From: Flavobacterium silvaticum
GTDB taxonomy: Bacteria > Bacteroidota > Bacteroidia > Flavobacteriales > Flavobacteriaceae
Assembly (NCBI RefSeq): GCF_012911565.1
Contig: NZ_JAAMPU010000096.1
Span: 62,001-126,000 of the forward strand
DNA length: 64,000 bases
Reading direction: 5' to 3'
The notes beneath the pieces are model-generated. The model worked only from the letters and a program-made list of their open reading frames with translations, did no database searches and was not told where the DNA came from. This document shows, in pieces, positions 1 through 64,000 of the stretch (positions are counted from its first letter, which is position 1; every line of letters begins with the position of its first letter). The position numbers were made by a program, and so were the translations under genes.

Positions 1-57
1 TCGGTTTAAAAAAACCTCGTGTTTTAATTATTCATTATTAATTAAGACCTTTGCCGC

Positions 58-1398
58 ATGTCATTCGAACAATTCAAACTTCCCAAAGCCCTTCAGAAAG
101 CCGTTGACGAACTCGGTTTTGAAAATCCGACACCTATCCAGCAGCGCGCTTTTCCGGTGATTTCATCGGGACGCGACATGATGGGAATCGCCCAGACCGG
201 AACCGGAAAGACCTTTGCCTATTTGCTTCCGCTCCTCAAGCAATACTCGTTCACGCCGACGCATACGCCAAAAATCGTGATCCTCGTACCGACGCGCGAG
301 CTGGTGGTGCAGGTGGTCGAGGAAGTGGAAAAACTGACCAAATATATGTCGGTACGTACACTTGGTATTTATGGAGGGGTGAATATCAATACCCAGAAAA
401 CATCGGTTTATCAAGGAATCGATATCCTTGTCGGTACACCGGGTCGCGTGATGGATCTGGCTCTCGATAATGTATTGCGGTTCGATGAGACCAAGAAACT
501 GGTGATAGATGAATTCGACGAGATGCTGAACCTGGGTTTCCGTCCGCAGATCACCTCGATATTGGCGATGATGAGCCAAAAGCGACAGAATATTTTGTTT
601 TCGGCAACCATGACGGATGATGTGGACGATGTGCTCAACGATTATTTCGATTTTCCGGAAGAAGTCACGCTTGCCGCATCCGGGACGCCTTTGGAGAAAA
701 TAGAGCAATCGGCTTATGCGGTCCCGAATTTCAATACGAAGGTCAATCTGTTAAAGGAATTGCTTCGTACCGATGATTCTTTCGAGCGCGTGCTGGTATT
801 TGTCAACAATAAAAAGATAGCCGATATGTTGCACGAGAAGATCGAAGAAGATTTTCCGGAGCAATTCGGCCTTATCCATTCCAATAAGTCGCAAAATTAC
901 AGGCTTCATTCCATGGCTGATTTCCAAAGTGGGCAACTGCGCGGATTGATCACCACCGATGTCATGGCGCGTGGGCTCGATATTTCAGATATTACCCACG
1001 TCATCAATTTCGAGATGCCTGAACTCCCGGAGCAATACATGCACCGTATCGGTAGGACAGGACGTGCGGATAAATCCGGGACAGCGATTTCATTCGTGAC
1101 GCCACGTGAGGAAGATATCCGCGTTGAAGCGGAAGTATTGATGAACCGTGAAATCCCGAGCGTGGATTTTCCACCAAATGTTGAAGTCTCGACCTTATTG
1201 ATCGGCCCTGAGAAAGAAAAGGAAAAAGTAAAATTCCTGCTCAAGAAACCAAAGCTGACTGGTGGCGCATCAACGCATGAAAAATCTGCGAAAAATAAAA
1301 AAGTGAACCTTGGCGGGCCTTCCAAGACGAAGAAGAAAACAGGTTCGGTGAACCGCGGTTTGTTGCGGGCCCAGGCGGCGAAGAAAAAGAAGAAGTAG
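58..1398 (+). CDS. DEAD-box ATP-dependent RNA helicase
   Basis: A 446-aa superfamily 2 RNA helicase that should unwind RNA duplexes with ATP, for example in ribosome assembly or cold adaptation. Visible motifs: Q motif near residues 24-29 (PTPIQQ), Walker A AQTGTGKT at 45-52, motif Ib GTPGR near 126-130, motif II DEFD at 151-154 instead of the usual DEAD, SAT at 182-184, and motif VI HRIGRTGR in the C-terminal RecA-like lobe. The last 50 or so residues are a basic lysine-rich tail typical of RNA-binding extensions. The F in motif II is unusual, but the catalytic D and E are kept. The family is certain; the exact member (RhlE or CshA-like) is not. Confidence 0.95.
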   Translation: MSFEQFKLPKALQKAVDELGFENPTPIQQRAFPVISSGRDMMGIAQTGTGKTFAYLLPLLKQYSFTPTHTPKIVILVPTRELVVQVVEEVEKLTKYMSVRTLGIYGGVNINTQKTSVYQGIDILVGTPGRVMDLALDNVLRFDETKKLVIDEFDEMLNLGFRPQITSILAMMSQKRQNILFSATMTDDVDDVLNDYFDFPEEVTLAASGTPLEKIEQSAYAVPNFNTKVNLLKELLRTDDSFERVLVFVNNKKIADMLHEKIEEDFPEQFGLIHSNKSQNYRLHSMADFQSGQLRGLITTDVMARGLDISDITHVINFEMPELPEQYMHRIGRTGRADKSGTAISFVTPREEDIRVEAEVLMNREIPSVDFPPNVEVSTLLIGPEKEKEKVKFLLKKPKLTGGASTHEKSAKNKKVNLGGPSKTKKKTGSVNRGLLRAQAAKKKKK

Positions 1399-1401
1399 TT
1401 G

Positions 1402-1446
1402 GTTAACAGTTAACAGTTAACAGTTAACAAGTAACAGTTAACAGTT
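1402..1446. repeat. Heptamer array GTTAACA x6
   Basis: Six tandem 7-bp units follow the helicase stop codon: four GTTAACA, one AGTAACA, one GTTAACA, then GTT. A related GTTAACC array lies on the far side of the terminator at 1481-1512. In the minus-strand RNA the two arrays could pair using U-G wobbles at the variable position. Confidence 0.85.
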
Positions 1447-1478
1447 GAAGCACGTTGATGGAACAATAATGATTAAAT

Positions 1479-1516
1479 AAAAAACTCCGGTTCATTTTAA
1501 AACCGGAGTTTTTTAT
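1479..1516. terminator. Bidirectional intrinsic terminator
   Basis: A perfect 12-bp stem (AAAACTCCGGTT, 1481-1492, pairing with 1501-1512) with an 8-nt loop, with A-runs on the left and T-runs on the right. It lies between two convergent genes and can end transcription from both sides. Confidence 0.9.
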
Positions 1517-1520
1517 TTTC

Positions 1521-1558
1521 GTTAACCGTTAACCGTTAACCGTTAACCGTTAACCGTT
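1521..1558. repeat. Heptamer array GTTAACC x5
   Basis: Five perfect tandem GTTAACC units plus GTT, ending at the stop codon of the minus-strand gene that starts at 3024. It belongs to the same heptamer family as the array at 1402-1446 but has a different seventh base. Confidence 0.88.
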
Positions 1559-3024
1559 CACTTACTTTCTTCCAGAACCTTATTCGGATCATACCCAAAC
1601 AAATGATGCTCCTTGATGAGTTCCGCGATACCTTTTGGCAGCATTTCTTCCCAACCCGGAATTCCGCCGGTGATCATTTTGAGAACGACACGTGAGAAAA
1701 TTTCGAGGTTGTGCGGATCGAAGTCGTCTATGTCGATTACTTTTCCGTTGAATTTGAAGAACTTGTACAATTCTTTCATCCGCGGATGGACTTTGAGGTT
1801 TTCGGAATTGATGATTTCCCCATCTTCCCCAATCATCGGATACAGGAATACCTTCAAATCGCGATAAAACAGTTTCCCGAAAGCTTCAAGGATGCCGCCG
1901 CTCAAATGACGATAATATTTCTCGTCGAAAATATCCACAAGGTTGTTCACGCCCATGGCCAATCCCATACGGGCCTTGGTATAGTTCGAGAAATATTCGA
2001 CCACTTTGTAGTATTCCTGGAAATTGGAAATCATTACGGTCTGGCCCAAAGCACAGAGCAATTCGGCCCGGTCCATAAAGTCGCGCTCGTCTATTTCCCC
2101 GTCGGAACGCAGGTTCGATAGCGTAATTTCAAAAATGACCAAGGTATTTTTTTCGTCAACTTTGCTTTCTTCGAGGAACATTTTGAGTGACTTCTCATAC
2201 ATGTCCATATTGACCACTGTAACCGGACGGAAACTTCCGCGCAAGGCAAGGATGTTCTTTTTGTAGAGCACGGCAGCCGGCAAAATATTCTGGCCTTCCG
2301 GGTTGAACATCACCGCATCGGTCATTCCGTTCTTGACGAGTTGGAGCGACATCAATCTGTTGTCGACATCGGCAAAACGCGGCCCTGAAAAGTTGATCGT
2401 ATCTATTTCAAGCTGGTCTTTGTCGAGGTGATCGTACAGATAACGCAGCAGTTTCTTCGGGTCGTTGTATTTGTAGAAAGCGCCATAGATCAGGTTGACA
2501 CCAAGGATTCCAAGTGTTTCCTGTTGCAGGCGCGCATCGGTTTCCTTGAACCGTATGTGGATGATGATTTCGTTGTAATCTTCGTCGGGTTCGATCTGGT
2601 ATTTGATCCCGACCCAGCCGTGACCCTTGAATTGCTTGGCGAAATCAATGGTAGCAACAGTATTCGCGTAAGAGAAAAAGATTTTATTCGGATGCTTCTC
2701 ACGGCTCAGACGCTTTTCAATGATCTGGACTTCGTGCGAAAGCATTTTTTTGAGGCGGCTTTCGGTTACATATCTGCCATCAGCTTCAGAACCATAGATG
2801 GCATCGCTGAAATCCTTGTCGTATGCCGACATCGCCTTGGCAATGGTTCCGGAAGAACCGCCGGAACGAAAGAAGTGGCGCACGGTTTCCTGTCCGGCCC
2901 CAATCTCGGAAAATGTTCCATAAATGTTGTCATTCAGGTTGATTCGCAGTGCCTTATCCTTTATGGAAGGAATCTGTTCAATCGCCTTGTCCCCTTTGAG
3001 GGTAAAACCGTCATCTCTTAACAT
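1558..3024 (-). CDS. Conserved 488-aa protein of unknown function
   Basis: A 488-aa soluble protein with no signal peptide or membrane segment. I do not recognise a catalytic domain. A conserved-looking N-terminal block contains GAGQETVRHFFRSGGSSGT at about residues 42-60; the middle and C-terminal parts alternate beta-rich and helical stretches with SGGILEAFGKLF near 378-389. The ATG at 3024 is supported by a TAACTTTG promoter element about 20 bases upstream (3043-3050, minus strand). It stands alone, divergent from the hydrolase at 3149 and convergent with the helicase. Homologues probably exist across Flavobacteriia, but no function is claimed. Confidence 0.8.
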   Translation of the reverse strand: MLRDDGFTLKGDKAIEQIPSIKDKALRINLNDNIYGTFSEIGAGQETVRHFFRSGGSSGTIAKAMSAYDKDFSDAIYGSEADGRYVTESRLKKMLSHEVQIIEKRLSREKHPNKIFFSYANTVATIDFAKQFKGHGWVGIKYQIEPDEDYNEIIIHIRFKETDARLQQETLGILGVNLIYGAFYKYNDPKKLLRYLYDHLDKDQLEIDTINFSGPRFADVDNRLMSLQLVKNGMTDAVMFNPEGQNILPAAVLYKKNILALRGSFRPVTVVNMDMYEKSLKMFLEESKVDEKNTLVIFEITLSNLRSDGEIDERDFMDRAELLCALGQTVMISNFQEYYKVVEYFSNYTKARMGLAMGVNNLVDIFDEKYYRHLSGGILEAFGKLFYRDLKVFLYPMIGEDGEIINSENLKVHPRMKELYKFFKFNGKVIDIDDFDPHNLEIFSRVVLKMITGGIPGWEEMLPKGIAELIKEHHLFGYDPNKVLEESK

Positions 3025-3042
3025 AATCGTTGAAATTCACAG

Positions 3043-3050
3043 CAAAGTTA
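3043..3050 (-). promoter_or_regulatory. Bacteroidota -7 promoter element (TAACTTTG)
   Basis: The minus-strand sequence TAACTTTG matches the Bacteroidota -7 consensus TANNTTTG and lies about 20 bases upstream of the ATG at 3024. No TTG at the usual -33 spacing was found. Confidence 0.5.
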
Positions 3051-3084
3051 ACGAAATCTGCAACGAAATGAAACGTAATAATCT

Positions 3085-3092
3085 TATTTTTG
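3085..3092 (+). promoter_or_regulatory. Bacteroidota -7 promoter element (TATTTTTG)
   Basis: TATTTTTG matches TANNTTTG and lies 56 bases upstream of the hydrolase start at 3149, in the intergenic region shared with the divergent gene. Confidence 0.5.
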
Positions 3093-3148
3093 TTTTAAAT
3101 TAATCGGACGATTTGTAATTCGAAGCCGGTTTTTTTATCTGATTCTCA

Positions 3149-3916
3149 ATGAAGGTATATTTCTTAGGTACAGGCACTTCCCAGGGCATTCCGGTAATCG
3201 GTAGCACGCATCCGGTTTGCCTGAGCAAAGACCCTAAAGACAAGCGGTTGCGTGTATCTGTCTGGATCCATTGGGATAATGGTTCGTTCGTGATTGATTG
3301 CGGACCGGATTTCAGGCAGCAGATGCTCACTTCGGGCTGTCCGCGTATTGACGGTATCCTGTTCACCCATGAACACGCCGATCATACGGCCGGCCTCGAC
3401 GACATCCGTCCGTTCAATTTTTTCCAGCAGCAAAAGATTCCGCTGTTCGCCCATCGCCGTGTGATCGAAAACCTGCAAAAACGATTCGATTATATTTTTG
3501 AAGAAGAAAACCGCTATCCGGGCGCGCCGTCTGTTTCCGTAATTGAAATCAAAAACGACGAACGGTTTGCCATCGGTGATAAAACCTGTATCCCGATCGA
3601 GGCGTGGCACGGAAAATTGCCGATACTCGGTTTCCGTATAGATGACTTCGCCTACCTCACGGATGTCAAGACGATTTTTGAAGAAGAAGCCGATAAATTA
3701 AAAGGATTGAAAGTATTGGTCATCAATGCCTTGAGGGAAGAGCCGCACGAGAGCCATTTCACTTTGCAGGAAGCCATCGATTTTATACATTTGGTGAAGC
3801 CGGAACGCACCTATCTGACCCACATCAGCCATATCCTGGGCTTTCACGAAGAAGTCGAAAAGAAGCTTCCGCCCAATGTTTTCCTTGCCTACGATAACCT
3901 CGAACTGACTCTATAA
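3149..3916 (+). CDS. Metallo-beta-lactamase-fold hydrolase (PhnP-like)
   Basis: A 255-aa MBL-fold protein expected to bind two metal ions and hydrolyse a phosphodiester or similar ester. The metal-binding signature HEHADH is at residues 74-79; the N-terminal GTGTSQG strand-loop at 8-13 and the late histidine motif (THISHILGFH) are typical of the PhnP/cyclic phosphodiesterase branch. No signal peptide, so cytoplasmic. It is followed without a gap by the gene at 3917, and then by 4403, so the three probably form an operon. Substrate cannot be told from sequence. Confidence 0.9.
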   Translation: MKVYFLGTGTSQGIPVIGSTHPVCLSKDPKDKRLRVSVWIHWDNGSFVIDCGPDFRQQMLTSGCPRIDGILFTHEHADHTAGLDDIRPFNFFQQQKIPLFAHRRVIENLQKRFDYIFEEENRYPGAPSVSVIEIKNDERFAIGDKTCIPIEAWHGKLPILGFRIDDFAYLTDVKTIFEEEADKLKGLKVLVINALREEPHESHFTLQEAIDFIHLVKPERTYLTHISHILGFHEEVEKKLPPNVFLAYDNLELTL

Positions 3917-4399
3917 ATGAAAAAATCACTTTTCCTGTACCTGTTCATCCTTGCCGTTGTAATGAATGTGTTCACGTATGCGTACTTCAGCAAACAACAC
4001 GAATCTGATGTAATGAAAACCGAGTCGAAGCTCAAAAAAGCAAACGACAGTATTTTGGTTTTGTACAATGATTTAATCGATGCCAATTATTTTTCACTTG
4101 AATACAACCAGAACGCCCAGGATAATATGGACACAGATCCGAAGCAAGTCATCAAACTCGTCACGAATGAAATCCTGGAAATGAACAGCAATGTCAAGGG
4201 AAATCCGCTTATTCCGTATGATCAGATAAACGAACAGAAATTCATCATCAACAAAGTGCGTGTCCTGAACCACCGCTGGGTTATCGCAGATTACACCGAT
4301 GGCAAAATGTGGGGCGAATTGTTGCTCAAATATTTCATTGAAGACAACGGAAAGCTGACCTTCGAGCGTATGGATACGCAGCTTTACGCCAAACAGTAA
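3917..4399 (+). CDS. Membrane-anchored protein of unknown function
   Basis: A 160-aa protein with one N-terminal hydrophobic helix (about residues 3-24) and a short heptad-like stretch after it, then a mixed soluble domain that should face the periplasm. The ATG immediately follows the TAA of the hydrolase (no spacer), pointing to coupled translation. I do not recognise the domain. Confidence 0.75.
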   Translation: MKKSLFLYLFILAVVMNVFTYAYFSKQHESDVMKTESKLKKANDSILVLYNDLIDANYFSLEYNQNAQDNMDTDPKQVIKLVTNEILEMNSNVKGNPLIPYDQINEQKFIINKVRVLNHRWVIADYTDGKMWGELLLKYFIEDNGKLTFERMDTQLYAKQ

Positions 4400-4402
4400 C
4401 GT

Positions 4403-4777
4403 ATGGATTTAGGGGTCAGGGAAATCATCACGTTTATCTCTTCGGGAAAGGATTATGCAAAATCGATCGGATTCTATGTCGATATGGGTTTCGGACTGGA
4501 ATGGAGCAACCACGAAATCAGCAGCCTTAAACTTGGCAACTGCCGGTTTTTCCTCCAGAACTATCCGTCCGAATGGATGCACGGGAATTTCATGATGGCA
4601 CTCGAGGTCGAAAATGTAGACGATTGGTGGACGAAACTATCATCATTGAATCTGGAATCAAAATACGAAGGCGTCCGGCTCAAGGCACCACAGGATTATC
4701 CGTGGGGAAAACGCGAAATCCATTTGTCCGATCCCAATGGCGTATTGTGGCATATTTCGAGTGACATCAGGAAATGA
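4403..4777 (+). CDS. VOC (glyoxalase/bleomycin-resistance) family protein
   Basis: A 124-aa protein of the vicinal oxygen chelate fold: beta-alpha-beta-beta-beta pattern starting VREIITFISSGKDYAKSIGFYVDMGF and ending with the diagnostic HLSDPNGVLWHIS. Members bind a metal or a ligand in a cupped sheet; this one could be an isomerase, a dioxygenase or a binding protein. It is last in the three-gene run from 3149, three bases after the previous stop, and abuts the convergent gene ending at 4778 with no bases between. Confidence 0.85.
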   Translation: MDLGVREIITFISSGKDYAKSIGFYVDMGFGLEWSNHEISSLKLGNCRFFLQNYPSEWMHGNFMMALEVENVDDWWTKLSSLNLESKYEGVRLKAPQDYPWGKREIHLSDPNGVLWHISSDIRK

Positions 4778-5374
4778 TCAGCGTGTTTTTTTGTGATACC
4801 AGTCGCTGACTAAAATCGGAATCCAGATAGGAGCTAGTAAAACGGCATAAAAATATTGGGAAATCCGGCTGCTTCGTTTTCGTTCTGTCCTTAGTTCCGT
4901 TCGTTTATTGATAAATCCAATAAAGTCTTCGTTTATAGCAATCAGACCGAGTTTCTCCGTCCGGTCATCGCGTATGGATACGCCAATGGGCACTTCGCCT
5001 TCGCTGTAATAAAATACTTGCGGAATCTGAGCTTTTCCTATTTCTATAAAGTAGTACAGCGTATTATGGAAAGGATCTTTTTTTTTCAGGAAGCAGCATA
5101 GATCAGCCGCATCCAGTACAATTTTCGGATCGTTTCCAATTAGTGTCCTGAAATCTTTCTGCAAACGGATAAATGAATCGACAGTGAAATCGGTATCGAG
5201 GATGTTCGATTTTTTTCCGGCTGTTTTCAGGAAATGTAGGACTATTTCGGGAAGATCCGTTTTGAAATACGATGTGATGATGGAAAGCTCATCAGCTGAA
5301 AACCCAATGTTATCGATTCCTTTTACGCTGATGAAGTTCAGTCCTTTCAAGAGTGTCTGCTTTTGGACAGCCAA
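4778..5374 (-). CDS. Possible SMI1/KNR4 (SUKH)-like membrane-tethered protein
   Basis: A 198-aa protein whose only possible start is a TTG at 5374: no other Met codon exists in the frame, and an in-frame stop lies four codons upstream. The start lies inside the end of the esterase gene (28-bp overlap), which fits translational coupling. The first 120 residues resemble a SUKH fold (ELSIITSYFKTDLPEIVLHFLK; later YYFIEIGKAQIPQVFYY), a family known for toxin-immunity roles but also other uses. The C-terminus has a hydrophobic segment (about 173-188) followed by a basic tail. The SUKH assignment is tentative. Confidence 0.6.
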   Translation of the reverse strand: MAVQKQTLLKGLNFISVKGIDNIGFSADELSIITSYFKTDLPEIVLHFLKTAGKKSNILDTDFTVDSFIRLQKDFRTLIGNDPKIVLDAADLCCFLKKKDPFHNTLYYFIEIGKAQIPQVFYYSEGEVPIGVSIRDDRTEKLGLIAINEDFIGFINKRTELRTERKRSSRISQYFYAVLLAPIWIPILVSDWYHKKTR

Positions 5375-5997
5375 TCCCTGAAATCAAAGAAATTCTGGGG
5401 CGCTACACCATGACCGACGGGATATTCATGGTATTCATTCGTAATTCCTAAAGTATCTAAAACCGGTTTGGCCTTTCGCGCCCAATCAACAGGAACGACC
5501 TGGTCTACGGAACCGTGCGAGATAAAGAACCTCAATTTTGAAAAGTCATTCTTCTCAAAACCGTTTAGGACTATATCGGTGTTCAGATAACCGCTCATGG
5601 CCGCAACCTGTTTGATTTTCTGAGGATACGACAAAGCAACGGCATAACTCAGGATCGCGCCCTGGCTAAAACCGACAAGGGATATATCCTGTGGGTCTAT
5701 CGGATATTGCTGTGGCAATTTATCCACAAAATCAACAATCCTGTCCCTGGATTCCGCCGCTTGGGCCAAATCTGAAAAACGTTTTTCATCGGCGGTGAAA
5801 TCAATCGCGTACCAGGCATAACCGGAATACGGCATGTCATAAGGCGCTCTTGCCGAAATGATAAAATATTCCTGAGGAAGTTCAGAAGCGAACGAAAACA
5901 AATCTTCTTCATTGCTTCCATAACCGTGAAGCAGTATGAGTGCCGGATTTTTTTCAAGTAGGATTGATGGCTTGCGAACCAGATGATAAAGACTCAT
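5347..5997 (-). CDS. Alpha/beta hydrolase, phospholipase/carboxylesterase family
   Basis: A 216-aa serine hydrolase of the small carboxylesterase type. Visible: oxyanion region ILLHGYGSNEEDL, nucleophile elbow GFSQG, catalytic Asp in HGSVDQVVP and His in PVGHGV near the end. No signal peptide. I chose the ATG at 5997 (MSLYHLVRKPS) rather than an upstream start, because it overlaps the stop of the gene at 6323 as TAATG. It is fourth of five overlapping genes running from 9495 to 4778. Confidence 0.9.
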   Translation of the reverse strand: MSLYHLVRKPSILLEKNPALILLHGYGSNEEDLFSFASELPQEYFIISARAPYDMPYSGYAWYAIDFTADEKRFSDLAQAAESRDRIVDFVDKLPQQYPIDPQDISLVGFSQGAILSYAVALSYPQKIKQVAAMSGYLNTDIVLNGFEKNDFSKLRFFISHGSVDQVVPVDWARKAKPVLDTLGITNEYHEYPVGHGVAPQNFFDFRDWLSKSRHS

Positions 5998-6323
5998 TAT
6001 ATTGATTTGAGGAATTTCTGAAAAAACGAACCAACTAATGGAACAGGTTGCATTTCCCCGCGAACAGCTGTCGAAACGCCATAAATCCAAAGAATCATAT
6101 TCGCAAAATACAACGGAGCCGATATAAGCCAGTTACCGAACGGACTCGCAATCATGCCCACGGAAATGAACAACAACGACAAACCCGCAGCCTGACGGAT
6201 GTGGAAAGCGGCAAACCTGTTTTTGGTTTCACCATTCATCGACATCGCAATCAAAACGCCTACGATTAAGATGTAGGCTGTGATGGCGGTTGTTTTTCCC
6301 TCGCGGATTTCTTCAGGGTTCAT
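5997..6323 (-). CDS. DUF4870-like small membrane protein
   Basis: A 108-aa protein with three to four hydrophobic helices (about 13-28, 42-62 and 67-85) in the arrangement of the DUF4870/Tic20-like family, whose role is unknown. The ATG at 6323 overlaps the stop codon of the dihydroorotase homologue as ATGA; another ATG two codons earlier (6329) is also possible. Membership of the coupled operon is clear from the overlaps at both ends. Confidence 0.8.
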   Translation of the reverse strand: MNPEEIREGKTTAITAYILIVGVLIAMSMNGETKNRFAAFHIRQAAGLSLLFISVGMIASPFGNWLISAPLYFANMILWIYGVSTAVRGEMQPVPLVGSFFQKFLKSI

Positions 6324-7573
6324 GACCATACCAGTTTGTTTTCACGCAAGGTTCCCAGGACTTTTCCTTTGAGTTTGCGTCCGAGGAAAGCCGAGTTTTT
6401 GGATTTGGATTTGATGTCGGACGATTGGAAGACCCACGAACCTTCTGTGGTAAAAAAGGTAAGTTCCGCCGCTGCGCCTTCGATGATTTGAGGCGGTTCA
6501 ACTCCAAAGAACAACCTTCCCAGCGTAAGTTTATTAACGATGGTTTCCACCGGAAGTACCGTCATCAAAGCCGCGAAAGCACTTTCCAACCCGATTGTCC
6601 CGCTTTTTGCGAGGTCGAATTCCATCTTTTTGTTTTCGATGTCGATAGGGTTGTGGTCAGACGTAATCATATCGATAGTCCCGTCTTTGACCGCTTTTAC
6701 CAAGGCTTTGCGTTGCTGTTCGTTGCGCAACGGCGGCATCGTTTTCTGTCGGGTATCGAATGTTTCTAGCGAATCATCTGTCAGCACCAGATGATGCACG
6801 GCCACGCTGCAACTTACCTGCAGCCCTTTGGCTTTGGCCTCTTTGATCAACCCGACGGCAACCGGTGAGCTGACGGTCGGGATGTGCATTTTGCCACCTG
6901 TATATTCAAGGATTTGCAGGTTTCTGGCAACCGCGAGATCTTCGGCAAGCGTTGGGATTCCTTTGAGGCCGAGTCGTGTCGCGGCCAGACCTTCATTGGC
7001 CACGCCATTTCCTTTGAGGCTTGTTTCCTGTGAAAAGGCAATCACCAATCCGTCAAAATCCTTTGCATATTGAAGCGAAATCTTGAGCAGGTTGGCATTG
7101 TCCATATATTTTGCGTAATCACCGAAAGCAATCGCCCCGTTCTGGCTCATTTCAAAAAGTTCGGCCAAATCTTTTCCTTCGCTTTTTGATGTCAAAGCCC
7201 CGATGGGATACAACTGGGTCAATGCATCTACCGCTTTGGAATGCACGAGTTGCAATTGGGAAGCGCTGTCGATTACCGGGTTCGTATTCGGTTGAAGCGC
7301 CACAGCCGTAAACCCGCTTGCTGCGGCTGTCGCCAATCCGTTTTCTATGGTTTCACGGTCTTCAAAGCCCGGTTCGCCAAAAGACACGCTGCTGTCGAAC
7401 CAGCCTTGTGAGATATGCAGGCCCTCTGCCGAAACTTCCTTATAATTATTGGTGTTTTCGAGCGAAGCCCCAATTTGTGTGATGATTCCGTTTTCAATGA
7501 TCAGGTCGCGCACTTGCTGGTGATGTGCCGATGATTCATCGAGGATGGTTGCTTGCTTGATGAAAAGTTTCAT
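6320..7573 (-). CDS. Dihydroorotase homologue lacking zinc ligands (probably non-catalytic)
   Basis: A 417-aa protein of the amidohydrolase superfamily with the dihydroorotase layout: PNTNP near residue 95, HHL and MPPLRNEQQR in the C-terminal half, and SDHNP for the catalytic Asp region. The metal motif DxHxH is replaced by D60-S-S-V-S64, so both histidines are serine, and the usual HCED region reads FSQE. It should therefore not bind the binuclear zinc centre. Known non-catalytic homologues (PyrC') stabilise aspartate transcarbamoylase, but no pyrB is nearby. The ATG at 7573 (MKLFIKQATILD) overlaps the BatA-like stop as ATGA. Automatic annotation as PyrC would be misleading. Confidence 0.9.
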   Translation of the reverse strand: MKLFIKQATILDESSAHHQQVRDLIIENGIITQIGASLENTNNYKEVSAEGLHISQGWFDSSVSFGEPGFEDRETIENGLATAAASGFTAVALQPNTNPVIDSASQLQLVHSKAVDALTQLYPIGALTSKSEGKDLAELFEMSQNGAIAFGDYAKYMDNANLLKISLQYAKDFDGLVIAFSQETSLKGNGVANEGLAATRLGLKGIPTLAEDLAVARNLQILEYTGGKMHIPTVSSPVAVGLIKEAKAKGLQVSCSVAVHHLVLTDDSLETFDTRQKTMPPLRNEQQRKALVKAVKDGTIDMITSDHNPIDIENKKMEFDLAKSGTIGLESAFAALMTVLPVETIVNKLTLGRLFFGVEPPQIIEGAAAELTFFTTEGSWVFQSSDIKSKSKNSAFLGRKLKGKVLGTLRENKLVWS

Positions 7574-9495
7574 TTTACGAATTTTTGGATCAGTAATTCG
7601 GTAATCAGGAAAACCAGCGCCAGTAAGGCAAAAATCTTCCATAAGTCGGTATTGGTGCGATTGTCTTTTATGTCGTCGAATACTTCGGATACGTTGTCGA
7701 TTATAGTGTAACCCGATAACGCATCCACATTCGGTTGTAATCTGCTTTCTGTTCGCGGATAATTGAAGCTGACATCGGCCACACGGCTTTCCTTGTTGAA
7801 AATGCCATAATTGCCGGCGGTAGAAGGCAAATCGGTGAAACTCATTTTTACTTTGTCGTTAAGTGCCTGTTGCACCGGAATAAAAGAAACCTCGTTGTTT
7901 TTGACCGTCAGGATTTCATCTTTGGATAAATTCGACTGCACCACAAACGACTGATTGCGGCCAATGGTCAAAGCCACAACTCCCGAACGCTGGATGTTTC
8001 GCGCCATGTTGTAAAACGTAGGCACGACCAGAGGCGAATTGATAAAGTTGCTGTTCGCCCTGTCGATAGGGGCGCCAAAAAGGAACAGATCCGAAACGCC
8101 GTTCCCGATGCCCGAAAGGAAAGGTTGCTGGTCTTCGAACTGCAAAACAGCAGGCGTGGCCGTTTGCAATGTGAGCGATGATTTGGCTTTCGGATACTGG
8201 AAATTATCGGTCTTGCGCTCAAAAACACCGGCATATAAGGGGTGCGTATAAGCGATTTTTGTAATCAGTTTTTCCTGGGAAGCAACGTTCCTGTATTGTG
8301 CTTTTCCAAACGAACCTGCAAAGGCGTTCAGGGATTCGGCTGTAGACTGGGCAGATGGAATCAGGACGATGTTTCCGCCTTTGGCATAAAAATCCTTGAG
8401 TGTCGTAGTCAACGCCGCCGGAATTTCCTTCAGGTTATTGAGAATTATCGCGTCCTGTTTGGCAATCTGGTTGTAATCGAGCTGGCCAAGCGGCAGGTTG
8501 AGGTAATCGAATTCGGCCGCTGTGTATATGCGTGAAAGGAATTGGGAATCTGCCGTTTCACCAATGCTAAGCACTTTTATCTTTTTTGGCGCCGATATGC
8601 TGAAGAAGTATTCGTTGTCATAATCCAATCCGTTTTCAGACACCGAAGCGCTTCCGTTGAAATCGGCTCGCGGCAACATGAACAATTGTGTTTTGCTGCC
8701 CGATTCCATTTTGACGACGGTTTTGGCGAGCAATTTTCCGTTGTTCGTAATGGCGACGGGAACTTCTTTTTCGGAATCTCCCGATGCATTGATGCGGACA
8801 CCGATTTCGTAAAAATTGTCAAGCGTCTGGTTTAGGTAAACGCTGTCGATCGAGATATTTCCACTGTGTTCGGCTTCGGGAACCAAAAACCAGGTGTTTG
8901 CATTTTTAGGTACGGATGACAACTCCTTTTGTTCGAGGCCGGCGGCATCGGTAATGACGATGATGTCTTTTCCGACCGACGATTTACGTGAATTGACACG
9001 TGCCATGAGGTTTTCCAGACGAAATTCAGAAGGGCTGTACGTAATTTTCTGCAAGTCACGTCCAGACGATTTGATATCGGTATTCCAAAATTGGCCGTCG
9101 GTTGTCAACAATGAAAATGTAGCCTCTTCGGGAATATTCTCCAATAAATCCTCGATGCTTCTTTTGAGCAGTTCTCCTTTTTTTCCTTTGGCCTGCATGC
9201 TGAAAGAATTGTCAAGGACGATGTACATTTCGTTCGATTTCGATTTGAAATCCTTTGCATTGAAAAACGGCTGGGCGAACGCGATGATCAAGGCGGCAAG
9301 CAAAAGCAATCTGGTCGCAAGCAACAGCCATTTCTTGATGACCGAACTTTTGCGTGTTTGCTGGCTCAGTTCCTGGAGCAGCTTTACGTTGGTGAAATAC
9401 TGTTTCTTAAAACGCCTGAGTTGGAAAAGGTGGACGATAACCGGGATGATCAGCAAGAAAAGGAAGTAAAGAATCTCGGGGTGTCTGAACTGCAT
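7570..9495 (-). CDS. BatA/VWA-domain membrane protein
   Basis: A 641-aa protein starting with the BatA N-terminal domain (FRHPEILYFLFLLIIPVIVHLFQLRRFKKQYF), a second hydrophobic helix at about 57-75, then a von Willebrand factor A domain whose MIDAS motif DNSFS is at 95-99. A long soluble, probably periplasmic region follows, and a final helix near the C-terminus (LWKIFALLALVFLITELLIQKF). The family is linked to Bacteroides aerotolerance (Bat) operons, although this gene is with a dihydroorotase-like gene rather than other bat genes. It is the first gene of the coupled operon; a TATTTTTG element lies 16 bases upstream of the ATG. Confidence 0.88.
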   Translation of the reverse strand: MQFRHPEILYFLFLLIIPVIVHLFQLRRFKKQYFTNVKLLQELSQQTRKSSVIKKWLLLATRLLLLAALIIAFAQPFFNAKDFKSKSNEMYIVLDNSFSMQAKGKKGELLKRSIEDLLENIPEEATFSLLTTDGQFWNTDIKSSGRDLQKITYSPSEFRLENLMARVNSRKSSVGKDIIVITDAAGLEQKELSSVPKNANTWFLVPEAEHSGNISIDSVYLNQTLDNFYEIGVRINASGDSEKEVPVAITNNGKLLAKTVVKMESGSKTQLFMLPRADFNGSASVSENGLDYDNEYFFSISAPKKIKVLSIGETADSQFLSRIYTAAEFDYLNLPLGQLDYNQIAKQDAIILNNLKEIPAALTTTLKDFYAKGGNIVLIPSAQSTAESLNAFAGSFGKAQYRNVASQEKLITKIAYTHPLYAGVFERKTDNFQYPKAKSSLTLQTATPAVLQFEDQQPFLSGIGNGVSDLFLFGAPIDRANSNFINSPLVVPTFYNMARNIQRSGVVALTIGRNQSFVVQSNLSKDEILTVKNNEVSFIPVQQALNDKVKMSFTDLPSTAGNYGIFNKESRVADVSFNYPRTESRLQPNVDALSGYTIIDNVSEVFDDIKDNRTNTDLWKIFALLALVFLITELLIQKFVK

Positions 9496-9511
9496 TCCGG
9501 TTTTTAGTTGC

Positions 9512-9519
9512 CAAAAATA
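9512..9519 (-). promoter_or_regulatory. Bacteroidota -7 element before the BatA-like operon
   Basis: Minus-strand TATTTTTG fits TANNTTTG and lies 16 bases upstream of the ATG at 9495. No clear -33 TTG was found, so promoter activity is inferred from the -7 element alone. Confidence 0.45.
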
Positions 9520-9538
9520 CGGAATTTTATCATGTGTT

Positions 9539-9573
9539 TTGGCTGATGGATCTGATTTTAAAAACTACTTTTG
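9539..9573 (+). promoter_or_regulatory. Promoter before the lactonase gene (TTG-N24-TACTTTTG)
   Basis: TACTTTTG at 9566-9573 matches TANNTTTG; a TTG at 9539-9541 lies 24 bases upstream, one base over the usual 17-23 range. The gene's ATG is at 9592. Confidence 0.55.
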
Positions 9574-9591
9574 AGTTCCATAATTCCTTAT

Positions 9592-10698
9592 ATGAAAACA
9601 CGATTCCTTATCCCGATATTTTTTACGATCATGACCGCATCGGCACAAAACAAAGTCAATCTTTTGGTTGGTACGTACACGAATTCCTGCGACAGTAAAG
9701 GGATTTATGTGTATGAATTCGATACGGCGACGGCAGATGTGAAGCTCAAAGCGACATCGGACAAAATCATAAACCCGAGTTACCTGACCGTTTCGCCTGA
9801 CCGAAAAAAAGTATGGGCCGTCAATGAAGACGGTGCAAAAAGCGGAGTCACTTCATTCGCTTTCGATGCCAAAAAAGGAACGCTCAAAACCCTGAATTCC
9901 CAGGAAACATTAGGCGCCGATCCCTGTTTCATCATGAACGACAAGGGAAATGTGATCACGGCCAATTACAGCGGCGGTTCCATCAGTGTCTTCAAAAACC
10001 AACCCGATGGCAAGTTGGATAAAGCCTGCCAGATTGTTACGCATGAAGGCCATAGTATGCGCAAACAGCAAAAGTCGCCACATATGCATCAGACGCAATT
10101 GGCACCCGATAAAAAATTCGTGATTGCAAATGACCTCGGGACAGACCGGATTTACGTTTACAGATATTATCCCGAATCTGAAAAACAGGTACTTGAATTC
10201 CAGGATACGATTCCCGTCAAAACAGCGAGCGGGCCAAGGCATTTAACGTTCAGCCCGGATGGGAAATCGGCTTATCTGCTTCAGGAACTGGATGGAACAT
10301 TGACGGCTTATCATTATGCGGAAGGAAAATTCAGCCGGTTCCAGGAAACGACGGTCGTAAATCCGGATTCGAAAAGTGATGCTTCAGCCGCAGATATCCA
10401 TATTTCTCAGGATGGCAAATTCCTATACGCTACCAACAGGGGCGATGCCAATACGATTACTACATTTAGTGTTGGCACAAACGGCCGTCTGTCATTGATT
10501 GAAACCATCGCGACAGGAGGGAAAGGCCCACGTAACTTCACCTTGTCGCCTGATGGTAATTTTGTCCTCGTCGCGCATCAGTATTCCAATGATGTCATCA
10601 TTTTCAAACGAGATAAGCTTACCGGAAAGCTTACGGACTCCGGGAAGAAGATAGCATTATGTTCTCCGGTGTGTTTGGTTTTCGCGCCCCAGGATTGA
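9592..10698 (+). CDS. Exported lactonase (6-phosphogluconolactonase-type beta-propeller)
   Basis: A 368-aa seven-bladed beta-propeller of the lactonase family. It has repeated blades with the pattern LTVSPDRKKVW, LTFSPDGKSAYLL and FTLSPDGNFVLVAHQ, and begins NLLVGTYTNSCDSKGIYVYEFD as in YbhE-type proteins. A short signal peptide (MKTRFLIPIFFTIMTASA, then Q) predicts export. The start at 9592 was chosen because it begins this signal peptide and sits 19 bases after a good -7 element. The sugar lactone acted on is not known, and an export signal argues against a pure pentose-phosphate role. Confidence 0.88.
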   Translation: MKTRFLIPIFFTIMTASAQNKVNLLVGTYTNSCDSKGIYVYEFDTATADVKLKATSDKIINPSYLTVSPDRKKVWAVNEDGAKSGVTSFAFDAKKGTLKTLNSQETLGADPCFIMNDKGNVITANYSGGSISVFKNQPDGKLDKACQIVTHEGHSMRKQQKSPHMHQTQLAPDKKFVIANDLGTDRIYVYRYYPESEKQVLEFQDTIPVKTASGPRHLTFSPDGKSAYLLQELDGTLTAYHYAEGKFSRFQETTVVNPDSKSDASAADIHISQDGKFLYATNRGDANTITTFSVGTNGRLSLIETIATGGKGPRNFTLSPDGNFVLVAHQYSNDVIIFKRDKLTGKLTDSGKKIALCSPVCLVFAPQD

Positions 10699-10720
10699 TA
10701 TTCCGGCCTGATCAAATCTT

Positions 10721-10772
10721 TGTTACGTTATTTTCTGTTACGTAAAATCGCGTAACAGAAAATTGCGTAACA
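10721..10772. repeat. 52-bp palindromic GTTACG element, copy 1
   Basis: Two 21-bp arms (10722-10742 and 10751-10771) match at 19 of 21 positions around an 8-nt spacer, each arm being bounded by GTTACG/CGTAAC. It lies between the convergent lactonase and peroxiredoxin genes. A second 52-bp copy at 45392-45443 is identical at 43 of 52 positions. It may act as a bidirectional terminator or be a REP-like element. Confidence 0.85.
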
Positions 10773-10799
10773 CATTTTTCCGGCTTCAAAAAAAGTAGC

Positions 10800-11249
10800 T
10801 TAACCTTCGAGCAATTGGGCCGCGTGGTCTTTTGACTTTACTTTATCGATGACGCGTTCCACGATTCCGTTTTCATCGATCACGAATGTGGTCCTGTAGA
10901 TTCCGTCGAACGAAAGCCCCATGAATTTTTTCGGGCCCCAAACCCCGAACGCATCGATGATTTTGTGGTCGACATCACTCAATAACGGGAATTTGAGTTC
11001 GTGTTTTTTGGCAAAGTTCGATTGTTTTTTAACCGTATCGGCACTCACACCAAGCAATGCATACCCTTTCTTTTTGAGCAATGCATAATTGTCGCGCAGG
11101 TTGCAGGCTTCAACCGTACAAGTTGGTGTGCTTGCGGCCGGATAGAAAAACACGATGAGTTTTTTTCCTTTGTAGTCAGACAGGGAACGTTTTTTTTCGT
11201 CCTGGTCGAGAGCAGAGAAATCTGGGACTTTGTCGCCTGGTTTTAGCAT
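10800..11249 (-). CDS. bcp: Thioredoxin-dependent peroxiredoxin, Bcp/PrxQ type
   Basis: A 149-aa cytoplasmic peroxiredoxin that reduces hydroperoxides using a thiol donor. The peroxidatic Cys44 and resolving Cys49 are in TPTCTVEACNLRD, the five-residue spacing of the Q subfamily; the preceding FFYPAAS and the late FVIDENGIVERV are also typical. It lies downstream of trpA on the same strand with a heptamer array between, so it probably has its own promoter. Confidence 0.94.
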   Translation of the reverse strand: MLKPGDKVPDFSALDQDEKKRSLSDYKGKKLIVFFYPAASTPTCTVEACNLRDNYALLKKKGYALLGVSADTVKKQSNFAKKHELKFPLLSDVDHKIIDAFGVWGPKKFMGLSFDGIYRTTFVIDENGIVERVIDKVKSKDHAAQLLEG

Positions 11250-11253
11250 TTTG

Positions 11254-11276
11254 ATTAATAATTAATGATTAACAAT
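11254..11276. repeat. Heptamer array ATTAAYN x3
   Basis: Three tandem units (ATTAATA, ATTAATG, ATTAACA) lie directly upstream of the bcp start codon. They belong to the RTTAAYN heptamer family found at several gene borders in this window. Confidence 0.65.
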
Positions 11277-11313
11277 GAAGAATTCGGTGCGCCAAGATAC
11301 CAAATGCTTTTGG

Positions 11314-12087
11314 CTATCGGAACTTATTTATGAATTGGCTGATGCCTTTGATGCCTTCTTTTTCCAGCTGACGGATGAAAGAGCTGCCAATGATGCCGCC
11401 GTCACTATACCTTGAAGCACTTTCGAAACTTTTTTTGTCGTGGATTCCGAAACCTGCGATGCATGGATTTTGAAGATTCAAAGCTGCAATCCGCTTGAAA
11501 TAGGTTTCTTCCACGTTTGAAAATACCTTGTTGTTTCCGGTGACTCCGGGCGATGATACCAGATAGGTGAATCCGGTGGACAGGGAATCGATGTATCGGA
11601 TCCTGTCGTCTGAGGTTTGAGGCGTGACCAATAAGATATTTTTTAGGTTGTACCGATCCAGGATTTCGACATAATCGGTTTCAAATTGTTCCGGCGGCAA
11701 ATCAGGGATGATCAACCCATCGATTCCAACTTTCTGGCAGTTTTCACAAAAATCCTCAAACCCATATTGCAGCAACGGATTCAGGTAAGCCATCAAAATC
11801 AATGGAATCTGTACCGATTCGCGAATGTTCGACAACTGTTCAAAAAGTACTTTCGCGTTTATTCCGTTTGAAATAGCGATAGACGATGAATGTTGGATAA
11901 CCGGCCCGTCGGCCAACGGATCGCTGAACGGCAGCCCGATTTCGATCATATCGGCCCCGCTTTTTTCAAGTTCACGGATAATTTCCGTGGTGTCATGCAA
12001 CTCCGGAAATCCGGCCGTAAAATAAACAGAGATGATTTTCTTTGCTGATGCGCGGCTTTTGTCGATTTGTTTTTTGATCCGATCCAT
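11314..12087 (-). CDS. trpA: Tryptophan synthase alpha subunit
   Basis: A 257-aa TIM-barrel protein that cleaves indole-3-glycerol phosphate to indole, passed to TrpB. Family motifs are clear: YFTAGFPELHDT, catalytic Glu in DMIEIGLPFSDPLADGP, catalytic Asp in IIPDLPPEQ, and phosphate-binding GFGIHDKKS and GGIIGSSF. I chose the ATG at 12087 (MDRIKKQIDK) because it follows the trpB TAA by one base. It is the last gene of the trp operon. Confidence 0.97.
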   Translation of the reverse strand: MDRIKKQIDKSRASAKKIISVYFTAGFPELHDTTEIIRELEKSGADMIEIGLPFSDPLADGPVIQHSSSIAISNGINAKVLFEQLSNIRESVQIPLILMAYLNPLLQYGFEDFCENCQKVGIDGLIIPDLPPEQFETDYVEILDRYNLKNILLVTPQTSDDRIRYIDSLSTGFTYLVSSPGVTGNNKVFSNVEETYFKRIAALNLQNPCIAGFGIHDKKSFESASRYSDGGIIGSSFIRQLEKEGIKGISQFINKFR

Positions 12088-12088
12088 A

Positions 12089-13267
12089 TTAAATAGAAAA
12101 ATAATCGATATAGGTTTGTAAGTCTTTATCGCCACGACCCGAAAGATTCACCACGACGACATCATCTTTTTTGAATTTGAGTTTTTCGAGGGCCGCCAAT
12201 GCATGCGCACTTTCAATGGCTGGGATGATTCCTTCCAATCGGCACAAATCCAATCCGGCTTTCATGCTTTCGTCATCGGTTACCGATAAAAATTCCGCCC
12301 GGCCCGAATCAAACAAATGTGCATGCAACGGCCCGATTCCCGGATAATCCAAACCGGCTGATATGGAATGTGGCTCGGTGATTTGCCCGAATTCATCTTG
12401 CATCAGCAACGTCATGCTTCCGTGTATGATTCCCGGTTTTCCCAAATATGTCGTCGCCGCACTTTCACCGGAATCGACACCTTTTCCGGCGGCTTCGACT
12501 GCAACCAACCGAACTTCTTTTTCATTGAGGTACTCATAGAAAGCCCCGGCCGCATTGCTTCCGCCGCCAACACAGGCAATCACGGCTGTCGGATTTTCGG
12601 AACCAGTCTTTTCCAGTAATTGTTTTTTTATTTCTTCTGAAATGACCGATTGGAAACGTGTCACCATGTCGGGATACGGATGCGGCCCGACGACAGATCC
12701 GATCAGATAATACGTATCGGACGGATTCGCGATCCAATCCCGGATGGCTTCGTTCGTCGCATCTTTCAAAGTCTTTGAACCCGATTCGGCAGTCCTGACT
12801 TCGGCACCGAGCATTTTCATCCGTGCCACATTCGGAGCCTGTCGTTTCACATCGATCGCGCCCATGTAAACCACGCATTTCAGTTGAAGCAATGCACAGA
12901 CCGTAGCCGTGGCGACTCCGTGCTGGCCCGCGCCTGTCTCGGCAATGATGCGTTTTTTGCCTAGCCGTTTGGCCAGCAGGATTTGTCCGATGGTGTTGTT
13001 GATTTTATGGGCACCCGTGTGGCACAGATCTTCGCGTTTAAGATAAATTTCAGCTTGATATTTTTCCGATAGGCTGTTGGCTCTGAAAAGAGGTGTTGGT
13101 CTTCCGGCGAAATCCCGAAGCAATTGACGGAATTCTGTCTGGAAATCATCCGATTGTGAAATGTCGAGATAACAACGACGTAGTTCCTCAACACTCGCAT
13201 GGAGCATTTCGGGGACGTATGCGCCTCCGAATTTGCCGTAAAATCCTGTATCGTTTACTGAAAACAT
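12089..13267 (-). CDS. trpB: Tryptophan synthase beta subunit
   Basis: A 392-aa PLP enzyme that joins indole to serine to make tryptophan. The Schiff-base lysine is in [11 protein letters not shown], the Glu/Gly signature is [14 protein letters not shown], and the PLP phosphate loop is [12 protein letters not shown]. Length is typical of TrpB1. Its start overlaps the end of trpF by 13 bases, indicating coupled translation. Confidence 0.98.
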
Positions 13268-13863
13268 AGTCGTAATTCTTTTAAAAATTCTTGGATTAAT
13301 AGGATATTTTTGATTCCCGGTTGGGTTTCGAATTTGGAGTTGATGTCGATGCCGAAAGGCTTCAATCCGGAATCTTTTAGCTGCTGAATATCGTTTGGGC
13401 CAATTCCGCCACTGATGAAATACGGTTTGTCCGATGGATATTTTTTGAGGATTTCCCAGTCGAACCGGGTTCCGTTACCACCCAATCTTTCTCCTTTGGT
13501 GTCGAACAGGAAATAATCGGCGACGGCTTCGAATGGTTTCAATCGGTCGAAATCAAAATTGGTTGCGACAGAAAAAACTTTTATCCGCATAAAACCGGAA
13601 AATTTTTCGAGAAATTCTGGTGATTCATTTCCGTGGAATTGAATCGCTTTTAAATGATAGAAGGCTGATTTTTCGCGGATTTCATCTTCCGAAGCATTTA
13701 CAAAAACGCCGGTTCTTATTATGGTATCGGAAGTTTCCGGAAGTGATTGTGTGACATTCCGAGGAGAATCGGCGTAAAAAATAAAACCCATAAAATCTGG
13801 TTTCAACGCTGAGACTTCGTTTATGTTTCCTGAATCCGTCATGCCGCAAACCTTGATCTTCAT
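13255..13863 (-). CDS. trpF: Phosphoribosylanthranilate isomerase
   Basis: A 202-aa TIM-barrel enzyme that isomerises phosphoribosyl-anthranilate. It begins [10 protein letters not shown], with the catalytic Cys in KVCGM, and has the catalytic Asp region [18 protein letters not shown], the phosphate loop [11 protein letters not shown] and [16 protein letters not shown]. It is a separate gene rather than fused to trpC. It overlaps trpC by four bases. Confidence 0.97.
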
Positions 13864-14642
13864 AATGTAGATTTGATTAATTCAGACACTGATTCATACG
13901 GATTTTCCGAAGTCATGAATTGGTCACCGATTAAAAATCCGTCAAAGCCGGCTTGTTTCAATCGCTTGATTTCGTCTGCCGTCTTGATGCCGCTTTCTGA
14001 AATTTTTACTACGGATTTGGGAATGCCACCGACCAATGAAAAACTCGTCTCCAAATCTATTTCCATGGTTTTGAGGTTTCGGTTGTTGACGCCAATCAAC
14101 CCAATTCCAGGACAAACCGATTTTTCGAGTTCTTCCGAATCGTGAACTTCAAGCAAAATTTCCAATCCTAATGAAACGGCAAGTTTTGTAAACGACTGGA
14201 TTTTTTCAGGCGAAAGCAAAGCCGCAATCAGCAATATAGCATCGGCTCCGATCGCTTTGGATTGAAGGATCTGGTATTCGTCTATGATAAATTCCTTGCG
14301 AAGAATGGGAAGGTCGGTCACGCTTCTGGCAATCTGCAAATCATCGGTAGAACCGCCAAAGAATTTTCCGTCGGTTAATATCGACATTCCAGCCGCGCCT
14401 GCTTCCTGGTAATCGGCTACGATTTCATCTATCCAATTCGTGGACTGAGCCAACGTCCTCGAAGGCGAGCGTCTTTTGTGTTCGGCAATAATTCCGGTAG
14501 TATGTGAGCGTAATGAAGCTGCAAGCGACACACATTTTCGGTCGAAAAGGGGCGAAGCTTCAAAGTAGGAAACGGGGATGAGTTTTTTTGTCCTTTCGAC
14601 TTCGATTCGTTTGTAATAGGCGATTTTTTCCAGAATATTCAT
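13860..14642 (-). CDS. trpC: Indole-3-glycerol phosphate synthase
   Basis: A 260-aa TIM-barrel enzyme that closes the indole ring. Signature stretches: IIAEHKRRSPSRTL (substrate lysine), LRKEFIIDEYQI, LLEVHDSEEL, IGVNNRNLKTMEID and ISESGIKTADEI. Four-base overlaps link it to trpD upstream and trpF downstream. Confidence 0.97.
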   Translation of the reverse strand: MNILEKIAYYKRIEVERTKKLIPVSYFEASPLFDRKCVSLAASLRSHTTGIIAEHKRRSPSRTLAQSTNWIDEIVADYQEAGAAGMSILTDGKFFGGSTDDLQIARSVTDLPILRKEFIIDEYQILQSKAIGADAILLIAALLSPEKIQSFTKLAVSLGLEILLEVHDSEELEKSVCPGIGLIGVNNRNLKTMEIDLETSFSLVGGIPKSVVKISESGIKTADEIKRLKQAGFDGFLIGDQFMTSENPYESVSELIKSTL

Positions 14643-15631
14643 AGCGAAATGTGTTGTAATTTTTGGAACGATTTTAAGGCTTTTCCAGATGTCAACGATT
14701 CTTTTGCCAGTTGGAAAGCATCTGTCAGCGATATGTCTTTCATCAATGAAATTCCGGGAGCGGCGTTGGCACAGACTACATCGGATTGGGCTTTTGTGCT
14801 TTTATTTTCAAGGACAGATGTGAAGATTCGGGATGCGTCTTTTATTGTTTTTCCGTTTCCGATTTGATCCGGATGCAATGTTTCCGTCGAGAAATGAGTC
14901 GGTGAAAACACCTTTTCTTCATCGGCGGAAAGTAACTTCCAATCACCTGTCAATGAAATCTCATCGTATCCGTCAAGACCATGGATCACCGAATAGTTCA
15001 TGTCGGTCTGTTGAAACAGATAATGATATTTCCGCGCAAGTTCCAGGTTGAAAACACCCGAAACCTGATTTTTTACAAATGCCGGATTCACCAAAGGCCC
15101 GAGCATGTTGAAAAATGTCGGAACGCCCAATTCACGCCGTATCGGACCGACGTGCTTCATGGCCGGATGGAACAATGGTGCGTGCATGATACAGATTCCG
15201 GCTTCGTCCAAAGAGCGTCTGAGGAAATCTTTGTCGTTTGAAAACCGGATTCCCAGTTCTTCCAGAACATTGCTTGAACCGCAAGTTGACGTTACGCCAT
15301 AATTTCCGTGTTTGGCGACCGGAATGCCGCAGCCTGCCGTTACAAAGGAAGCAAGCGTTGAAATGTTGAAGGTGTCTTTTCCATCGCCTCCGGTTCCGCA
15401 AAGGTCAATCGGGTCGAAATCGCTCAAATCTGTCTGGATGCAAAAGTCGAGCAGGGCGCTTCGGAAACCAGAGAGTTCATCAACTGTAATCGGTCGCATC
15501 ATAAAAACGGTCAGGAATGCGGCGACCTGTGCCGGTGCGACATCGCCTTTTGAAATCTGGCTTAAAGCGTCGTATGCCTCACTTTTGGAAAGCGATTCGT
15601 ATCGGATCAATTTGTTGAGTACCTGTTTCAT
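14639..15631 (-). CDS. trpD: Anthranilate phosphoribosyltransferase
   Basis: A 330-aa enzyme that transfers phosphoribose from PRPP to anthranilate. The PRPP motif DLCGTGGDGKDTFNIST and the anthranilate-site KHGNYGVTSTCGSSNVLEELG are clear, along with HAPLFHPAMKHVGPIRRELGVPTFFNMLGPL. It is separate from trpG (no fusion) but overlaps it by four bases. Confidence 0.97.
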   Translation of the reverse strand: MKQVLNKLIRYESLSKSEAYDALSQISKGDVAPAQVAAFLTVFMMRPITVDELSGFRSALLDFCIQTDLSDFDPIDLCGTGGDGKDTFNISTLASFVTAGCGIPVAKHGNYGVTSTCGSSNVLEELGIRFSNDKDFLRRSLDEAGICIMHAPLFHPAMKHVGPIRRELGVPTFFNMLGPLVNPAFVKNQVSGVFNLELARKYHYLFQQTDMNYSVIHGLDGYDEISLTGDWKLLSADEEKVFSPTHFSTETLHPDQIGNGKTIKDASRIFTSVLENKSTKAQSDVVCANAAPGISLMKDISLTDAFQLAKESLTSGKALKSFQKLQHISL

Positions 15632-16203
15632 AATTGGGAATTTTCAATCCAGTTTTTGAGAATTTGGGTTCCGGATGGTGTCAGGATACTTTCCGGATGG
15701 AATTGGATGCCGCGCACATCGTAGGTTTTGTGTCGCAACGACATGACTTGCCCGTTTGCATCCGTCGATGTGATTTCCAATGCGTCAGGCAGATTTGGAT
15801 CGACGGTCCACGAATGGTATCGGCCTACTTCAAATACATCCGGAATTCCGTAGAACAACCGGTTATCTCTCGAAATAATTTGGGCCTGATCTGATTCTCC
15901 GTGGAAAACGCGTTCCAGATTTATGAGCTTTCCGCCAAAAACCTCGGCTATGGCCTGATGCCCGAGACAAACCCCGAGGATGCTTTTAGTGCCCGAATAT
16001 CTTGAAATAACCGCTGTAAGCAAACCCGCTTCCGAAGGAATTCCCGGTCCGGGAGACAACACGATATGTTGAAACGGTTCGATATCTTCGAGTTCAAAAG
16101 CATCGTTCCTCCAGATGGTGACTTCGCAACCCAAAGCTTCGAAACAATGCAATAAATTATAACTGAAACTGTCGTAATTGTCTATGATGAGTACTTTTTT
16201 CAT
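15628..16203 (-). CDS. trpG: Anthranilate synthase glutamine amidotransferase component
   Basis: A 191-aa class I amidotransferase that supplies ammonia to TrpE. The triad is visible: nucleophile Cys in ILGVCLGHQAI, and His and Glu in GIQFHPESILTPSG. The oxyanion loop LSPGPGIPSEAG is conserved. The ATG follows the trpE stop by one base. Confidence 0.97.
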   Translation of the reverse strand: MKKVLIIDNYDSFSYNLLHCFEALGCEVTIWRNDAFELEDIEPFQHIVLSPGPGIPSEAGLLTAVISRYSGTKSILGVCLGHQAIAEVFGGKLINLERVFHGESDQAQIISRDNRLFYGIPDVFEVGRYHSWTVDPNLPDALEITSTDANGQVMSLRHKTYDVRGIQFHPESILTPSGTQILKNWIENSQL

Positions 16204-16204
16204 G

Positions 16205-17602
16205 TCAGTTGATTTCTTCGGCGAGTAAAATGGCTTTGTCCAACGCCGCGAGTTTATTGTAGACTTCCTGTAATTCCGAATCTTCGTTGGAATTGATTGT
16301 GATTCCGGCTCCAGCCTGATAGCGCAATCGATGGTCTTTGCTTAGGAACGTCCGGATGAGAATGGCGTGGTTGAAATTCCCGTCGAAATCCATGAACCCG
16401 ATTGCGCCGCCGTAGAATCCGCGTGATGTGCTTTCTATTTCCTCGATGAGTTCCATCGCCCGGTATTTTGGTGCACCGCTTAAAGTTCCTGCCGGAAAAG
16501 TTCCTGCAACCGCATTCAAAGTTCTGGCCGATTCCCGCAATTTTCCGGTGACTTTTGAAACCAGATGGATTACGTGGGAAAAGAACTGCAATTGGGCGAA
16601 TGTTTCGACCTTGACGTTTGTGGCATTGCGTGAAAGATCATTTCGGGCTAAATCGACAAGCATGACGTGTTCGGCGTTTTCTTTTTTGTCCGAGGCGAGT
16701 TTGCGGGCGAGTTCGGCATCCTGTTCGTCATTTCCGGTGCGTTTGAATGTGCCGGCAATCGGGTGGATTTCCATTTGGCGGTTGCGGACGACCAGGTGTG
16801 CCTCTGGCGAAGAACCAAATAGCTTGAAATCACCATAATCGAAATAAAATAAATAGGGTGAAGGATTGATGCTTCGCAAAGCCCTGTAAACGTTGAAATC
16901 ATCGCCTTTGAATTTTTGGGAGAACGATCTTGAAAGCACCAATTGAAAAACATCGCCGCGTTGGATGTGGGTTTTGGCTTTGCGGATGTGGCTTCGGAAC
17001 TGATCATCGGTTAAATTCGATGTCTTTTCCAGATTGCGGCTGAACGGATATTTCGGCAAACCTGTGTTGTTTATTAACTGAAGGATTTCTTCAAGGTTAT
17101 GGGAATCATCCGGGGAATAATTAAAAATATGGGCTTCGTTCCGAAAATGATCGATGGCGATTACGTTGGAGTAGAAGCTGTAGAAAATATCCGGGATTTG
17201 ATCTGAAACCGATTTTTTAGTGATTGAAATATCCTCAAAGTATTGTACAGAATCATAAGCCATATAGCCAAAAAGGCCTTGAGAAATAAACGGAACCTTT
17301 GATTTTTCAAGTTGGAAAAAAGATGCAAATGCTTCAAGTTCTTCGATCACCGCTATTTTGTTGTTGATTGTTTTTTCAGATTTCGATCCGTCAGGCAATT
17401 GAACGATAATCTTTCCTGACGCGACTTTTATCGATGCCACCGGATTGCAACAGATGTAGGAGAAACTCTGGTCGCCCGAATGATAATCGGAACTTTCCAG
17501 CAATATGGAATTTGGAAAACGATCTCGCAGTTTGAGGTAAGTGCTGACTGGCGTCAATGTGTCGGCGAGCAGTTTTTTATAATGAGTCTTGAATGGGAAC
17601 AT
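16205..17602 (-). CDS. trpE: Anthranilate synthase component I
   Basis: A 465-aa chorismate-using enzyme that makes anthranilate with ammonia from TrpG. The tryptophan feedback motif LLESSD is near residue 34. The C-terminal chorismate-binding domain has FQLVLSRSF, SPYLFYFDYGDFKLFGSSPE, IHPIAGTFKRTG, DLARNDLSRNA, GTLSGAPKYRAMELIEEIE and RGFYGGAIGF. It is the first gene of the operon, 83 bases beyond the leader-peptide stop, with the attenuator hairpin between. The enzyme and the leader imply two levels of tryptophan control. Confidence 0.97.
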   Translation of the reverse strand: MFPFKTHYKKLLADTLTPVSTYLKLRDRFPNSILLESSDYHSGDQSFSYICCNPVASIKVASGKIIVQLPDGSKSEKTINNKIAVIEELEAFASFFQLEKSKVPFISQGLFGYMAYDSVQYFEDISITKKSVSDQIPDIFYSFYSNVIAIDHFRNEAHIFNYSPDDSHNLEEILQLINNTGLPKYPFSRNLEKTSNLTDDQFRSHIRKAKTHIQRGDVFQLVLSRSFSQKFKGDDFNVYRALRSINPSPYLFYFDYGDFKLFGSSPEAHLVVRNRQMEIHPIAGTFKRTGNDEQDAELARKLASDKKENAEHVMLVDLARNDLSRNATNVKVETFAQLQFFSHVIHLVSKVTGKLRESARTLNAVAGTFPAGTLSGAPKYRAMELIEEIESTSRGFYGGAIGFMDFDGNFNHAILIRTFLSKDHRLRYQAGAGITINSNEDSELQEVYNKLAALDKAILLAEEIN

Positions 17603-17621
17603 GGTGTTGATTTTTGGGAAT

Positions 17622-17654
17622 AAAAAAAGGCCTGTCGTGATGGACAGGCCTTTT
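17622..17654 (-). terminator. trp operon attenuator hairpin
   Basis: On the minus strand a perfect 12-bp stem (AAAAGGCCTGTC pairing with GACAGGCCTTTT) closes a 6-nt loop and runs into seven U residues. It lies between the leader-peptide stop (17685) and trpE (17602), the place expected for an attenuator. A strong antiterminator was not identified with confidence; AAGCGGTCCGCTT (17673-17685) forms a competing small hairpin. Confidence 0.9.
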
Positions 17655-17684
17655 GTATATGGATATATAACTAAGCGGACCGCT

Positions 17685-17732
17685 TCACGACGTTCGACGT
17701 AAATTGTTCCACCAGCAGTTATTTTGATTCAT
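17685..17732 (-). CDS. trpL: trp operon leader peptide
   Basis: A 15-codon open frame translating to MNQNNCWWNNLRRTS, with two consecutive UGG Trp codons at positions 7-8. It begins shortly downstream of a good promoter and ends 31 bases before the start of the terminator stem. Tandem Trp codons in a short leader upstream of a terminator and trpE are the hallmark of ribosome-mediated attenuation: scarce charged tRNA-Trp stalls the ribosome and lets transcription continue. No homology is needed for the call; it rests on position and codons. Confidence 0.88.
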   Translation of the reverse strand: MNQNNCWWNNLRRTS

Positions 17733-17745
17733 TTTGTACATATCA

Positions 17746-17774
17746 CAAAAGTAACAATCTTATTTAGCGGGCAA
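17746..17774 (-). promoter_or_regulatory. trp operon promoter (TTG-N18-TACTTTTG)
   Basis: On the minus strand TTG (17774-17772), an 18-base spacer and TACTTTTG (17753-17746) match the Flavobacterium promoter consensus TTG-N17-23-TANNTTTG. Predicted transcription starts near 17740, just upstream of the leader peptide ATG at 17732. Confidence 0.8.
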
Positions 17775-17848
17775 AATTTTATCGGGTTTTTTTGGGAAAT
17801 TTTTCTCTCGGGTTAAAAACGTACTTTAGCGCGACTCAAAAAAATGCC

Positions 17849-18511
17849 ATGACCGTTAAAGAACGCGCCGCCTTTGTCGTAGAAAAATTAGAGGAATTGT
17901 TTCCCGAAGTCCCGGTTCCGCTCGATCACACAGACGCTTACACCTTGTTGATCGCCGTGTTGTTGTCGGCTCAATGTACAGATGTCCGGGTCAATCAAAT
18001 CACGCCGATCCTTTTTGCCAAAGCCGATTCGCCCCAACGAATGGTCAAACTCGATGTGGAGGAAATCAAGGAAATCATTCGTCCGTGCGGGTTGTCTCCG
18101 GCCAAATCAAAAGCGATCCATCGGTTATCTGAAATCCTTCTGGAGAAATACAATGGAGAAGTGCCGGCTACTTTTGAGGACTTGGAATCATTACCCGGAG
18201 TCGGACACAAAACCGCAAGTGTCGTGATGTCCCAGGCTTTCGGATTTCCGGCGTTTCCGGTCGATACGCATATTCACAGATTGATGTGGCGCTGGAACCT
18301 GACCAATGGAAAGAATGTGGAGCAGACAGAAAAAGATGCGAAACGATTGTTTCCTGAAAAGTTATGGAACAAACTCCATCTGCAAATCATCTATTACGGA
18401 CGCCAGTATTCACCGGCCCGTGGACTCGATTTGAATAAAGATATCATCACCCGGACAATTGGCCGGAAGGAAGTGATTTCTGAATGGGCCAAAAAAAATC
18501 CCGGCATTTAG
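17849..18511 (+). CDS. nth: Endonuclease III
   Basis: A 220-aa base-excision repair glycosylase/AP lyase that removes oxidised pyrimidines. The helix-hairpin-helix LESLPGVGHKTASVV carries the catalytic Lys, followed by the catalytic Asp in FPVDTHIHR. Unlike E. coli Nth the C-terminus (RQYSPARGLDLNKDIITRTIGRKEV) has no cysteines, so the four-Cys iron-sulphur loop is absent. ATG at 17849 (MTVKERAAFV) is preferred over an upstream start because it matches the family's N-terminus. Confidence 0.93.
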   Translation: MTVKERAAFVVEKLEELFPEVPVPLDHTDAYTLLIAVLLSAQCTDVRVNQITPILFAKADSPQRMVKLDVEEIKEIIRPCGLSPAKSKAIHRLSEILLEKYNGEVPATFEDLESLPGVGHKTASVVMSQAFGFPAFPVDTHIHRLMWRWNLTNGKNVEQTEKDAKRLFPEKLWNKLHLQIIYYGRQYSPARGLDLNKDIITRTIGRKEVISEWAKKNPGI

Positions 18512-18524
18512 ACCGGGAGTTTCT
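18491..18524. terminator. Bidirectional terminator overlapping the end of nth
   Basis: Stem TCCCGG (18499-18504) with CCGGGA (18513-18518), an A-run on the left and a T-rich right flank. It overlaps the nth stop and lies between convergent genes. The stem is only six base pairs. Confidence 0.6.
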
Positions 18525-18668
18525 TTAGTTTGCGATGCTTTCAAAAATAAGTTTTCCTTTTTTTGTGATGGTCAGCGCTTTGGAGTAGCTGAGCAAAAAA
18601 TCAATGGTTTCTTTTTTTGGTAACATTTTGGAAGCGGCAACTGGTTTTTCAAAGTAAATTTTTGCCAT
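18525..18668 (-). CDS. Small 47-aa protein downstream of the sigma factor
   Basis: An ATG-started frame of 47 codons (begins MAKIYFEKPVAASKMLPKKE, ends FESIAN) with amino-acid composition of a real small soluble protein. It lies 47 bases after the sigma-factor stop on the same strand and ends next to the terminator at 18491-18524, so it may be co-transcribed with the sigma gene. No domain recognised; it could be a regulator or an unrelated small protein. Confidence 0.7.
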   Translation of the reverse strand: MAKIYFEKPVAASKMLPKKETIDFLLSYSKALTITKKGKLIFESIAN

Positions 18669-18715
18669 AGTGTGCGTTTGTTTTTTACATAAACGCATGC
18701 CGCTTTATATTATTG

Positions 18716-19300
18716 TCAGTTGGTCAAAATTATTTGATGTTTGTCGATCACTTTTCTAAGGTTCATGAGCGCGTAACGCATTCTTCCTAATGCGGTGTTG
18801 ATGCTGACGCCTGTCACTTCCGAGATTTCCTTGAAACTCATATCCTGGTAGATACGCATTTCAAGAACTTCACGCTGGTCTTTTGGCAGTTCGAGGATTA
18901 GTTTTTTCACGTCGTCTTCAACCTGTGTTGTTATGATCTGGCTTTCTATGTTCGGCGAATTGTCGGACATGATCGAGAAAATGGAAAACTCTTCTGTCTC
19001 ACGGAACATCGGCATTTTTTTATTGCGACGGAAATGATCGACAATCAGGTTGTGCGCAATCCGCATGACCCAAGGAAGGAACTTGCCTTCTTCATTATAA
19101 TTGTTCGATTTCAACGTCTTGATGACCTTGATGAAAGTGTCCTGGAAAATATCATCGGAAATATCCCGATCTGAGATTTTCGAATAGATGAATCCGTAGA
19201 TTTTGGATTGATGGCGACTGATCAATACAGCAAGCGCGTTCTCATCGCCAGCGATATAATTTTTTACCAGTACAGCATCAGGGGTGTTCACAGTTGCCAT
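18716..19300 (-). CDS. RNA polymerase sigma-70 factor, ECF type
   Basis: A 194-aa alternative sigma factor. Region 2 is at about 27-95 (RHQSKIYGFIYSKI, DDIFQDTFIKVIKTLK, WVMRIAHNLIVDHFRRNK) and region 4 at about 130-185, with the helix-turn-helix MSFKEISEVTGVSINTALGRMRYALMNLR. There is no linked anti-sigma gene; the downstream neighbour is only a 47-aa protein. A promoter TTG-N21-TACATTTG is present upstream. The regulon is unknown. Confidence 0.93.
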   Translation of the reverse strand: MATVNTPDAVLVKNYIAGDENALAVLISRHQSKIYGFIYSKISDRDISDDIFQDTFIKVIKTLKSNNYNEEGKFLPWVMRIAHNLIVDHFRRNKKMPMFRETEEFSIFSIMSDNSPNIESQIITTQVEDDVKKLILELPKDQREVLEMRIYQDMSFKEISEVTGVSINTALGRMRYALMNLRKVIDKHQIILTN

Positions 19301-19395
19301 AAAATTACCTTTTAGTTGTTGGTGGAATCCGTTCTGAATTTCTAAAAAGTACTTTTATGCGATAGGCGACTGTTGGTTTGAGTGAATTATTGAAC

Positions 19396-19427
19396 CAAAT
19401 GTAATGGTATTTGATTGTATTATGCAA
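19396..19427 (-). promoter_or_regulatory. Sigma-factor gene promoter (TTG-N21-TACATTTG)
   Basis: Minus-strand TTG (19427-19425), 21-base spacer, TACATTTG (19403-19396). It fits the Flavobacterium consensus and predicts a 5' leader of about 90 bases. Confidence 0.6.
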
Positions 19428-19597
19428 GCGTTCATTGAAAAATTAACACAATTCGGGCAATAATGCTTCAAATTAACTCAGATTTCCGAAACTTTGTTAA
19501 CCTTATGGCAAACTTTGGAACTAAATGATGCAATAAATACAATATCTTCCCTAGAGATACGATGCTGACATGGTTTCGGATTCTGTCAAACAATGAT

Positions 19598-19605
19598 TAC
19601 CTTTG
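19598..19605 (+). promoter_or_regulatory. uvrA -7 element (TACCTTTG)
   Basis: TACCTTTG matches TANNTTTG and lies 20 bases before the uvrA ATG. No exact -33 TTG at standard spacing. Confidence 0.5.
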
Positions 19606-19625
19606 CCCACTTATTTTCAGACTAG

Positions 19626-22415
19626 ATGCAGCCCGATTTCAATACGCTCAGCCCAAAGGAATACATTCTTATAAAAGGTGCACAATTACATAATCTCAAG
19701 AACCTTAGTGTAGCCATTCCACGAAACGAACTCGTCGTGATTACAGGTCTTTCAGGTTCGGGGAAATCGAGCCTGGCGTTTGATACGCTTTATGCGGAAG
19801 GACAGAGGCGGTATGTTGAAAGTTTGTCGTCTTATGCGCGTCAGTTCCTCGGCCGTCTGGATAAGCCGAAAGTGGAATATATCAAAGGAATCGCGCCGGC
19901 AATCGCCATCGAGCAAAAGGTCAATACGACCAATGCGCGTTCTACGGTTGGGACATCGACTGAAATTTATGATTATTTGAAGTTGCTTTATGCAAGGGTC
20001 GGTCGCACCTTTTCGCCGGTTTCAGGCGGTGAGGTCAAAAAAGATACGGTTTCTGATGTGATCGATTCGGTAAAGAAATATACTGAAGGAACAAGATTGT
20101 TATTACTTGCCCCGGTACATCTGGAAAAAGGCAGGGCGATAGAAGACAAGCTCAAAGTGTTGTTGCAACAAGGTTTTTCACGGGTGCTTGTAGGTGATGA
20201 AACGATTCGCCTTGATGAGATCGAACAACACCGCCTTGACGATAAAAACGTATTGATTGTTATCGATCGGGTTGTCGTCCAGGATGATGAAGATTTTTTC
20301 AATCGGTTGTCAGATGCTGTACAGGCCGCCTTCTATGAAGGAAAAGGGTTGTGCTACATTCAGGAAGCCGATAACGGAAACCGGATCGAATTCAGCAATA
20401 AGTTCGAACTCGACGGCATGAATTTCCTGGAACCGAATGTGCATTTGTTCAGCTTCAACAATCCATATGGCGCCTGTCCGGTTTGCGAAGGCTACGGAAA
20501 TGTGATCGGTATCGATTCGGAACTCGTAATCCCGAATACAGCCATATCCGTCTACGAAAATGCCATCATGCCGTGGCGCGGGGAAAGCATGGGCTGGTAC
20601 AGGGACCAACTCGTCAACAATAGCCATCGTTTCGATTTCCCAATCCATAAACCATTCTATCAATTGACCGAAGCCCAGAAAGCATTGATCTGGGAAGGAA
20701 ATAAATACTTTACCGGACTCAACGATTTCTTCCGTGAGCTCGAGGAGAAAAACTATAAAATCCAGAACCGCGTCATGTTGTCGCGCTATCGCGGAAAAAC
20801 CAAATGCTGGTCGTGCAAAGGCAAGCGCTTGCGTCCCGAAGCCGATTTCGTGAAAATTGGCGGCAAGACGATTTCAGATCTTGTCGATATGTCCATCAAA
20901 GACCTGATCCCGTTTTTCAAAAATCTGGAACTGACGGAATTCGAGCAGAAAGTCGCCAAACGATTGCTTATCGAAATAAACAACAGGCTGCGTTTCCTTG
21001 ATGAAGTCGGTCTCAATTACCTAACGCTGAACCGGAATTCGAATTCACTTTCGGGTGGTGAATCCCAACGGATCAACCTCGCGACTTCGTTAGGAAGTAG
21101 TCTGGTCGGGTCAATGTACATTCTCGATGAACCCAGTATCGGCCTGCATCCGAAAGATACCGAACGATTGATCCAGGTGTTGCTGTCGCTGCGTGATCTT
21201 GGAAACACGGTAATTGTCGTCGAACACGATGAAGACATCATGAAAGCTGCAGACAGAATCATTGATATAGGCCCGGAAGCCGGAACGCACGGAGGTGAAG
21301 TTGTCGCTTATGGAACCTATGATGAAATCCTCAAATCTGATTCGCTGACATCAAAGTATCTGAACGGACAAATGGAAATCAAGGTGCCGCGCCAACGACG
21401 GAAGTGGAACCAATACATCAACATCCTCGGCGCACGCGAAAACAACCTGCAGAATATCGACGTCAAATTCCCGCTTGAGGCATTGACCGTGATTACAGGC
21501 GTATCTGGCAGCGGAAAAAGTACGCTCGTCAAGAAAATCCTGTTTCCGGCCATGCAGAAGAAACTCGAAGGCGTGAGTGAAAAAGCCGGACAGTTTACGG
21601 ATATGCAGGGCTATTACAGCAAAATCCGGCATATTGAATTCGTGGACCAGAATCCAATCGGGAGAAGTTCACGGTCGAATCCGGTCACTTATATAAAGGC
21701 TTATGACGACATCCGCGATTTGTTCGCCAAGGAAAAACTGTCGAAAATCAGAGGTTATCAGGCCAAACATTTTTCGTTCAACGTAGATGGTGGCCGATGC
21801 GAAACCTGCAAAGGCGAAGGCAGCATCAACGTAGAAATGGTCTTTATGGCCGACGTCCAACTGCCTTGTGAAACCTGCGGAGGCAAACGATTTAAGAAGG
21901 AAATCCTTGAAGTTCAGTTCAACACAAAGAATATAGATGATGTGCTGACGATGACTATCGATGAAGCTTTGTCGTTTTTCAAAGAGCACAAACAGACCAA
22001 AATCTCGCAAAAATTACAGCCATTGCAGGATGTCGGCCTCGGCTATGTGCAACTCGGGCAATCTTCTTCGACACTTTCAGGCGGTGAAGCGCAACGTATC
22101 AAACTCGCATCATTCCTCGTAAAAGGTGCGACCAAGGAAAAAGCATTGTTTGTTTTCGATGAACCTACGACGGGCCTTCATTTTCATGATATCCAGAAAT
22201 TGCTCACATCGTTTGAAGCCCTGATAGACCAAGGTCATTCCATCATCGTCATCGAACACAACCTCGACCTTATAAAATGTGCCGATCATATCATCGATCT
22301 CGGGCCTGAAGGTGGCGTAAACGGCGGGCAATTGCTTGCGGAAGGAACGCCGGAGGAAGTTGCTAAGAACAAGAATTCGGTTACAGGCAAATATCTGAAG
22401 GAAAAATTGCGGTAA
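19626..22415 (+). CDS. uvrA: Excinuclease ABC subunit A
   Basis: A 929-aa dimeric ABC ATPase that finds bulky DNA lesions and loads UvrB. Walker A of the first cassette GLSGSGKSS is at 41-49; the second is GVSGSGKST. Zinc-finger cysteines are visible as CPVCEGYG with CWSCKGKR, and CETCKGEG with CETCGGKRF. Both ABC signatures (LSGGESQR, LSGGEAQR) are present. Full length with no disruption. It has its own -7 element and no operon partner upstream. Confidence 0.98.
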   Translation: MQPDFNTLSPKEYILIKGAQLHNLKNLSVAIPRNELVVITGLSGSGKSSLAFDTLYAEGQRRYVESLSSYARQFLGRLDKPKVEYIKGIAPAIAIEQKVNTTNARSTVGTSTEIYDYLKLLYARVGRTFSPVSGGEVKKDTVSDVIDSVKKYTEGTRLLLLAPVHLEKGRAIEDKLKVLLQQGFSRVLVGDETIRLDEIEQHRLDDKNVLIVIDRVVVQDDEDFFNRLSDAVQAAFYEGKGLCYIQEADNGNRIEFSNKFELDGMNFLEPNVHLFSFNNPYGACPVCEGYGNVIGIDSELVIPNTAISVYENAIMPWRGESMGWYRDQLVNNSHRFDFPIHKPFYQLTEAQKALIWEGNKYFTGLNDFFRELEEKNYKIQNRVMLSRYRGKTKCWSCKGKRLRPEADFVKIGGKTISDLVDMSIKDLIPFFKNLELTEFEQKVAKRLLIEINNRLRFLDEVGLNYLTLNRNSNSLSGGESQRINLATSLGSSLVGSMYILDEPSIGLHPKDTERLIQVLLSLRDLGNTVIVVEHDEDIMKAADRIIDIGPEAGTHGGEVVAYGTYDEILKSDSLTSKYLNGQMEIKVPRQRRKWNQYINILGARENNLQNIDVKFPLEALTVITGVSGSGKSTLVKKILFPAMQKKLEGVSEKAGQFTDMQGYYSKIRHIEFVDQNPIGRSSRSNPVTYIKAYDDIRDLFAKEKLSKIRGYQAKHFSFNVDGGRCETCKGEGSINVEMVFMADVQLPCETCGGKRFKKEILEVQFNTKNIDDVLTMTIDEALSFFKEHKQTKISQKLQPLQDVGLGYVQLGQSSSTLSGGEAQRIKLASFLVKGATKEKALFVFDEPTTGLHFHDIQKLLTSFEALIDQGHSIIVIEHNLDLIKCADHIIDLGPEGGVNGGQLLAEGTPEEVAKNKNSVTGKYLKEKLR

Positions 22416-22485
22416 TTGATTGTTGCTCCATACTTTATTGGCAGATTTTAAGTTATTCCGGAAGTCATTCCGTGATTTGATCCCG

Positions 22486-23001
22486 ATGAAAAAAGTAGCG
22501 CTTTTTGTTTCTTTGGTTTTTCTGTTTATTTCCGGCGACATTTCCGCACAGCTCTGCGGAGGCGGGATTTTACAGTTTTATATCCTGACGCTTAACGGTT
22601 CTGAACCTATCGATTTTGAATATGAGCTGTTCACGGCTTCTGACAGTTTGGTGCAGAAAAAAGTATATGATGTACTGGATAAATATTCAATTGAGCGCTA
22701 CGAAAGAGCATTTAACGAAACAGGTTTTGAAATCGCAAAGCAAACAGCCGAAGAAATCTCTAATCCGCAAGACGAAAAACGCACTATTCAACTGGATAAA
22801 TTCATTGCGAATTCCGGTCTTTCAAGAAAAGGTAAAGTCAAAGAATTGCTGGAATTTAAAACCTACGAATTGGTCGGAACACCCGTGATTTTAAAGATTT
22901 CCGCCAAAGGCAAATCGATTTATATTCTGGGTAATTTCTTCGGGAATTGCGACCGGATTTCAACGCTGTTATGGACGGATAGATTCAGGTGGATCAGATG
23001 A
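22486..23001 (+). CDS. Exported protein of unknown function
   Basis: A 171-aa protein with a signal peptide (MKKVALFVSLVFLFISGDISAQ, cleavage after A or Q). The mature part starts LCGGGILQFYILTLNG and has no recognised domain. The ATG at 22486 is chosen because it begins the signal peptide; a longer frame from 22420 would not. Its stop overlaps the next start (ATGA). Confidence 0.7.
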   Translation: MKKVALFVSLVFLFISGDISAQLCGGGILQFYILTLNGSEPIDFEYELFTASDSLVQKKVYDVLDKYSIERYERAFNETGFEIAKQTAEEISNPQDEKRTIQLDKFIANSGLSRKGKVKELLEFKTYELVGTPVILKISAKGKSIYILGNFFGNCDRISTLLWTDRFRWIR

Positions 23002-23663
23002 AAAAGCTGCTTTTTATGATTTGTTTACTGATTTTCATCGGATGTACCAAACAGCAAAAACAGCTTGTCCCGAAAGCAAAGACCGAGTCGGTAGAAAAAC
23101 TTCAGTTGCCATCAACCAATGATCTTCTTCGGAAAAAACCAGACACTTTAAACGTTCCGATTGCCAAAGTCAACGGGTTTGACCTGGTTTACGATTGTAT
23201 GGGTTGCCGTCAGACCATTTCTGATTCCATTGCCGTGTATGCCAAAAAAGACAGCATCAAAAAATTGCTTTTCAAATTACCTATATTAGATTTTTATGTG
23301 GATGATGTCTCTCATTTCAAGTACAAAGGATATGATTTTATCTATGTCGGAAGCACCCATACTTATGGGCATTCACAAGGTTATCTGTACTATCTCAATA
23401 CACGGAATATGGAAACCTATGCTGTCGAAATCAGACCGACCAAGCGATCACCGACTTCAAAATCTGAAGACACACTTGAAATTCACAAGTATTTTGACCT
23501 GACCAAAGACGAACATAACAATCTTGGTGGCGGAGCAAGTTATTGGGAGAAAAAAACGCGACACAGATATTATTCCGAATGGAGCTATTCACTTGTAAAA
23601 GCTGGCAAAAACAAATTTGTATTGGTTTCAAAAAACGATGAGAAATGGAGCGAAGATTATTGA
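22998..23663 (+). CDS. Lipoprotein of unknown function
   Basis: A 221-aa protein with a lipobox (LLIFIGC, Cys at about residue 16), so probably lipid-anchored. A possible metal- or disulphide-related pair of cysteines follows in YDCMGCRQT. Its start overlaps the previous gene by four bases and its end overlaps the next by 19 bases, making a three-gene coupled unit of secreted proteins. Confidence 0.72.
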   Translation: MKKLLFMICLLIFIGCTKQQKQLVPKAKTESVEKLQLPSTNDLLRKKPDTLNVPIAKVNGFDLVYDCMGCRQTISDSIAVYAKKDSIKKLLFKLPILDFYVDDVSHFKYKGYDFIYVGSTHTYGHSQGYLYYLNTRNMETYAVEIRPTKRSPTSKSEDTLEIHKYFDLTKDEHNNLGGGASYWEKKTRHRYYSEWSYSLVKAGKNKFVLVSKNDEKWSEDY

Positions 23664-24817
23664 AATGGACTTTACTTTTGGGGCTGATTCCTTTGTTTTC
23701 AACCGCTCAGGATCATTATTTCTATCGTTTTGAACAGATGGAAATCACCGATACGCTGACCGTTATAGAGGCTGATTCCCTGAAAAGAGGCAGCGAATTC
23801 ATTTATCCCGAATATTTTCTTGTGGGAAGGAATTTCAAAAACGAGCCGGATACAACTGTCCAATGTTTGATCAGGAAAATCAACGATCACTGGATTTCTT
23901 ACGCCATCCCGAACGAATTCGGAAATACACAACTCCTTGGTCTCTCCCAAAATCCGAAGTACTTTTTGGCTTCATCGTCTTTTAATCATTTGTCCCACGG
24001 AGGCGGCCACGGAAATGAAAACGGTATCGAAAATCTTATTATTATTGACCTTTCGAACCATTCGTGGGTTCAGCTTGAATCGTACAGTCTGGATCAGTAT
24101 TGGGAGCAAAATGAAAATGGTGAACTGACAACCAATGAAAAAAGCGAAAGTATTTCAAAGTTCAGCATCGATGAAAATCAGCTTACAGAACTGACAACCT
24201 GTTATAGTAACGGCCAGTTTCAGGACTGCTTTTATCCCGGAAGTGTCTACGAATTCCGAAATGGCGAACTTCAAAAGATAAAGCGATACGATACTAAGAA
24301 AATGGGTTTTTCACAAATCCATTACGCCGGACGAATGGCGTTCGGGATGGCATTGGCAGATGTACTCGAAGCGTATCCGGATGTCGAATTCACAAAGACA
24401 GCCAATAGATTTGGGATGTGTGCCGATGATAAAAAAGGTTTTGCCATTTCAATAGCTACTGATACCTTGGCGTTTGTCCTGACGCGCCCGATAAAGGAAG
24501 GTGAAACGGATACGGAAGACGGGGGCATCAATCTTTCCAATGAAAAAATATTCCGGATTTTTGTTGAATCGGAAGGCTTTCAATTTGGGAAATTGTCAAA
24601 AAAATCAACTGCGAGTGAAATTTTAAAGCTGTATCCAACTGCGAATGTAAGACTCGATTTACTGACAAATTGGGAACACATTTATATCCAAGAACTGTCT
24701 GTCGAATTTGTTTTTAAGACCAATGACAAAAACAGGATTGGAAAATACAGGGATGAAACTTTCGTGAAACTTAGAAACAAGAGAGCAAAACCGGATTTTA
24801 TTGCTGTATCCGATTAA
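23645..24817 (+). CDS. Exported protein of unknown function
   Basis: A 390-aa protein with an N-terminal signal peptide (LLKWTLLLGLIPLFSTAQ). The mature sequence is polar and beta-rich, contains a His/Gly-rich HLSHGGGHGNENG stretch near residue 115, and has no family I can name. It is third in the coupled unit starting at 22486. Confidence 0.72.
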   Translation: MERRLLKWTLLLGLIPLFSTAQDHYFYRFEQMEITDTLTVIEADSLKRGSEFIYPEYFLVGRNFKNEPDTTVQCLIRKINDHWISYAIPNEFGNTQLLGLSQNPKYFLASSSFNHLSHGGGHGNENGIENLIIIDLSNHSWVQLESYSLDQYWEQNENGELTTNEKSESISKFSIDENQLTELTTCYSNGQFQDCFYPGSVYEFRNGELQKIKRYDTKKMGFSQIHYAGRMAFGMALADVLEAYPDVEFTKTANRFGMCADDKKGFAISIATDTLAFVLTRPIKEGETDTEDGGINLSNEKIFRIFVESEGFQFGKLSKKSTASEILKLYPTANVRLDLLTNWEHIYIQELSVEFVFKTNDKNRIGKYRDETFVKLRNKRAKPDFIAVSD

Positions 24818-24825
24818 AGTCGTTT

Positions 24826-26517
24826 TCAATCAGATACTTTCTCGGGGTGGAATCCGTCATGCAAAGATGTTCCTCCAAGCTGCGGCCGATACCCAAAATT
24901 CTTTTCAAAAAAGTCCAATTGTTCCGTATTGACACAAGGCAACGGGCCATTTCCGGTAAACCAGAAAAACGTTGGTTCGGAAGGTGAGAAATAGTTTAAG
25001 TTACCGATGGTTTCTGCTGTAAAGTGTGTCGTTTCGGATGAATTCGGATGCGGAAACACCGCTTGTCTTCTTGTCATTACCGGATTTTCCCTGAATAATT
25101 TATTGTTCGACAGACTTGCCATTCCAATCGGAACCAATAAAGGAACGGATGCAACGACGATTGAAAAACCTGTAAATGCGACGGCAAGTTTTTTTCTGGA
25201 TTGTATCATCGATGCCAGAACGAACAGTCCGAAGATCAATACAAAATGCAACCCGAACCGGTATTGTGGCGAAATGGCATATAGCAGCAACCATTGAAAA
25301 ACCATCGTAAAATACAGCAGCCACCAACTGCGGATTTTTTTAGCAAATAATATCGGAACCGGAACAAGCAATACTAAAACGCTTAGCATATTGAAGATTC
25401 CGTGTAATCCGGGAAGCATCAGCCAGCGCTTGAACAAGTGAAGCTGGGAAACCGATTGATAGGTCGTCACATCTATATCAAATGCCGCCGGGCGTGTGTT
25501 TGCCGCGAAATAATCCATTATGATTTTTGGAACCTGATGTTCAAAACCAAAAGAAAGCATCGGCATCGGATAGAAGGCGTAACCTGACACTATCAGATTC
25601 TTCGCGATAAAAAGGCTCAACGTCACAAAACAGGTTGCGAGTAACGGAAGTTCCGTCCGTATTGAAAATGCTTTTACTTTCGGTAACAACAATAGCGGTA
25701 ATAAAAGTAACGCGACAGCTGTCAGTTTGATGAAAACGCCGAACAAAACCAACACTGTTATTTGACGTAAAACAGATGCCGAAGCCTTGTCAAAATGCTC
25801 CACGAACAGCCACGAGGCCATGAATGCGATGATGTAAACCGGTAAATCCGGTGATGGGGCAGCGATGAATTGGAACAACAATACATTGACACATCCGGTC
25901 AAACCGAAAACCAAGGCCGTGAACGAGCCTGATTTGAGATAATCCTTTAATCTGAAAATCGCAAACCCGTTCCCGATCCATAACGCAAATCCGCTAAGGT
26001 CGTTGAATCGGTCGTCAATAAAAGATAAGCTGAACACACTTTGTGCGATGTGCCAGCCACTCGTCTGCCCGAAAAAGAAATGCAGGTTGGCCAATCCGCG
26101 GACCAAACCGTATTCGTTGAGCCACTTTACGGTTTGGATGTAATACGATTCGTTATCGGGTAAAAATGGTGAGCCGGCGCATTTGGCTATGATAAGTGCC
26201 GATGTGATTCCGAAAATGATTTTTAGCGATAAGGGCAAATCCCGGATTCCCGAACGTAAGCCGTGATAAAAAGCCGCCGATTCAGACTTGTAAATAAAAG
26301 CAAGGATTATCGAATACAACACGAGCGCCAATTGGAATTCCCAGCCGATCCTTCCAAAGAAAGCCCAAAGACACGCAAATGTCGTGATTCCGAAAAGCCC
26401 GGAAAAAACGGTGATGAACGGATCCGGATTTTTGATGGATAACCAACGATTGACAGCGATTCCCGTTTGTGCCGATAAGGCGAATATATAAACGAAAGTG
26501 AGCGCTACCAGAAGCAT
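24826..26517 (-). CDS. Large polytopic membrane protein (glycosyltransferase-like)
   Basis: A 563-aa protein with about ten or more hydrophobic helices and a conserved motif early on (FLPDNESYYIQTVKWLNEYGLVRGLANLHFFFGQTSGWH) like the acidic loop of GT-C-type membrane glycosyltransferases and LIC_10190-type membrane proteins. Such proteins often transfer sugars from lipid carriers, but no activity can be proved here. It lies two bases after the stop of the LolD-like ATPase, so they are likely co-transcribed. Confidence 0.7.
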   Translation of the reverse strand: MLLVALTFVYIFALSAQTGIAVNRWLSIKNPDPFITVFSGLFGITTFACLWAFFGRIGWEFQLALVLYSIILAFIYKSESAAFYHGLRSGIRDLPLSLKIIFGITSALIIAKCAGSPFLPDNESYYIQTVKWLNEYGLVRGLANLHFFFGQTSGWHIAQSVFSLSFIDDRFNDLSGFALWIGNGFAIFRLKDYLKSGSFTALVFGLTGCVNVLLFQFIAAPSPDLPVYIIAFMASWLFVEHFDKASASVLRQITVLVLFGVFIKLTAVALLLLPLLLLPKVKAFSIRTELPLLATCFVTLSLFIAKNLIVSGYAFYPMPMLSFGFEHQVPKIIMDYFAANTRPAAFDIDVTTYQSVSQLHLFKRWLMLPGLHGIFNMLSVLVLLVPVPILFAKKIRSWWLLYFTMVFQWLLLYAISPQYRFGLHFVLIFGLFVLASMIQSRKKLAVAFTGFSIVVASVPLLVPIGMASLSNNKLFRENPVMTRRQAVFPHPNSSETTHFTAETIGNLNYFSPSEPTFFWFTGNGPLPCVNTEQLDFFEKNFGYRPQLGGTSLHDGFHPEKVSD

Positions 26518-26519
26518 GG

Positions 26520-27182
26520 TTACAGCAGTAGACGTCCGTCGGACATGGTGAGTTTGCGGTCGGCCATATTTGCAAGGTCTTCATTATGGGTGACGATGAC
26601 GAACGTCTGTCCAAGCTCTTCGCGAAGTTTGAAGAATAATTGGTGCAGGTTTTCCGCAGATGCCGTGTCGAGGTTTCCCGAAGGTTCATCTGCAAAAATC
26701 ACAGCGGGATTGTTGATGAGTGCGCGGGCAACGGCAACACGTTGTTGTTCTCCGCCGGAAAGGGCCGAAGGTTTATGGTCGAGCCGATGCGACAATCCGA
26801 GGAAATCCAATAACCGTTTGGCCTCCGTTTCGGCTTCTTTCTTACCTCGCTTAGCGATGAAAGCCGGAATGCAGACATTTTCCACTGCATTGAATTCGGG
26901 CAATAATTGATGGAACTGAAAGATAAATCCCAGATTGAGGTTGCGGAATTTCGAAATGCCTTTGTCTGTCATGCCGAGGATGTTTTCTCCTTTTATGGTG
27001 AGTGACGTATCGCTTTCAACAGTCGGTTTGTCCAAGGTGCCGAGAATCTGCAACAACGTAGTCTTTCCAGCTCCTGAAGCCCCAACGATAGAGACAATCT
27101 CACTTTTGCGGATGCTTAAATCGACACCTTTGAGAACGTGAAGCGAATCATAGAATTTATGGATGTTGCGGGCTTCGATCAT
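26520..27182 (-). CDS. ABC transporter ATP-binding protein, LolD/MacB type
   Basis: A 220-aa ATPase. Walker A GASGAGKT is at 34-41, signature LSGGEQQR and Walker [13 protein letters not shown] follow. The SGNLD ending of Walker B and the short length are typical of the LolD/MacB/FtsE class that powers lipoprotein release or efflux. No partner permease is adjacent; it is upstream of the 563-aa membrane protein. Called LolD-like only by sequence type. Confidence 0.88.
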
Positions 27183-27307
27183 GGAATTTTGACTTTAAAA
27201 CAAAGAAACGAACATTTTGCAAAAGGCCACAACCTTAAGGTGCTTTCTTTCGTATATGGGCTTGATAAACTTACGTTAACTACACAAGCTAAACTTGGTT
27301 TATGGCG

Positions 27308-27315
27308 TAAATTTG
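27308..27315 (+). promoter_or_regulatory. msrA -7 element (TAAATTTG)
   Basis: TAAATTTG matches TANNTTTG and lies 41 bases upstream of the msrA ATG at 27357. No TTG at the normal -33 distance was found. Confidence 0.5.
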
Positions 27316-27356
27316 TACCGCTAAAATCAAAACTCATTTAAGCTAAACATCAGGCT

Positions 27357-28022
27357 ATGAAAAAAGTATTGGCACTTCCCTTAATCATGCTTGCTATTTC
27401 CTGCATGGCAAAGGATTCACAACAAACCGCACAACAGAACCACACGAAAAACAAAATGGAAGAACAAAGAGGATTGGAAACGGCAACATTCGCCGGCGGC
27501 TGCTTTTGGTGTACCGAAGCGCTGTTTTTGGAAATCGACGGAGTCAAAACCGTCGTATCAGGATATATCGGCGGAAAGACCGCAAACCCTACGTATAAAG
27601 AAGTCTGTACCGGAACTACGGGACATGCAGAGGCCATACAGATTACCTTCGACCCTAAAAAAGTGACGTTCGGGGAATTGCTCGAGATTTTCTTCGCAAC
27701 CCATGACCCGACAACTCTTAACCGTCAGGGAGCAGATGTTGGCACTCAATATCGAAGCGAAGTTTTCTATCATTCGGACGAACAGAAGAAACTGGCCGAA
27801 GATTATATCGGGTTGCTCAATTCCGAAAACACATACGGATTCGGCAAAAAAGTCGTTACTAAAGTGAGTAAGGCGACCACGTTCTATCCTGCAGAGGATT
27901 ATCACCAGAATTATTACGCCCAGAATACTTCACAGCCGTATTGCAGTTATGTGATCACGCCCAAGGTTGAAAAGCTCAAAGAGAAATTCAAATCGAAACT
28001 AAAAACAGAAAAGGCCAATTAA
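27357..28022 (+). CDS. msrA: Peptide-methionine (S)-S-oxide reductase, exported lipoprotein form
   Basis: A 221-aa repair enzyme that reduces S-methionine sulphoxide. Catalytic motif GCFWC at 48-52 (Cys49), with the GYIGG, GHAEAIQITFDP and TLNRQGADVGTQYRS regions. The N-terminus MKKVLALPLIMLAISC ends in a lipobox, so this copy is predicted to be lipid-anchored outside the cytoplasm. The small gene at 28024 starts two bases after its stop. Confidence 0.94.
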   Translation: MKKVLALPLIMLAISCMAKDSQQTAQQNHTKNKMEEQRGLETATFAGGCFWCTEALFLEIDGVKTVVSGYIGGKTANPTYKEVCTGTTGHAEAIQITFDPKKVTFGELLEIFFATHDPTTLNRQGADVGTQYRSEVFYHSDEQKKLAEDYIGLLNSENTYGFGKKVVTKVSKATTFYPAEDYHQNYYAQNTSQPYCSYVITPKVEKLKEKFKSKLKTEKAN

Positions 28023-28023
28023 A

Positions 28024-28353
28024 ATGTCGCCCTACGTGAACGAAATGATCAAACAACAGATTGGAGCGACTCCGGTGCAGGCTTCGAACAAACAACGCGA
28101 CCTGTATCTTGGTTTGCTGTTCGACGGAATCGGGATGCTTTCCTTTACAATCCCATTCATTGGTGAATTCGCCGATGTGGTCTGGGCGCCGGCATCAGCT
28201 TTCCTGATGGCCTGGATGTATAAAGGAAACCGAGGAAAAATAATGGGAGCTTTTTCGTTTCTCGAAGAACTGTTTCCGTTCACCGATTTCATCCCGAGTT
28301 TCACGCTCATGTGGTTATACACCTACCTGATCAAAAAACAAGACTCCCGCTAA
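28024..28353 (+). CDS. Small membrane protein of unknown function
   Basis: A 109-aa protein with two or three hydrophobic segments (about residues 30-52, 55-65 and 90-103). It follows msrA by one base and is likely co-transcribed. Its last codons form part of the terminator stem at 28343-28363. No family named. Confidence 0.75.
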   Translation: MSPYVNEMIKQQIGATPVQASNKQRDLYLGLLFDGIGMLSFTIPFIGEFADVVWAPASAFLMAWMYKGNRGKIMGAFSFLEELFPFTDFIPSFTLMWLYTYLIKKQDSR

Positions 28354-28374
28354 TCCCGGGAGTTTTTTTCTTTT
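28341..28374. terminator. Terminator embedded in the overlapping ends of two convergent genes
   Basis: Stem ACTCCCG (28343-28349) with CGGGAGT (28357-28363) followed by a seven-T run, preceded by an A-run. The stops of both convergent genes (28351-28353 and 28350-28352) fall inside the loop. Confidence 0.8.
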
Positions 28375-28673
28375 GGGAGTAAAAATCCCAAGCCCATTCC
28401 TCTCAACATTTTTTTTTCAAAAGCCCAGAAGAATTTAAACTGGCCGAAAATAAAGCCGTAAGCGACAAGCAATACCTGGTAAAACGGAAGGATCAGGATA
28501 ATATACAGCGGATAATAGACCCAACCTGAAGTTGTATCTTTAGTAATACCGAACAAAGCCAATATAGGTTTGGAAATATACGCGGCCGTTGAGCCTGTAA
28601 CGGCAAACACGATGAGAATGACCAGCATTTGCCAGTTCGATGTAATATGCCAACGTTGCCTGAAATTCGCCAT
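28350..28673 (-). CDS. DUF6787-like membrane protein
   Basis: A 107-aa protein with two strong hydrophobic helices (about 17-38 and 50-75) and a basic C-terminus. Length and pattern fit the DUF6787 family as I recall it; function unknown. Its stop overlaps that of the convergent gene. Confidence 0.7.
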   Translation of the reverse strand: MANFRQRWHITSNWQMLVILIVFAVTGSTAAYISKPILALFGITKDTTSGWVYYPLYIILILPFYQVLLVAYGFIFGQFKFFWAFEKKMLRGMGLGFLLPKEKNSRD

Positions 28674-28708
28674 TTGATTCGGTTCCGCCCAAAAATACGA
28701 ATTAAACT

Positions 28709-29134
28709 TCAGGGATTCGGTTGGAAACTGCCTAAACGCTGGCGATTTGTCTGTTGAAAATAAACGAGGTAGTTGAAAAGCAGGTAATTTACTTCATAAC
28801 CGTAATTGATTCCGGGGCGGTAATCGATTTCCATCTGATACAAATCACGCGAATATTGAAACGAATTGCGTGCGCGGCGGTTCCATTCGTAAACCCATGA
28901 CAGATTGCGGCTTTCCAGATATGATTGCCCATAAAAATTGCGGGGTTTTGCTGTTGATGCTAGCCACGAATTGAATCCCGGGTCTATGATAATGACTTCG
29001 TATTCGAGTGAGTCGTTCGCGATACGCACGGTATCGTTCTTTGACGCGGATTTGTCAGCAACAATAGACTTTGCCGAAGTGCATCCGATAATCGAAAGCA
29101 TCAAAACAACAAGTATCAAAACCAAACTTCTCAT
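28709..29134 (-). CDS. DUF6146-like lipoprotein
   Basis: A 141-aa lipoprotein: signal MRSLVLILVVLMLSIIGC with the lipobox Cys at 18. The C-terminal half is rich in Tyr, Arg and Asn (SWVYEWNRRARNSFQYSRDLYQMEIDYRPGINYGYEVNYLLFNYL), a pattern I associate with DUF6146. The ATG at 29134 was chosen because it begins the signal peptide. Confidence 0.72.
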   Translation of the reverse strand: MRSLVLILVVLMLSIIGCTSAKSIVADKSASKNDTVRIANDSLEYEVIIIDPGFNSWLASTAKPRNFYGQSYLESRNLSWVYEWNRRARNSFQYSRDLYQMEIDYRPGINYGYEVNYLLFNYLVYFQQTNRQRLGSFQPNP

Positions 29135-29179
29135 ACTTAAAAGTAACGAAAAAGAAGGTAAGGGCAACGTGTTTTCGCC

Positions 29180-29413
29180 TTATTTTATTTCACGGACGCC
29201 GCTCAGGAACAGCCATGACATAAATAATTTTTGTCCTTGCGCCGTTCGTACGCTCTGGAATTTTGGCGATAGGATGCTTGAAGCCACGGCGGCCGCAACC
29301 GCAGTCCAGATTTGTGAAAACCAGGAGAAACGCTGGATCAGGAAATAGGCGGGAAGATAGAAAACGGCAAACCCGATGAAGTTGTATAAGAGTGCTTTAT
29401 GTTGAGGTTTCAT
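29180..29413 (-). CDS. Small two-helix membrane protein
   Basis: A 77-aa protein with hydrophobic segments at about 7-25 and 30-48. It starts MKPQHKALLYNF and is followed by the DUF6146-like gene. Widely seen type of small Flavobacteriia membrane protein; no function known. Confidence 0.65.
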   Translation of the reverse strand: MKPQHKALLYNFIGFAVFYLPAYFLIQRFSWFSQIWTAVAAAVASSILSPKFQSVRTAQGQKLFMSWLFLSGVREIK

Positions 29414-29423
29414 GGTTTTTTGA

Positions 29424-29461
29424 ATTAACGATTAACGATTAACAATTAATGATTAACAATT
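29424..29461. repeat. Heptamer array ATTAACN x5
   Basis: Five tandem units (ATTAACG, ATTAACG, ATTAACA, ATTAATG, ATTAACA) plus ATT. An inverted array of the same family lies 60 bases to the right (29521-29551), so the pair can form a long imperfect hairpin around the spacer. Confidence 0.8.
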
Positions 29462-29520
29462 GCATGGAGATGCATTAGTTTTTGTTTATATCAAAAGGGT
29501 CAATTCTATTCGTACAGAAA

Positions 29521-29551
29521 TTATTAATTGTTAATCGTTATTTGTTAATTT
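29521..29551. repeat. Inverted heptamer array ending at a stop codon
   Basis: Reverse-complement units of RTTAAYN overlapping the stop codon (29545-29547) of the methyltransferase gene. Partner of 29424-29461. Confidence 0.7.
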
Positions 29552-30714
29552 CCGACCCGTTCCTGGAATTTCGTCCGTTTGCTGCCTTCATACATCTCGT
29601 ATTTGACGAAACGCGCTTCAAGGCCGCCATTGAATAATTTTATTTTACGCGAAGGTTTGAGGCCGACGAATTTCAAGGCTTCGAGATTTGCCGTAATGAA
29701 CCAGGCGTGTGTATTCGGATAGGAATTTTTGAGCGTATCACCCACTTCGCGATAAAACCGTTCGAGCTGAATGTCAAGACGTTCGCCATAAGGCGGATTG
29801 AATACCATATGTAACGGGCCTTTGTTTTCTTTTTCGGTATCGAAGAAATTACGTTCGTAAATATCTATGTAATCGTCGAGGTTTGCATTCCGTATGTTGT
29901 CTTTGGCTTTGTCTACCGCCGACGGGGCTTTGTCGTACCCTTTGATTGTGTAATTGAACTCACGCACCTTTTTGAGCAGTGATGACGTGATGGTATCAAA
30001 AAGCTCATTATCCCAATCGTTCCATTTCTCGAATGCGAATTCCTTGCGGTTGATATTGGCGGGTATATTACACGCAATCATTGCGGCTTCGGCCAATATG
30101 GTTCCGCTGCCACACATCGGGTCTAAAAAATCGCTGCGGCCGTCCCAACCGGAAAGCAACAACATTCCCGCGGCCAGTACTTCATTGATGGGAGCGATGT
30201 TGGTAGCTGTCCGATATCCGCGATGGTGCAAAGAGGCGCCAGAAGTGTCTAGTGCCACCGAACAGTAATCATTTCCGATATGGACATTAATGCGCATATC
30301 CGGATGCAGTTTATCGATGCTAGGACGACGACCAGCCCGGTTTCGGAACTGATCCACGATAGCATCCTTACACTTTTGGGCGACGAATTCAGAATGTCGG
30401 AACTTTTCTGAATGGACGGTTGCATCAATTACAAAAGTCTGATCAGCTGAAAAATAATCTGCCCAATTTATAGCCGAAATGCCGCGATAGAGACTGTTCT
30501 CGTCAAACGCACGGAAATTATGGATCGGCTTTAAAATCTTGAGTGCCGACCGCAGCGCGATATTAGCCTTATACATAAAACCTTTGTCGCCTATAAAGCT
30601 CACCATACGTACACCTGGCTCAACTTTCTGTGCACCCAGTTGTTGTAGTTCACGCGCCAATATTTCCTCGAACCCGAAGAACGTCTTGGCTATCATCGTA
30701 TAATTATTTTCCAT
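29545..30714 (-). CDS. THUMP-domain RNA methyltransferase (RlmL-type)
   Basis: A 389-aa S-adenosylmethionine-dependent methyltransferase of the UPF0020/RlmL type that methylates guanine N2 in 23S rRNA or a similar target. N-terminal THUMP domain (about 1-160), then DPMCGSGTILAEAAMIACNIPAN and the catalytic motif FNPPYGERL. It corresponds to the N-terminal half of E. coli RlmKL, not the fused version. ATG at 30714 (MENNYTMIAKTFFG) chosen over an upstream start; the promoter region is shared with the divergent gene at 30783. Confidence 0.9.
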   Translation of the reverse strand: MENNYTMIAKTFFGFEEILARELQQLGAQKVEPGVRMVSFIGDKGFMYKANIALRSALKILKPIHNFRAFDENSLYRGISAINWADYFSADQTFVIDATVHSEKFRHSEFVAQKCKDAIVDQFRNRAGRRPSIDKLHPDMRINVHIGNDYCSVALDTSGASLHHRGYRTATNIAPINEVLAAGMLLLSGWDGRSDFLDPMCGSGTILAEAAMIACNIPANINRKEFAFEKWNDWDNELFDTITSSLLKKVREFNYTIKGYDKAPSAVDKAKDNIRNANLDDYIDIYERNFFDTEKENKGPLHMVFNPPYGERLDIQLERFYREVGDTLKNSYPNTHAWFITANLEALKFVGLKPSRKIKLFNGGLEARFVKYEMYEGSKRTKFQERVGN

Positions 30715-30746
30715 CCGGTTATCGGGTATAGGCTGCAAAAATAGAC

Positions 30747-30754
30747 TAAATTTG
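30747..30754 (+). promoter_or_regulatory. -7 element before the 30783 methyltransferase (TAAATTTG)
   Basis: TAAATTTG matches TANNTTTG, 28 bases upstream of the ATG at 30783. Confidence 0.5.
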
Positions 30755-30782
30755 CGGCACCGAATTCCATCTGCACTTTAAA

Positions 30783-31541
30783 ATGCCAAAATCTGACGTT
30801 CATCCGCATCCGCACGAAACCGACCCGAATTGGTTTGCTTCGTGGTTCAATACGCCTTATTACCACATTTTGTATAAAGATCGCGATTATGAGGAAGCCC
30901 AGTTGTTCATGGATAATATCACGGCTTACCTGAATTTGCCCGAAGATGCGAAAATCCTGGATCTGGCTTGTGGAAAAGGCCGTCATTCGGTGTATCTGAA
31001 TACATTGGGTTACGATGTTACCGGTGCGGATCTTTCCAAAAACAGCATTGCGGAAGCTTCTAAATTGTCTAATGATAAGTTGCATTTCGAGGTACATGAC
31101 ATGCGTGAACCGTTCGAGCAGAAGTTCGATGCCATTTTCAATTTATTCACGAGTTTCGGATATTTTGAAAGTGACGATGATAATGCAGAGGCACTAAGGG
31201 CAATGCGCGACAGTCTTTCGGAATATGGTTTTGCTGTTATCGATTTCATGAATGTGACCAAAGTCTTGCAGAACCTGGTTCCGGAAGAAACCAAAACGGT
31301 CGAGGGTATCGATTTCCAGATCAGACGCTATTTCGAGGACGATCATATTTTCAAGGACATTTCATTTACCGATGGCGGCAAAGACTATTCTTTCACCGAG
31401 AAAGTCAAAGCCCTCACCCTTGAAGACTTTACGCAGATGATGGACGAAGCGGGGATTTTTCTGCTCGACGTCTTTGGCGATTACAAACTCCATAAGTTCC
31501 ACCCGAAGGAAAGCGATCGATTGATCCTGATTTTCAAATGA
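30783..31541 (+). CDS. Class I SAM-dependent methyltransferase
   Basis: A 252-aa methyltransferase. Motif I ILDLACGKGRHSVYL, motif post-I VTGADLSKNSI, and a later FNLFTSFGYFES are clear. The substrate is not identifiable. Its stop overlaps the start of the ZIP transporter as ATGA, so the two are translated together. Confidence 0.88.
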   Translation: MPKSDVHPHPHETDPNWFASWFNTPYYHILYKDRDYEEAQLFMDNITAYLNLPEDAKILDLACGKGRHSVYLNTLGYDVTGADLSKNSIAEASKLSNDKLHFEVHDMREPFEQKFDAIFNLFTSFGYFESDDDNAEALRAMRDSLSEYGFAVIDFMNVTKVLQNLVPEETKTVEGIDFQIRRYFEDDHIFKDISFTDGGKDYSFTEKVKALTLEDFTQMMDEAGIFLLDVFGDYKLHKFHPKESDRLILIFK

Positions 31542-32221
31542 ATTACCTGTTACCCTTACTTTCCGTCCTTATCGGTTATGCTATAGCTTTGTTGCTCAAG
31601 CCATCGAACAAGGCAAACCTCAAATTACTGTTGGCGTTCAGCGGATCGTTCCTGTTGTCGCTAACGGTACTGCATTTATTGCCAGATGTATATGAGTCGA
31701 CTGAAAACGACATGGACGGCAAACAGATCGGGTTGTGCATTATGTCCGGAATCTTGTTCCAGATTCTTCTCGAATTTTTTTCCAAAGGCGCCGAACACGG
31801 ACACGTCCACGTTCATGGACCCATGGTTAAAATCCCGTGGTTGTTGTTCATCAGTCTTTGCATCCATGCACTTTTTGAAGGTTTTCCGGTCAGCCATCAC
31901 CACGATCTTGCCTGGGGAATCGCAATCCATCATTTACCGATTGCCATCATCCTGACCGTATTTTTCCTCAACGCCCAACTCAAGCCGTTGACCGTATTCG
32001 GTTTTATGGTCGCTTTTGCGCTGATGACGCCACTTGGAACTTTGATTGCCGCGACTGTTCCGGCTGCCGCTGTATATAGTCGTCCTATAACAGCCATCGT
32101 AATAGGTATCTTGATTCATATTTCATCGACGATCATTTTTGAAAGCAGCGAAAATCATAAGTTTAATATTGCGAAAGTTTCGGTGATATTGGTTGGGATT
32201 GTGATTGCGGGGTTGTTGTGA
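31538..32221 (+). CDS. ZIP-family metal transporter
   Basis: A 227-aa membrane protein of the ZIP family that moves zinc or other divalent metals into the cytoplasm. It has about seven to eight helices, a His-rich loop (EHGHVHVHGP) and the metal-site helices CIHALFEGFPVSHH and AWGIAIHHLPIAIILT. Coupled to the upstream methyltransferase by a four-base overlap. Confidence 0.88.
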   Translation: MNYLLPLLSVLIGYAIALLLKPSNKANLKLLLAFSGSFLLSLTVLHLLPDVYESTENDMDGKQIGLCIMSGILFQILLEFFSKGAEHGHVHVHGPMVKIPWLLFISLCIHALFEGFPVSHHHDLAWGIAIHHLPIAIILTVFFLNAQLKPLTVFGFMVAFALMTPLGTLIAATVPAAAVYSRPITAIVIGILIHISSTIIFESSENHKFNIAKVSVILVGIVIAGLL

Positions 32222-32224
32222 GTT

Positions 32225-32254
32225 CGGGAAAGTCGGGAAAGTCGGGAAAGTCGG
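32225..32254. repeat. Tandem 9-bp repeat CGGGAAAGT x3
   Basis: Three perfect units of CGGGAAAGT followed by CGG, just after the ZIP gene. Confidence 0.8.
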
Positions 32255-32335
32255 ACTTAAGAGTCAAGATTGTTTTTAACTGATTAATTAATTGGTTAGG
32301 CTGAAAATAGTAGTGGGGAATGTGACTACTGTAAA

Positions 32336-32468
32336 TTTAACAAAGGCGGTAGTTTTTCTGTATGCGGGTGAATTCAGGAACCGCTATATTGCGACGGGGA
32401 GGGGCCGGTGTTGTCCCTACGAAATTCCAAAAAAATCAGGGTACATTTTTTCTGTATTTAATGTTAAA
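32336..32468 (+). repeat. 133-bp dispersed repeat, copy A
   Basis: Gapless alignment with the reverse complement of 37419-37551; 85 of 118 positions agree over 32351-32468. Best-conserved blocks are GGGGAGGGGCC, CCCTAC, AAATTC and GTACATTTTTTCTGTAT. Function unknown. Confidence 0.8.
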
Positions 32469-32822
32469 TTTTATGTTTTCTGAGTCGGGAGCCGGAAAAT
32501 ATATAACAGTCAGGAAAGACAGAAAAGTTCGTAAACTCCGAAAGGGCGCGAGAGTCAGGAAAGACGGAAAATATAAGAAAGATAATGGGCAGGAAATTTT
32601 GGAAATAGCTTAAATATCTGGCGAGTTGCAACTATTGGCAAAGACTGGGAGTCGTCTGAGGAAGTCTAAAGAATGAGTTTTCAGAAAATTGGCCAGTCTG
32701 AAATGACCGAAAACAGTTAGACTTAAATTTAAAAGGTGCTGCTATCTGAAAATCTGCCAATCCAAATTCCTGGAAGTCGGGCTTACTCCTGAATTAAATT
32801 AAAATATCAAACCAACAGTTAT

Positions 32823-33650
32823 ATGTCTTTTCATAAAACCACCGAAGAATCCTCGCGATATGAGTCGCTTGAAAATATGTCGGTTCCCCAATTACTCCAA
32901 AACATAAACGCCGAGGACAAAACGGTTCCATTGGCTGTTGAAAAAGCGCTGCCGCAGATTGAAAAACTTGTGACACAAGTGGTTGAAAAACTCCGAAATG
33001 GAGGACGGTTGTTCTATATCGGGGCCGGGACTTCGGGGCGTTTGGGAATCGTCGATGCCTCTGAATGCCCGCCTACATTCGGTGTTCCTTTCGATCTGGT
33101 CAACGGAATCATTGCCGGAGGTGATAAAGCGATCCGTCGCGCTGTTGAAAATGCCGAAGACGACAGGGAACAGGCCTGGATCGACCTTCAGGACAAGGAT
33201 ATCTCTGAGGGCGATGTTGTAATCGGTATAGCCGCATCAGGAACCACGCCTTATGTCATCGCTGGGTTGGAAGCCTGTAACGCAAAAGGAATTACAACCG
33301 GCGGCATCACGTGTAATGCAGGAAGTCCGTTGGCATTGACTGCAAAATTTCCAATCGAGGTTGTCGTAGGGCCCGAATTCGTAACCGGAAGTTCACGTAT
33401 GAAAGCCGGTACAGCCCAGAAATTGGTTCTCAATATGATATCGACGGCAACTCTGATACAACTCGGTCGCGTTAAGGGAAATAAGATGGTCGATATGCAA
33501 CTGACAAATGACAAACTGGTAGATCGGGGAGTAAGGATGATTATGGAACAAATTCCGGTGAATTATGAAGAAGCATCGGAAATGCTCGAAAAATTCGGTA
33601 GTGTCCGCAAGGCCGTAGATTCGTTCAACGCGAACAAATTTGAATTATGA
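32823..33650 (+). CDS. murQ: N-acetylmuramic acid 6-phosphate etherase
   Basis: A 275-aa SIS-domain enzyme that removes D-lactate from MurNAc-6-phosphate in cell-wall recycling. Visible: FYIGAGTSGRLGIVDASECPPTFGV, AGGDKAIRRAVENAEDD, IGIAASGTTPYVIAGL, EVVVGPEFVTGSSRMKAGTAQK, all diagnostic. Its stop overlaps the next start by four bases. Confidence 0.97.
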   Translation: MSFHKTTEESSRYESLENMSVPQLLQNINAEDKTVPLAVEKALPQIEKLVTQVVEKLRNGGRLFYIGAGTSGRLGIVDASECPPTFGVPFDLVNGIIAGGDKAIRRAVENAEDDREQAWIDLQDKDISEGDVVIGIAASGTTPYVIAGLEACNAKGITTGGITCNAGSPLALTAKFPIEVVVGPEFVTGSSRMKAGTAQKLVLNMISTATLIQLGRVKGNKMVDMQLTNDKLVDRGVRMIMEQIPVNYEEASEMLEKFGSVRKAVDSFNANKFEL

Positions 33651-34213
33651 GGCCATTTTTGAAGATTTTATTTTTGGTGTTGTTCGTAAAATCGGCTTTT
33701 GCTCAATCGGGTTGCAATCTGACGACATCATCAAACGGAAAAATCCCTGCCGTAACGCTTGAAGACATACAATGCATCGCGCGTGAATCGGGAAAAAAGA
33801 ATACCATTTTCTATACGTTTGGGATATGGTGTGAACCTTGTATCCTTCATTTGCCTAATGCCGTAGGACTCTCGCGCAAGTACGATACGGAGTTTTATGT
33901 ATTGCTTGTCGATCCTGAAATGAGCGAAAGAACCATAAAGGCTGTAGAAGAACTGCGAAAAGCATCTCCCGAAATAAAAATCGCCGTTCTTAAAGATTCG
34001 GTTTACGGAAGCAAACTCAAAAAACGAAACAGGAAATTTGTTGAAGATGTAACGCCCAAGAATCTTGAAGCCATAGACGATTATTCCAAATACATCGTGC
34101 TTGACAATACCGGAAAAGTGTTGCTGGTCACGAACTGGAAAGACAATCGCGACAACGACTGGCACGACGATTCCAAAATGACCGAAAAACTTATTGTTCC
34201 GCTAATAAAATAA
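33647..34213 (+). CDS. Exported thioredoxin-fold protein
   Basis: A 188-aa protein with a signal peptide (MRPFLKILFLVLFVKSAFAQ) and a TlpA/thioredoxin-like active site WCEPC in a GIWCEPCILHLP context. It should act on disulphides outside the cytoplasm. Coupled to murQ by an ATGA overlap; the reason for the pairing is unclear. Confidence 0.85.
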   Translation: MRPFLKILFLVLFVKSAFAQSGCNLTTSSNGKIPAVTLEDIQCIARESGKKNTIFYTFGIWCEPCILHLPNAVGLSRKYDTEFYVLLVDPEMSERTIKAVEELRKASPEIKIAVLKDSVYGSKLKKRNRKFVEDVTPKNLEAIDDYSKYIVLDNTGKVLLVTNWKDNRDNDWHDDSKMTEKLIVPLIK

Positions 34214-34216
34214 ATC

Positions 34217-34468
34217 ATGGCAGACGAAAAACACGGAATGAACCGCGGAGGAAAGTTTTTGGCTTTTGCCTTGCCGTTGTATTTTATCGGGCCGTCCGTG
34301 ATTTACAATGCTTTCCAAAACCAACAGACAGCTTGGCATTACCTTGTTCTCGTTATTGGGATTTTGTTTTGTGCGGGAGCGATTTACTTTACGTTTAGAG
34401 GTTTGAATCTGGTGGTTAAGGCTCAGTTTGACAGTGATGAAAAACGGACAAGGAGCGGGGAACGGTAA
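34217..34468 (+). CDS. DUF6095-like small membrane protein
   Basis: An 83-aa protein with two hydrophobic helices (about 13-31 and 42-61) and a polar tail. The ALPLYFIGPSVIYNAFQNQ stretch recalls DUF6095. It starts three bases after the previous stop. Confidence 0.72.
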   Translation: MADEKHGMNRGGKFLAFALPLYFIGPSVIYNAFQNQQTAWHYLVLVIGILFCAGAIYFTFRGLNLVVKAQFDSDEKRTRSGER

Positions 34469-34483
34469 TATTTTGTTCCGTGT

Positions 34484-34945
34484 TTAAATTTTCTTTTCCA
34501 TTTTATAATTAACGAGCACGACATTCTCTCTTACATTATATTGTTCCTTTAGAGCGATAAAATCATGTTTTTCAAAAAAAGGTTTGGCAGTGATGCTTAT
34601 ATCGGAACTCAACAAATGTGAGCCATTTTCTTTGGCTTGCTGTTCAATTTTAAGTAACAGTTGTTTTGCAATTCCTTTTCCCTGAAAATCTTTATGGATA
34701 TAGAAAAAGTCAATGTAGTTTGACTCTTTTAAGCTAGCGAAGCCTACAATCTGATTGTTTATTTCGGCCAGCAAGACAAATTGGGTAGCCATCATTTCCT
34801 GCCAACGCTCCGTCTTTTGTGACGAGGAAGACCAGACTTCAAGTTCCTCTTTGCTGTAATCATTGCTGCAAACCGAGCGAATCGTATCAACATACAATTG
34901 CTTCATTTCATCCAGGTCATTCTGGTTTGCTATCCTGAAATTCAT
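34484..34945 (-). CDS. GNAT-family N-acetyltransferase
   Basis: A 153-aa acetyl-CoA-dependent acetyltransferase. The acetyl-CoA loop is HKDFQGKGIAKQLLLKIEQQA with the (Q/R)xxGxG/A pattern; the preceding IDFFYIHK strand and the C-terminal FFEKHDFIALKEQ are typical. Acceptor unknown. Confidence 0.88.
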   Translation of the reverse strand: MNFRIANQNDLDEMKQLYVDTIRSVCSNDYSKEELEVWSSSSQKTERWQEMMATQFVLLAEINNQIVGFASLKESNYIDFFYIHKDFQGKGIAKQLLLKIEQQAKENGSHLLSSDISITAKPFFEKHDFIALKEQYNVRENVVLVNYKMEKKI

Positions 34946-34959
34946 TTTGAGTTTATTAT

Positions 34960-35511
34960 TTATACAGAAGCTTTTTTGTAGTAGAGTAATATGGCTCCCG
35001 ATTTGAATTTTTTCGTACCTACAAGTTCAAACTCCTTCCTGACTTCTACATTTTCAAATAACTGCCTGCCTTTTGCTGCAATCACGGGATGCATGCACAA
35101 TTGATATTCGTCGATCAGGTTGAGTAACATGAGTTGGATGATAAGGCTCCGGCTGCCGATAAGAATGTTTCCATCTGGCAGGCGTTTAAGGTCTGACAGT
35201 GTTTCTTCGACAGATTTGTCAGATAATTCAGCGCTGTCCCAATCGATGCTTCTCAGTGTATTCGAAAAAACGATTTTCCGGATCTTACCTATTGCCGTTG
35301 CAAAATCATCCATCGCTTTTTCACCCGAAGGTGTTTTTACAAAAGGGCGCCAGTATTCCATCAACTGATAGGTCGTCTTCCCATATAAGATTACATCTGC
35401 CTGTTGTATCAGATTGGTATAATGGTCATGTACTTCCGCATCCGGATTTACAGCGATATGATCGAAGACACCATCAATAGTCATATTGATTCCGGCGATT
35501 ACTTTCCTCAT
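34960..35511 (-). CDS. Dihydrofolate reductase-like protein (RibD C-terminal family)
   Basis: A 183-aa NADPH-binding reductase of the RibD_C group. It begins MRKVIAGINMTIDGVFDH; the ADVILYGKTTYQLM and GNILIGSRSLIIQLMLLNLIDEYQL motifs are typical. Stand-alone members are common and of unknown substrate. ATG at 35511 chosen as matching the family N-terminus. Confidence 0.85.
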   Translation of the reverse strand: MRKVIAGINMTIDGVFDHIAVNPDAEVHDHYTNLIQQADVILYGKTTYQLMEYWRPFVKTPSGEKAMDDFATAIGKIRKIVFSNTLRSIDWDSAELSDKSVEETLSDLKRLPDGNILIGSRSLIIQLMLLNLIDEYQLCMHPVIAAKGRQLFENVEVRKEFELVGTKKFKSGAILLYYKKASV

Positions 35512-35565
35512 GATTTTATTGTTGGCTATATTACATTGGATGGAAATCCTGAGATGCCATAGCAA

Positions 35566-36387
35566 TCAATCGTATTTCCGGATCCATTTTTCGATTTCAT
35601 CAAGATTCTTCGCCTCGCTTTCCGGTTTGTCCATTCCCGCACTGTGTCCGGCACCTTCAATGGTAATCAGTTTATTTTCGACGTGATGCTTTTCCAAAAC
35701 CTCTTTCATGAACATGGCATTGCTGTACAAAACCAACTCGTCTTTGGTTCCATGGATCAATAGTGTCGGAACTTTTTTTACGATGGAATAGGGGCTGATG
35801 TCGGTAAATTTCGTATCGGGTTTTCCATTCGCGTAGCGGCTTCCGGCAAGCATTTCAATAGTTTTCGATAAGCCAAGTTTTGCAATGAAATCGCGGCTTT
35901 CCTCCGTATTGAAACGTACAGGCCCACAAATGGAAGTTACTGATTTGGTTTCCGACGGATGAAGATACGCCTGCATCAAAGCCAAATGGGCACCGGCACT
36001 TATCCCGATGATGTGATAGGCGGAATTCCGGAAATTATATTCAGGTGACAATGATTTGACTTTTGCAATCGCATCGGATACATCTTTCTCCAAACCCTTA
36101 TGATCCAGCGTCGGGCTTACGTAACGGTATTCGATATTGGCCACCACAATGCCACGGTCACGCAATTTCTTTGCGTGTGAATCGGTGTAATATCTGTCGC
36201 CCAAAGACCAGGCACCGCCGTGGATAAAAATGGCCACAGGAGTTTTGTCTGATACATTTGCAGGTAAGAATAAATCGAGTATTTGCTGAGGTTCATTACC
36301 ATAGGCGATTTTCAATACATCTTTTTGTGAAAAACCGGTCAAAGGTAAAATCAAAAAAAGCAAGATCAGATTCCGAATCGACTTCAT
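35566..36387 (-). CDS. Exported alpha/beta hydrolase (carboxylesterase type)
   Basis: A 273-aa hydrolase with a signal peptide (MKSIRNLILLFLILPLTGFSQ). Oxyanion motif FIHGGAWSLGD, nucleophile elbow GISAG, Asp in HGTKDELV and His in GAGHSAG. Likely acts on esters outside the cytoplasm. It sits next to another exported esterase (36415-37332) on the same strand. Confidence 0.9.
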   Translation of the reverse strand: MKSIRNLILLFLILPLTGFSQKDVLKIAYGNEPQQILDLFLPANVSDKTPVAIFIHGGAWSLGDRYYTDSHAKKLRDRGIVVANIEYRYVSPTLDHKGLEKDVSDAIAKVKSLSPEYNFRNSAYHIIGISAGAHLALMQAYLHPSETKSVTSICGPVRFNTEESRDFIAKLGLSKTIEMLAGSRYANGKPDTKFTDISPYSIVKKVPTLLIHGTKDELVLYSNAMFMKEVLEKHHVENKLITIEGAGHSAGMDKPESEAKNLDEIEKWIRKYD

Positions 36388-36414
36388 GATTTCTTATTAA
36401 TCGTTACTTATTGA

Positions 36415-37332
36415 TTATTTCAGGATTGATATCCACGCATCGGCGAATTGTTTTCCCAAATCCAGATATCCTTCGCTGTCGTAATGGAACATATCGGAAT
36501 ATTTATACCTGGACGTACTCCTGACAATAGCTGCATGCCCATCCATTCGGACGTATTTTTCCTCGGCATATTGGACGAGCTCTCCGTATTTCCAGACCTT
36601 ACCTTCCGGATTGCTCATCGAATCTGAAATTTTCCCGATTACCACCGGCAAATCATCTGTGCGTAAAGCGGCGCGCATCAAATCCATGAGCCGTTTCAGG
36701 TGCTCGTAATATTTGGTCGCGATTTCTTCAGTAAAAGCCGAATCGCCTTCCCCTTGCATCCACAGGATTCCGGCCGGAACAAGTTCATCCGGTTTGCCGT
36801 CACCATTTACATCTTTTGAAGCGAATGCATGGTTCAGTGTCGCAAGGAAGAAATCATATTGATTCGGTTTTGCCCTATAATCCGGATCCCAGCAACCGAA
36901 ATCACCTTTGGCCAGGCTGTCTATGGACGATCCGTTCCTTGCGTATTTAATGATGGCAATCTTATCGTTCGGATACTTTTCCTTCAATCGTTTTGCAAAG
37001 GCCAGTTCCAGCCCAAAACGGTCCGAAGGTGTATTGGTATTTCCATCTGACGTAAAACCTGTTCCATGACCGGGGCGCAATGCTTCCCATTTTCCCTTGG
37101 CCGCATCGGCAAATCCGTCGCCTCCGCGGTTTCCGTCAAAAATATAGACGTCTTTCATGTTGACTTTTAAATCTGAAGGCAAATCTTTATTGTAACCGAA
37201 TCCTTCCATATTCGATTGGCCTCCGAGGAGAAATACACGGAATGTGTCGCCTTTTTGTGCATTGGTCGTAAGGTAAAATGAAAGCAGTGCAATTATGGAA
37301 AGGTGTTTTAGAAGTATCCGGCAGTTAATCAT
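36415..37332 (-). CDS. Exported sialate O-acetylesterase/CE6-type esterase
   Basis: A 305-aa SGNH-type esterase with a signal peptide (ending YLTTNAQ). Catalytic Ser in LLGGQSNMEG, ILWMQGEGDSAF for the block III region, and a C-terminal DMFHYDSEGYLDLG with the Asp and His. The family removes acetyl groups from sialic acid or xylan. It and the neighbouring esterase may work on host or plant glycans. Confidence 0.88.
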   Translation of the reverse strand: MINCRILLKHLSIIALLSFYLTTNAQKGDTFRVFLLGGQSNMEGFGYNKDLPSDLKVNMKDVYIFDGNRGGDGFADAAKGKWEALRPGHGTGFTSDGNTNTPSDRFGLELAFAKRLKEKYPNDKIAIIKYARNGSSIDSLAKGDFGCWDPDYRAKPNQYDFFLATLNHAFASKDVNGDGKPDELVPAGILWMQGEGDSAFTEEIATKYYEHLKRLMDLMRAALRTDDLPVVIGKISDSMSNPEGKVWKYGELVQYAEEKYVRMDGHAAIVRSTSRYKYSDMFHYDSEGYLDLGKQFADAWISILK

Positions 37333-37407
37333 TTAAATACGGTTATAATCGGTTAATAATTTTTAGAGGAACGATAGCTTTCTAATCGATTTGGATTCCT
37401 ATTTCCT

Positions 37408-37415
37408 CAAAGTTA
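37408..37415 (-). promoter_or_regulatory. -7 element (TAACTTTG) before the sialate esterase
   Basis: Minus-strand TAACTTTG fits TANNTTTG and lies 75 bases upstream of the ATG at 37332, immediately beyond the end of repeat copy B. Confidence 0.45.
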
Positions 37416-37418
37416 AAC

Positions 37419-37551
37419 TTTAACAATTGATACAGAAAAAATGTACTCCACATATTTTCGAATTTTGTAGGGTCAGCATTGGCCCCTCCCCAATGCAATA
37501 TACATCTCCGCAACATTACTCGTTTACACAAAAACTGCCTATAATGTTAAA
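37419..37551 (-). repeat. 133-bp dispersed repeat, copy B
   Basis: Inverted relative to copy A at 32336-32468, aligned without gaps; both are 133 bp. Contains the same GGGGAGGGGCC and GTACATTTTTTCTGTAT blocks. Confidence 0.8.
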
Positions 37552-37949
37552 AAATCAGGTGCATCAAAATAATCTGATTCTGTAATTTGGTTCATAGGAT
37601 AAGATGGTTCAGATTTAAAGTCAAACGTACAGGAAAAATCCTTCGTTGTTAGCCAAAATACCTGCGGGACGACACTTGTGAATTTATCACCGATATTTTT
37701 ATTCGCCATGGGCAAAATAAAAAAAAACTACAGATTTTACTCCCAAAGGCTAAGCAAACTCGTTTCCGACTTTTAGATTATTAGCGTAGCTAACCTGAAT
37801 ATTTTAAAGCCATTACTGCAATAACTTCAAAGTAGTATTCAAGAGCATCAATAAAATTGCGAGTTCAACTTTTTGGCTAAGTACTGAATAGATTCGGCTA
37901 CGTAGGATTATCCACATATCCCCAATTTTGTCCCATAAAAAACAACATC

Positions 37950-38855
37950 ATGAAAATTGTATTGACCGGCTCTCTGGGCCATATTTCAAAACCGTTGACA
38001 TCTATTCTCGTTTCACATGGGCACGATGTCACCGTTGTCAGCAGTAGTCTTGACAGAGCAACCGAAATCGAATCACTAGGAGCAACAGCTGCAATAGGAT
38101 CATTAGAAGACAAAGAGTTTCTGGCTGAAACTTTTTCAGGAGCCGATTCCATCTACACCATGGTTCCGCCAAACGACTACACCAACCCCAATCTTGATTT
38201 GCTCGCGTATTACAAACGATTAGGGACAAACTATGCCTATGCGATTGCAAAATCGGGTGTCAAAAAAGTCGTCAACCTGAGTACGATTGGCGCACACCTC
38301 GAAAAAGGATCGGGTATTTTGCTGGGAGCGCATCATTTGGCGGGAATACTTGATGCGTTGCCATCCGATGTAATCATTACGCATCTGCGGCCGACATCAT
38401 TTTATTATAATCTGTATGCGTATTTGGGTTCGATCCGACACGCCGGAATGATTGCCGTTAACCACGGTGCCGATCGCGTCATGAGTTGGGTTTCACCTGC
38501 GGATATTGCCGTTGCCGCGGCAGAAGAGCTTGAAAGTAAATCGGCCGAAAGAAAAATCAGGTATGTGGCCAGTGATGAACGCAGCGGGCACGACATTGCC
38601 AAAATCCTTGGCGAAGCGATTGGAAAACCAGAGTTGAAATGGGTATTGATTTCCAATGCGGAAATGGAGAAGAGCCTCATAGAAAAAGCTGGAATCCAAC
38701 CTGCGATCGCGGCCGGACTGACAGAAATGTGGGCGAGTTACCAAAGCGGTTTGCTGTCTTCTGATTACGATGTCAACAAGCCGGAAGTTTTCGGCAGCGT
38801 GAAGTTTGAGGATTTTGCAAAGGAATTCGCATCGGTGTACCATCTGTCGAACTAA
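37950..38855 (+). CDS. NmrA-like NAD(P)-binding protein
   Basis: A 301-aa Rossmann-fold protein of the atypical short-chain dehydrogenase/NmrA group. N-terminal nucleotide site MKIVLTGSLGHISKPLTSIL, followed by AIGSLEDKEFL and YTMVPPNDY. It may act as a redox sensor or a quinone/NAD(P)H reductase. The AraC-type regulator starts 17 bases after its stop and is its likely partner. Confidence 0.82.
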   Translation: MKIVLTGSLGHISKPLTSILVSHGHDVTVVSSSLDRATEIESLGATAAIGSLEDKEFLAETFSGADSIYTMVPPNDYTNPNLDLLAYYKRLGTNYAYAIAKSGVKKVVNLSTIGAHLEKGSGILLGAHHLAGILDALPSDVIITHLRPTSFYYNLYAYLGSIRHAGMIAVNHGADRVMSWVSPADIAVAAAEELESKSAERKIRYVASDERSGHDIAKILGEAIGKPELKWVLISNAEMEKSLIEKAGIQPAIAAGLTEMWASYQSGLLSSDYDVNKPEVFGSVKFEDFAKEFASVYHLSN

Positions 38856-38872
38856 AATAGCTACCTTTCCTC

Positions 38873-39787
38873 ATGCCTTCGTCAGCTCCAAAAGTACTCA
38901 GGACCATTACGGAATTCTGTCAGTTCCGAAATCTCGATAAACCACAACATCCGTTGGTGAGTGTCATTGATTTTGAAAAGATCAGTCACCTCAGGCCGGA
39001 CGAACCCACGAGCATCGTCAATAATTTCTATTCGATCGCACTCAAAAGGAATTGCAATATCAAGATGAAATACGGCCAGCGCGAGTATGATTTTGACGAA
39101 GGCGTGATGTTCTTTATGGCGCCTGGTCAAGTGTATGCGCTCGAAGGTTCAGGCGCGATGACGCATATTGGATACAATTTGGTTTTCCATCCGGATTTTT
39201 TGTGGAATACGCCGCTCGGCAAAAAAATCAAGCAGTATGAATTTTTCCGGTATTCGGTTCACGAAGCGTTGTTTTTGTCCGATAAGGAAGAGCAGACGAT
39301 TGTCGATATCATCCAAAAAATCGAAAGCGAATATTCGGGAAACATGGATCATTTCAGCCAGGATGTCATCATCGCCCAACTCGAATTATTGCTGACGTAT
39401 GCTGAACGGTTTTACCACCGCCAGTTCCTGACCCGAAAAATGGAAAGCCACAAGACACTCGATAAGCTGGAAAAGGTTCTTGACGATTGGTTCGATTCCG
39501 GTGCGACTGACAAAAAAGGTTTGCCTACAGTCCAGTATGTCGCATCCAGGCTCAATGTTTCCCCGAATTACCTGAGTGGCATGCTCAAAGTCACCACAGG
39601 CCAAAGCACGCAGCAGCACATACACGACCGGCTCATCGAAAAAGCAAAGGAGAAATTAGCGGGTTCCGATTTATCGATAAGTGAAATCGCGTACGATTTG
39701 GGTTTCGAGCATCCGCAGTCGTTCAGCAAATTATTTAAGGTCAAGACGAATGTTTCGCCTTTGGAATTCAGGCAGTCGTTTAATTGA
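38873..39787 (+). CDS. AraC-family transcriptional regulator
   Basis: A 304-aa regulator with an N-terminal cupin-like sensor (about 20-170) and a C-terminal double helix-turn-helix (VQYVASRLNVSPNYLSGMLKVTTGQS and ISEIAYDLGFEHPQSFSKLFKVKTNVSPLEFR). Directly downstream of the NmrA-like gene, which it probably controls. Confidence 0.92.
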   Translation: MPSSAPKVLRTITEFCQFRNLDKPQHPLVSVIDFEKISHLRPDEPTSIVNNFYSIALKRNCNIKMKYGQREYDFDEGVMFFMAPGQVYALEGSGAMTHIGYNLVFHPDFLWNTPLGKKIKQYEFFRYSVHEALFLSDKEEQTIVDIIQKIESEYSGNMDHFSQDVIIAQLELLLTYAERFYHRQFLTRKMESHKTLDKLEKVLDDWFDSGATDKKGLPTVQYVASRLNVSPNYLSGMLKVTTGQSTQQHIHDRLIEKAKEKLAGSDLSISEIAYDLGFEHPQSFSKLFKVKTNVSPLEFRQSFN

Positions 39788-39811
39788 GTTAACAATTAAC
39801 GATTAACAATT
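39788..39811. repeat. Heptamer array RTTAACN x3
   Basis: Three units (GTTAACA, ATTAACG, ATTAACA) plus ATT immediately after the AraC gene stop. An inverted array lies at 39941-39977. Confidence 0.75.
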
Positions 39812-39940
39812 GCTTTCGGTTGACAGAAACATTCATTTTTTCTGGAGGCTGAGAGCAATTCTTTTTATATCATAGAGACTCACGCGAAATTTATAAATAC
39901 ATTAGCTATTGAAATAAATGGCAGTTCATCATTCCTTGAG

Positions 39941-39977
39941 GTAATTGTTAATTGTTAATCGTTAATTATTAATTACC
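39941..39977. repeat. Inverted heptamer array before the DUF1572 gene
   Basis: On the minus strand reads ATTAATA, ATTAACG, ATTAACA, ATTAACA. It is the inverted partner of 39788-39811 and abuts the ATG at 39978, so it would sit in the 5' leader. Confidence 0.75.
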
Positions 39978-40562
39978 ATGGAAAAGACCAACACCAATTT
40001 CCTCGAAAGCGCCAAAAACCTGTTCCGGTATTACAAGCTGCTCGCCGATAAGGCCATGAAGCAACTGGAACCGGCGCAATTGTTTTTTTCAGAAGGCGAA
40101 GATTGCAACAGCATTGCCGTAATCGTCCAGCACATGAGCGGCAATATGCTGTCGCGCTGGACCGATTTTCTTACGACCGATGGTGAAAAACCGTGGCGTG
40201 ACCGCGATTCCGAATTCGAGGAGAAGCTAAAAACACCGGAAGATCTTTTCGTTGCCTGGGAAAAAGGCTGGGATTGTCTTTTCGCGGCTTTGGATTCCGT
40301 TACCGATGAACAATTAGGAACAATGGTTTACATCCGTAATGAAGGCCACAGTATTCTGGAAGCCGTCAACCGTCAGCTTGCCCATTATTCCTATCATGCA
40401 GGCCAGATTGTGTTTTACGCCAAGCTTCTTAAACGTGGAAGCTGGGATAGCCTTTCTATTCCGAGAGCAGGCTCGAAAGTATATAATGACGATAAATTCT
40501 CGAAGGAACAATCTATACAAAATTTTACGAAAGAAGAAAGTAACCGGCTGGAAAATAAATAA
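39978..40562 (+). CDS. DUF1572/DinB-superfamily protein
   Basis: A 194-aa four-helix-bundle protein of the DinB/DUF1572 group. Candidate metal-binding histidines are in IVQHMSGNM and LAHYSYHAGQIVFYAK. Members may be thiol-dependent metalloenzymes (as bacillithiol transferases are), but the activity here is unproven. Confidence 0.82.
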   Translation: MEKTNTNFLESAKNLFRYYKLLADKAMKQLEPAQLFFSEGEDCNSIAVIVQHMSGNMLSRWTDFLTTDGEKPWRDRDSEFEEKLKTPEDLFVAWEKGWDCLFAALDSVTDEQLGTMVYIRNEGHSILEAVNRQLAHYSYHAGQIVFYAKLLKRGSWDSLSIPRAGSKVYNDDKFSKEQSIQNFTKEESNRLENK

Positions 40563-41789
40563 TCAGGATTCTTTTCTGATTTTAAAAAGTCTTCCGTACG
40601 TCAAACACCTCCAGATCCATTCCATCGGCCCGAAGCTGAAATAAGTCAGCCATAGCCGGCTATAGCAAATCTGGACAAGATACACGCCAACGGCAATCGA
40701 TTCCACGTACACTAATCCGGTTTTTCCGCCAAAACCCAATCCGATTCCATAAAAAATGGAAATGGCGAAGACGGTTTGCATGAGGTAATTCGTTAACGCC
40801 ATTCGTCCGGGCCATGAGAAGATGTTGAGGATTTTGTTTTCAGGATTACGGACAAAGATGAGAGCTATGGTTGCTGTATACGCAAGGCTCATCGGAACCA
40901 CACTCAGGGCATAGCAAACCGTATGGAACAACAGATTATAGTTGTCACGTGTCAGCTCAAAGAATGCCATTCCGATTGAAAATGGAAACCCGATCAGGAA
41001 TCCGTATTTACGAACTCTTTTGAACAGTGGTACGAAATGCTGCGGATGGCTGTGCATATTATTGCGGCCGGCGTATAATCCGAGCAGGAAAATCCCGAAT
41101 ACTTTAAAGGCCCTGTTGCTATCGATAAGACCCTGCCAACGCGCAAAGAATCCAACCTGATTGTTTTTAAGTATGCTGGCGTAATCGTTGTGTTTCACCA
41201 GATAATCGGCCATATCGCTTTCCTGGAAATGATACTTCTGCGCCGTTTCTATCAATAATTGCATCACCGGATCTGACAGCCTGACTTTTGAGATTTCTTC
41301 GGCAAAATCTATCACTATTGGCATCAGTATCAATACGAAGGCTAGTCTTAATAGTGTTTTATCTGATATATTCCGGAAAAATGGCAGCAGCATGGCGAGT
41401 AATCCGTAAAGCATTAAAATATCGCCGCTCCACAGCAAAAGTAAATGTGCTATTCCAATGAGTGTAAGGATGAATGCCCGACGGTAGAATCTTCCCATTC
41501 CCGTTGAGGTTTCACTTTTCCATTTCGAAAGCATGATGGAAAACCCGATTCCAAACAACAACGAGAACAAACTGTAGAATTTTCCGTCGACGAATATGAA
41601 GTGGAAATAATCAAGCGCATGATCAATCGGCGCAGTCGGTAGCGAATCAATCGTTTCATGGGTCTGGAAAACATAAAGTGAAAAGGCCGGATAATTGGCC
41701 CAGCAAATGCCGCCCAAGGCAATGCCGCGAAGTATGTCCGGCAACGCATGACGGATAGAAATGGCTGGTCCGGAGTTTAGTTGACTCAT
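40563..41789 (-). CDS. DUF418 membrane protein
   Basis: A 408-aa polytopic membrane protein with about nine helices. The N-terminal ALPDILRGIALGGI motif and the C-terminal GPMEWIWRCLTYG block are characteristic of the DUF418 family. Function unknown. ATG at 41789 (MSQLNSGP) chosen. It is convergent with the DUF1572 gene, with adjacent stops. Confidence 0.88.
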   Translation of the reverse strand: MSQLNSGPAISIRHALPDILRGIALGGICWANYPAFSLYVFQTHETIDSLPTAPIDHALDYFHFIFVDGKFYSLFSLLFGIGFSIMLSKWKSETSTGMGRFYRRAFILTLIGIAHLLLLWSGDILMLYGLLAMLLPFFRNISDKTLLRLAFVLILMPIVIDFAEEISKVRLSDPVMQLLIETAQKYHFQESDMADYLVKHNDYASILKNNQVGFFARWQGLIDSNRAFKVFGIFLLGLYAGRNNMHSHPQHFVPLFKRVRKYGFLIGFPFSIGMAFFELTRDNYNLLFHTVCYALSVVPMSLAYTATIALIFVRNPENKILNIFSWPGRMALTNYLMQTVFAISIFYGIGLGFGGKTGLVYVESIAVGVYLVQICYSRLWLTYFSFGPMEWIWRCLTYGRLFKIRKES

Positions 41790-41887
41790 TCTTAATTGTT
41801 TATTGGTTTGGTTGACAGACGGAATGTACAAAATAAACCGAATTGTCGTGGTTGCACTTTTTTATTTTATAAACCTGTCGATTGTCT

Positions 41888-41918
41888 TTGTATTCCCGGT
41901 TTTCCCGATGTATTTTTG
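41888..41918 (+). promoter_or_regulatory. Promoter before the 41923 lipoprotein (TTG-N20-TATTTTTG)
   Basis: TTG at 41888-41890, 20-base spacer, TATTTTTG at 41911-41918. Matches the Flavobacterium consensus closely. The ATG at 41923 is only five bases further, implying a very short or absent 5' leader. Confidence 0.65.
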
Positions 41919-41922
41919 CCTC

Positions 41923-42309
41923 ATGCGAAGTATAGTCTTACTTGTTGTTTCTTTCCTCATGGTTTCCTGCCTTGAACAGCCGGAACGCGACTGTAAATCT
42001 TTCCATGATGGTTGGTTCCGGTTTGAGATGAAGGTAGATGGCGTCAAACAAACAACAGTTTTTGAAAGACGCGGAAACATCGAAATCGATCATTACAATG
42101 GAAAATCAGATACGGCCACGATACGCTGGGTCAGCGACTGCGAATATGTCATCACCAAACTGCACCCAAAGAACCGCGCGGAATCAAAGGCAATCGCCAT
42201 GAAAATCTTGACCACAACCAAAAATTCATATACCTTTGAATTTGGCGAGGTCGGAAATCCGCAAACTGTCAAAGGAACCGTCACCCGTTTACCACAAAAA
42301 CCTTTTTAA
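41923..42309 (+). CDS. Small lipoprotein of unknown function
   Basis: A 128-aa lipoprotein: signal MRSIVLLVVSFLMVSC with the lipobox Cys at 16. The mature part is beta-rich (DGWFRFEMKVDGVKQTTVFERRGNIEIDHYNG). Its TAA overlaps the TerC ATG by one base, placing it in the same unit. No function known. Confidence 0.78.
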   Translation: MRSIVLLVVSFLMVSCLEQPERDCKSFHDGWFRFEMKVDGVKQTTVFERRGNIEIDHYNGKSDTATIRWVSDCEYVITKLHPKNRAESKAIAMKILTTTKNSYTFEFGEVGNPQTVKGTVTRLPQKPF

Positions 42310-43142
42310 TGGAAGTTTTCCTCAATGCGAACGCCTGGATCGCGTTATTGACCCTTACTTTTCTGGAGATCGTTCTCGGTATCGACAACATCATCTTCAT
42401 CTCTATAACCACGGGCAAATTGCCAAAGGAAAATCGCAAAAGAGCCACTAAAATCGGGATGTTCCTGGCTATGTTCATGCGTATCGCCATGTTGTTGGGC
42501 ATAACGGTCCTCATCAAGATGAAAGATGCCTGGGTCACGATAGAATGGGGCTGGGTCGAGATGCATATTTCCGGACAGAGCCTGATTCTGTTCCTTGGCG
42601 GACTTTTCCTTTTGTACAAGAGTACGACCGAAATCCGCGAGAAAGTAGAAGATCACGGCGAAGAGGAACGCGAACTTAAAAAAGGTGCCTCGAGTTCATT
42701 CGCGAGCGTCATTTTCCAGATCATACTTATCGATATCGTCTTTTCATTCGACAGTATCCTTACGGCTGTAGGAATGACAAACGGCGTACAAGGCGCCATT
42801 TACATCATGATTACGGCTGTAGTCATATCGGTTTTCATCATGATGCAGTTTGCCGTACAGGTTGGGAATTTCGTCAACAAACACCCATCGATACAGATAT
42901 TAGCGTTGTCGTTTTTGGTACTGATCGGATTTATGCTGATTACCGAATCGGCTCACCTGGCACACGCTTCCTTCTTTGGAAATACCGTAGATGCGGTGCC
43001 TAAAGGCTATCTGTATTTTGCCATTGCGTTCTCATTGCTGGTTGAAGTCCTGAACATGAAGATGAAGAAGAACAAACGCAAGCACAATGACGACGACAAA
43101 CAGGCCGATGGTAAAGACGACACCAAAAAAACGCTGGAATAG
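42309..43142 (+). CDS. TerC-family integral membrane protein
   Basis: A 277-aa membrane protein of the TerC family with about seven helices. Acidic, metal-related motifs in helices are visible: FLEIVLGIDNIIFISI and QIILIDIVFSFDSILTAVGM. TerC members act in tellurite resistance or in manganese/calcium handling and metalation of exported enzymes. The CNGKC protein gene follows with no gap. Confidence 0.92.
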   Translation: MEVFLNANAWIALLTLTFLEIVLGIDNIIFISITTGKLPKENRKRATKIGMFLAMFMRIAMLLGITVLIKMKDAWVTIEWGWVEMHISGQSLILFLGGLFLLYKSTTEIREKVEDHGEEERELKKGASSSFASVIFQIILIDIVFSFDSILTAVGMTNGVQGAIYIMITAVVISVFIMMQFAVQVGNFVNKHPSIQILALSFLVLIGFMLITESAHLAHASFFGNTVDAVPKGYLYFAIAFSLLVEVLNMKMKKNKRKHNDDDKQADGKDDTKKTLE

Positions 43143-43511
43143 ATGTGGCGAGCCTGGTCGGTCGTGTTCACCCTTTTCCTGATTACCAGGCCGTTGTTCC
43201 CGTTGGTGGATTATGCTGTCAACTACAATTATATCTCGACCGTACTTTGCGAGAACAAAGCCAAACCGGAACTCAAATGTAACGGAAAGTGCCATTTGAT
43301 GAAGGAGCTTGCCAATGCTGCAGATGCTGAAAAATCTTCGTCTGAACCAGCCAAAAAAATCCCATCGCTGACAGAATTGTTCTGTGATATTTCGACAGTT
43401 TCCATCGGCTATCACCCTTTATTTACTGAATCGGCACCACATCGGTTTGCCTATTCCAATTCGTATCTTTTTTCAGCTTCAGATACCGTTTTCCATCCGC
43501 CCGCCGTATAG
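43143..43511 (+). CDS. Cys-motif membrane protein (CNGKC)
   Basis: A 122-aa protein with an N-terminal hydrophobic segment and a Cys-rich motif LCENKAKPELKCNGKCHLMKELA at about residues 35-57. The motif looks suited to metal binding or a disulphide. It sits between TerC and MbnP with close spacing, so a metal-related role is inferred from context only. Confidence 0.75.
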   Translation: MWRAWSVVFTLFLITRPLFPLVDYAVNYNYISTVLCENKAKPELKCNGKCHLMKELANAADAEKSSSEPAKKIPSLTELFCDISTVSIGYHPLFTESAPHRFAYSNSYLFSASDTVFHPPAV

Positions 43512-43586
43512 TGAATCTTTGAGGTAAGCCGAAAGGCATTTCTTTATTTCCGGTCAATCCGGACAAATTCACTATATATCTAAATC

Positions 43587-44384
43587 ATGAAAAACTTTTT
43601 ATACAGGCTTGTCGTAGTGGCAGGTTTCTTTGCCGCGGCTTCGTGTTCGTCAGACAACGATTCGGTTCCGGCCATATCGGGCAACGGCTCGCTCATACTT
43701 GAATTCGACAATGTCTACGGAGCCGATGACCTCGCACTAGGTCAAATCCAGTCGGCGAATTCCGAAGGCGAATCGCTGAACATTTCCCAACTTAAATATA
43801 TCGTCAGCAATATTGTGCTGACAAAATCCGATGGGACAACCTACGTGTACCCAAAATCCGACAGTTATTTTATCGTGGATGAAACAGATGAAGAAACGTC
43901 TGAATTACTGCTTACGGATGTTCCGGCCGGTGATTACGTTTCGGTTTCGTTCGGAATCGGTATAGATGAGCAGCAATATGCGCTCGGGCTTGACGTGTTG
44001 CCGGAATTCGCACTGCTTGCCCAAAACGAAGGTTTACTCGGCGATTGGGCCGACGGTTTTACGCAATTTTATATGTCTGGGAATTTCAGTTCCGCTACCA
44101 TTGCACAAACACCTTTTGATGTGAGCGTGGGAAGCAACCAGTCCGAATTCAATTATGTTTCCGTCAACCTCACCTTGCCGCAACAGGCGCTTGTACGCAC
44201 CACGATTACGCCGGAGGTACATATTTTTGCCGATGCTTCCAAAGTGCTCGACGGCATCAATGCGTTGCCGCTTGAAAGTCATGTTTCGGGTGATTCGGCC
44301 AATGTATCTGATGAAACGTCCATCCTGCAGATTTCGACCAATATCGAAAGCATGTTCCAGGTAAACCACGTGCACAATGATTAG
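43587..44384 (+). CDS. MbnP-family copper-binding lipoprotein
   Basis: A 265-aa lipoprotein (lipobox AAASC, Cys at 20) of the MbnP family, described as copper-binding partners of MbnH and methanobactin systems. Typical stretches: SLILEFDNVYG, LNISQLKYIVSNIVLTKSDG, YFIVDETDEET and LTDVPAGDYVSVSFGIGID; it ends FQVNHVHND. The usual haem partner MbnH is not in the window. Its end overlaps the outer-membrane protein start by eight bases. Confidence 0.85.
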   Translation: MKNFLYRLVVVAGFFAAASCSSDNDSVPAISGNGSLILEFDNVYGADDLALGQIQSANSEGESLNISQLKYIVSNIVLTKSDGTTYVYPKSDSYFIVDETDEETSELLLTDVPAGDYVSVSFGIGIDEQQYALGLDVLPEFALLAQNEGLLGDWADGFTQFYMSGNFSSATIAQTPFDVSVGSNQSEFNYVSVNLTLPQQALVRTTITPEVHIFADASKVLDGINALPLESHVSGDSANVSDETSILQISTNIESMFQVNHVHND

Positions 44385-45330
44385 GTTTTTAGGGCTGATA
44401 CTGTTATGTATCGGCCCAAACCTTTTTGGCATGGAAACGGACAGCATTACAAAACCAGGCCGTTTCCATTTCCAGTCGATGGCATTGGGTAAGTGTGATG
44501 CGTGCGGCTGCTCGGCAAGTGGCGGCAGCATGGGGTTCGGGTCTTTTTTGACGAGCCGTTTCGTCGGGGTCAGATACATCTATCAGCAATATTCGAGTTC
44601 AGACGGATTGTATGCCAATTCGCCCTGGTACAAGGAATCTTATAATTCCATACAGGTGTGGGGACGGATTCCGGTTTTTAAAAATGCCCAGATTTCGGTT
44701 CTGGCTCCGTATCATTTCAACAGCCGCGATACCGAAACCGGAAGCCATTCAATACAGGGAATCGGAGACATCACTGTTTTGGGATTGTACAAAGTGGTAC
44801 AGACCAAGACCGACACCACGTTCTTTGCACATACCGTACAACTTGGCGCAGGTGTCAAAGCACCGACCGGAACCTATGACGCGCTCAACAACGGCAGTAT
44901 AAATCCGGGGTTTCAGCTTGGTACGGGAAGTTGGGATTATCTGTTCCTGATCGAGCATACCGTCAAACGAAAGAAATTCGGTTTGGGATCTATGGTCAAT
45001 TACGTGGTCAAGACGGTCAACGATAAAGGCTATCGGTTCGGGAACCAGTTCAATTATGCCTCGACCTTATTCTGGCTGCATGAACAAAACGACTTTTCAT
45101 TTTCACCTCAATTGGGTTTGGCCGGAGAAGTGTCGGCTTCGAATTACCAATATGGGCAGGAAGTTGAAAAAACCAAGGGAAACATTCTTTTTGGCCGCAT
45201 AGGTTTTGAAACGGCGTTGAAGAAATTTTCACTCGGAATGAATGCGTTGTTGCCGTTGAGCCAGGATCTGACGGGTGGGAGAGTGGATGCGAAGTTCAGG
45301 TTGGGGGTTAATTTGAATTATAGCTTGTAG
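44377..45330 (+). CDS. Outer-membrane beta-barrel protein with N-terminal CDACGC motif
   Basis: A 317-aa exported protein predicted as a beta-barrel of the transporter-like family (alternating aromatic strands to a C-terminal NLNYSL). After the signal peptide comes GKCDACGCSASGGSMG, a CxxCxC motif that may bind a metal. It overlaps MbnP by eight bases, and the two are likely a functional pair at the outer membrane. Confidence 0.82.
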   Translation: MIRFLGLILLCIGPNLFGMETDSITKPGRFHFQSMALGKCDACGCSASGGSMGFGSFLTSRFVGVRYIYQQYSSSDGLYANSPWYKESYNSIQVWGRIPVFKNAQISVLAPYHFNSRDTETGSHSIQGIGDITVLGLYKVVQTKTDTTFFAHTVQLGAGVKAPTGTYDALNNGSINPGFQLGTGSWDYLFLIEHTVKRKKFGLGSMVNYVVKTVNDKGYRFGNQFNYASTLFWLHEQNDFSFSPQLGLAGEVSASNYQYGQEVEKTKGNILFGRIGFETALKKFSLGMNALLPLSQDLTGGRVDAKFRLGVNLNYSL

Positions 45331-45331
45331 G

Positions 45332-45352
45332 ATTAATTAACAATTAATAATT
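45332..45352. repeat. Short heptamer array ATTAAYN
   Basis: Two clear units (ATTAACA, ATTAATA) and flanking partials right after the outer-membrane protein gene. Confidence 0.5.
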
Positions 45353-45391
45353 CCAATCAGGCTCAGGCTTTATGTGAAGGAATTTTCAAAG

Positions 45392-45443
45392 TGTTACGCG
45401 ATTTGCTGTTACTTAAAATCGCGTAACACTTTTTTGCGTAACA
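45392..45443. repeat. 52-bp palindromic GTTACG element, copy 2
   Basis: Same length as the copy at 10721-10772 and identical at 43 of 52 positions, with the same four GTTACG/CGTAAC-type blocks; the internal arms have diverged. Also located between convergent genes. Confidence 0.85.
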
Positions 45444-45584
45444 AGTCGGTAGAAAGCGTCTATGGATTTTTTGTTTTGGGAGATATGGCTTTGGATTGGG
45501 AGCAACATGAAATCGTGCCGTCATGTCAGTGGCGGATAAGAGTTATAAAAAGAGAATTGTTGCTACTACTAGTATGAGTCCAGG

Positions 45585-46031
45585 TTAGCGGTCAGCATCA
45601 TACATATTTTCTATTACTCTTTCCAGCCTGTCGAAGTTTTCTTCGTTTTTGGGTTCTGCAAATCTTCTGATTTTTTCACATTCTTCGAAAGTTTTGAAAA
45701 TCATACGGAAGGATACTTTCGTTTTGGTTTCGTCCAGTTCTTCAAATTCGATTTTCATATCGAATAAAGGCTGTGAAATTCTTTTCCAGCTTACCCGCTT
45801 ATTTGGTATGACCTCTTTGAATACAGCTGCATTTTCATAATTTCCCTTTTCGGGCCCATGCATGGTAAGTTTCCAATTGCCTCCTGGTTTTAGATCAAAC
45901 TCATGAATGGTATTGGTGAAACCTTCCGGACCCCACCAATTTTTCAAATGATCTGGATTTTCAAAGGCTTTGTAAACCATTTCCACGGGAGCATTTAAAA
46001 TTCTCGAGCTAAAAATTTCACGATCATTCAT
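45585..46031 (-). CDS. SRPBCC/AHSA1-family protein
   Basis: A 148-aa START-like protein: REIFSSRILNAPVEMVYKAFENPDHLKNWWGPEGFTNT is a classical AHSA1 N-terminus, and FEELDETKTKVSFRMIF the later strand. These proteins bind hydrophobic ligands or help Hsp90; the ligand is unknown. Located near the RDD protein. Confidence 0.9.
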   Translation of the reverse strand: MNDREIFSSRILNAPVEMVYKAFENPDHLKNWWGPEGFTNTIHEFDLKPGGNWKLTMHGPEKGNYENAAVFKEVIPNKRVSWKRISQPLFDMKIEFEELDETKTKVSFRMIFKTFEECEKIRRFAEPKNEENFDRLERVIENMYDADR

Positions 46032-46080
46032 TGAAATTATATTGAATTCGATTGATTGCCTGACGGTTAACGTTCTTCGT

Positions 46081-46473
46081 TTATTCGATTTTGATTACAG
46101 TACTTCCACCAATAAAGTCATGAATTGCCCTGTTCTTTTTAGTGAAAAAGATGGTTATGAAAGATATCCAGTAGAAAAGGATTTTGAACAAATATCTGAA
46201 AAAGGAACGAATGATGTTTATCCTCTTTTCCGGATTTGAATGCTTGCGGACTCTTATCCCAATGAAATAATTGCCAACCGTTGTTCCCAATGAATTGCAG
46301 GCCGGATCGTAAAAAACGAACAATCCTAAAAATATCCACTTTCTCGACCACACAGGCAAATCCTCTGAATTTGGAAAAAGAAGTGCAGTTAAATACATTA
46401 CATATATGATGAATAGCGTATCAACTGTTCTTGCCTGAATTCTTTCTAAAATTGATGCGGATCTATAGAGCAA
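46081..46473 (-). CDS. RDD-family membrane protein
   Basis: A 130-aa protein with three hydrophobic helices and the RDD layout (ERIQARTVDTLFIIYVMYL, then CNSLGTTVGNYFIGIRV, and the C-terminal AIHDFIGGSTVI). The only plausible start is a TTG at 46473, since an in-frame stop lies six codons upstream and no ATG intervenes. Function unknown; some RDD proteins are sodium/proton antiporters. Confidence 0.75.
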   Translation of the reverse strand: MLYRSASILERIQARTVDTLFIIYVMYLTALLFPNSEDLPVWSRKWIFLGLFVFYDPACNSLGTTVGNYFIGIRVRKHSNPEKRINIIRSFFRYLFKILFYWISFITIFFTKKNRAIHDFIGGSTVIKIE

Positions 46474-46549
46474 GGTTAAAGAATTTCATACAATTTGATA
46501 GGACTTGTAACGTTTCGCCCACCGCGAGCCAATCCTGACCGTTACTCAT

Positions 46550-49228
46550 TTATTCAAGCGTCAGCGTAATCTGGCCTTCATCATCGATTTCCGTATCCGG
46601 ACCGTCACCAATTTCCACTTCGGGTGCTTCCGGAATTTCTTCGACCGGAGGCTCATATGGCAACGGTTCCAGGAGATTCACCTGCTTGAGCTTATCGGTG
46701 GTCAGTTGATTGCCGAGCGCCTTGAAACCTTTTACGGCAATGAACGATTCGATGTCAATCGTCTGATTTTCTTTCTGTACGCCTTTGACTTTGGTAAATA
46801 CGATTTCAGCAACGGGACGCCAATCGGTGGAAACGATTTCCAATTGGGAATTCGCGTGTTCCGAGATAAAGATGTCTTCCTTGTTTTCGTTCTCCACGAG
46901 GAACCGCTTTACATAATATCGTTCCTTTTCGCCATCGTAGTAAATAGCTGACACCGGTTTGTTCGGCAGCCACTTTTCAAGCACGATCATATCGGGTTCG
47001 AAATGGGTCGATAAATCCGGGATGATGACCTTTAGTTTTCCGGTAGATGAAATGACGAGCAGTTTATCCGTCGGACGGAATTCACCCAAAAGTTCCCCGC
47101 GTCCGTCCGTATTGAGTCGCTGGACGGTGTCGTCGAACCAGATTTTTCTCGGAAGCAACGTAGAGATACCTTTCTCCTTGAGCTCGATTTTCTTGATCGG
47201 GTATTTGGTGACCGTATTTCCGCGTGAAGCCCGTCCTTTGATGGCCATGTCGGCGAAATCGAGATCGAATTTGAGTTTTTTGACAGATCCGACCTGGCGC
47301 AATAAAATCGTGATCACTTCTGCTTCACCGTTAGGGTTCGCCGAGAAGTATAACGTTTGTGAACCGGGCTTTTCCTGAGTGAGGTTGTACGCTTTATCGC
47401 GCGTAACACCAGAAACATTGAACCTTTTGATAAAAGACGGCCCTGATTTCCCGTCGCGGTAAACCATATTGTAAATCGTCCGTTTGTCGTTTTTGTCGAA
47501 AACGGCTACATGGATGATGTCTTTCCCGATGAACTTTTTCTCATCGACTTTGGTGATCATCATATTTCCGTCGCGAAGGAAAACAATTACGTCATCAATA
47601 TCCGAACAATCGGCCACATATTCATCTTTCTTGAGGCCGGTTCCAATAAAACCTTCTTCGCGGTTGACATACAATTTGGTATTGCGCAGCACAACTTTCG
47701 TCGCTTCGATCGTATCGAAACCGCGCAATTCCGTTTTGCGTTCGCGTCCTTTGCCGTATTTCTCCTTTAGCCTTGTAAAGAAAGCAATCGTAAAATCAAT
47801 GATATGCTCGAGGTCATGCTTGACCTGGGCTATGTCGCCTTCAAGTGCCTCAAGTTTTTCCTGTGCCTTGTCGATATCGAATTTCGAGATACGCTTGATG
47901 CGGATTTCGGTCAGGCGCACGATGTCTTCTTCGGTTACGGCCCGTTTCAAATGTTTGGTAAACGGTTTCAGTCCTTCGTCTATGGCACGGATGACGCCTT
48001 CCCAGGTTTCTTCTTCCTCGATCAGGCGATAGATGCGGTTTTCGATGAAGATGCGTTCCAACGACAAAAAGTGCCATTGTTCTTCGAGTTCTTCGAGTTG
48101 TATCTCAAGCTCACGCCGAAGCAGTTCAACCGTGCGGTTGGTTGAGATCCGAAGCATTTCTGATACCCCGACGAATCTCGGTTTATGGTCTTCAATGACA
48201 CAACCCAAAGGCGCGACCGATGTTTCGCAGGCCGTAAACGCAAACAAGGCATCGATGGTCTTGTCCGGGGAAACACCGGGAAACAAATGGATCAGGATTT
48301 CGACCGCAGCGGCCGTATTGTCTTCGATTTTCTTGATCTTGATCTTGCCTTTTTCATTGGCCTTCAAAATCGAATCGATGAGTGTCGAGGTGTTCGTCGA
48401 AAACGGAATCTGGGTAATGACGAGCGTATTCTTGTCGAGCTGGGAAATCTTCGCCCGCACCCGTACGCGTCCGCCGCGCATACCGTCGTTGTAATTCGAG
48501 ACATCGGCGATTCCTTCGGTCAGGAAATCCGGGAACAGCGTAAACGGTTTGTTCTTGAGGATTTTTATCGATGCGTCGATAAGTTCGTTGAAGTTATGCG
48601 GCAGCACTTTGGTCGATAAACCTACGGCGATTCCTTCGGCTCCTTGTGCCAACAGCAACGGGAATTTGACCGGAAGGTTTACCGGTTCGTTTCTTCGGCC
48701 ATCGTAAGATGCCTGCCACTCTGTGATTTTTGGAGAGTATAATACGTCGTGCGCGAATTTGGTCAGTCGCGCCTCGATGTAACGTGAAGCCGCAGCTCCG
48801 TCGCCCGTTAAAATATTTCCCCAGTTTCCCTGGGTGTCTATGAGTAAATCTTTCTGACCAATCTGCACCATCGCATCACCAATCGACGCATCACCGTGTG
48901 GATGGTATTGCATGGTATGTCCGACCACGTTCGCTACCTTGTTGTAGCGGCCGTCGTCGAGTTCCCGCATCGAGTGCATGATACGTCTCTGAACCGGTTT
49001 GAATCCGTCTTCTATGGCCGGAACCGCGCGCTCCAGGATTACATAGGAAGCGTAATCGAGGAACCAGTCTTTGTACATCCCGGTGACTTTCGTGATCGTG
49101 TCTTCGGGGTTTACTTCCTGGTTTTCGAAAAAACTGGCGCTTTCAGATGATGAGGCGTTGCTGGAAAGTTCTTCCTGGCCGGAATCTTCTGGCAGTTCTG
49201 GAGTTATGTTTTCTTCGTCTTCAGTCAT
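46550..49228 (-). CDS. parC: DNA topoisomerase IV subunit A
   Basis: An 892-aa subunit that cuts and rejoins DNA to unlink chromosomes. Catalytic Tyr150 in GAAASRYIEARLTKF; the winged-helix region HTMQYHPHGDASIGDAMVQIGQ is clear. An acidic extension of about 45 residues precedes the core, and the last 30 residues are also acidic, a layout known in Bacteroidota. Pairing with the adjacent parE supports topoisomerase IV over gyrase. Confidence 0.95.
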   Translation of the reverse strand: MTEDEENITPELPEDSGQEELSSNASSSESASFFENQEVNPEDTITKVTGMYKDWFLDYASYVILERAVPAIEDGFKPVQRRIMHSMRELDDGRYNKVANVVGHTMQYHPHGDASIGDAMVQIGQKDLLIDTQGNWGNILTGDGAAASRYIEARLTKFAHDVLYSPKITEWQASYDGRRNEPVNLPVKFPLLLAQGAEGIAVGLSTKVLPHNFNELIDASIKILKNKPFTLFPDFLTEGIADVSNYNDGMRGGRVRVRAKISQLDKNTLVITQIPFSTNTSTLIDSILKANEKGKIKIKKIEDNTAAAVEILIHLFPGVSPDKTIDALFAFTACETSVAPLGCVIEDHKPRFVGVSEMLRISTNRTVELLRRELEIQLEELEEQWHFLSLERIFIENRIYRLIEEEETWEGVIRAIDEGLKPFTKHLKRAVTEEDIVRLTEIRIKRISKFDIDKAQEKLEALEGDIAQVKHDLEHIIDFTIAFFTRLKEKYGKGRERKTELRGFDTIEATKVVLRNTKLYVNREEGFIGTGLKKDEYVADCSDIDDVIVFLRDGNMMITKVDEKKFIGKDIIHVAVFDKNDKRTIYNMVYRDGKSGPSFIKRFNVSGVTRDKAYNLTQEKPGSQTLYFSANPNGEAEVITILLRQVGSVKKLKFDLDFADMAIKGRASRGNTVTKYPIKKIELKEKGISTLLPRKIWFDDTVQRLNTDGRGELLGEFRPTDKLLVISSTGKLKVIIPDLSTHFEPDMIVLEKWLPNKPVSAIYYDGEKERYYVKRFLVENENKEDIFISEHANSQLEIVSTDWRPVAEIVFTKVKGVQKENQTIDIESFIAVKGFKALGNQLTTDKLKQVNLLEPLPYEPPVEEIPEAPEVEIGDGPDTEIDDEGQITLTLE

Positions 49229-49238
49229 TTGGTCGGTT

Positions 49239-49269
49239 GTTAACGGTTAACAGATAACAGTTAACGGTT
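49239..49269. repeat. Heptamer array GTTAACN x4 before parC
   Basis: Units GTTAACG, GTTAACA, GATAACA and GTTAACG plus GTT, 11 bases upstream of the parC ATG. They would lie in its 5' leader or promoter. Confidence 0.7.
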
Positions 49270-49516
49270 TATTCAGGTAAAATTGAAACAATCGTTTTTA
49301 TTGAAATTGTGGTGCAGCCCGGATGCAAGTGAAAAGCCCACAGCTTTTTGGCTTTGGTTTTTTTGTGTATGGACGGCGACCAACGGAAGCCGGCCAGAGA
49401 CTTTAAAAACCTGACAAAAAGCGAGGACTTGCAACGATCAGCCGGAAGTGTCTGCCATAATTCAAAAAGCAAAATTTATTCTCTTTACACACTATAATTT
49501 TCACGCTCCAACAATT

Positions 49517-49529
49517 CCCCCTTTGGGGG
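49517..49529 (-). terminator. Hairpin after parE
   Basis: CCCCC and GGGGG pair around a 3-nt loop immediately downstream of the parE stop (49530-49532). There is no long U-run, so termination is uncertain; it may stabilise the mRNA end. Confidence 0.35.
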
Positions 49530-51383
49530 TTAGGGGGCTACCACATCCAACTCCACCTTCAAATTCCGTATGATAAAATCCTGTCTGTCGGGCGTATTCT
49601 TGCCCATATAAAACTCAAGTAAACTCTCGATGGTCGTAGCCTTGTCAAGCATGACCGGATCCAGGCGAATGTCCTGGCCAATGAAATGCACGAATTCGTC
49701 AGGAGAGATTTCACCCAATCCTTTGAATCGCGTGATTTCAGGTTTCGGCTTTAGTTTTTCTATGGCGTTGACGCGTTCTTCCTCGCTGTAACAATAAATG
49801 GTTTCTTTCCTGTTTCGGACGCGGAACAACGGTGTTTGCAAAATGTACAGGTGATTTTCCTTGATGATTTCCGGGAAAAACTGCAGGAAAAAAGTAATCA
49901 GCAACAGGCGTATGTGCATACCGTCCACGTCGGCGTCGGTCGCGATCACGATTTTGTTGTACCGCAAATCTTCCATGCTTTCCTCAATATCCAAAGCGGC
50001 TTGCAACAGGTTGAATTCCTCGTTTTCATACACGATTTTCTTGGTCATGCCGTACGAATTCAAAGGCTTGCCACGCAAGGAAAAAACGGCTTGTGTATTC
50101 ACGTTGCGTGATTTCGTGATGGAACCCGAAGCCGAATCACCTTCAGTAATAAACAACGTACTTTCAAGGCTCAGCGGATTCTTGATGTCAGTAAAATGTA
50201 CGCGGCAATCACGCAGCTTTTTATTGTGGAGACTGGCTTTCTTCGCGCGGTCTTTGGCGAGTTTACGTATGCCGGAAAGTTCCTTTCGCTCGCGTTCGGC
50301 CTGTAATATCTTACGCAATAGCAAATCGGCGGTTTCCGGGTTTTTATGCAGGAAGTTGTCGAGTTTGGTCTTGATGAAATCGTTGATGAAGGTTCGCACA
50401 GATGGCATATCGGGCCCAATTTCAGTCGAACCTAATTTTGTCTTCGTCTGGGATTCGAAAACCGGCTCTATGACTTTGATCGAAATGGCACCGACGATGG
50501 ATTTGCGGATGTCGCTCGGTTCAAAACCTTTGTTGTAGAATTCACGCACGGTCTTGACCAAAGCTTCACGGAACGCGTTCAAATGCGTTCCACCCTGAGT
50601 CGTATTCTGTCCGTTGACGAAGGAATGATACTCCTCGGAATACTGACTCTTGGAGTGCGTCATGGCAATCTCGATGTCGTCGCCTTTGAGGTGGATCACA
50701 GGATATTGCATGTCATCTTCCTTGATGTCTTCTTCAAGCAAATCCTTAAGGCCGTTTTCCGACGAAAATTTTTCCCCGTTGAAATAAATCGACAAACCTG
50801 TGTTCAGGTAGCAGTAATTCTTGAGCATCCGGACCACGTACTCGTTCCGGAATTTATAGTTCTTGAAGATGGTATCGTCCGGGACAAAGACTACTTTGGT
50901 GCCTTTGCGTTTTGTCGATTCGGTGATTTCTTCTTCTGATGTCAGGTTTCCGGCAGAGAATTCGGCGGCTTTCTGTTTGTCGTCCCGAACGGATTCGACG
51001 CGGAAATAATTTGACAGCGCGTTGACGGCTTTTGTTCCGACTCCATTCAACCCGACGGATTTCTTGAACGCGAGCGAGTCGTATTTTCCACCTGTGTTCA
51101 TCTTCGAAACCACATCTACGACTTTTCCCAATGGAATGCCGCGGCCGTAATCGCGAACCGAAACTGTTTTGTCCTTGATACCGACCTCGATGGTCTTTCC
51201 CGCACCCATGACGAATTCATCGATACAGTTGTCGATGACTTCCTTGAGCAGGATGTAAATCCCGTCATCAGGGCTCGAACCATCGCCGAGTTTCCCAATG
51301 TACATACCAGGCCGCATCCGGATGTGTTCTTTCCAGTCGAGCGATCGTATATTGTCTTCGGTATAGTTCGTTTGGTTTTCCAT
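49530..51383 (-). CDS. parE: DNA topoisomerase IV subunit B
   Basis: A 617-aa ATPase subunit. GHKL ATP site: [19 protein letters not shown] and [21 protein letters not shown] domain: [11 protein letters not shown] and [15 protein letters not shown]. Length is that of ParE rather than a full GyrB. parC lies downstream on the same strand. Confidence 0.95.
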
Positions 51384-51516
51384 AAAAGCGGTAGAGCCGC
51401 TAATTTAGCCGATTTTGAGAGGTTTTTTGGGGTTGGTTTGGGGAAGTTATTAAGAATGATATTGACAGGTTTCTTTGGAGATTTTGACTGGAAGCTTTCG
51501 GGTACGGAAATTTCAA

Positions 51517-53052
51517 TCAGTCGAAAATATTCAGTTCTTCATCGTAAATCGGGCTTTGGATGTCGAGGAAATTCAGGACGCTGTGGAATACGTGATGCTG
51601 GGATACGGTTTTGTTTGGTTTGAGTTGCCTTGAACCATCGGTCCAGACAATGAACGGAATGTCGTATTGTTCCTTTGGAGCAATGCTCAAAGGCAGTCCG
51701 TGCATATAGAGATTGTTTTCACCCAGTGACTCACCGTGATCGGAAACGAAGATCAGGGCACTGTGATACTCTTTTAAATCGGTAAGGTCTTCAATGATTT
51801 TATGTAGCAGGTAATCGGTGTAGATGATAGTGTTGTCATAGGCGTTGATCAAAGCTTCCTGTGTACAATTCGCCAGTTCGACACTAGTGCAAACAGGTTT
51901 GAAGGTTTCACATTGGGGCGGATATTTTTTGTTGTAGGTTGGTCCGTGGCTCGTGCTCGTATGCAGGACGATGAGTATTTTATTCTTTTTGCTGGAAAGG
52001 ATTTGTTCTTTGAGTCCTGTCAGCAGCAATTCGTCATAATTACATGGCTTACCTTTACATTTTTGGCTTAAAACCGCCCGATCCTGGTAGTTTTTTATAT
52101 GTATGGGCGGTTCTCCCCAGTTTGTGGTCCGCCAGATTACATCGACATTATTTCGGTATAAATAATTGGGCAGGATTTCATGGAACTCACCCGTATCGGC
52201 ATGTTCCAGAATGCATTTTACCCCAGCCGTAGTGTAGGTAGCGCAGGAAGTAGCTTCAAAATGGAAAACATTGGTCGTTTTGGAAAGCAGCGGATTGGTG
52301 TTTTTTGAATATCCGTACAACGAAAAATTCTGGCTTCTCGCAGATTCGCCAATGACAAGGATCACGACCGATTTGCTACTGTCTTTAATCGTTGCATCGG
52401 GCAATAAAATTTCCTTTTGATTCTTTTGGTTCCGATGGGTGTAAAAAAGTGACGTATTCACCGCATATGACCACGGCATCGCCAATCCGCCCAATCGTTT
52501 GGAATTTTTATCGATCCATAACCAATTGCTGGCATTGGCAAATACCAAGACCAGCATAAACAGAAGCATAAGTGAAGATGTGATTAAAAATCGCTTTATC
52601 GGAACGCTGAATATCCGGGCTTTCACAATATATAATCCGGGCAAAATTCCAAGCAGGGTTACGTAGACAATTAATTTTATCGAGAAAAAACTGCCCGCTT
52701 CTTCATAGTTCGTGTTCAGTACGTTCCCAATCATGCTTTCGTCAATGATGACAGCATACGTGTTGACGAAATAAACCGCGACCGCATTGAGCATGAAAGT
52801 CAGCACCAATAAAAATTTGCCCAAATAACGCGACAGGAAAAAAATAAGGTAATACACCCAGGCGTTTGCGACCAACATCAGGACAATCAGGCTGATAATC
52901 AATATCATTCCATTCAGGCTCTTGTAATCATGATGGCTGAAAACGAAAGTGTAAAAAGGAATATGGAACAGCAGAAAAGTGAGCAGGCTCATCCAAAGCA
53001 CAAAATGTGGCAACGGTATGGTATTACGCATTTTGGGCATTTGTACTTTCAT
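51517..53052 (-). CDS. Phosphoethanolamine transferase-like sulfatase-fold protein (EptA type)
   Basis: A 511-aa inner-membrane enzyme predicted to add phosphoethanolamine to lipid A or another glycan. Five N-terminal hydrophobic helices are followed by a periplasmic alkaline-phosphatase-like domain: VILVIGESARSQNFSLYGY with the metal site, nucleophile Thr in SCATYTTAGVKC, and FVSDHGESLGENNLYMHG. The KCKGKPC and CETFKPVC pairs may form disulphides as in EptA. ATG at 53052 chosen over a TTG further upstream. Next to an LpxR-like gene. Confidence 0.85.
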   Translation of the reverse strand: MKVQMPKMRNTIPLPHFVLWMSLLTFLLFHIPFYTFVFSHHDYKSLNGMILIISLIVLMLVANAWVYYLIFFLSRYLGKFLLVLTFMLNAVAVYFVNTYAVIIDESMIGNVLNTNYEEAGSFFSIKLIVYVTLLGILPGLYIVKARIFSVPIKRFLITSSLMLLFMLVLVFANASNWLWIDKNSKRLGGLAMPWSYAVNTSLFYTHRNQKNQKEILLPDATIKDSSKSVVILVIGESARSQNFSLYGYSKNTNPLLSKTTNVFHFEATSCATYTTAGVKCILEHADTGEFHEILPNYLYRNNVDVIWRTTNWGEPPIHIKNYQDRAVLSQKCKGKPCNYDELLLTGLKEQILSSKKNKILIVLHTSTSHGPTYNKKYPPQCETFKPVCTSVELANCTQEALINAYDNTIIYTDYLLHKIIEDLTDLKEYHSALIFVSDHGESLGENNLYMHGLPLSIAPKEQYDIPFIVWTDGSRQLKPNKTVSQHHVFHSVLNFLDIQSPIYDEELNIFD

Positions 53053-53109
53053 GAGGTGAAAATGCAACTCAATCCTGAAATAATTCTGAATTGATATTGA
53101 TTTGCATCT

Positions 53110-54057
53110 TTAAAATGTAAAACCAAACCGTATTCCGCCCCATTTACCTGAAGCCTGCGGATAAAACTCCCGCGTTATCATTGTTCTGGAATATTCAAAA
53201 TACAACGTCCGCGTCTGTAGAATGATCCCGTAATTGTGTTGTCCGACGAACCGTTTTATATGGCCTGATGGAATCGTATACGGGCTTTTATCGTTGAACA
53301 AACCGCCTTGTAACGTGGCATCGTAACCTATTACGGAAACCATAGGCTGTGAATAGGCGTAAAGCGAAAATTTTCTTTTGGCCGTTACCGATGTGAATGG
53401 TGAATTGATGATTCCGATTACCGAATTTATACCAACGGAAGCATTCGTAAACAACGTTCCGAGCCGAGCTGTTCCCTGTGCATTGATGGCAAAAATATTC
53501 CGGAAACGGAACAATTGTTTTTCGTAATCGACCTGATAGTTGATGACCACATCGTTTTTAATCTGGTTCCTCCAGCCAAGCGGGATCGTATTTCCGGTGG
53601 CTTCGTGAATGCCCACCTGCATTTCCTTACCGAATGCACCGGGCCCGAGGATTCCGAGATTCAGGGAAGAAGTCAATCGTGATTTGCGTATCGTATCTGT
53701 AGCAATCAAAAAGTTTTTGAGCATGATCGCTGCTGCAAACGGACGGTCGCCGTATTGTATTTCGGCAAATTTGTACTTGTCCGGCGTGTATCCGATGTGT
53801 TCGAGTGAAACACCGTATCTGAATTCCGAATCTTTCGATTTGAAGAAAATATGGTTGAGTGGATTTTTTCGGAACGCCTTGAGAACAAGCTCAAAGTTAT
53901 ACCCCTGGGTGTAATTCCTGTCGGTCGACGTGAAATAGTCGTTGTCGTAATGGAACCGGGAATAACTTTCGCTTTTGATGTCGCGGAACGAAACGAAATG
54001 GTCTATTTTCTGGCAGAAAACAGTACATGGCAATAGCAGCACAAGCAAAAGTCTCAT
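53110..54057 (-). CDS. Lipid A deacylase LpxR-like outer-membrane protein
   Basis: A 315-aa beta-barrel of the DUF2219/LpxR family that removes acyl chains from lipid A at the cell surface. Active-site region YDNDYFTSTDRNYTQGY at about 37-53 with Asn39 and Asp40. Short signal peptide ending at VFC/QK. Between the EptA-like and transglutaminase genes on the same strand. Confidence 0.85.
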   Translation of the reverse strand: MRLLLVLLLPCTVFCQKIDHFVSFRDIKSESYSRFHYDNDYFTSTDRNYTQGYNFELVLKAFRKNPLNHIFFKSKDSEFRYGVSLEHIGYTPDKYKFAEIQYGDRPFAAAIMLKNFLIATDTIRKSRLTSSLNLGILGPGAFGKEMQVGIHEATGNTIPLGWRNQIKNDVVINYQVDYEKQLFRFRNIFAINAQGTARLGTLFTNASVGINSVIGIINSPFTSVTAKRKFSLYAYSQPMVSVIGYDATLQGGLFNDKSPYTIPSGHIKRFVGQHNYGIILQTRTLYFEYSRTMITREFYPQASGKWGGIRFGFTF

Positions 54058-54090
54058 GCCATTACCTACGCTGACAGTGCCATTTGGGTT

Positions 54091-55047
54091 TTATTTTTCG
54101 ATTTTATACGTAACGACGCAATCGTGCCCTACATAAACCGTAAGATAACCGCGGGCCTGTTTTTCAATTGGGATTTCAAAAACCGAAGCAGTTCCCTGTT
54201 TTACAGCCTCGGCAATTTGTAAAGGCCCGCCGCCAATGGTATAGGCGATTTTGTCGGTATTCAGGTTTTCAAATTTCAGTGGAACGATGTATCCGCTTGG
54301 CAAAGTACCAGATTGTGGAAAGGTAACCGTATAGTCGGCATTGATGTAATTTCCGTAGAACAACGGAAGCTTGGCAAATATACTGGCGTTGAGGTCTTTT
54401 GGCAGCCAGCTTTCATCGTCAGGATAATGATTGAGAAAGAAGATGTACGGATTGGTGAAAAAATAGCCCGGATTGAATTTGCTTTCGAATTTGCCACTAT
54501 CGGTATTCACGGCACCTGAAGCCCAGGTAACATCAAGCATTTCCCAATTTCCGTTTATAAGTACCGCATTCCAGATGTGGTCGCTTGAAACAGGCATTTT
54601 ACCAATATGCGCCGGACTTGTCTTTGACGTGCCGGGAATGGTCGTGGCTTCAAGGCCTGTGAGATAGGCAACAACATCGAATAAGGCGGCGTATCCGCGA
54701 CAGACACCTTTGCCGGTGCGTAAAGTTTTATTGGCAAGGTCGAGGTTGTATTTGCGAAGTTTGAGTTGCTTATCGCGTTCGTCGGAATACGTAAAAGCGA
54801 CACGGCCATCGCGCAGGGAGCGCATTTCAGAAAGGTCGTAGCGAACATTGAAAGCAATCCAGGAATAAATGGCCCGGGCTTTATCTGCAGGATCCTTAAA
54901 ATCGCGATTGATACGGTCGGCGAGCTGCTGTGGCGCGGAAAAGGAATTGGGGTATGCCTTTACCGCGCGATCCACGGCAGCAAAATCGTTGGCGAGTATC
55001 GGGTTTATAAAAAACAAAAAGAGTAGGGTAAGGGGCAAAAGTCTCAT
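54091..55047 (-). CDS. Exported transglutaminase-like protein
   Basis: A 318-aa protein with a signal peptide (ending NPILAN) and a transglutaminase-like core: catalytic Cys in GKGVCRGYAALFDVV, His in SSDHIWNAVLINGNW and Asp in MLDVTWASG. Such proteins are often proteases or modify cell-surface proteins or murein. Co-directional with the LpxR- and EptA-like genes. Confidence 0.85.
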   Translation of the reverse strand: MRLLPLTLLFLFFINPILANDFAAVDRAVKAYPNSFSAPQQLADRINRDFKDPADKARAIYSWIAFNVRYDLSEMRSLRDGRVAFTYSDERDKQLKLRKYNLDLANKTLRTGKGVCRGYAALFDVVAYLTGLEATTIPGTSKTSPAHIGKMPVSSDHIWNAVLINGNWEMLDVTWASGAVNTDSGKFESKFNPGYFFTNPYIFFLNHYPDDESWLPKDLNASIFAKLPLFYGNYINADYTVTFPQSGTLPSGYIVPLKFENLNTDKIAYTIGGGPLQIAEAVKQGTASVFEIPIEKQARGYLTVYVGHDCVVTYKIEK

Positions 55048-55143
55048 ATCATCGTCATCAAAGGGTTGCCAGTTTCCTAAACGCAAATGCGGACGTTATT
55101 AGTATAACGCCCGCAAATTCAGAATCAGGAATAATGAATGAAA

Positions 55144-57033
55144 TTATTCCCTCACGATTTTTCTCACTGTTTTTCCAGCTGAGGAATTTACCGTCAGGAA
55201 ATACACGCCGGAAGGCAATTGGTTCACCGGAATTTTATACTCCAACTGGTTTGACAACGAAAGTTTCTTTACGACACGGCCGTTGGCATCAGAAAGGGAA
55301 GCGTCCGTCAATGCTAATCCATTCGGGTTCAATAAACGGATTTCTGAAGATGCCGGATTCGGATAGACTGAAATAGAAGCTACAAGATTCTCCGAAGCAC
55401 TCAAGGTTGTCGTAGTGACAACCAACTGAGGCGGTTCTCCAAGCAGATAAAGTGCATGGTTTCCGTTTGCTTCATTTTTGGTCAGTTCGTAGACGCGTAT
55501 GGCGTACATCTGGTTCGGTATCAGCCCTGAAACATCTACGGTGGTACCGGTTCCTTTATAAACGATGCGGCTTCCGTCCGGTAAGGCATCGGCAGCTGCG
55601 AAATTCGGTATATTGTTGTAATCAGTACCATCGATAGGATAGGATTCAAACAATGGTGCTGTATTGTTTGGGATGGGTTTCATGACGACTACACGATCGG
55701 TTCCATTACCATTCGTCCAGCTTATACCCATCGAAGTTCCACCAATATTGCCAGCGTTCAGATTTTGGGCAGGCAGTAACGGAGATTCGAATAAATCATA
55801 GGTCGGATATTCGGTGACCGCAGCCAGGCAATTCCACCCGAGCGCATCAAGTCCGTTCCAGAAAGCGTTCTCCAAACTGCCAACAGCGCGTTTGTTGAGT
55901 ATAATGGCCCACGTATATCCGCTGTTGCTGCGGACCAGGTAACTTGCGGTTCCGTCAAGCGCACCCGAGTGCCACCAATTGTTCGCTGTGTTGACAGACC
56001 AGCCTTTGGCGTACCAACTGTTTGTGGCAGAAGGTTCTACCATGGTCGCGATGCTTGAAGCAGAAAGAATATCCGGTTTGGTGGCAAAACCGTCAGCGGC
56101 AACCATAAGGCGCAATAAATCACGTGCCGTGGCAATCCAGCCTCCGTGTCCGTCCATGGCTTCTACACTGAATCCGCCGTATTCCCACGGAACCAACGTA
56201 TTGTCGTTATACAGAGAATAGGTAGAGTAACCGTTACCCACATATTCGCCTTCGCGCTCCATTTTTTCAGAAAGCAGGTTTTTACCAATATGCATGTCAT
56301 AAATACCCAACGGCTCAAGGATTTCCTGTTGCATCCACGCTTCATAATCCATTCCCGAGATTTCCTCAATGATTTCACTGAGCACAAGGAATCCCATATT
56401 GGAATAGGAATATGTCGTTCCCGGATCGTGGTTCAATGGTTTTCCGAGCAGATAAGCTATCAGGTATTCTTCTTTTACAGGATTGGTTTCGCCTAAAGTA
56501 GCCGTCACATGCAACGGAACCGATATGGGGTCACATCCACCAAAATCCCACGGGTAAGGTGTAGTTGGGTTCGGGAAACAATCGATGTCGCGATCCCAGC
56601 CCGCATTGTGTTCGAGCAGCATACGGACTGTGATGTCATACACGCGGTTATCGACGATGGTTGCCGTAGAAAAATACCAGTGGTTTTCCAGTAAACCCCC
56701 GGGGCCGAATACTTTATCGTCGAGTGCAAGCTGTCCGTTTTCTATCATTTTCATGATTCCGATAGATGTCAATGGCTTGGAAATACTGGCAATCCGGAAC
56801 ATGTTATACGGTTGGGTGTCATCGGTCTGCCCAATATCTGAATGACCATAGGCACGTGAAAAGACAAGCTTACCATTTTTAGTGATCGCAAAAGTCGCCG
56901 AGGGAATGTTGTAGGTTGTAAGGAAATTGGTCATCTGCGTGTCGCAAGCACTCATTCCGGGTACATAAATTCCGGTTTGTGAATGACCGAAAATAGATAA
57001 AATCAATACGGCCAGGAAGTAATTTTTTTTCAT
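55144..57033 (-). CDS. Exported serine hydrolase (beta-lactamase fold) with T9SS sorting domain
   Basis: A 629-aa protein: signal peptide, a class C beta-lactamase-like domain (about 30-410) with SxxK at 83-86 (SISK) and YSN in TYSYSNMGF, a fibronectin-like region near 425-530, and a T9SS type A sorting domain (SVYPNPASSEIRL to the end KIVRE). It is probably secreted and attached to the cell surface. Peptidase or esterase activity is likely. Confidence 0.9.
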   Translation of the reverse strand: MKKNYFLAVLILSIFGHSQTGIYVPGMSACDTQMTNFLTTYNIPSATFAITKNGKLVFSRAYGHSDIGQTDDTQPYNMFRIASISKPLTSIGIMKMIENGQLALDDKVFGPGGLLENHWYFSTATIVDNRVYDITVRMLLEHNAGWDRDIDCFPNPTTPYPWDFGGCDPISVPLHVTATLGETNPVKEEYLIAYLLGKPLNHDPGTTYSYSNMGFLVLSEIIEEISGMDYEAWMQQEILEPLGIYDMHIGKNLLSEKMEREGEYVGNGYSTYSLYNDNTLVPWEYGGFSVEAMDGHGGWIATARDLLRLMVAADGFATKPDILSASSIATMVEPSATNSWYAKGWSVNTANNWWHSGALDGTASYLVRSNSGYTWAIILNKRAVGSLENAFWNGLDALGWNCLAAVTEYPTYDLFESPLLPAQNLNAGNIGGTSMGISWTNGNGTDRVVVMKPIPNNTAPLFESYPIDGTDYNNIPNFAAADALPDGSRIVYKGTGTTVDVSGLIPNQMYAIRVYELTKNEANGNHALYLLGEPPQLVVTTTTLSASENLVASISVYPNPASSEIRLLNPNGLALTDASLSDANGRVVKKLSLSNQLEYKIPVNQLPSGVYFLTVNSSAGKTVRKIVRE

Positions 57034-57327
57034 GATGGGTAACTGTAGAGGTTGTCTTGCTAAGATATTGAAGTCTAATTGATTGTCTGGTTGTTTTGAG
57101 AGGTATAATGATTAAGTTATCAACAAGTGTCGGGCTTTGGGAATTATCAGGCCCGGTAAGCCGGCAACTCAAATCCCTGTCAATGAAAGCTTCAAACGAA
57201 TACTAACCAAAAGTAACCTTATACTAAGCCAAAAGATACCAATGCTTTATTGTGTCAGTACGCGTGTGATAAAAGCCCTTTTTTGCACCAAGATTTTATT
57301 ATCCACCTCTAAAACTGCACAAACACC
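57034..57327. other. 294-bp divergent region between two T9SS-secreted enzymes
   Basis: Contains a minus-strand TACTTTTG element at 57208-57215 (170-base leader for the serine hydrolase) and a structured block at 57139-57177. No gene. Confidence 0.5.
57208..57215 (-). promoter_or_regulatory. -7 element (TACTTTTG) for the serine hydrolase
   Basis: Minus-strand TACTTTTG fits TANNTTTG, 174 bases upstream of the ATG at 57033. A TTG with a 14-base spacer is close to but short of consensus. Confidence 0.45.
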
Positions 57328-59481
57328 ATGAAAAAAATTATGCTTTTATTGCTGATTTTCAGCATTCCGATGATTGGCCAGCACAAAGTAGCCGGAAAGA
57401 TTAAATTACTGAACGAAAGACGAACCAAATTTGTCCCTTTTTCACCATTGGTCAAAAGCCAAGGAAATGTACCAACCGTAATTGACGATATCGCCAAAGG
57501 AGCCACAATCGCGCAACTTGATCTGCAACTTGTAAAACAAATTGTATCTGCGGCTCCCGAAGCGATTGAACTTTCGATTCCTTATGAAAATGAAGTCGTG
57601 GTGACACAACTTTATCGTGTCGAACTGCTTGCCAGCGGTTTCCATGCCGATACCGAAAGCCAGGTAAATACAGATTATCGTCCCGGAGTTTATTACCGCG
57701 GCATTGAAAAGGGCGATGAAAATTCGCTGGCTTCCTTTAGCTTTTTTGAAGATGAAATGTCCGGTATAATATCATCATCAGACAAAGGCAATGTTGTGAC
57801 AGGACATGTAAAAGGCGAAAGGAACAAGACTTCTTATGTGGTGTATGCCGATACTTCGCTTACCATACAGAACAATTTCGGCTGTGCAACTAGTCTTTCT
57901 GACAACAACCGGAATCTGCGCCTCAATGCGACGGAATCTGTGACCGATACCAATCATTGCGCTACAGTCTATTTTGAAATCGACAATGATATTTTCCTTG
58001 CCAACGGGTCGAGCCAACAGGCCACGGGAAACTGGCTGACAAGTATTTTCAACAATACCCAGACGTTGTATGAGAACGATGGAATCACCGTTTCCCTAAA
58101 ATCATTTATGGTCTGGACTGTCCCGGATCCATATTCCAGTGCTGAAGCCTCAGATTACGTAGTTGCCTTTGGGACACGTTATTTTTTCCAGGATTTTGAC
58201 GGAGATGTGGGCCAATTGCTCGGCATCGATCCCGGAGATTTGGGAGGTGTCGCCTTTATTGAAGGATTGTGCCAAAACAGCCAAGGCCTCAATGTGAGTT
58301 ATGTAGACATAGACGACCTTTCGTTCTTGAGTGTGCCTTTATACAGCTGGTCGGTGCATGCCGTGACGCACGAGCTCGGGCATTTGTTCGGTTCGCCACA
58401 TACACACGATTGTGCCTGGAACGGAAACAACACGCCAATCGACGGTTGCTTCACCAACGAAGGAGCCTGTGCGCCCGGGCCTATACCTGCACAGGGTGGA
58501 ACCATTATGAGCTATTGCCACCTGCAAGGCGTCGGGGTCAATTTTGCCAATGGTTTCGGGCCGCAGCCTTCGCAACGCATACAGAACTTTATAAACAACG
58601 CTTCCTGTCTTGGAACTACGTGTGCCGCAGTTTCGTGCCATAATTATATCACTTCGGTCAGCAGGGAAAGCATGAGCCCAGAGTCGGTGCATTTTTCGTG
58701 GGCCGATGAAACTTCCGGGCCTTGGCAGTATTCGATACAACCGTATAATATGACGGCTTCTGATTGGCAGGATGTTTCCGTTCCATCTGCTATGCTCGAA
58801 GGATTATCGCCGAATACCTATTACACATTCAAGGTGCGTAATATGTGTCCGGATAATGGCGCCACAGCAGAACAAGTACTTTTTGCTACCGATGCCGACT
58901 GGTGTGCGGGACAGGTCTTCACCGGCCCGAACGGAACGACAGGTTTTTACGGATTGAACCAGCATGTCATACGCACGATTGCACCAACAAATCCGAATTC
59001 GCGTATAAAAGCCCAGTTTTCGTCGTTCTTCCTTGAAACCGGATTTGATTTCTTTACCGTCTATGATGGAGATAGTACAGATGCTCCGGTTATCGGCCAA
59101 TTCACAGGGACTTCCATTCCGGGGCCGTTCGTTTCGACTGCGGACAACGGTGCGCTTACGTTTGAATTCACTTCGGACGACCAGGTCAATTCGTTGGGTT
59201 GGGTAGCCAATATTTCGTGCGAGTCGACACTCGGCACAGATGAAAACAGTTTTTCAGGCTTGGTCTATTATCCAAACCCTACGACTTCACAATTGACTGT
59301 TTCGGCATCTGAATCCATGGAAAATATCACGGTTTATAACGCCTTAGGGCAAGTGTTGTTGCAGCAAAAGGTTTCGGCTACACAGGCTATGGTCGACTTG
59401 TCACCCTTTTCAACCGGAGTCTATTTGCTCAAGGTTTCGGGAAGCGGTAAATCGTCTAATTTCAATATCGTCAAACAATGA
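57328..59481 (+). CDS. Secreted zinc metalloprotease (reprolysin-like, T9SS)
   Basis: A 717-aa protein: signal peptide, a propeptide (about 20-205), a metzincin domain with HELGHLFGSPH at 348-358 and the Met-turn GTIMSYCH, then a fibronectin type III domain, a CUB-like domain (about 528-635) and a T9SS sorting domain with YYPNPTTSQLTV. It is a predicted extracellular peptidase, divergent from the secreted serine hydrolase. Confidence 0.93.
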   Translation: MKKIMLLLLIFSIPMIGQHKVAGKIKLLNERRTKFVPFSPLVKSQGNVPTVIDDIAKGATIAQLDLQLVKQIVSAAPEAIELSIPYENEVVVTQLYRVELLASGFHADTESQVNTDYRPGVYYRGIEKGDENSLASFSFFEDEMSGIISSSDKGNVVTGHVKGERNKTSYVVYADTSLTIQNNFGCATSLSDNNRNLRLNATESVTDTNHCATVYFEIDNDIFLANGSSQQATGNWLTSIFNNTQTLYENDGITVSLKSFMVWTVPDPYSSAEASDYVVAFGTRYFFQDFDGDVGQLLGIDPGDLGGVAFIEGLCQNSQGLNVSYVDIDDLSFLSVPLYSWSVHAVTHELGHLFGSPHTHDCAWNGNNTPIDGCFTNEGACAPGPIPAQGGTIMSYCHLQGVGVNFANGFGPQPSQRIQNFINNASCLGTTCAAVSCHNYITSVSRESMSPESVHFSWADETSGPWQYSIQPYNMTASDWQDVSVPSAMLEGLSPNTYYTFKVRNMCPDNGATAEQVLFATDADWCAGQVFTGPNGTTGFYGLNQHVIRTIAPTNPNSRIKAQFSSFFLETGFDFFTVYDGDSTDAPVIGQFTGTSIPGPFVSTADNGALTFEFTSDDQVNSLGWVANISCESTLGTDENSFSGLVYYPNPTTSQLTVSASESMENITVYNALGQVLLQQKVSATQAMVDLSPFSTGVYLLKVSGSGKSSNFNIVKQ

Positions 59482-59514
59482 TTTTTCGTTAGCGACTCTG
59501 AATATTCTTTACAT

Positions 59515-59556
59515 AAAAAGAGGCAGCCGGATTTTGGTTGCCTCTTTGTTTTTTTG
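59515..59556. terminator. Bidirectional terminator after the metalloprotease
   Basis: A 12-bp stem with one G-U wobble (59517-59528 with 59536-59547), a 7-nt loop and a long T-run after it. Located between convergent genes. Confidence 0.85.
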
Positions 59557-59573
59557 TTCCTGTTCAATACTGA

Positions 59574-60248
59574 TTATTCATATAATTTGAAGATTCCCGT
59601 ATCGAAAGCCGTCCATAAACACGCTTTCCTCTCGCACGATTTGAGCGAAGCGTTGGCCCATGTATTACAGGTTTCAAATAGGCTGTATGTGCCGACACCT
59701 TCGTAGAACGCATCATGATTCCCGTAATTCGCATTGGTTTTTATGTAGATAGGAAGTTGGTCTGGGCCTTTCCGGAAACTATCCAGGATGTAAGCCGTAA
59801 GTTTTTGATATTGCTGTTTGGTGATGCCTATTTTATGGCAGGATTTGCTTTCAGACAATGATTTGTAATAGGTGCAATGCATGGCTGTCGTGCTTAATCC
59901 GAAAGCGGCTTTGAAAGCGGTGCTGGCTTTGAGGTCATCCCAGGTTGGCGTTTCCAGGTAAAAACCTTTGTCGCCCCAACCCATCGCGAGCCAATTCGCT
60001 GTGGAATCCGTTGCGACCGTATTTTTGAAAGGAACCAGTTTGCTCCAGTCCATGTCGTCGGTTTTTACGGGAACCACAATATCGGTATGGACGCCGTTGG
60101 TGAGAATGTAGATGGAAATGTCTTTGGAATCGACGGCATCCGTATTGACGGGAATGCGCGACAGGCAAAAAGCCATAATGAGGTACATGAGAATGGCTGA
60201 AACGACAGCACCAATGATAATTCCGGTAATCTTGAGGAAACGCTTCAT
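59574..60248 (-). CDS. TIGR02117/DUF2459-family membrane-anchored protein
   Basis: A 224-aa protein with one N-terminal membrane helix (about residues 5-30) and a soluble domain containing YILTNGVHTDIVVP, MGWGDKGFYLETPTWDDL and ETCNTWANASLK, characteristic of TIGR02117. Conserved Cys, His and Asp suggest a hydrolase of the NlpC/P60-like fold, but function is unknown. ATG at 60248 chosen. Confidence 0.88.
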   Translation of the reverse strand: MKRFLKITGIIIGAVVSAILMYLIMAFCLSRIPVNTDAVDSKDISIYILTNGVHTDIVVPVKTDDMDWSKLVPFKNTVATDSTANWLAMGWGDKGFYLETPTWDDLKASTAFKAAFGLSTTAMHCTYYKSLSESKSCHKIGITKQQYQKLTAYILDSFRKGPDQLPIYIKTNANYGNHDAFYEGVGTYSLFETCNTWANASLKSCERKACLWTAFDTGIFKLYE

Positions 60249-60310
60249 AAGTCGATGATTTTTTTCCCGCCTTACAATCACCTTGCCATCAATTCAAAAG
60301 CAGGACTTTC

Positions 60311-61492
60311 TCAGTGCATTCCGGAAGCATGGCCAGAAAATACGATAGGTTCTTTATTGATCTTCAAAAATACCAACGCTATCACAGCACCTATAAGTGC
60401 CATGCCGACGCCGACAAGATTCGGTGATTCGTAACCAAAACCCATCAGTAACGGCAATCCGCCCAGGTAAGCGCCAAGGGCATTTCCAATATTAAAGCTG
60501 GCTTGAATCGTGGCAGATGCAATCATTTCCGAACCTTTGGCCGTGCCGATAACAAGCATGTTTATAGGAGCGACAACACTGAAAGCGGCACATCCGGTCA
60601 GGAAAACAAGTGCTATCGATACAATCTTATTTCCAGATAAAAAATAATCTGCCGTCAACACAGAAGCGACCAACAGCAAGGTGGCGATTACAGCACGTGA
60701 CGGACCCATGGCATCTGAAATGCGTCCGCCTGCAAAATTTCCGGCGACCATTCCCAATCCGGCTACCACAAGCAGGTATGGAACCTGTTCCGCAGCGAAA
60801 CCGCTCACTTCCGTAAGCAATGGCGCAATATAACTGATCCACGAAAAAAGGCCGCCGAACCCGATTGCCGTGATGAAAATCAGCAACCAGGCTTCTATCC
60901 GGGAGAAGAATTTGAGTTGGGTGACAAGGTTGCCGGAATCCTGTTTCTGCAGGTTCGGCATGAATCGCCACATACTCAAAACGGTGATCACGCCAATTAT
61001 GGCAATGATTACAAACGTATAACGCCAATGCAGGTTGTGGCCTACAAAAGTCCCAAGCGGAACACCTACAACGTTGGCAAACGTAAGTCCGCTGAACATA
61101 AAAGCGATGCTTCTGGCTTCCTTGCCTTTTTCGGCCAGACGGCTTGCCACCACGGCACCGACTCCAAAGAACGCTCCGTGCGGCAATCCCGACAGAAAAC
61201 GCGAGGCAAGCATCAGGTCATAATCTGGGGCGAATATGGAAGTGGCATTGAAAACAGCCAGCATGACCGCCAGCCAAAGCAACATCTTTTTGGGCGGGAC
61301 ATTCCTTCCGGCAATGACCAGTAAAGGTGCGCCTACGACTACTCCGAGTGCGTAAGCTGCGATAAGGTGTCCGGCTTGGGGGATTGAAACGTTGAGGTCC
61401 GAAGCGATATCTGGCAACAAACCCATGACGACAAATTCTGTGATTCCTATGGTGAGGCCGCCAAGGGCCAATGGGAGAAGATTCAATTTCAT
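60311..61492 (-). CDS. MFS efflux transporter (AraJ/DHA1 type)
   Basis: A 393-aa transporter with twelve predicted helices. It begins LPLALGGLTIGITEFVVMGLLPDIASDL, a mark of the AraJ/YdhP arabinose-efflux group; the motif A loop and a GLPHGAFFGVGAVVAS helix are visible. Probably exports sugars or drugs. Divergent from the AraC regulator at 61563, which is likely its controller. Confidence 0.92.
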   Translation of the reverse strand: MKLNLLPLALGGLTIGITEFVVMGLLPDIASDLNVSIPQAGHLIAAYALGVVVGAPLLVIAGRNVPPKKMLLWLAVMLAVFNATSIFAPDYDLMLASRFLSGLPHGAFFGVGAVVASRLAEKGKEARSIAFMFSGLTFANVVGVPLGTFVGHNLHWRYTFVIIAIIGVITVLSMWRFMPNLQKQDSGNLVTQLKFFSRIEAWLLIFITAIGFGGLFSWISYIAPLLTEVSGFAAEQVPYLLVVAGLGMVAGNFAGGRISDAMGPSRAVIATLLLVASVLTADYFLSGNKIVSIALVFLTGCAAFSVVAPINMLVIGTAKGSEMIASATIQASFNIGNALGAYLGGLPLLMGFGYESPNLVGVGMALIGAVIALVFLKINKEPIVFSGHASGMH

Positions 61493-61529
61493 GCTGCAAA
61501 GTTAGAGCGGTACACATCAGATTTAATTG

Positions 61530-61537
61530 TACTTTTG
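61530..61537 (+). promoter_or_regulatory. -7 element (TACTTTTG) of the AraC gene
   Basis: TACTTTTG fits TANNTTTG, 25 bases before the ATG at 61563, in the space shared with the divergent MFS gene. Confidence 0.5.
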
Positions 61538-61562
61538 CAATACATTATTGAAGAAATGCGAT

Positions 61563-62414
61563 ATGCGGAAACTGAATCAATACGAAACGCTTTTACTCGA
61601 TGAATTCGAGGACGAGAAATTCCATCTGCCCGAACATACCCATACCTATTACGAACTGATCTACATACGCAAAGGCAACGGAATCCATCGGCTCAACGAT
61701 AATCTGATTCCGTATGTGGCGGGCGATTTATTCGCGATTTCGCCGGACGATCGCCATTATTTCGATATACATGAAAGCACGCGATTCGTCTACATCAAAT
61801 TCACCGACAGCTATTTCAGTTCCAAAAAAAATCTGGCAACCGACGAAATGCTGATCCATTCGCCCGAAGAATTCATGCGCGAAAAACGGCTCAAGGAAAA
61901 TGCATTGCGGCTCGACGAACCGTGTGCGGGCATCCTTAAAAATACGGTCGATAATATTGTGGCGTATAATTGCAGGAAAGATGTTTCTACATCGCCAATC
62001 GTTTTTTACCAGATACTTTCGATTTTCGGGTTGATCCGCGAAGCAATCGGTTCCGAAGAAAAACGAGATACGACGCGTTGCGATAACAATCAGCTGATTG
62101 GTTATATACACCAGCATATCTACGATCCGCACCGCATCCAGGTCAAGCAGATCGCATCTGAATTCCATATAGCAGAAACCTATTTCGGGGCTTACTTCCG
62201 ACGTAATTTCGGGATGAGTTACCGTGAATATGTCAATAACCTGCGCACCAAATTATTGGAAAAACGCATCGCTGGCGGAAATTTGTCATTGCAGCAAATC
62301 GCCGATGAATTCGGGTTTGCAGATAACAGCCATCTTTCGAATTACTTCCGGAAAAGGAAACAGCTCAAACCCACCGATTTTGCCCGTAAACAAATCGGCA
62401 AACGCAAAAACTAA
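61563..62414 (+). CDS. AraC-family transcriptional regulator
   Basis: A 283-aa regulator: N-terminal cupin (FHLPEHTHTYYELIYIRKGNGIHRLNDN) for ligand sensing and C-terminal double helix-turn-helix (VKQIASEFHIAETYFGAYFRRNFGMSYREYV and LQQIADEFGFADNSHLSNYFRKRKQLKPTDFA). Likely regulates the divergent MFS gene. Its stop overlaps the convergent reductase gene by four bases. Confidence 0.93.
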   Translation: MRKLNQYETLLLDEFEDEKFHLPEHTHTYYELIYIRKGNGIHRLNDNLIPYVAGDLFAISPDDRHYFDIHESTRFVYIKFTDSYFSSKKNLATDEMLIHSPEEFMREKRLKENALRLDEPCAGILKNTVDNIVAYNCRKDVSTSPIVFYQILSIFGLIREAIGSEEKRDTTRCDNNQLIGYIHQHIYDPHRIQVKQIASEFHIAETYFGAYFRRNFGMSYREYVNNLRTKLLEKRIAGGNLSLQQIADEFGFADNSHLSNYFRKRKQLKPTDFARKQIGKRKN

Positions 62415-62947
62415 AGCAGTTGTTTTTGAATCGCGCTCACCTTTTCGCGAAGTTCTTCATCGAATAATGGATTGCTGATGCGATTGGCATGGATATCGAA
62501 ATTATCAGGGAAAGACGGAAGCGAAAAAGAATCGCGTATGTCCATCCCGTATCGGCCCATATTTTCAAGTGCGTAACCCAAAACGCCTTTGCCGCCGCGC
62601 TGGCCGGGAGAAGTAGCCATAAGCAACGTCGGTTTTTGCTGGAATACATCTTTGCGGATTCGCGAACACCAGTCGAACAGGTTCTTGAAAGCCGCCGAAT
62701 AGATACCATTGTTTTCAGCAAGTGAAATCACAAGCAAATCTGCCGTCCCGATTTTGTCAAGAAATGCCTGTGCCAACCGATGCTTACCACTCGAAGCTTC
62801 GCGGTCAACGCTGAACAATGGCATTTCGAAATCATTGATATCGAGAATTTCAACATCGGTATTTTCAAAAAGCCCGCAGGTATATGTTACAAGTTTCTTG
62901 TTGATGGAATGGGACGATGGTGATCCGGCGAAGGCGATGATTTTCAT
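62411..62947 (-). CDS. NADPH-dependent FMN reductase
   Basis: A 178-aa flavodoxin-like reductase. FMN phosphate loop GSPSSHSINKKL at about 8-19, and ISLAENNGIYSAAFKNLFDWCSR plus TSPGQRGGKGVLGYALENM, typical of this family. Substrate could be a quinone, a nitro compound or flavin itself. Confidence 0.9.
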   Translation of the reverse strand: MKIIAFAGSPSSHSINKKLVTYTCGLFENTDVEILDINDFEMPLFSVDREASSGKHRLAQAFLDKIGTADLLVISLAENNGIYSAAFKNLFDWCSRIRKDVFQQKPTLLMATSPGQRGGKGVLGYALENMGRYGMDIRDSFSLPSFPDNFDIHANRISNPLFDEELREKVSAIQKQLL

Positions 62948-62971
62948 AAAGTCAGGGTTGTTTCAATATCT

Positions 62972-64000
62972 TCAGAACATCTTCTTTGTGACTACAAAAC
63001 CATCTTTCAAGGTGACTTTAATTATCGCAATTTCCAGTTGGCTTTTAAGTGTCAGTGTATGAGAATTGGAATTGACATTAGTTGATTCCGCAATTTGCCT
63101 TCCGCTGTAATCAAAAATAGCAATTTGGGATAAAAGTTTTTCTTGTGATGCAACTTTGACTTCTTGTCCTTTACGGAATATTTCCACTTCATTTTGAGTG
63201 ATTTCAAATTGGGATGTGTCGAGAATTCCGGAACTGTATAAGCGTGCTATACGGTTGCGTCCAATACCGTTTACTTGAATGAATCCTCCAGCTATTATTA
63301 GCCGTTCATCCTGTGCGACTAAGGAGCTTACGCCGGTGATTGGGGTGCCTGTGTCAAAAGTTGTATCGGGCGAACCATCATGATTGTGGCGGACAAGGCC
63401 TTCAAAGGCTTCATTGTCAAGACTCGTAAACTCTCCGGAGGTGAAGAATTTTCCATCGACCTGAGGAAAAATCCTGCTTACCTGTATCCATCCATTTGGG
63501 GTTTGTGCTTCATCTGCAAATACAGTTAAAATATTACCATTTTGATCCAGACGTAAAAAACGATTATAAAGAGCAGAAGGGTCTGGCAGATATTGATCAA
63601 TAAGAAGTATTGTTCCAGAATTTTCTACCGCAATTAAATTTGAATAAATGGTGTACTCGTCTGATGGGGCGTGGAAAGATGAATCTACATTACCACTATA
63701 ATCAATTTTGAAAAAGATGTCATGTTCATAATAGAAAATACCCGGATAAGCCAAGGTAACCAATATCTTCTGTTGGCCCGGCAAATTAATTATGTTTGTA
63801 GCAAAGTGGTTCGGCGGAAGAAAAGGGGTGTTGAATGTGTAATCACGCGATCCGTCAGCATTAAGACAAATGAAGGTCGGGCAGTTAACCCCGTTGTATG
63901 AATCAAAGTTACCGGAGACAAGGATTTTGCCATTGTCCAGTATTCTTACGGCAGTAATACCAGATCCCGTTGCTCCAGACGCATCTGTAAAACCGGAACC
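62972..64000 (-). CDS. Delta-60-repeat protein with T9SS sorting domain (5' end beyond the window)
   Basis: An open frame that reaches the right edge without a start, so the gene is truncated by the window. The 342 visible residues hold several beta-propeller-like delta-60 repeats (ILDNGKILVSGNFDSYNGV, IFPQVDGKFFTSGEFTSLDN and LIIAGGFIQVNGIGRNRIARL), and a C-terminal sorting domain (VASQEKLLSQIAIFDYSGRQI to KMF). It is probably secreted or on the cell surface. Confidence 0.88.
   Translation of the reverse strand, partial: GSGFTDASGATGSGITAVRILDNGKILVSGNFDSYNGVNCPTFICLNADGSRDYTFNTPFLPPNHFATNIINLPGQQKILVTLAYPGIFYYEHDIFFKIDYSGNVDSSFHAPSDEYTIYSNLIAVENSGTILLIDQYLPDPSALYNRFLRLDQNGNILTVFADEAQTPNGWIQVSRIFPQVDGKFFTSGEFTSLDNEAFEGLVRHNHDGSPDTTFDTGTPITGVSSLVAQDERLIIAGGFIQVNGIGRNRIARLYSSGILDTSQFEITQNEVEIFRKGQEVKVASQEKLLSQIAIFDYSGRQIAESTNVNSNSHTLTLKSQLEIAIIKVTLKDGFVVTKKMF

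Follow-up and report, generated by a model that had tools for sequence, protein, structure and literature searches.

Which RNA segment could open the terminator in front of trpE of Flavobacterium silvaticum when tryptophan runs short? The question is raised by a leader in the window (the whole stretch of DNA that was analysed, 64,000 nt), for which the best reading of the sequence is an attenuator upstream of trpE on the minus strand, of the ribosome-mediated type and with a predicted response to Trp. In the trpL attenuator of E. coli, tandem Trp codons, competing hairpins and a terminator before trpE are combined, and the ribosome serves as the sensor. The original prediction had proposed a similar arrangement here and gave no strand; all of its named parts were found, on the minus strand.

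The leader before trpE and its relatives

The features of the locus are as follows.

11314-17602, minus strand: trpEGDCFBA operon, downstream of the leader
16205-17602, minus strand: trpE, first gene of the operon (model matches)
17622-17654, minus strand: intrinsic terminator with a 12-bp stem, a 6-nt loop and a run of 7 T (fold, terminator scan, changes in relatives)
17634-17640, minus strand: candidate antiterminator strand 1b, UCACGAC, in the terminator loop and the first bases of the 3' arm (pairing computations)
17667-17678, minus strand: leader hairpin, 3' side (fold, support over 45 representatives)
17677-17683, minus strand: candidate antiterminator strand 2a, located after the stop codon and pairing with the terminator 5' arm within 17650-17644 (pairing computations)
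17685-17691, minus strand: candidate antiterminator strand 1a, GUCGUGA, separated from the last Trp codon by 17 nt and overlapping with the stop codon (pairing and comparative tests)
17685-17741, minus strand: leader ORF MYKMNQNNCWWNNLRRTS with stop codon TGA, its ATG predicted at or next to +1, with an alternative in-frame ATG at 17732 (start homologous to that of relatives)
17709-17714, minus strand: tandem Trp codons TGGTGG (sequence)
17709-17723, minus strand: leader hairpin, 5' side, containing the Trp codons (fold, support over 45 representatives)
17741, minus strand: predicted +1 (box-to-+1 spacing taken from the text of PMC9723704)
17746-17753, minus strand: -7 box TACTTTTG, Bacteroidota sigma-A consensus TAnnTTTG (sequence)
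17772-17774, minus strand: -33 element TTG, 18 nt ahead of the -7 box (read from sequence)

In the operon downstream of the leader, the TrpG, TrpD, TrpC, TrpB and TrpA models exceeded their cut-offs. The best match of TrpE, to TIGR00564, scored 441.6 bits and stayed under the cut-off of 517.7, and that of TrpF (138.1) was under the cut-off of 216. The closest TrpE relatives among the matches listed were those of flavobacteria. On the other side, the endonuclease III gene nth (17846-18511, plus strand; TIGR01083 above cut-off) is divergent from the leader, and its ATG is 105 bases away from the leader ATG.

The arrangement is already catalogued, of which the original prediction was unaware. The leader belongs to the Rfam family RF01692 (Bacteroid-trp), with a full-model match at 17761-17643 of the minus strand (model positions 1-131) that scored 56.5 bits at a gathering cut-off of 49 and was found just once in the F. 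silvaticum genome. The shared traits are a leader ORF with Trp codons, a hairpin and the location before trp genes in Bacteroidota, here trpEGDCFBA. The RF01692 model stops at the 5' arm of the terminator and therefore cannot contain the candidate antiterminator. No T-box match was obtained, RF01692 alone being above its cut-off among the Rfam matches in the window; the weak scores of STnc370, GibS, Thr_leader, RsaE and others below their cut-offs were taken as look-alikes.

In a draw of 249 genomes from the family of F. silvaticum, RF01692 was detected in 194 at E ≤ 0.01 and in 156 above the cut-off; the corresponding numbers in 395 genomes drawn across the phylum were 47 and 38. As regards the Trp codons and the terminator that the original prediction expected in homologous leaders, 106 of 111 flavobacterial records carried both a tandem-Trp frame and a terminator accepted by rule. 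The five dropped records were L080, L083 and L109, in which the stretch taken contained no WW frame, and L060 and L070, which failed the terminator rule. In the first three, the 400 bases upstream of trpE hold what appears to be the end of another reading frame, presumably that of a GIY-YIG nuclease, so the leader may be separated from trpE by a gene in these loci.

A draw of 51 trpE upstream regions was also made across Bacteroidia, the class of F. silvaticum. The TrpE search matched distant chorismate-binding enzymes as well, and only places with E ≤ 5.2e-116 were taken as TrpE. A leader of this build was present in at least 31 of the 51 regions; L184, L194 and L204, counted among the 20 without it, show a WW frame and failed the terminator rule, and L196, kept among the leaders, is shortened by its contig end. 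The RF01692 model overlooked 30 of the 31 leaders, which missed its cut-off; only L164, from the family of F. silvaticum, reached it.

The set used for comparison comprised 193 leaders, that of F. silvaticum and those of 192 out of 222 loci. L001, L152 and L153 were skipped, and the rest had no WW frame or no accepted terminator. TGGTGG was required in the search, by which leaders with scattered Trp codons are missed. Loci repeating one another were removed in two non-redundant sets, of 45 leaders at ≤75% identity (the representatives) and of 102 leaders at ≤85%.

The terminator has a perfect 12-bp stem, AAAAGGCCUGUC/GACAGGCCUUUU, at 17654-17625 of the minus strand, and its run of 7 T ends at 17622, just as the original prediction had described it with its U-run. 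Two terminator-like sites were found in 17500-17900, compared with a shuffle mean of 0.4; besides the terminator there is a hairpin of 5 bp at 17685-17673. Among relatives, both-side changes were detected in 6 of 10 predicted terminator pairs. The leader fold reached -41.7 kcal/mol versus -24.7 kcal/mol in dinucleotide shuffles (z -4.98, 0/200). The predicted leader hairpin, in which the Trp-codon region is paired with the spacer after the stop codon, was supported over the 45 representatives by 0/10,000 permutations, by p<0.05 in 15 of 45 and by a combined p of 1.8e-10, where combined P values, here and below, ignore the remaining relatedness. In the F. silvaticum leader alone the hairpin was not significant (p 0.26).

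Leader peptide and start of its message

A 15-codon frame with two adjacent Trp codons had been reported in the original prediction. The Trp pair stands, and the start at the second ATG (17732) is probably off: by homology the leader ORF probably begins at the in-frame ATG 17741, three codons upstream. In 59 of 86 leaders 8 codons separate the start from the Trp run, and ATG 17741 sits at the same place, being followed by 8 codons, TGC (Cys) and TGGTGG. The TGC (TGC TGG TGG, 17709-17717, minus strand) stands where most relatives have another Trp codon, and it is probable from this comparison that the F. silvaticum leader has lost one sensing codon. Among the 102 non-redundant leaders, all of them selected through TGGTGG, three Trp codons in a row were counted in 86 and two in 16.

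The promoter TTG-N18-TACTTTTG was located, as proposed earlier, at 17774-17746 of the minus strand. In F. psychrophilum the box spans -12 to -5 according to the text of PMC9723704. The end of the F. silvaticum box is separated by 4 nt from ATG 17741, so the A of this ATG would be +1 and the leader message would be leaderless. From the promoter spacing, a leaderless or nearly leaderless message that starts at or beside ATG 17741 is likely but unproven.

An exact TAnnTTTG was present upstream in 86 of the 102 leaders, the other 16 being without the exact box. The gap between box and ATG was 4-5 nt in 24 of these 86 non-redundant leaders and 4-8 nt in 42, compared with 5.5% of leaderless mRNAs in F. 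psychrophilum as given in the text of PMC9723704. In B. thetaiotaomicron about 3.7% of 5' UTRs are <10 nt, and in F. johnsoniae 87% of transcripts have leaders >10 nt, which means that leaderless translation is not the rule.

The main alternative is a leader that is not leaderless, with translation beginning at the second ATG behind a predicted 5' UTR of 9 nt, or on a longer message. The in-frame ATG at 17732 does exist, and a gap of 15-18 nt, corresponding to a real 5' UTR with a predicted length of 11-14 nt, was measured in 19 of 86 relatives. This reading is nevertheless regarded as rather unlikely: the first ATG is homologous to the start of relatives, the 4-5-nt gap recurs among them, and an in-frame ATG with a gap <4 nt was encountered only in L116 (1/86), which has a second ATG.

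The putative leaderless start at 17741 was compared with the rest of the F. silvaticum genome. The pattern TAnnTTTG-N4-ATG occurred at 87 sites versus 32 for the reversed pattern, and 20 of the 30 sites that were read open frames of ≥100 codons. NCBIfam matches, among them MnmE, PyrE, RuvB, RlmN, UvrC and DusB, were obtained for 9 of 10 of those frames, a non-random sample picked for resembling known genes. Seven of the nine matches cover the model from close to its first residue, and the other two (L237, L241) carry an N-terminal extension of about 20 residues. The six named genes are housekeeping genes whose starts seem to coincide with the predicted +1 or to adjoin it, and leaderless messages may thus be common in F. 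silvaticum.

A candidate partner for the terminator

The original prediction held that the antiterminator is not obvious and that the switching pair may differ from that of E. coli. Both statements agree with the results. The plain fold of the whole leader gave the terminator and the leader hairpin and no antiterminator, and RNAalifold with 63 leaders gave the terminator only, which explains why the antiterminator had escaped notice. The pairing emerged when the upstream part and the terminator were paired separately, or when the part covered by the ribosome was omitted from the fold. The strongest partner of the upstream strand was the apex of the terminator hairpin.

The predicted antiterminator consists of GUCGUGA (17691-17685) paired with UCACGAC (17640-17634) and is extended by 17683-17677 with the 5' arm. 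It is predicted to be mutually exclusive with the terminator, and the pairing has comparative support. The second terminator-like hairpin, at 17685-17673, is a small local structure which competes with strand 2a. In many Flavobacterium leaders the extension is formed by AAGCUU with AGGCUU (e.g. L027). In L221, from the family of F. silvaticum, the common GUCGUGA/UCACGAC is replaced by GUCGCAAU with AUUGCGAC, two double changes that keep the pairing. Other families of the class use different matching pairs, such as UUGUGAACGG with CUGUUCACAG (L159) and GUCGUAAGG with CUUUACGGC (L138).

The mean energy of the own pairing was -16.8 kcal/mol in the 45 representatives, versus -13.3 kcal/mol when the partners were swapped (0/10,000 permutations). 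Against dinucleotide shuffles the median z was -1.71 and the combined p 9.6e-19; taken individually, 21 of the 45 were below p 0.05 and 6 of the 45 below p 0.01, and 24 were non-significant. For the 33 representatives outside the family of F. silvaticum the swap test gave 0/5000, and the combined p was 1.7e-12; for the 12 inside it the values were 95/5000 and 2.0e-8.

The position of the pairing segment was determined with sliding 16-nt windows over the same 45 representatives. Counted from the last Trp codon, a signal was detected at +8..+24, +14..+30 and +20..+36, and none at +0..+16, +26..+42, +32..+48 and +38..+54. The maximum was at +14..+30 (-11.98 vs -8.97, sd 0.35, z about -8.6); windows anchored to the stop codon were weaker, with z -5.9 at -8..+8. 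In finer steps with the 33 representatives outside the family, +4..+20 and +28..+44 reached only 262 and 242 of 5000. The motif NUCGUGA was present in 54 of the 102 non-redundant leaders, and in 53 of the 54 the distance from the last Trp codon to its start was 17-18 nt. Relative to the stop codon, it started at -4 in 41, at -9 in 10 and at +2, +5 and +8 in one each. The spacing from the Trp codons is better kept than the offset from the stop codon, which indicates that the position in the RNA, not the peptide, is kept.

The flavobacterial alignment had 63 rows (64 references were computed and L117, from another family, was left out). It showed NUCGUGA in the stop region and UCACGA in the terminator apex, and pairs 57:127 to 62:122 were kept in 59-63 of 63 rows, wobbles included. 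Changes on both sides were found in 6 of 11 antiterminator pairs, a number reached by 0/500 shuffles, and slid partners gave 1 to 3. The proportion of paired cells was 84.9% vs 84.1% in shuffles, a small difference because the central pairs hardly vary; for the same reason covariation is thin within the family. Pair 56:128 was unpaired in 25 of 63 rows and pair 68:113 in 44 of 63. The alignment-based covariation support for the antiterminator is modest.

The apex as the target has to be weighed against a classic switch of the E. coli type, where the 5' arm is the only partner of the upstream strand and the complementarity to the loop and 3' arm is incidental. L139 and L142-L145 do use mainly the 5' arm, and this arm alone produced a swap signal (6/5000 with the 45 representatives, 0/5000 with the 33 outside the family). 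The apex signal was stronger, however, with z -7.9 in the 45 representatives compared with -3.3 (5' arm) and -2.0 (3' arm), and within the family the helix to the loop and 3' arm was better kept (91.8% of cells paired vs 72.8% for the 5' arm). The pairing with the 5' arm alone was set aside as secondary, and we consider the E. coli-type switch improbable here.

The spacing of the motif bears also on the proposal that the element is conserved for the leader peptide, through nascent-chain arrest or a role of its own, and not for RNA switching. Many flavobacterial leader peptides are strikingly alike (M..ILNNTWWW..LRQTS), and the S. meliloti leader peptide peTrpL has its own role according to the text of PMC7298713. 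In contrast, the spacing of the motif from the Trp codons was kept in leaders with the stop codon at another place (13 of 54, e.g. L015, L133), and outside the family of F. silvaticum the peptide ends differ widely, so that conservation for the peptide appears very improbable.

Proposed switch and known attenuators

Of the ribosome-mediated attenuation claimed by the original prediction, sequence comparison backs the leader ORF, the terminator, the antiterminator pairing and how far this lies from the Trp codons; the positions of the ribosome, the kinetics, the start site and the Trp response are what we infer. On this basis it is quite probable that the Trp operon is controlled by a ribosome-mediated transcription attenuator with this leader, terminator and antiterminator.

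Transcription would start at or beside the leader ATG, so that the message of the leader peptide would have no or almost no 5' UTR. As long as Trp-tRNA is plentiful, the ribosome would get to the stop codon and cover GUCGUGA and the following bases, the terminator would form, and transcription would stop before trpE. With Trp-tRNA in short supply, the ribosome would stall on UGGUGG, open the leader hairpin and release a segment located about 17-30 nt downstream. The released segment would pair with the 5' arm of the terminator and then, as they are transcribed, with its loop and 3' foot; the terminator would be delayed and the polymerase would enter trpE. In the absence of a ribosome, both the Trp codons and the stop region would be sequestered in the leader hairpin, and the terminator would form. 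Ribosomes cover about 13 nt beyond the first base of the A site. One that sits on the last Trp codon would leave everything from about +10 free, and one at the stop codon would cover the motif.

When only those bases of the F. silvaticum leader were folded that a ribosome on the Trp codons would not cover, the antiterminator was obtained until 7 nt of the 3' arm were out, and the terminator thereafter. In the folding of full-length leaders the terminator won at equilibrium in 97 of 102, which means that the switch must be kinetic, with the antiterminator forming first. The same predicted dominance would suit a terminator that is constitutive or yields a stand-alone small RNA without Trp-dependent control, a reading that is hardly credible given that Trp codons, antiterminator and spacing are jointly kept before trp genes.

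The proposed kinetic switch resembles the E. coli trp attenuator in its tandem Trp codons, competing hairpins, terminator before trpE and predicted use of the ribosome as sensor. It differs in that the antiterminator lies at the leader stop codon and targets mainly the terminator apex, and in the predicted leaderless start. Sinorhizobium meliloti belongs to a different phylum from F. silvaticum. Its trpL is leaderless, the 5' end of the attenuator RNA being the ATG of the leader ORF in the text of PMC7298713; a leader starting at the ATG is only predicted here.

The Bacteroid-trp motif was tabulated by Weinberg et al. 2010 (PMC2864571), where the main text names it once, in the table. For F. 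psychrophilum, attenuation has been proposed for amino-acid operons with leader peptides (text of PMC9723704), and a Bacteroid-Trp element was noted before the trp operon (text of PMC6414381); the main-text parts of these two papers that deal with the attenuators contain no antiterminator or leader start site. In the passages found in open-licence PubMed Central papers, neither an antiterminator nor a leaderless start is described for Bacteroidota trp leaders, and no claim of priority is made. The present analysis adds a candidate switching partner, its spacing from the Trp codons, the breadth across the class and a predicted leaderless start. The family was catalogued in 2010, and no resolved switch was found in the accessible texts; with a candidate antiterminator named and its spacing from the Trp codons given, a few point mutations would suffice to test the mechanism. 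According to the text of PMC6847099, Bacteroidota mRNAs lack Shine-Dalgarno sequences, and a leaderless leader peptide, if true, would tie the choice of the start site directly to attenuation in such a phylum.

We lean slightly towards the view that the Trp attenuators of the class are one mechanistic class wider than the Rfam family, in which a ribosome stalled on the Trp codons would act as a ruler and expose, always at the same distance, a segment able to invade the terminator apex during its synthesis. The partner sequences would turn over together, and many lineages, F. silvaticum included, would have a leaderless leader in this phylum without Shine-Dalgarno sequences. The position of the leader was unusual in a few loci: in L112 and L117 it was located >1 kb upstream of trpE, and in L142, L144 and L145 it precedes a gene which, judging from its start, is presumably trpD and not trpE.
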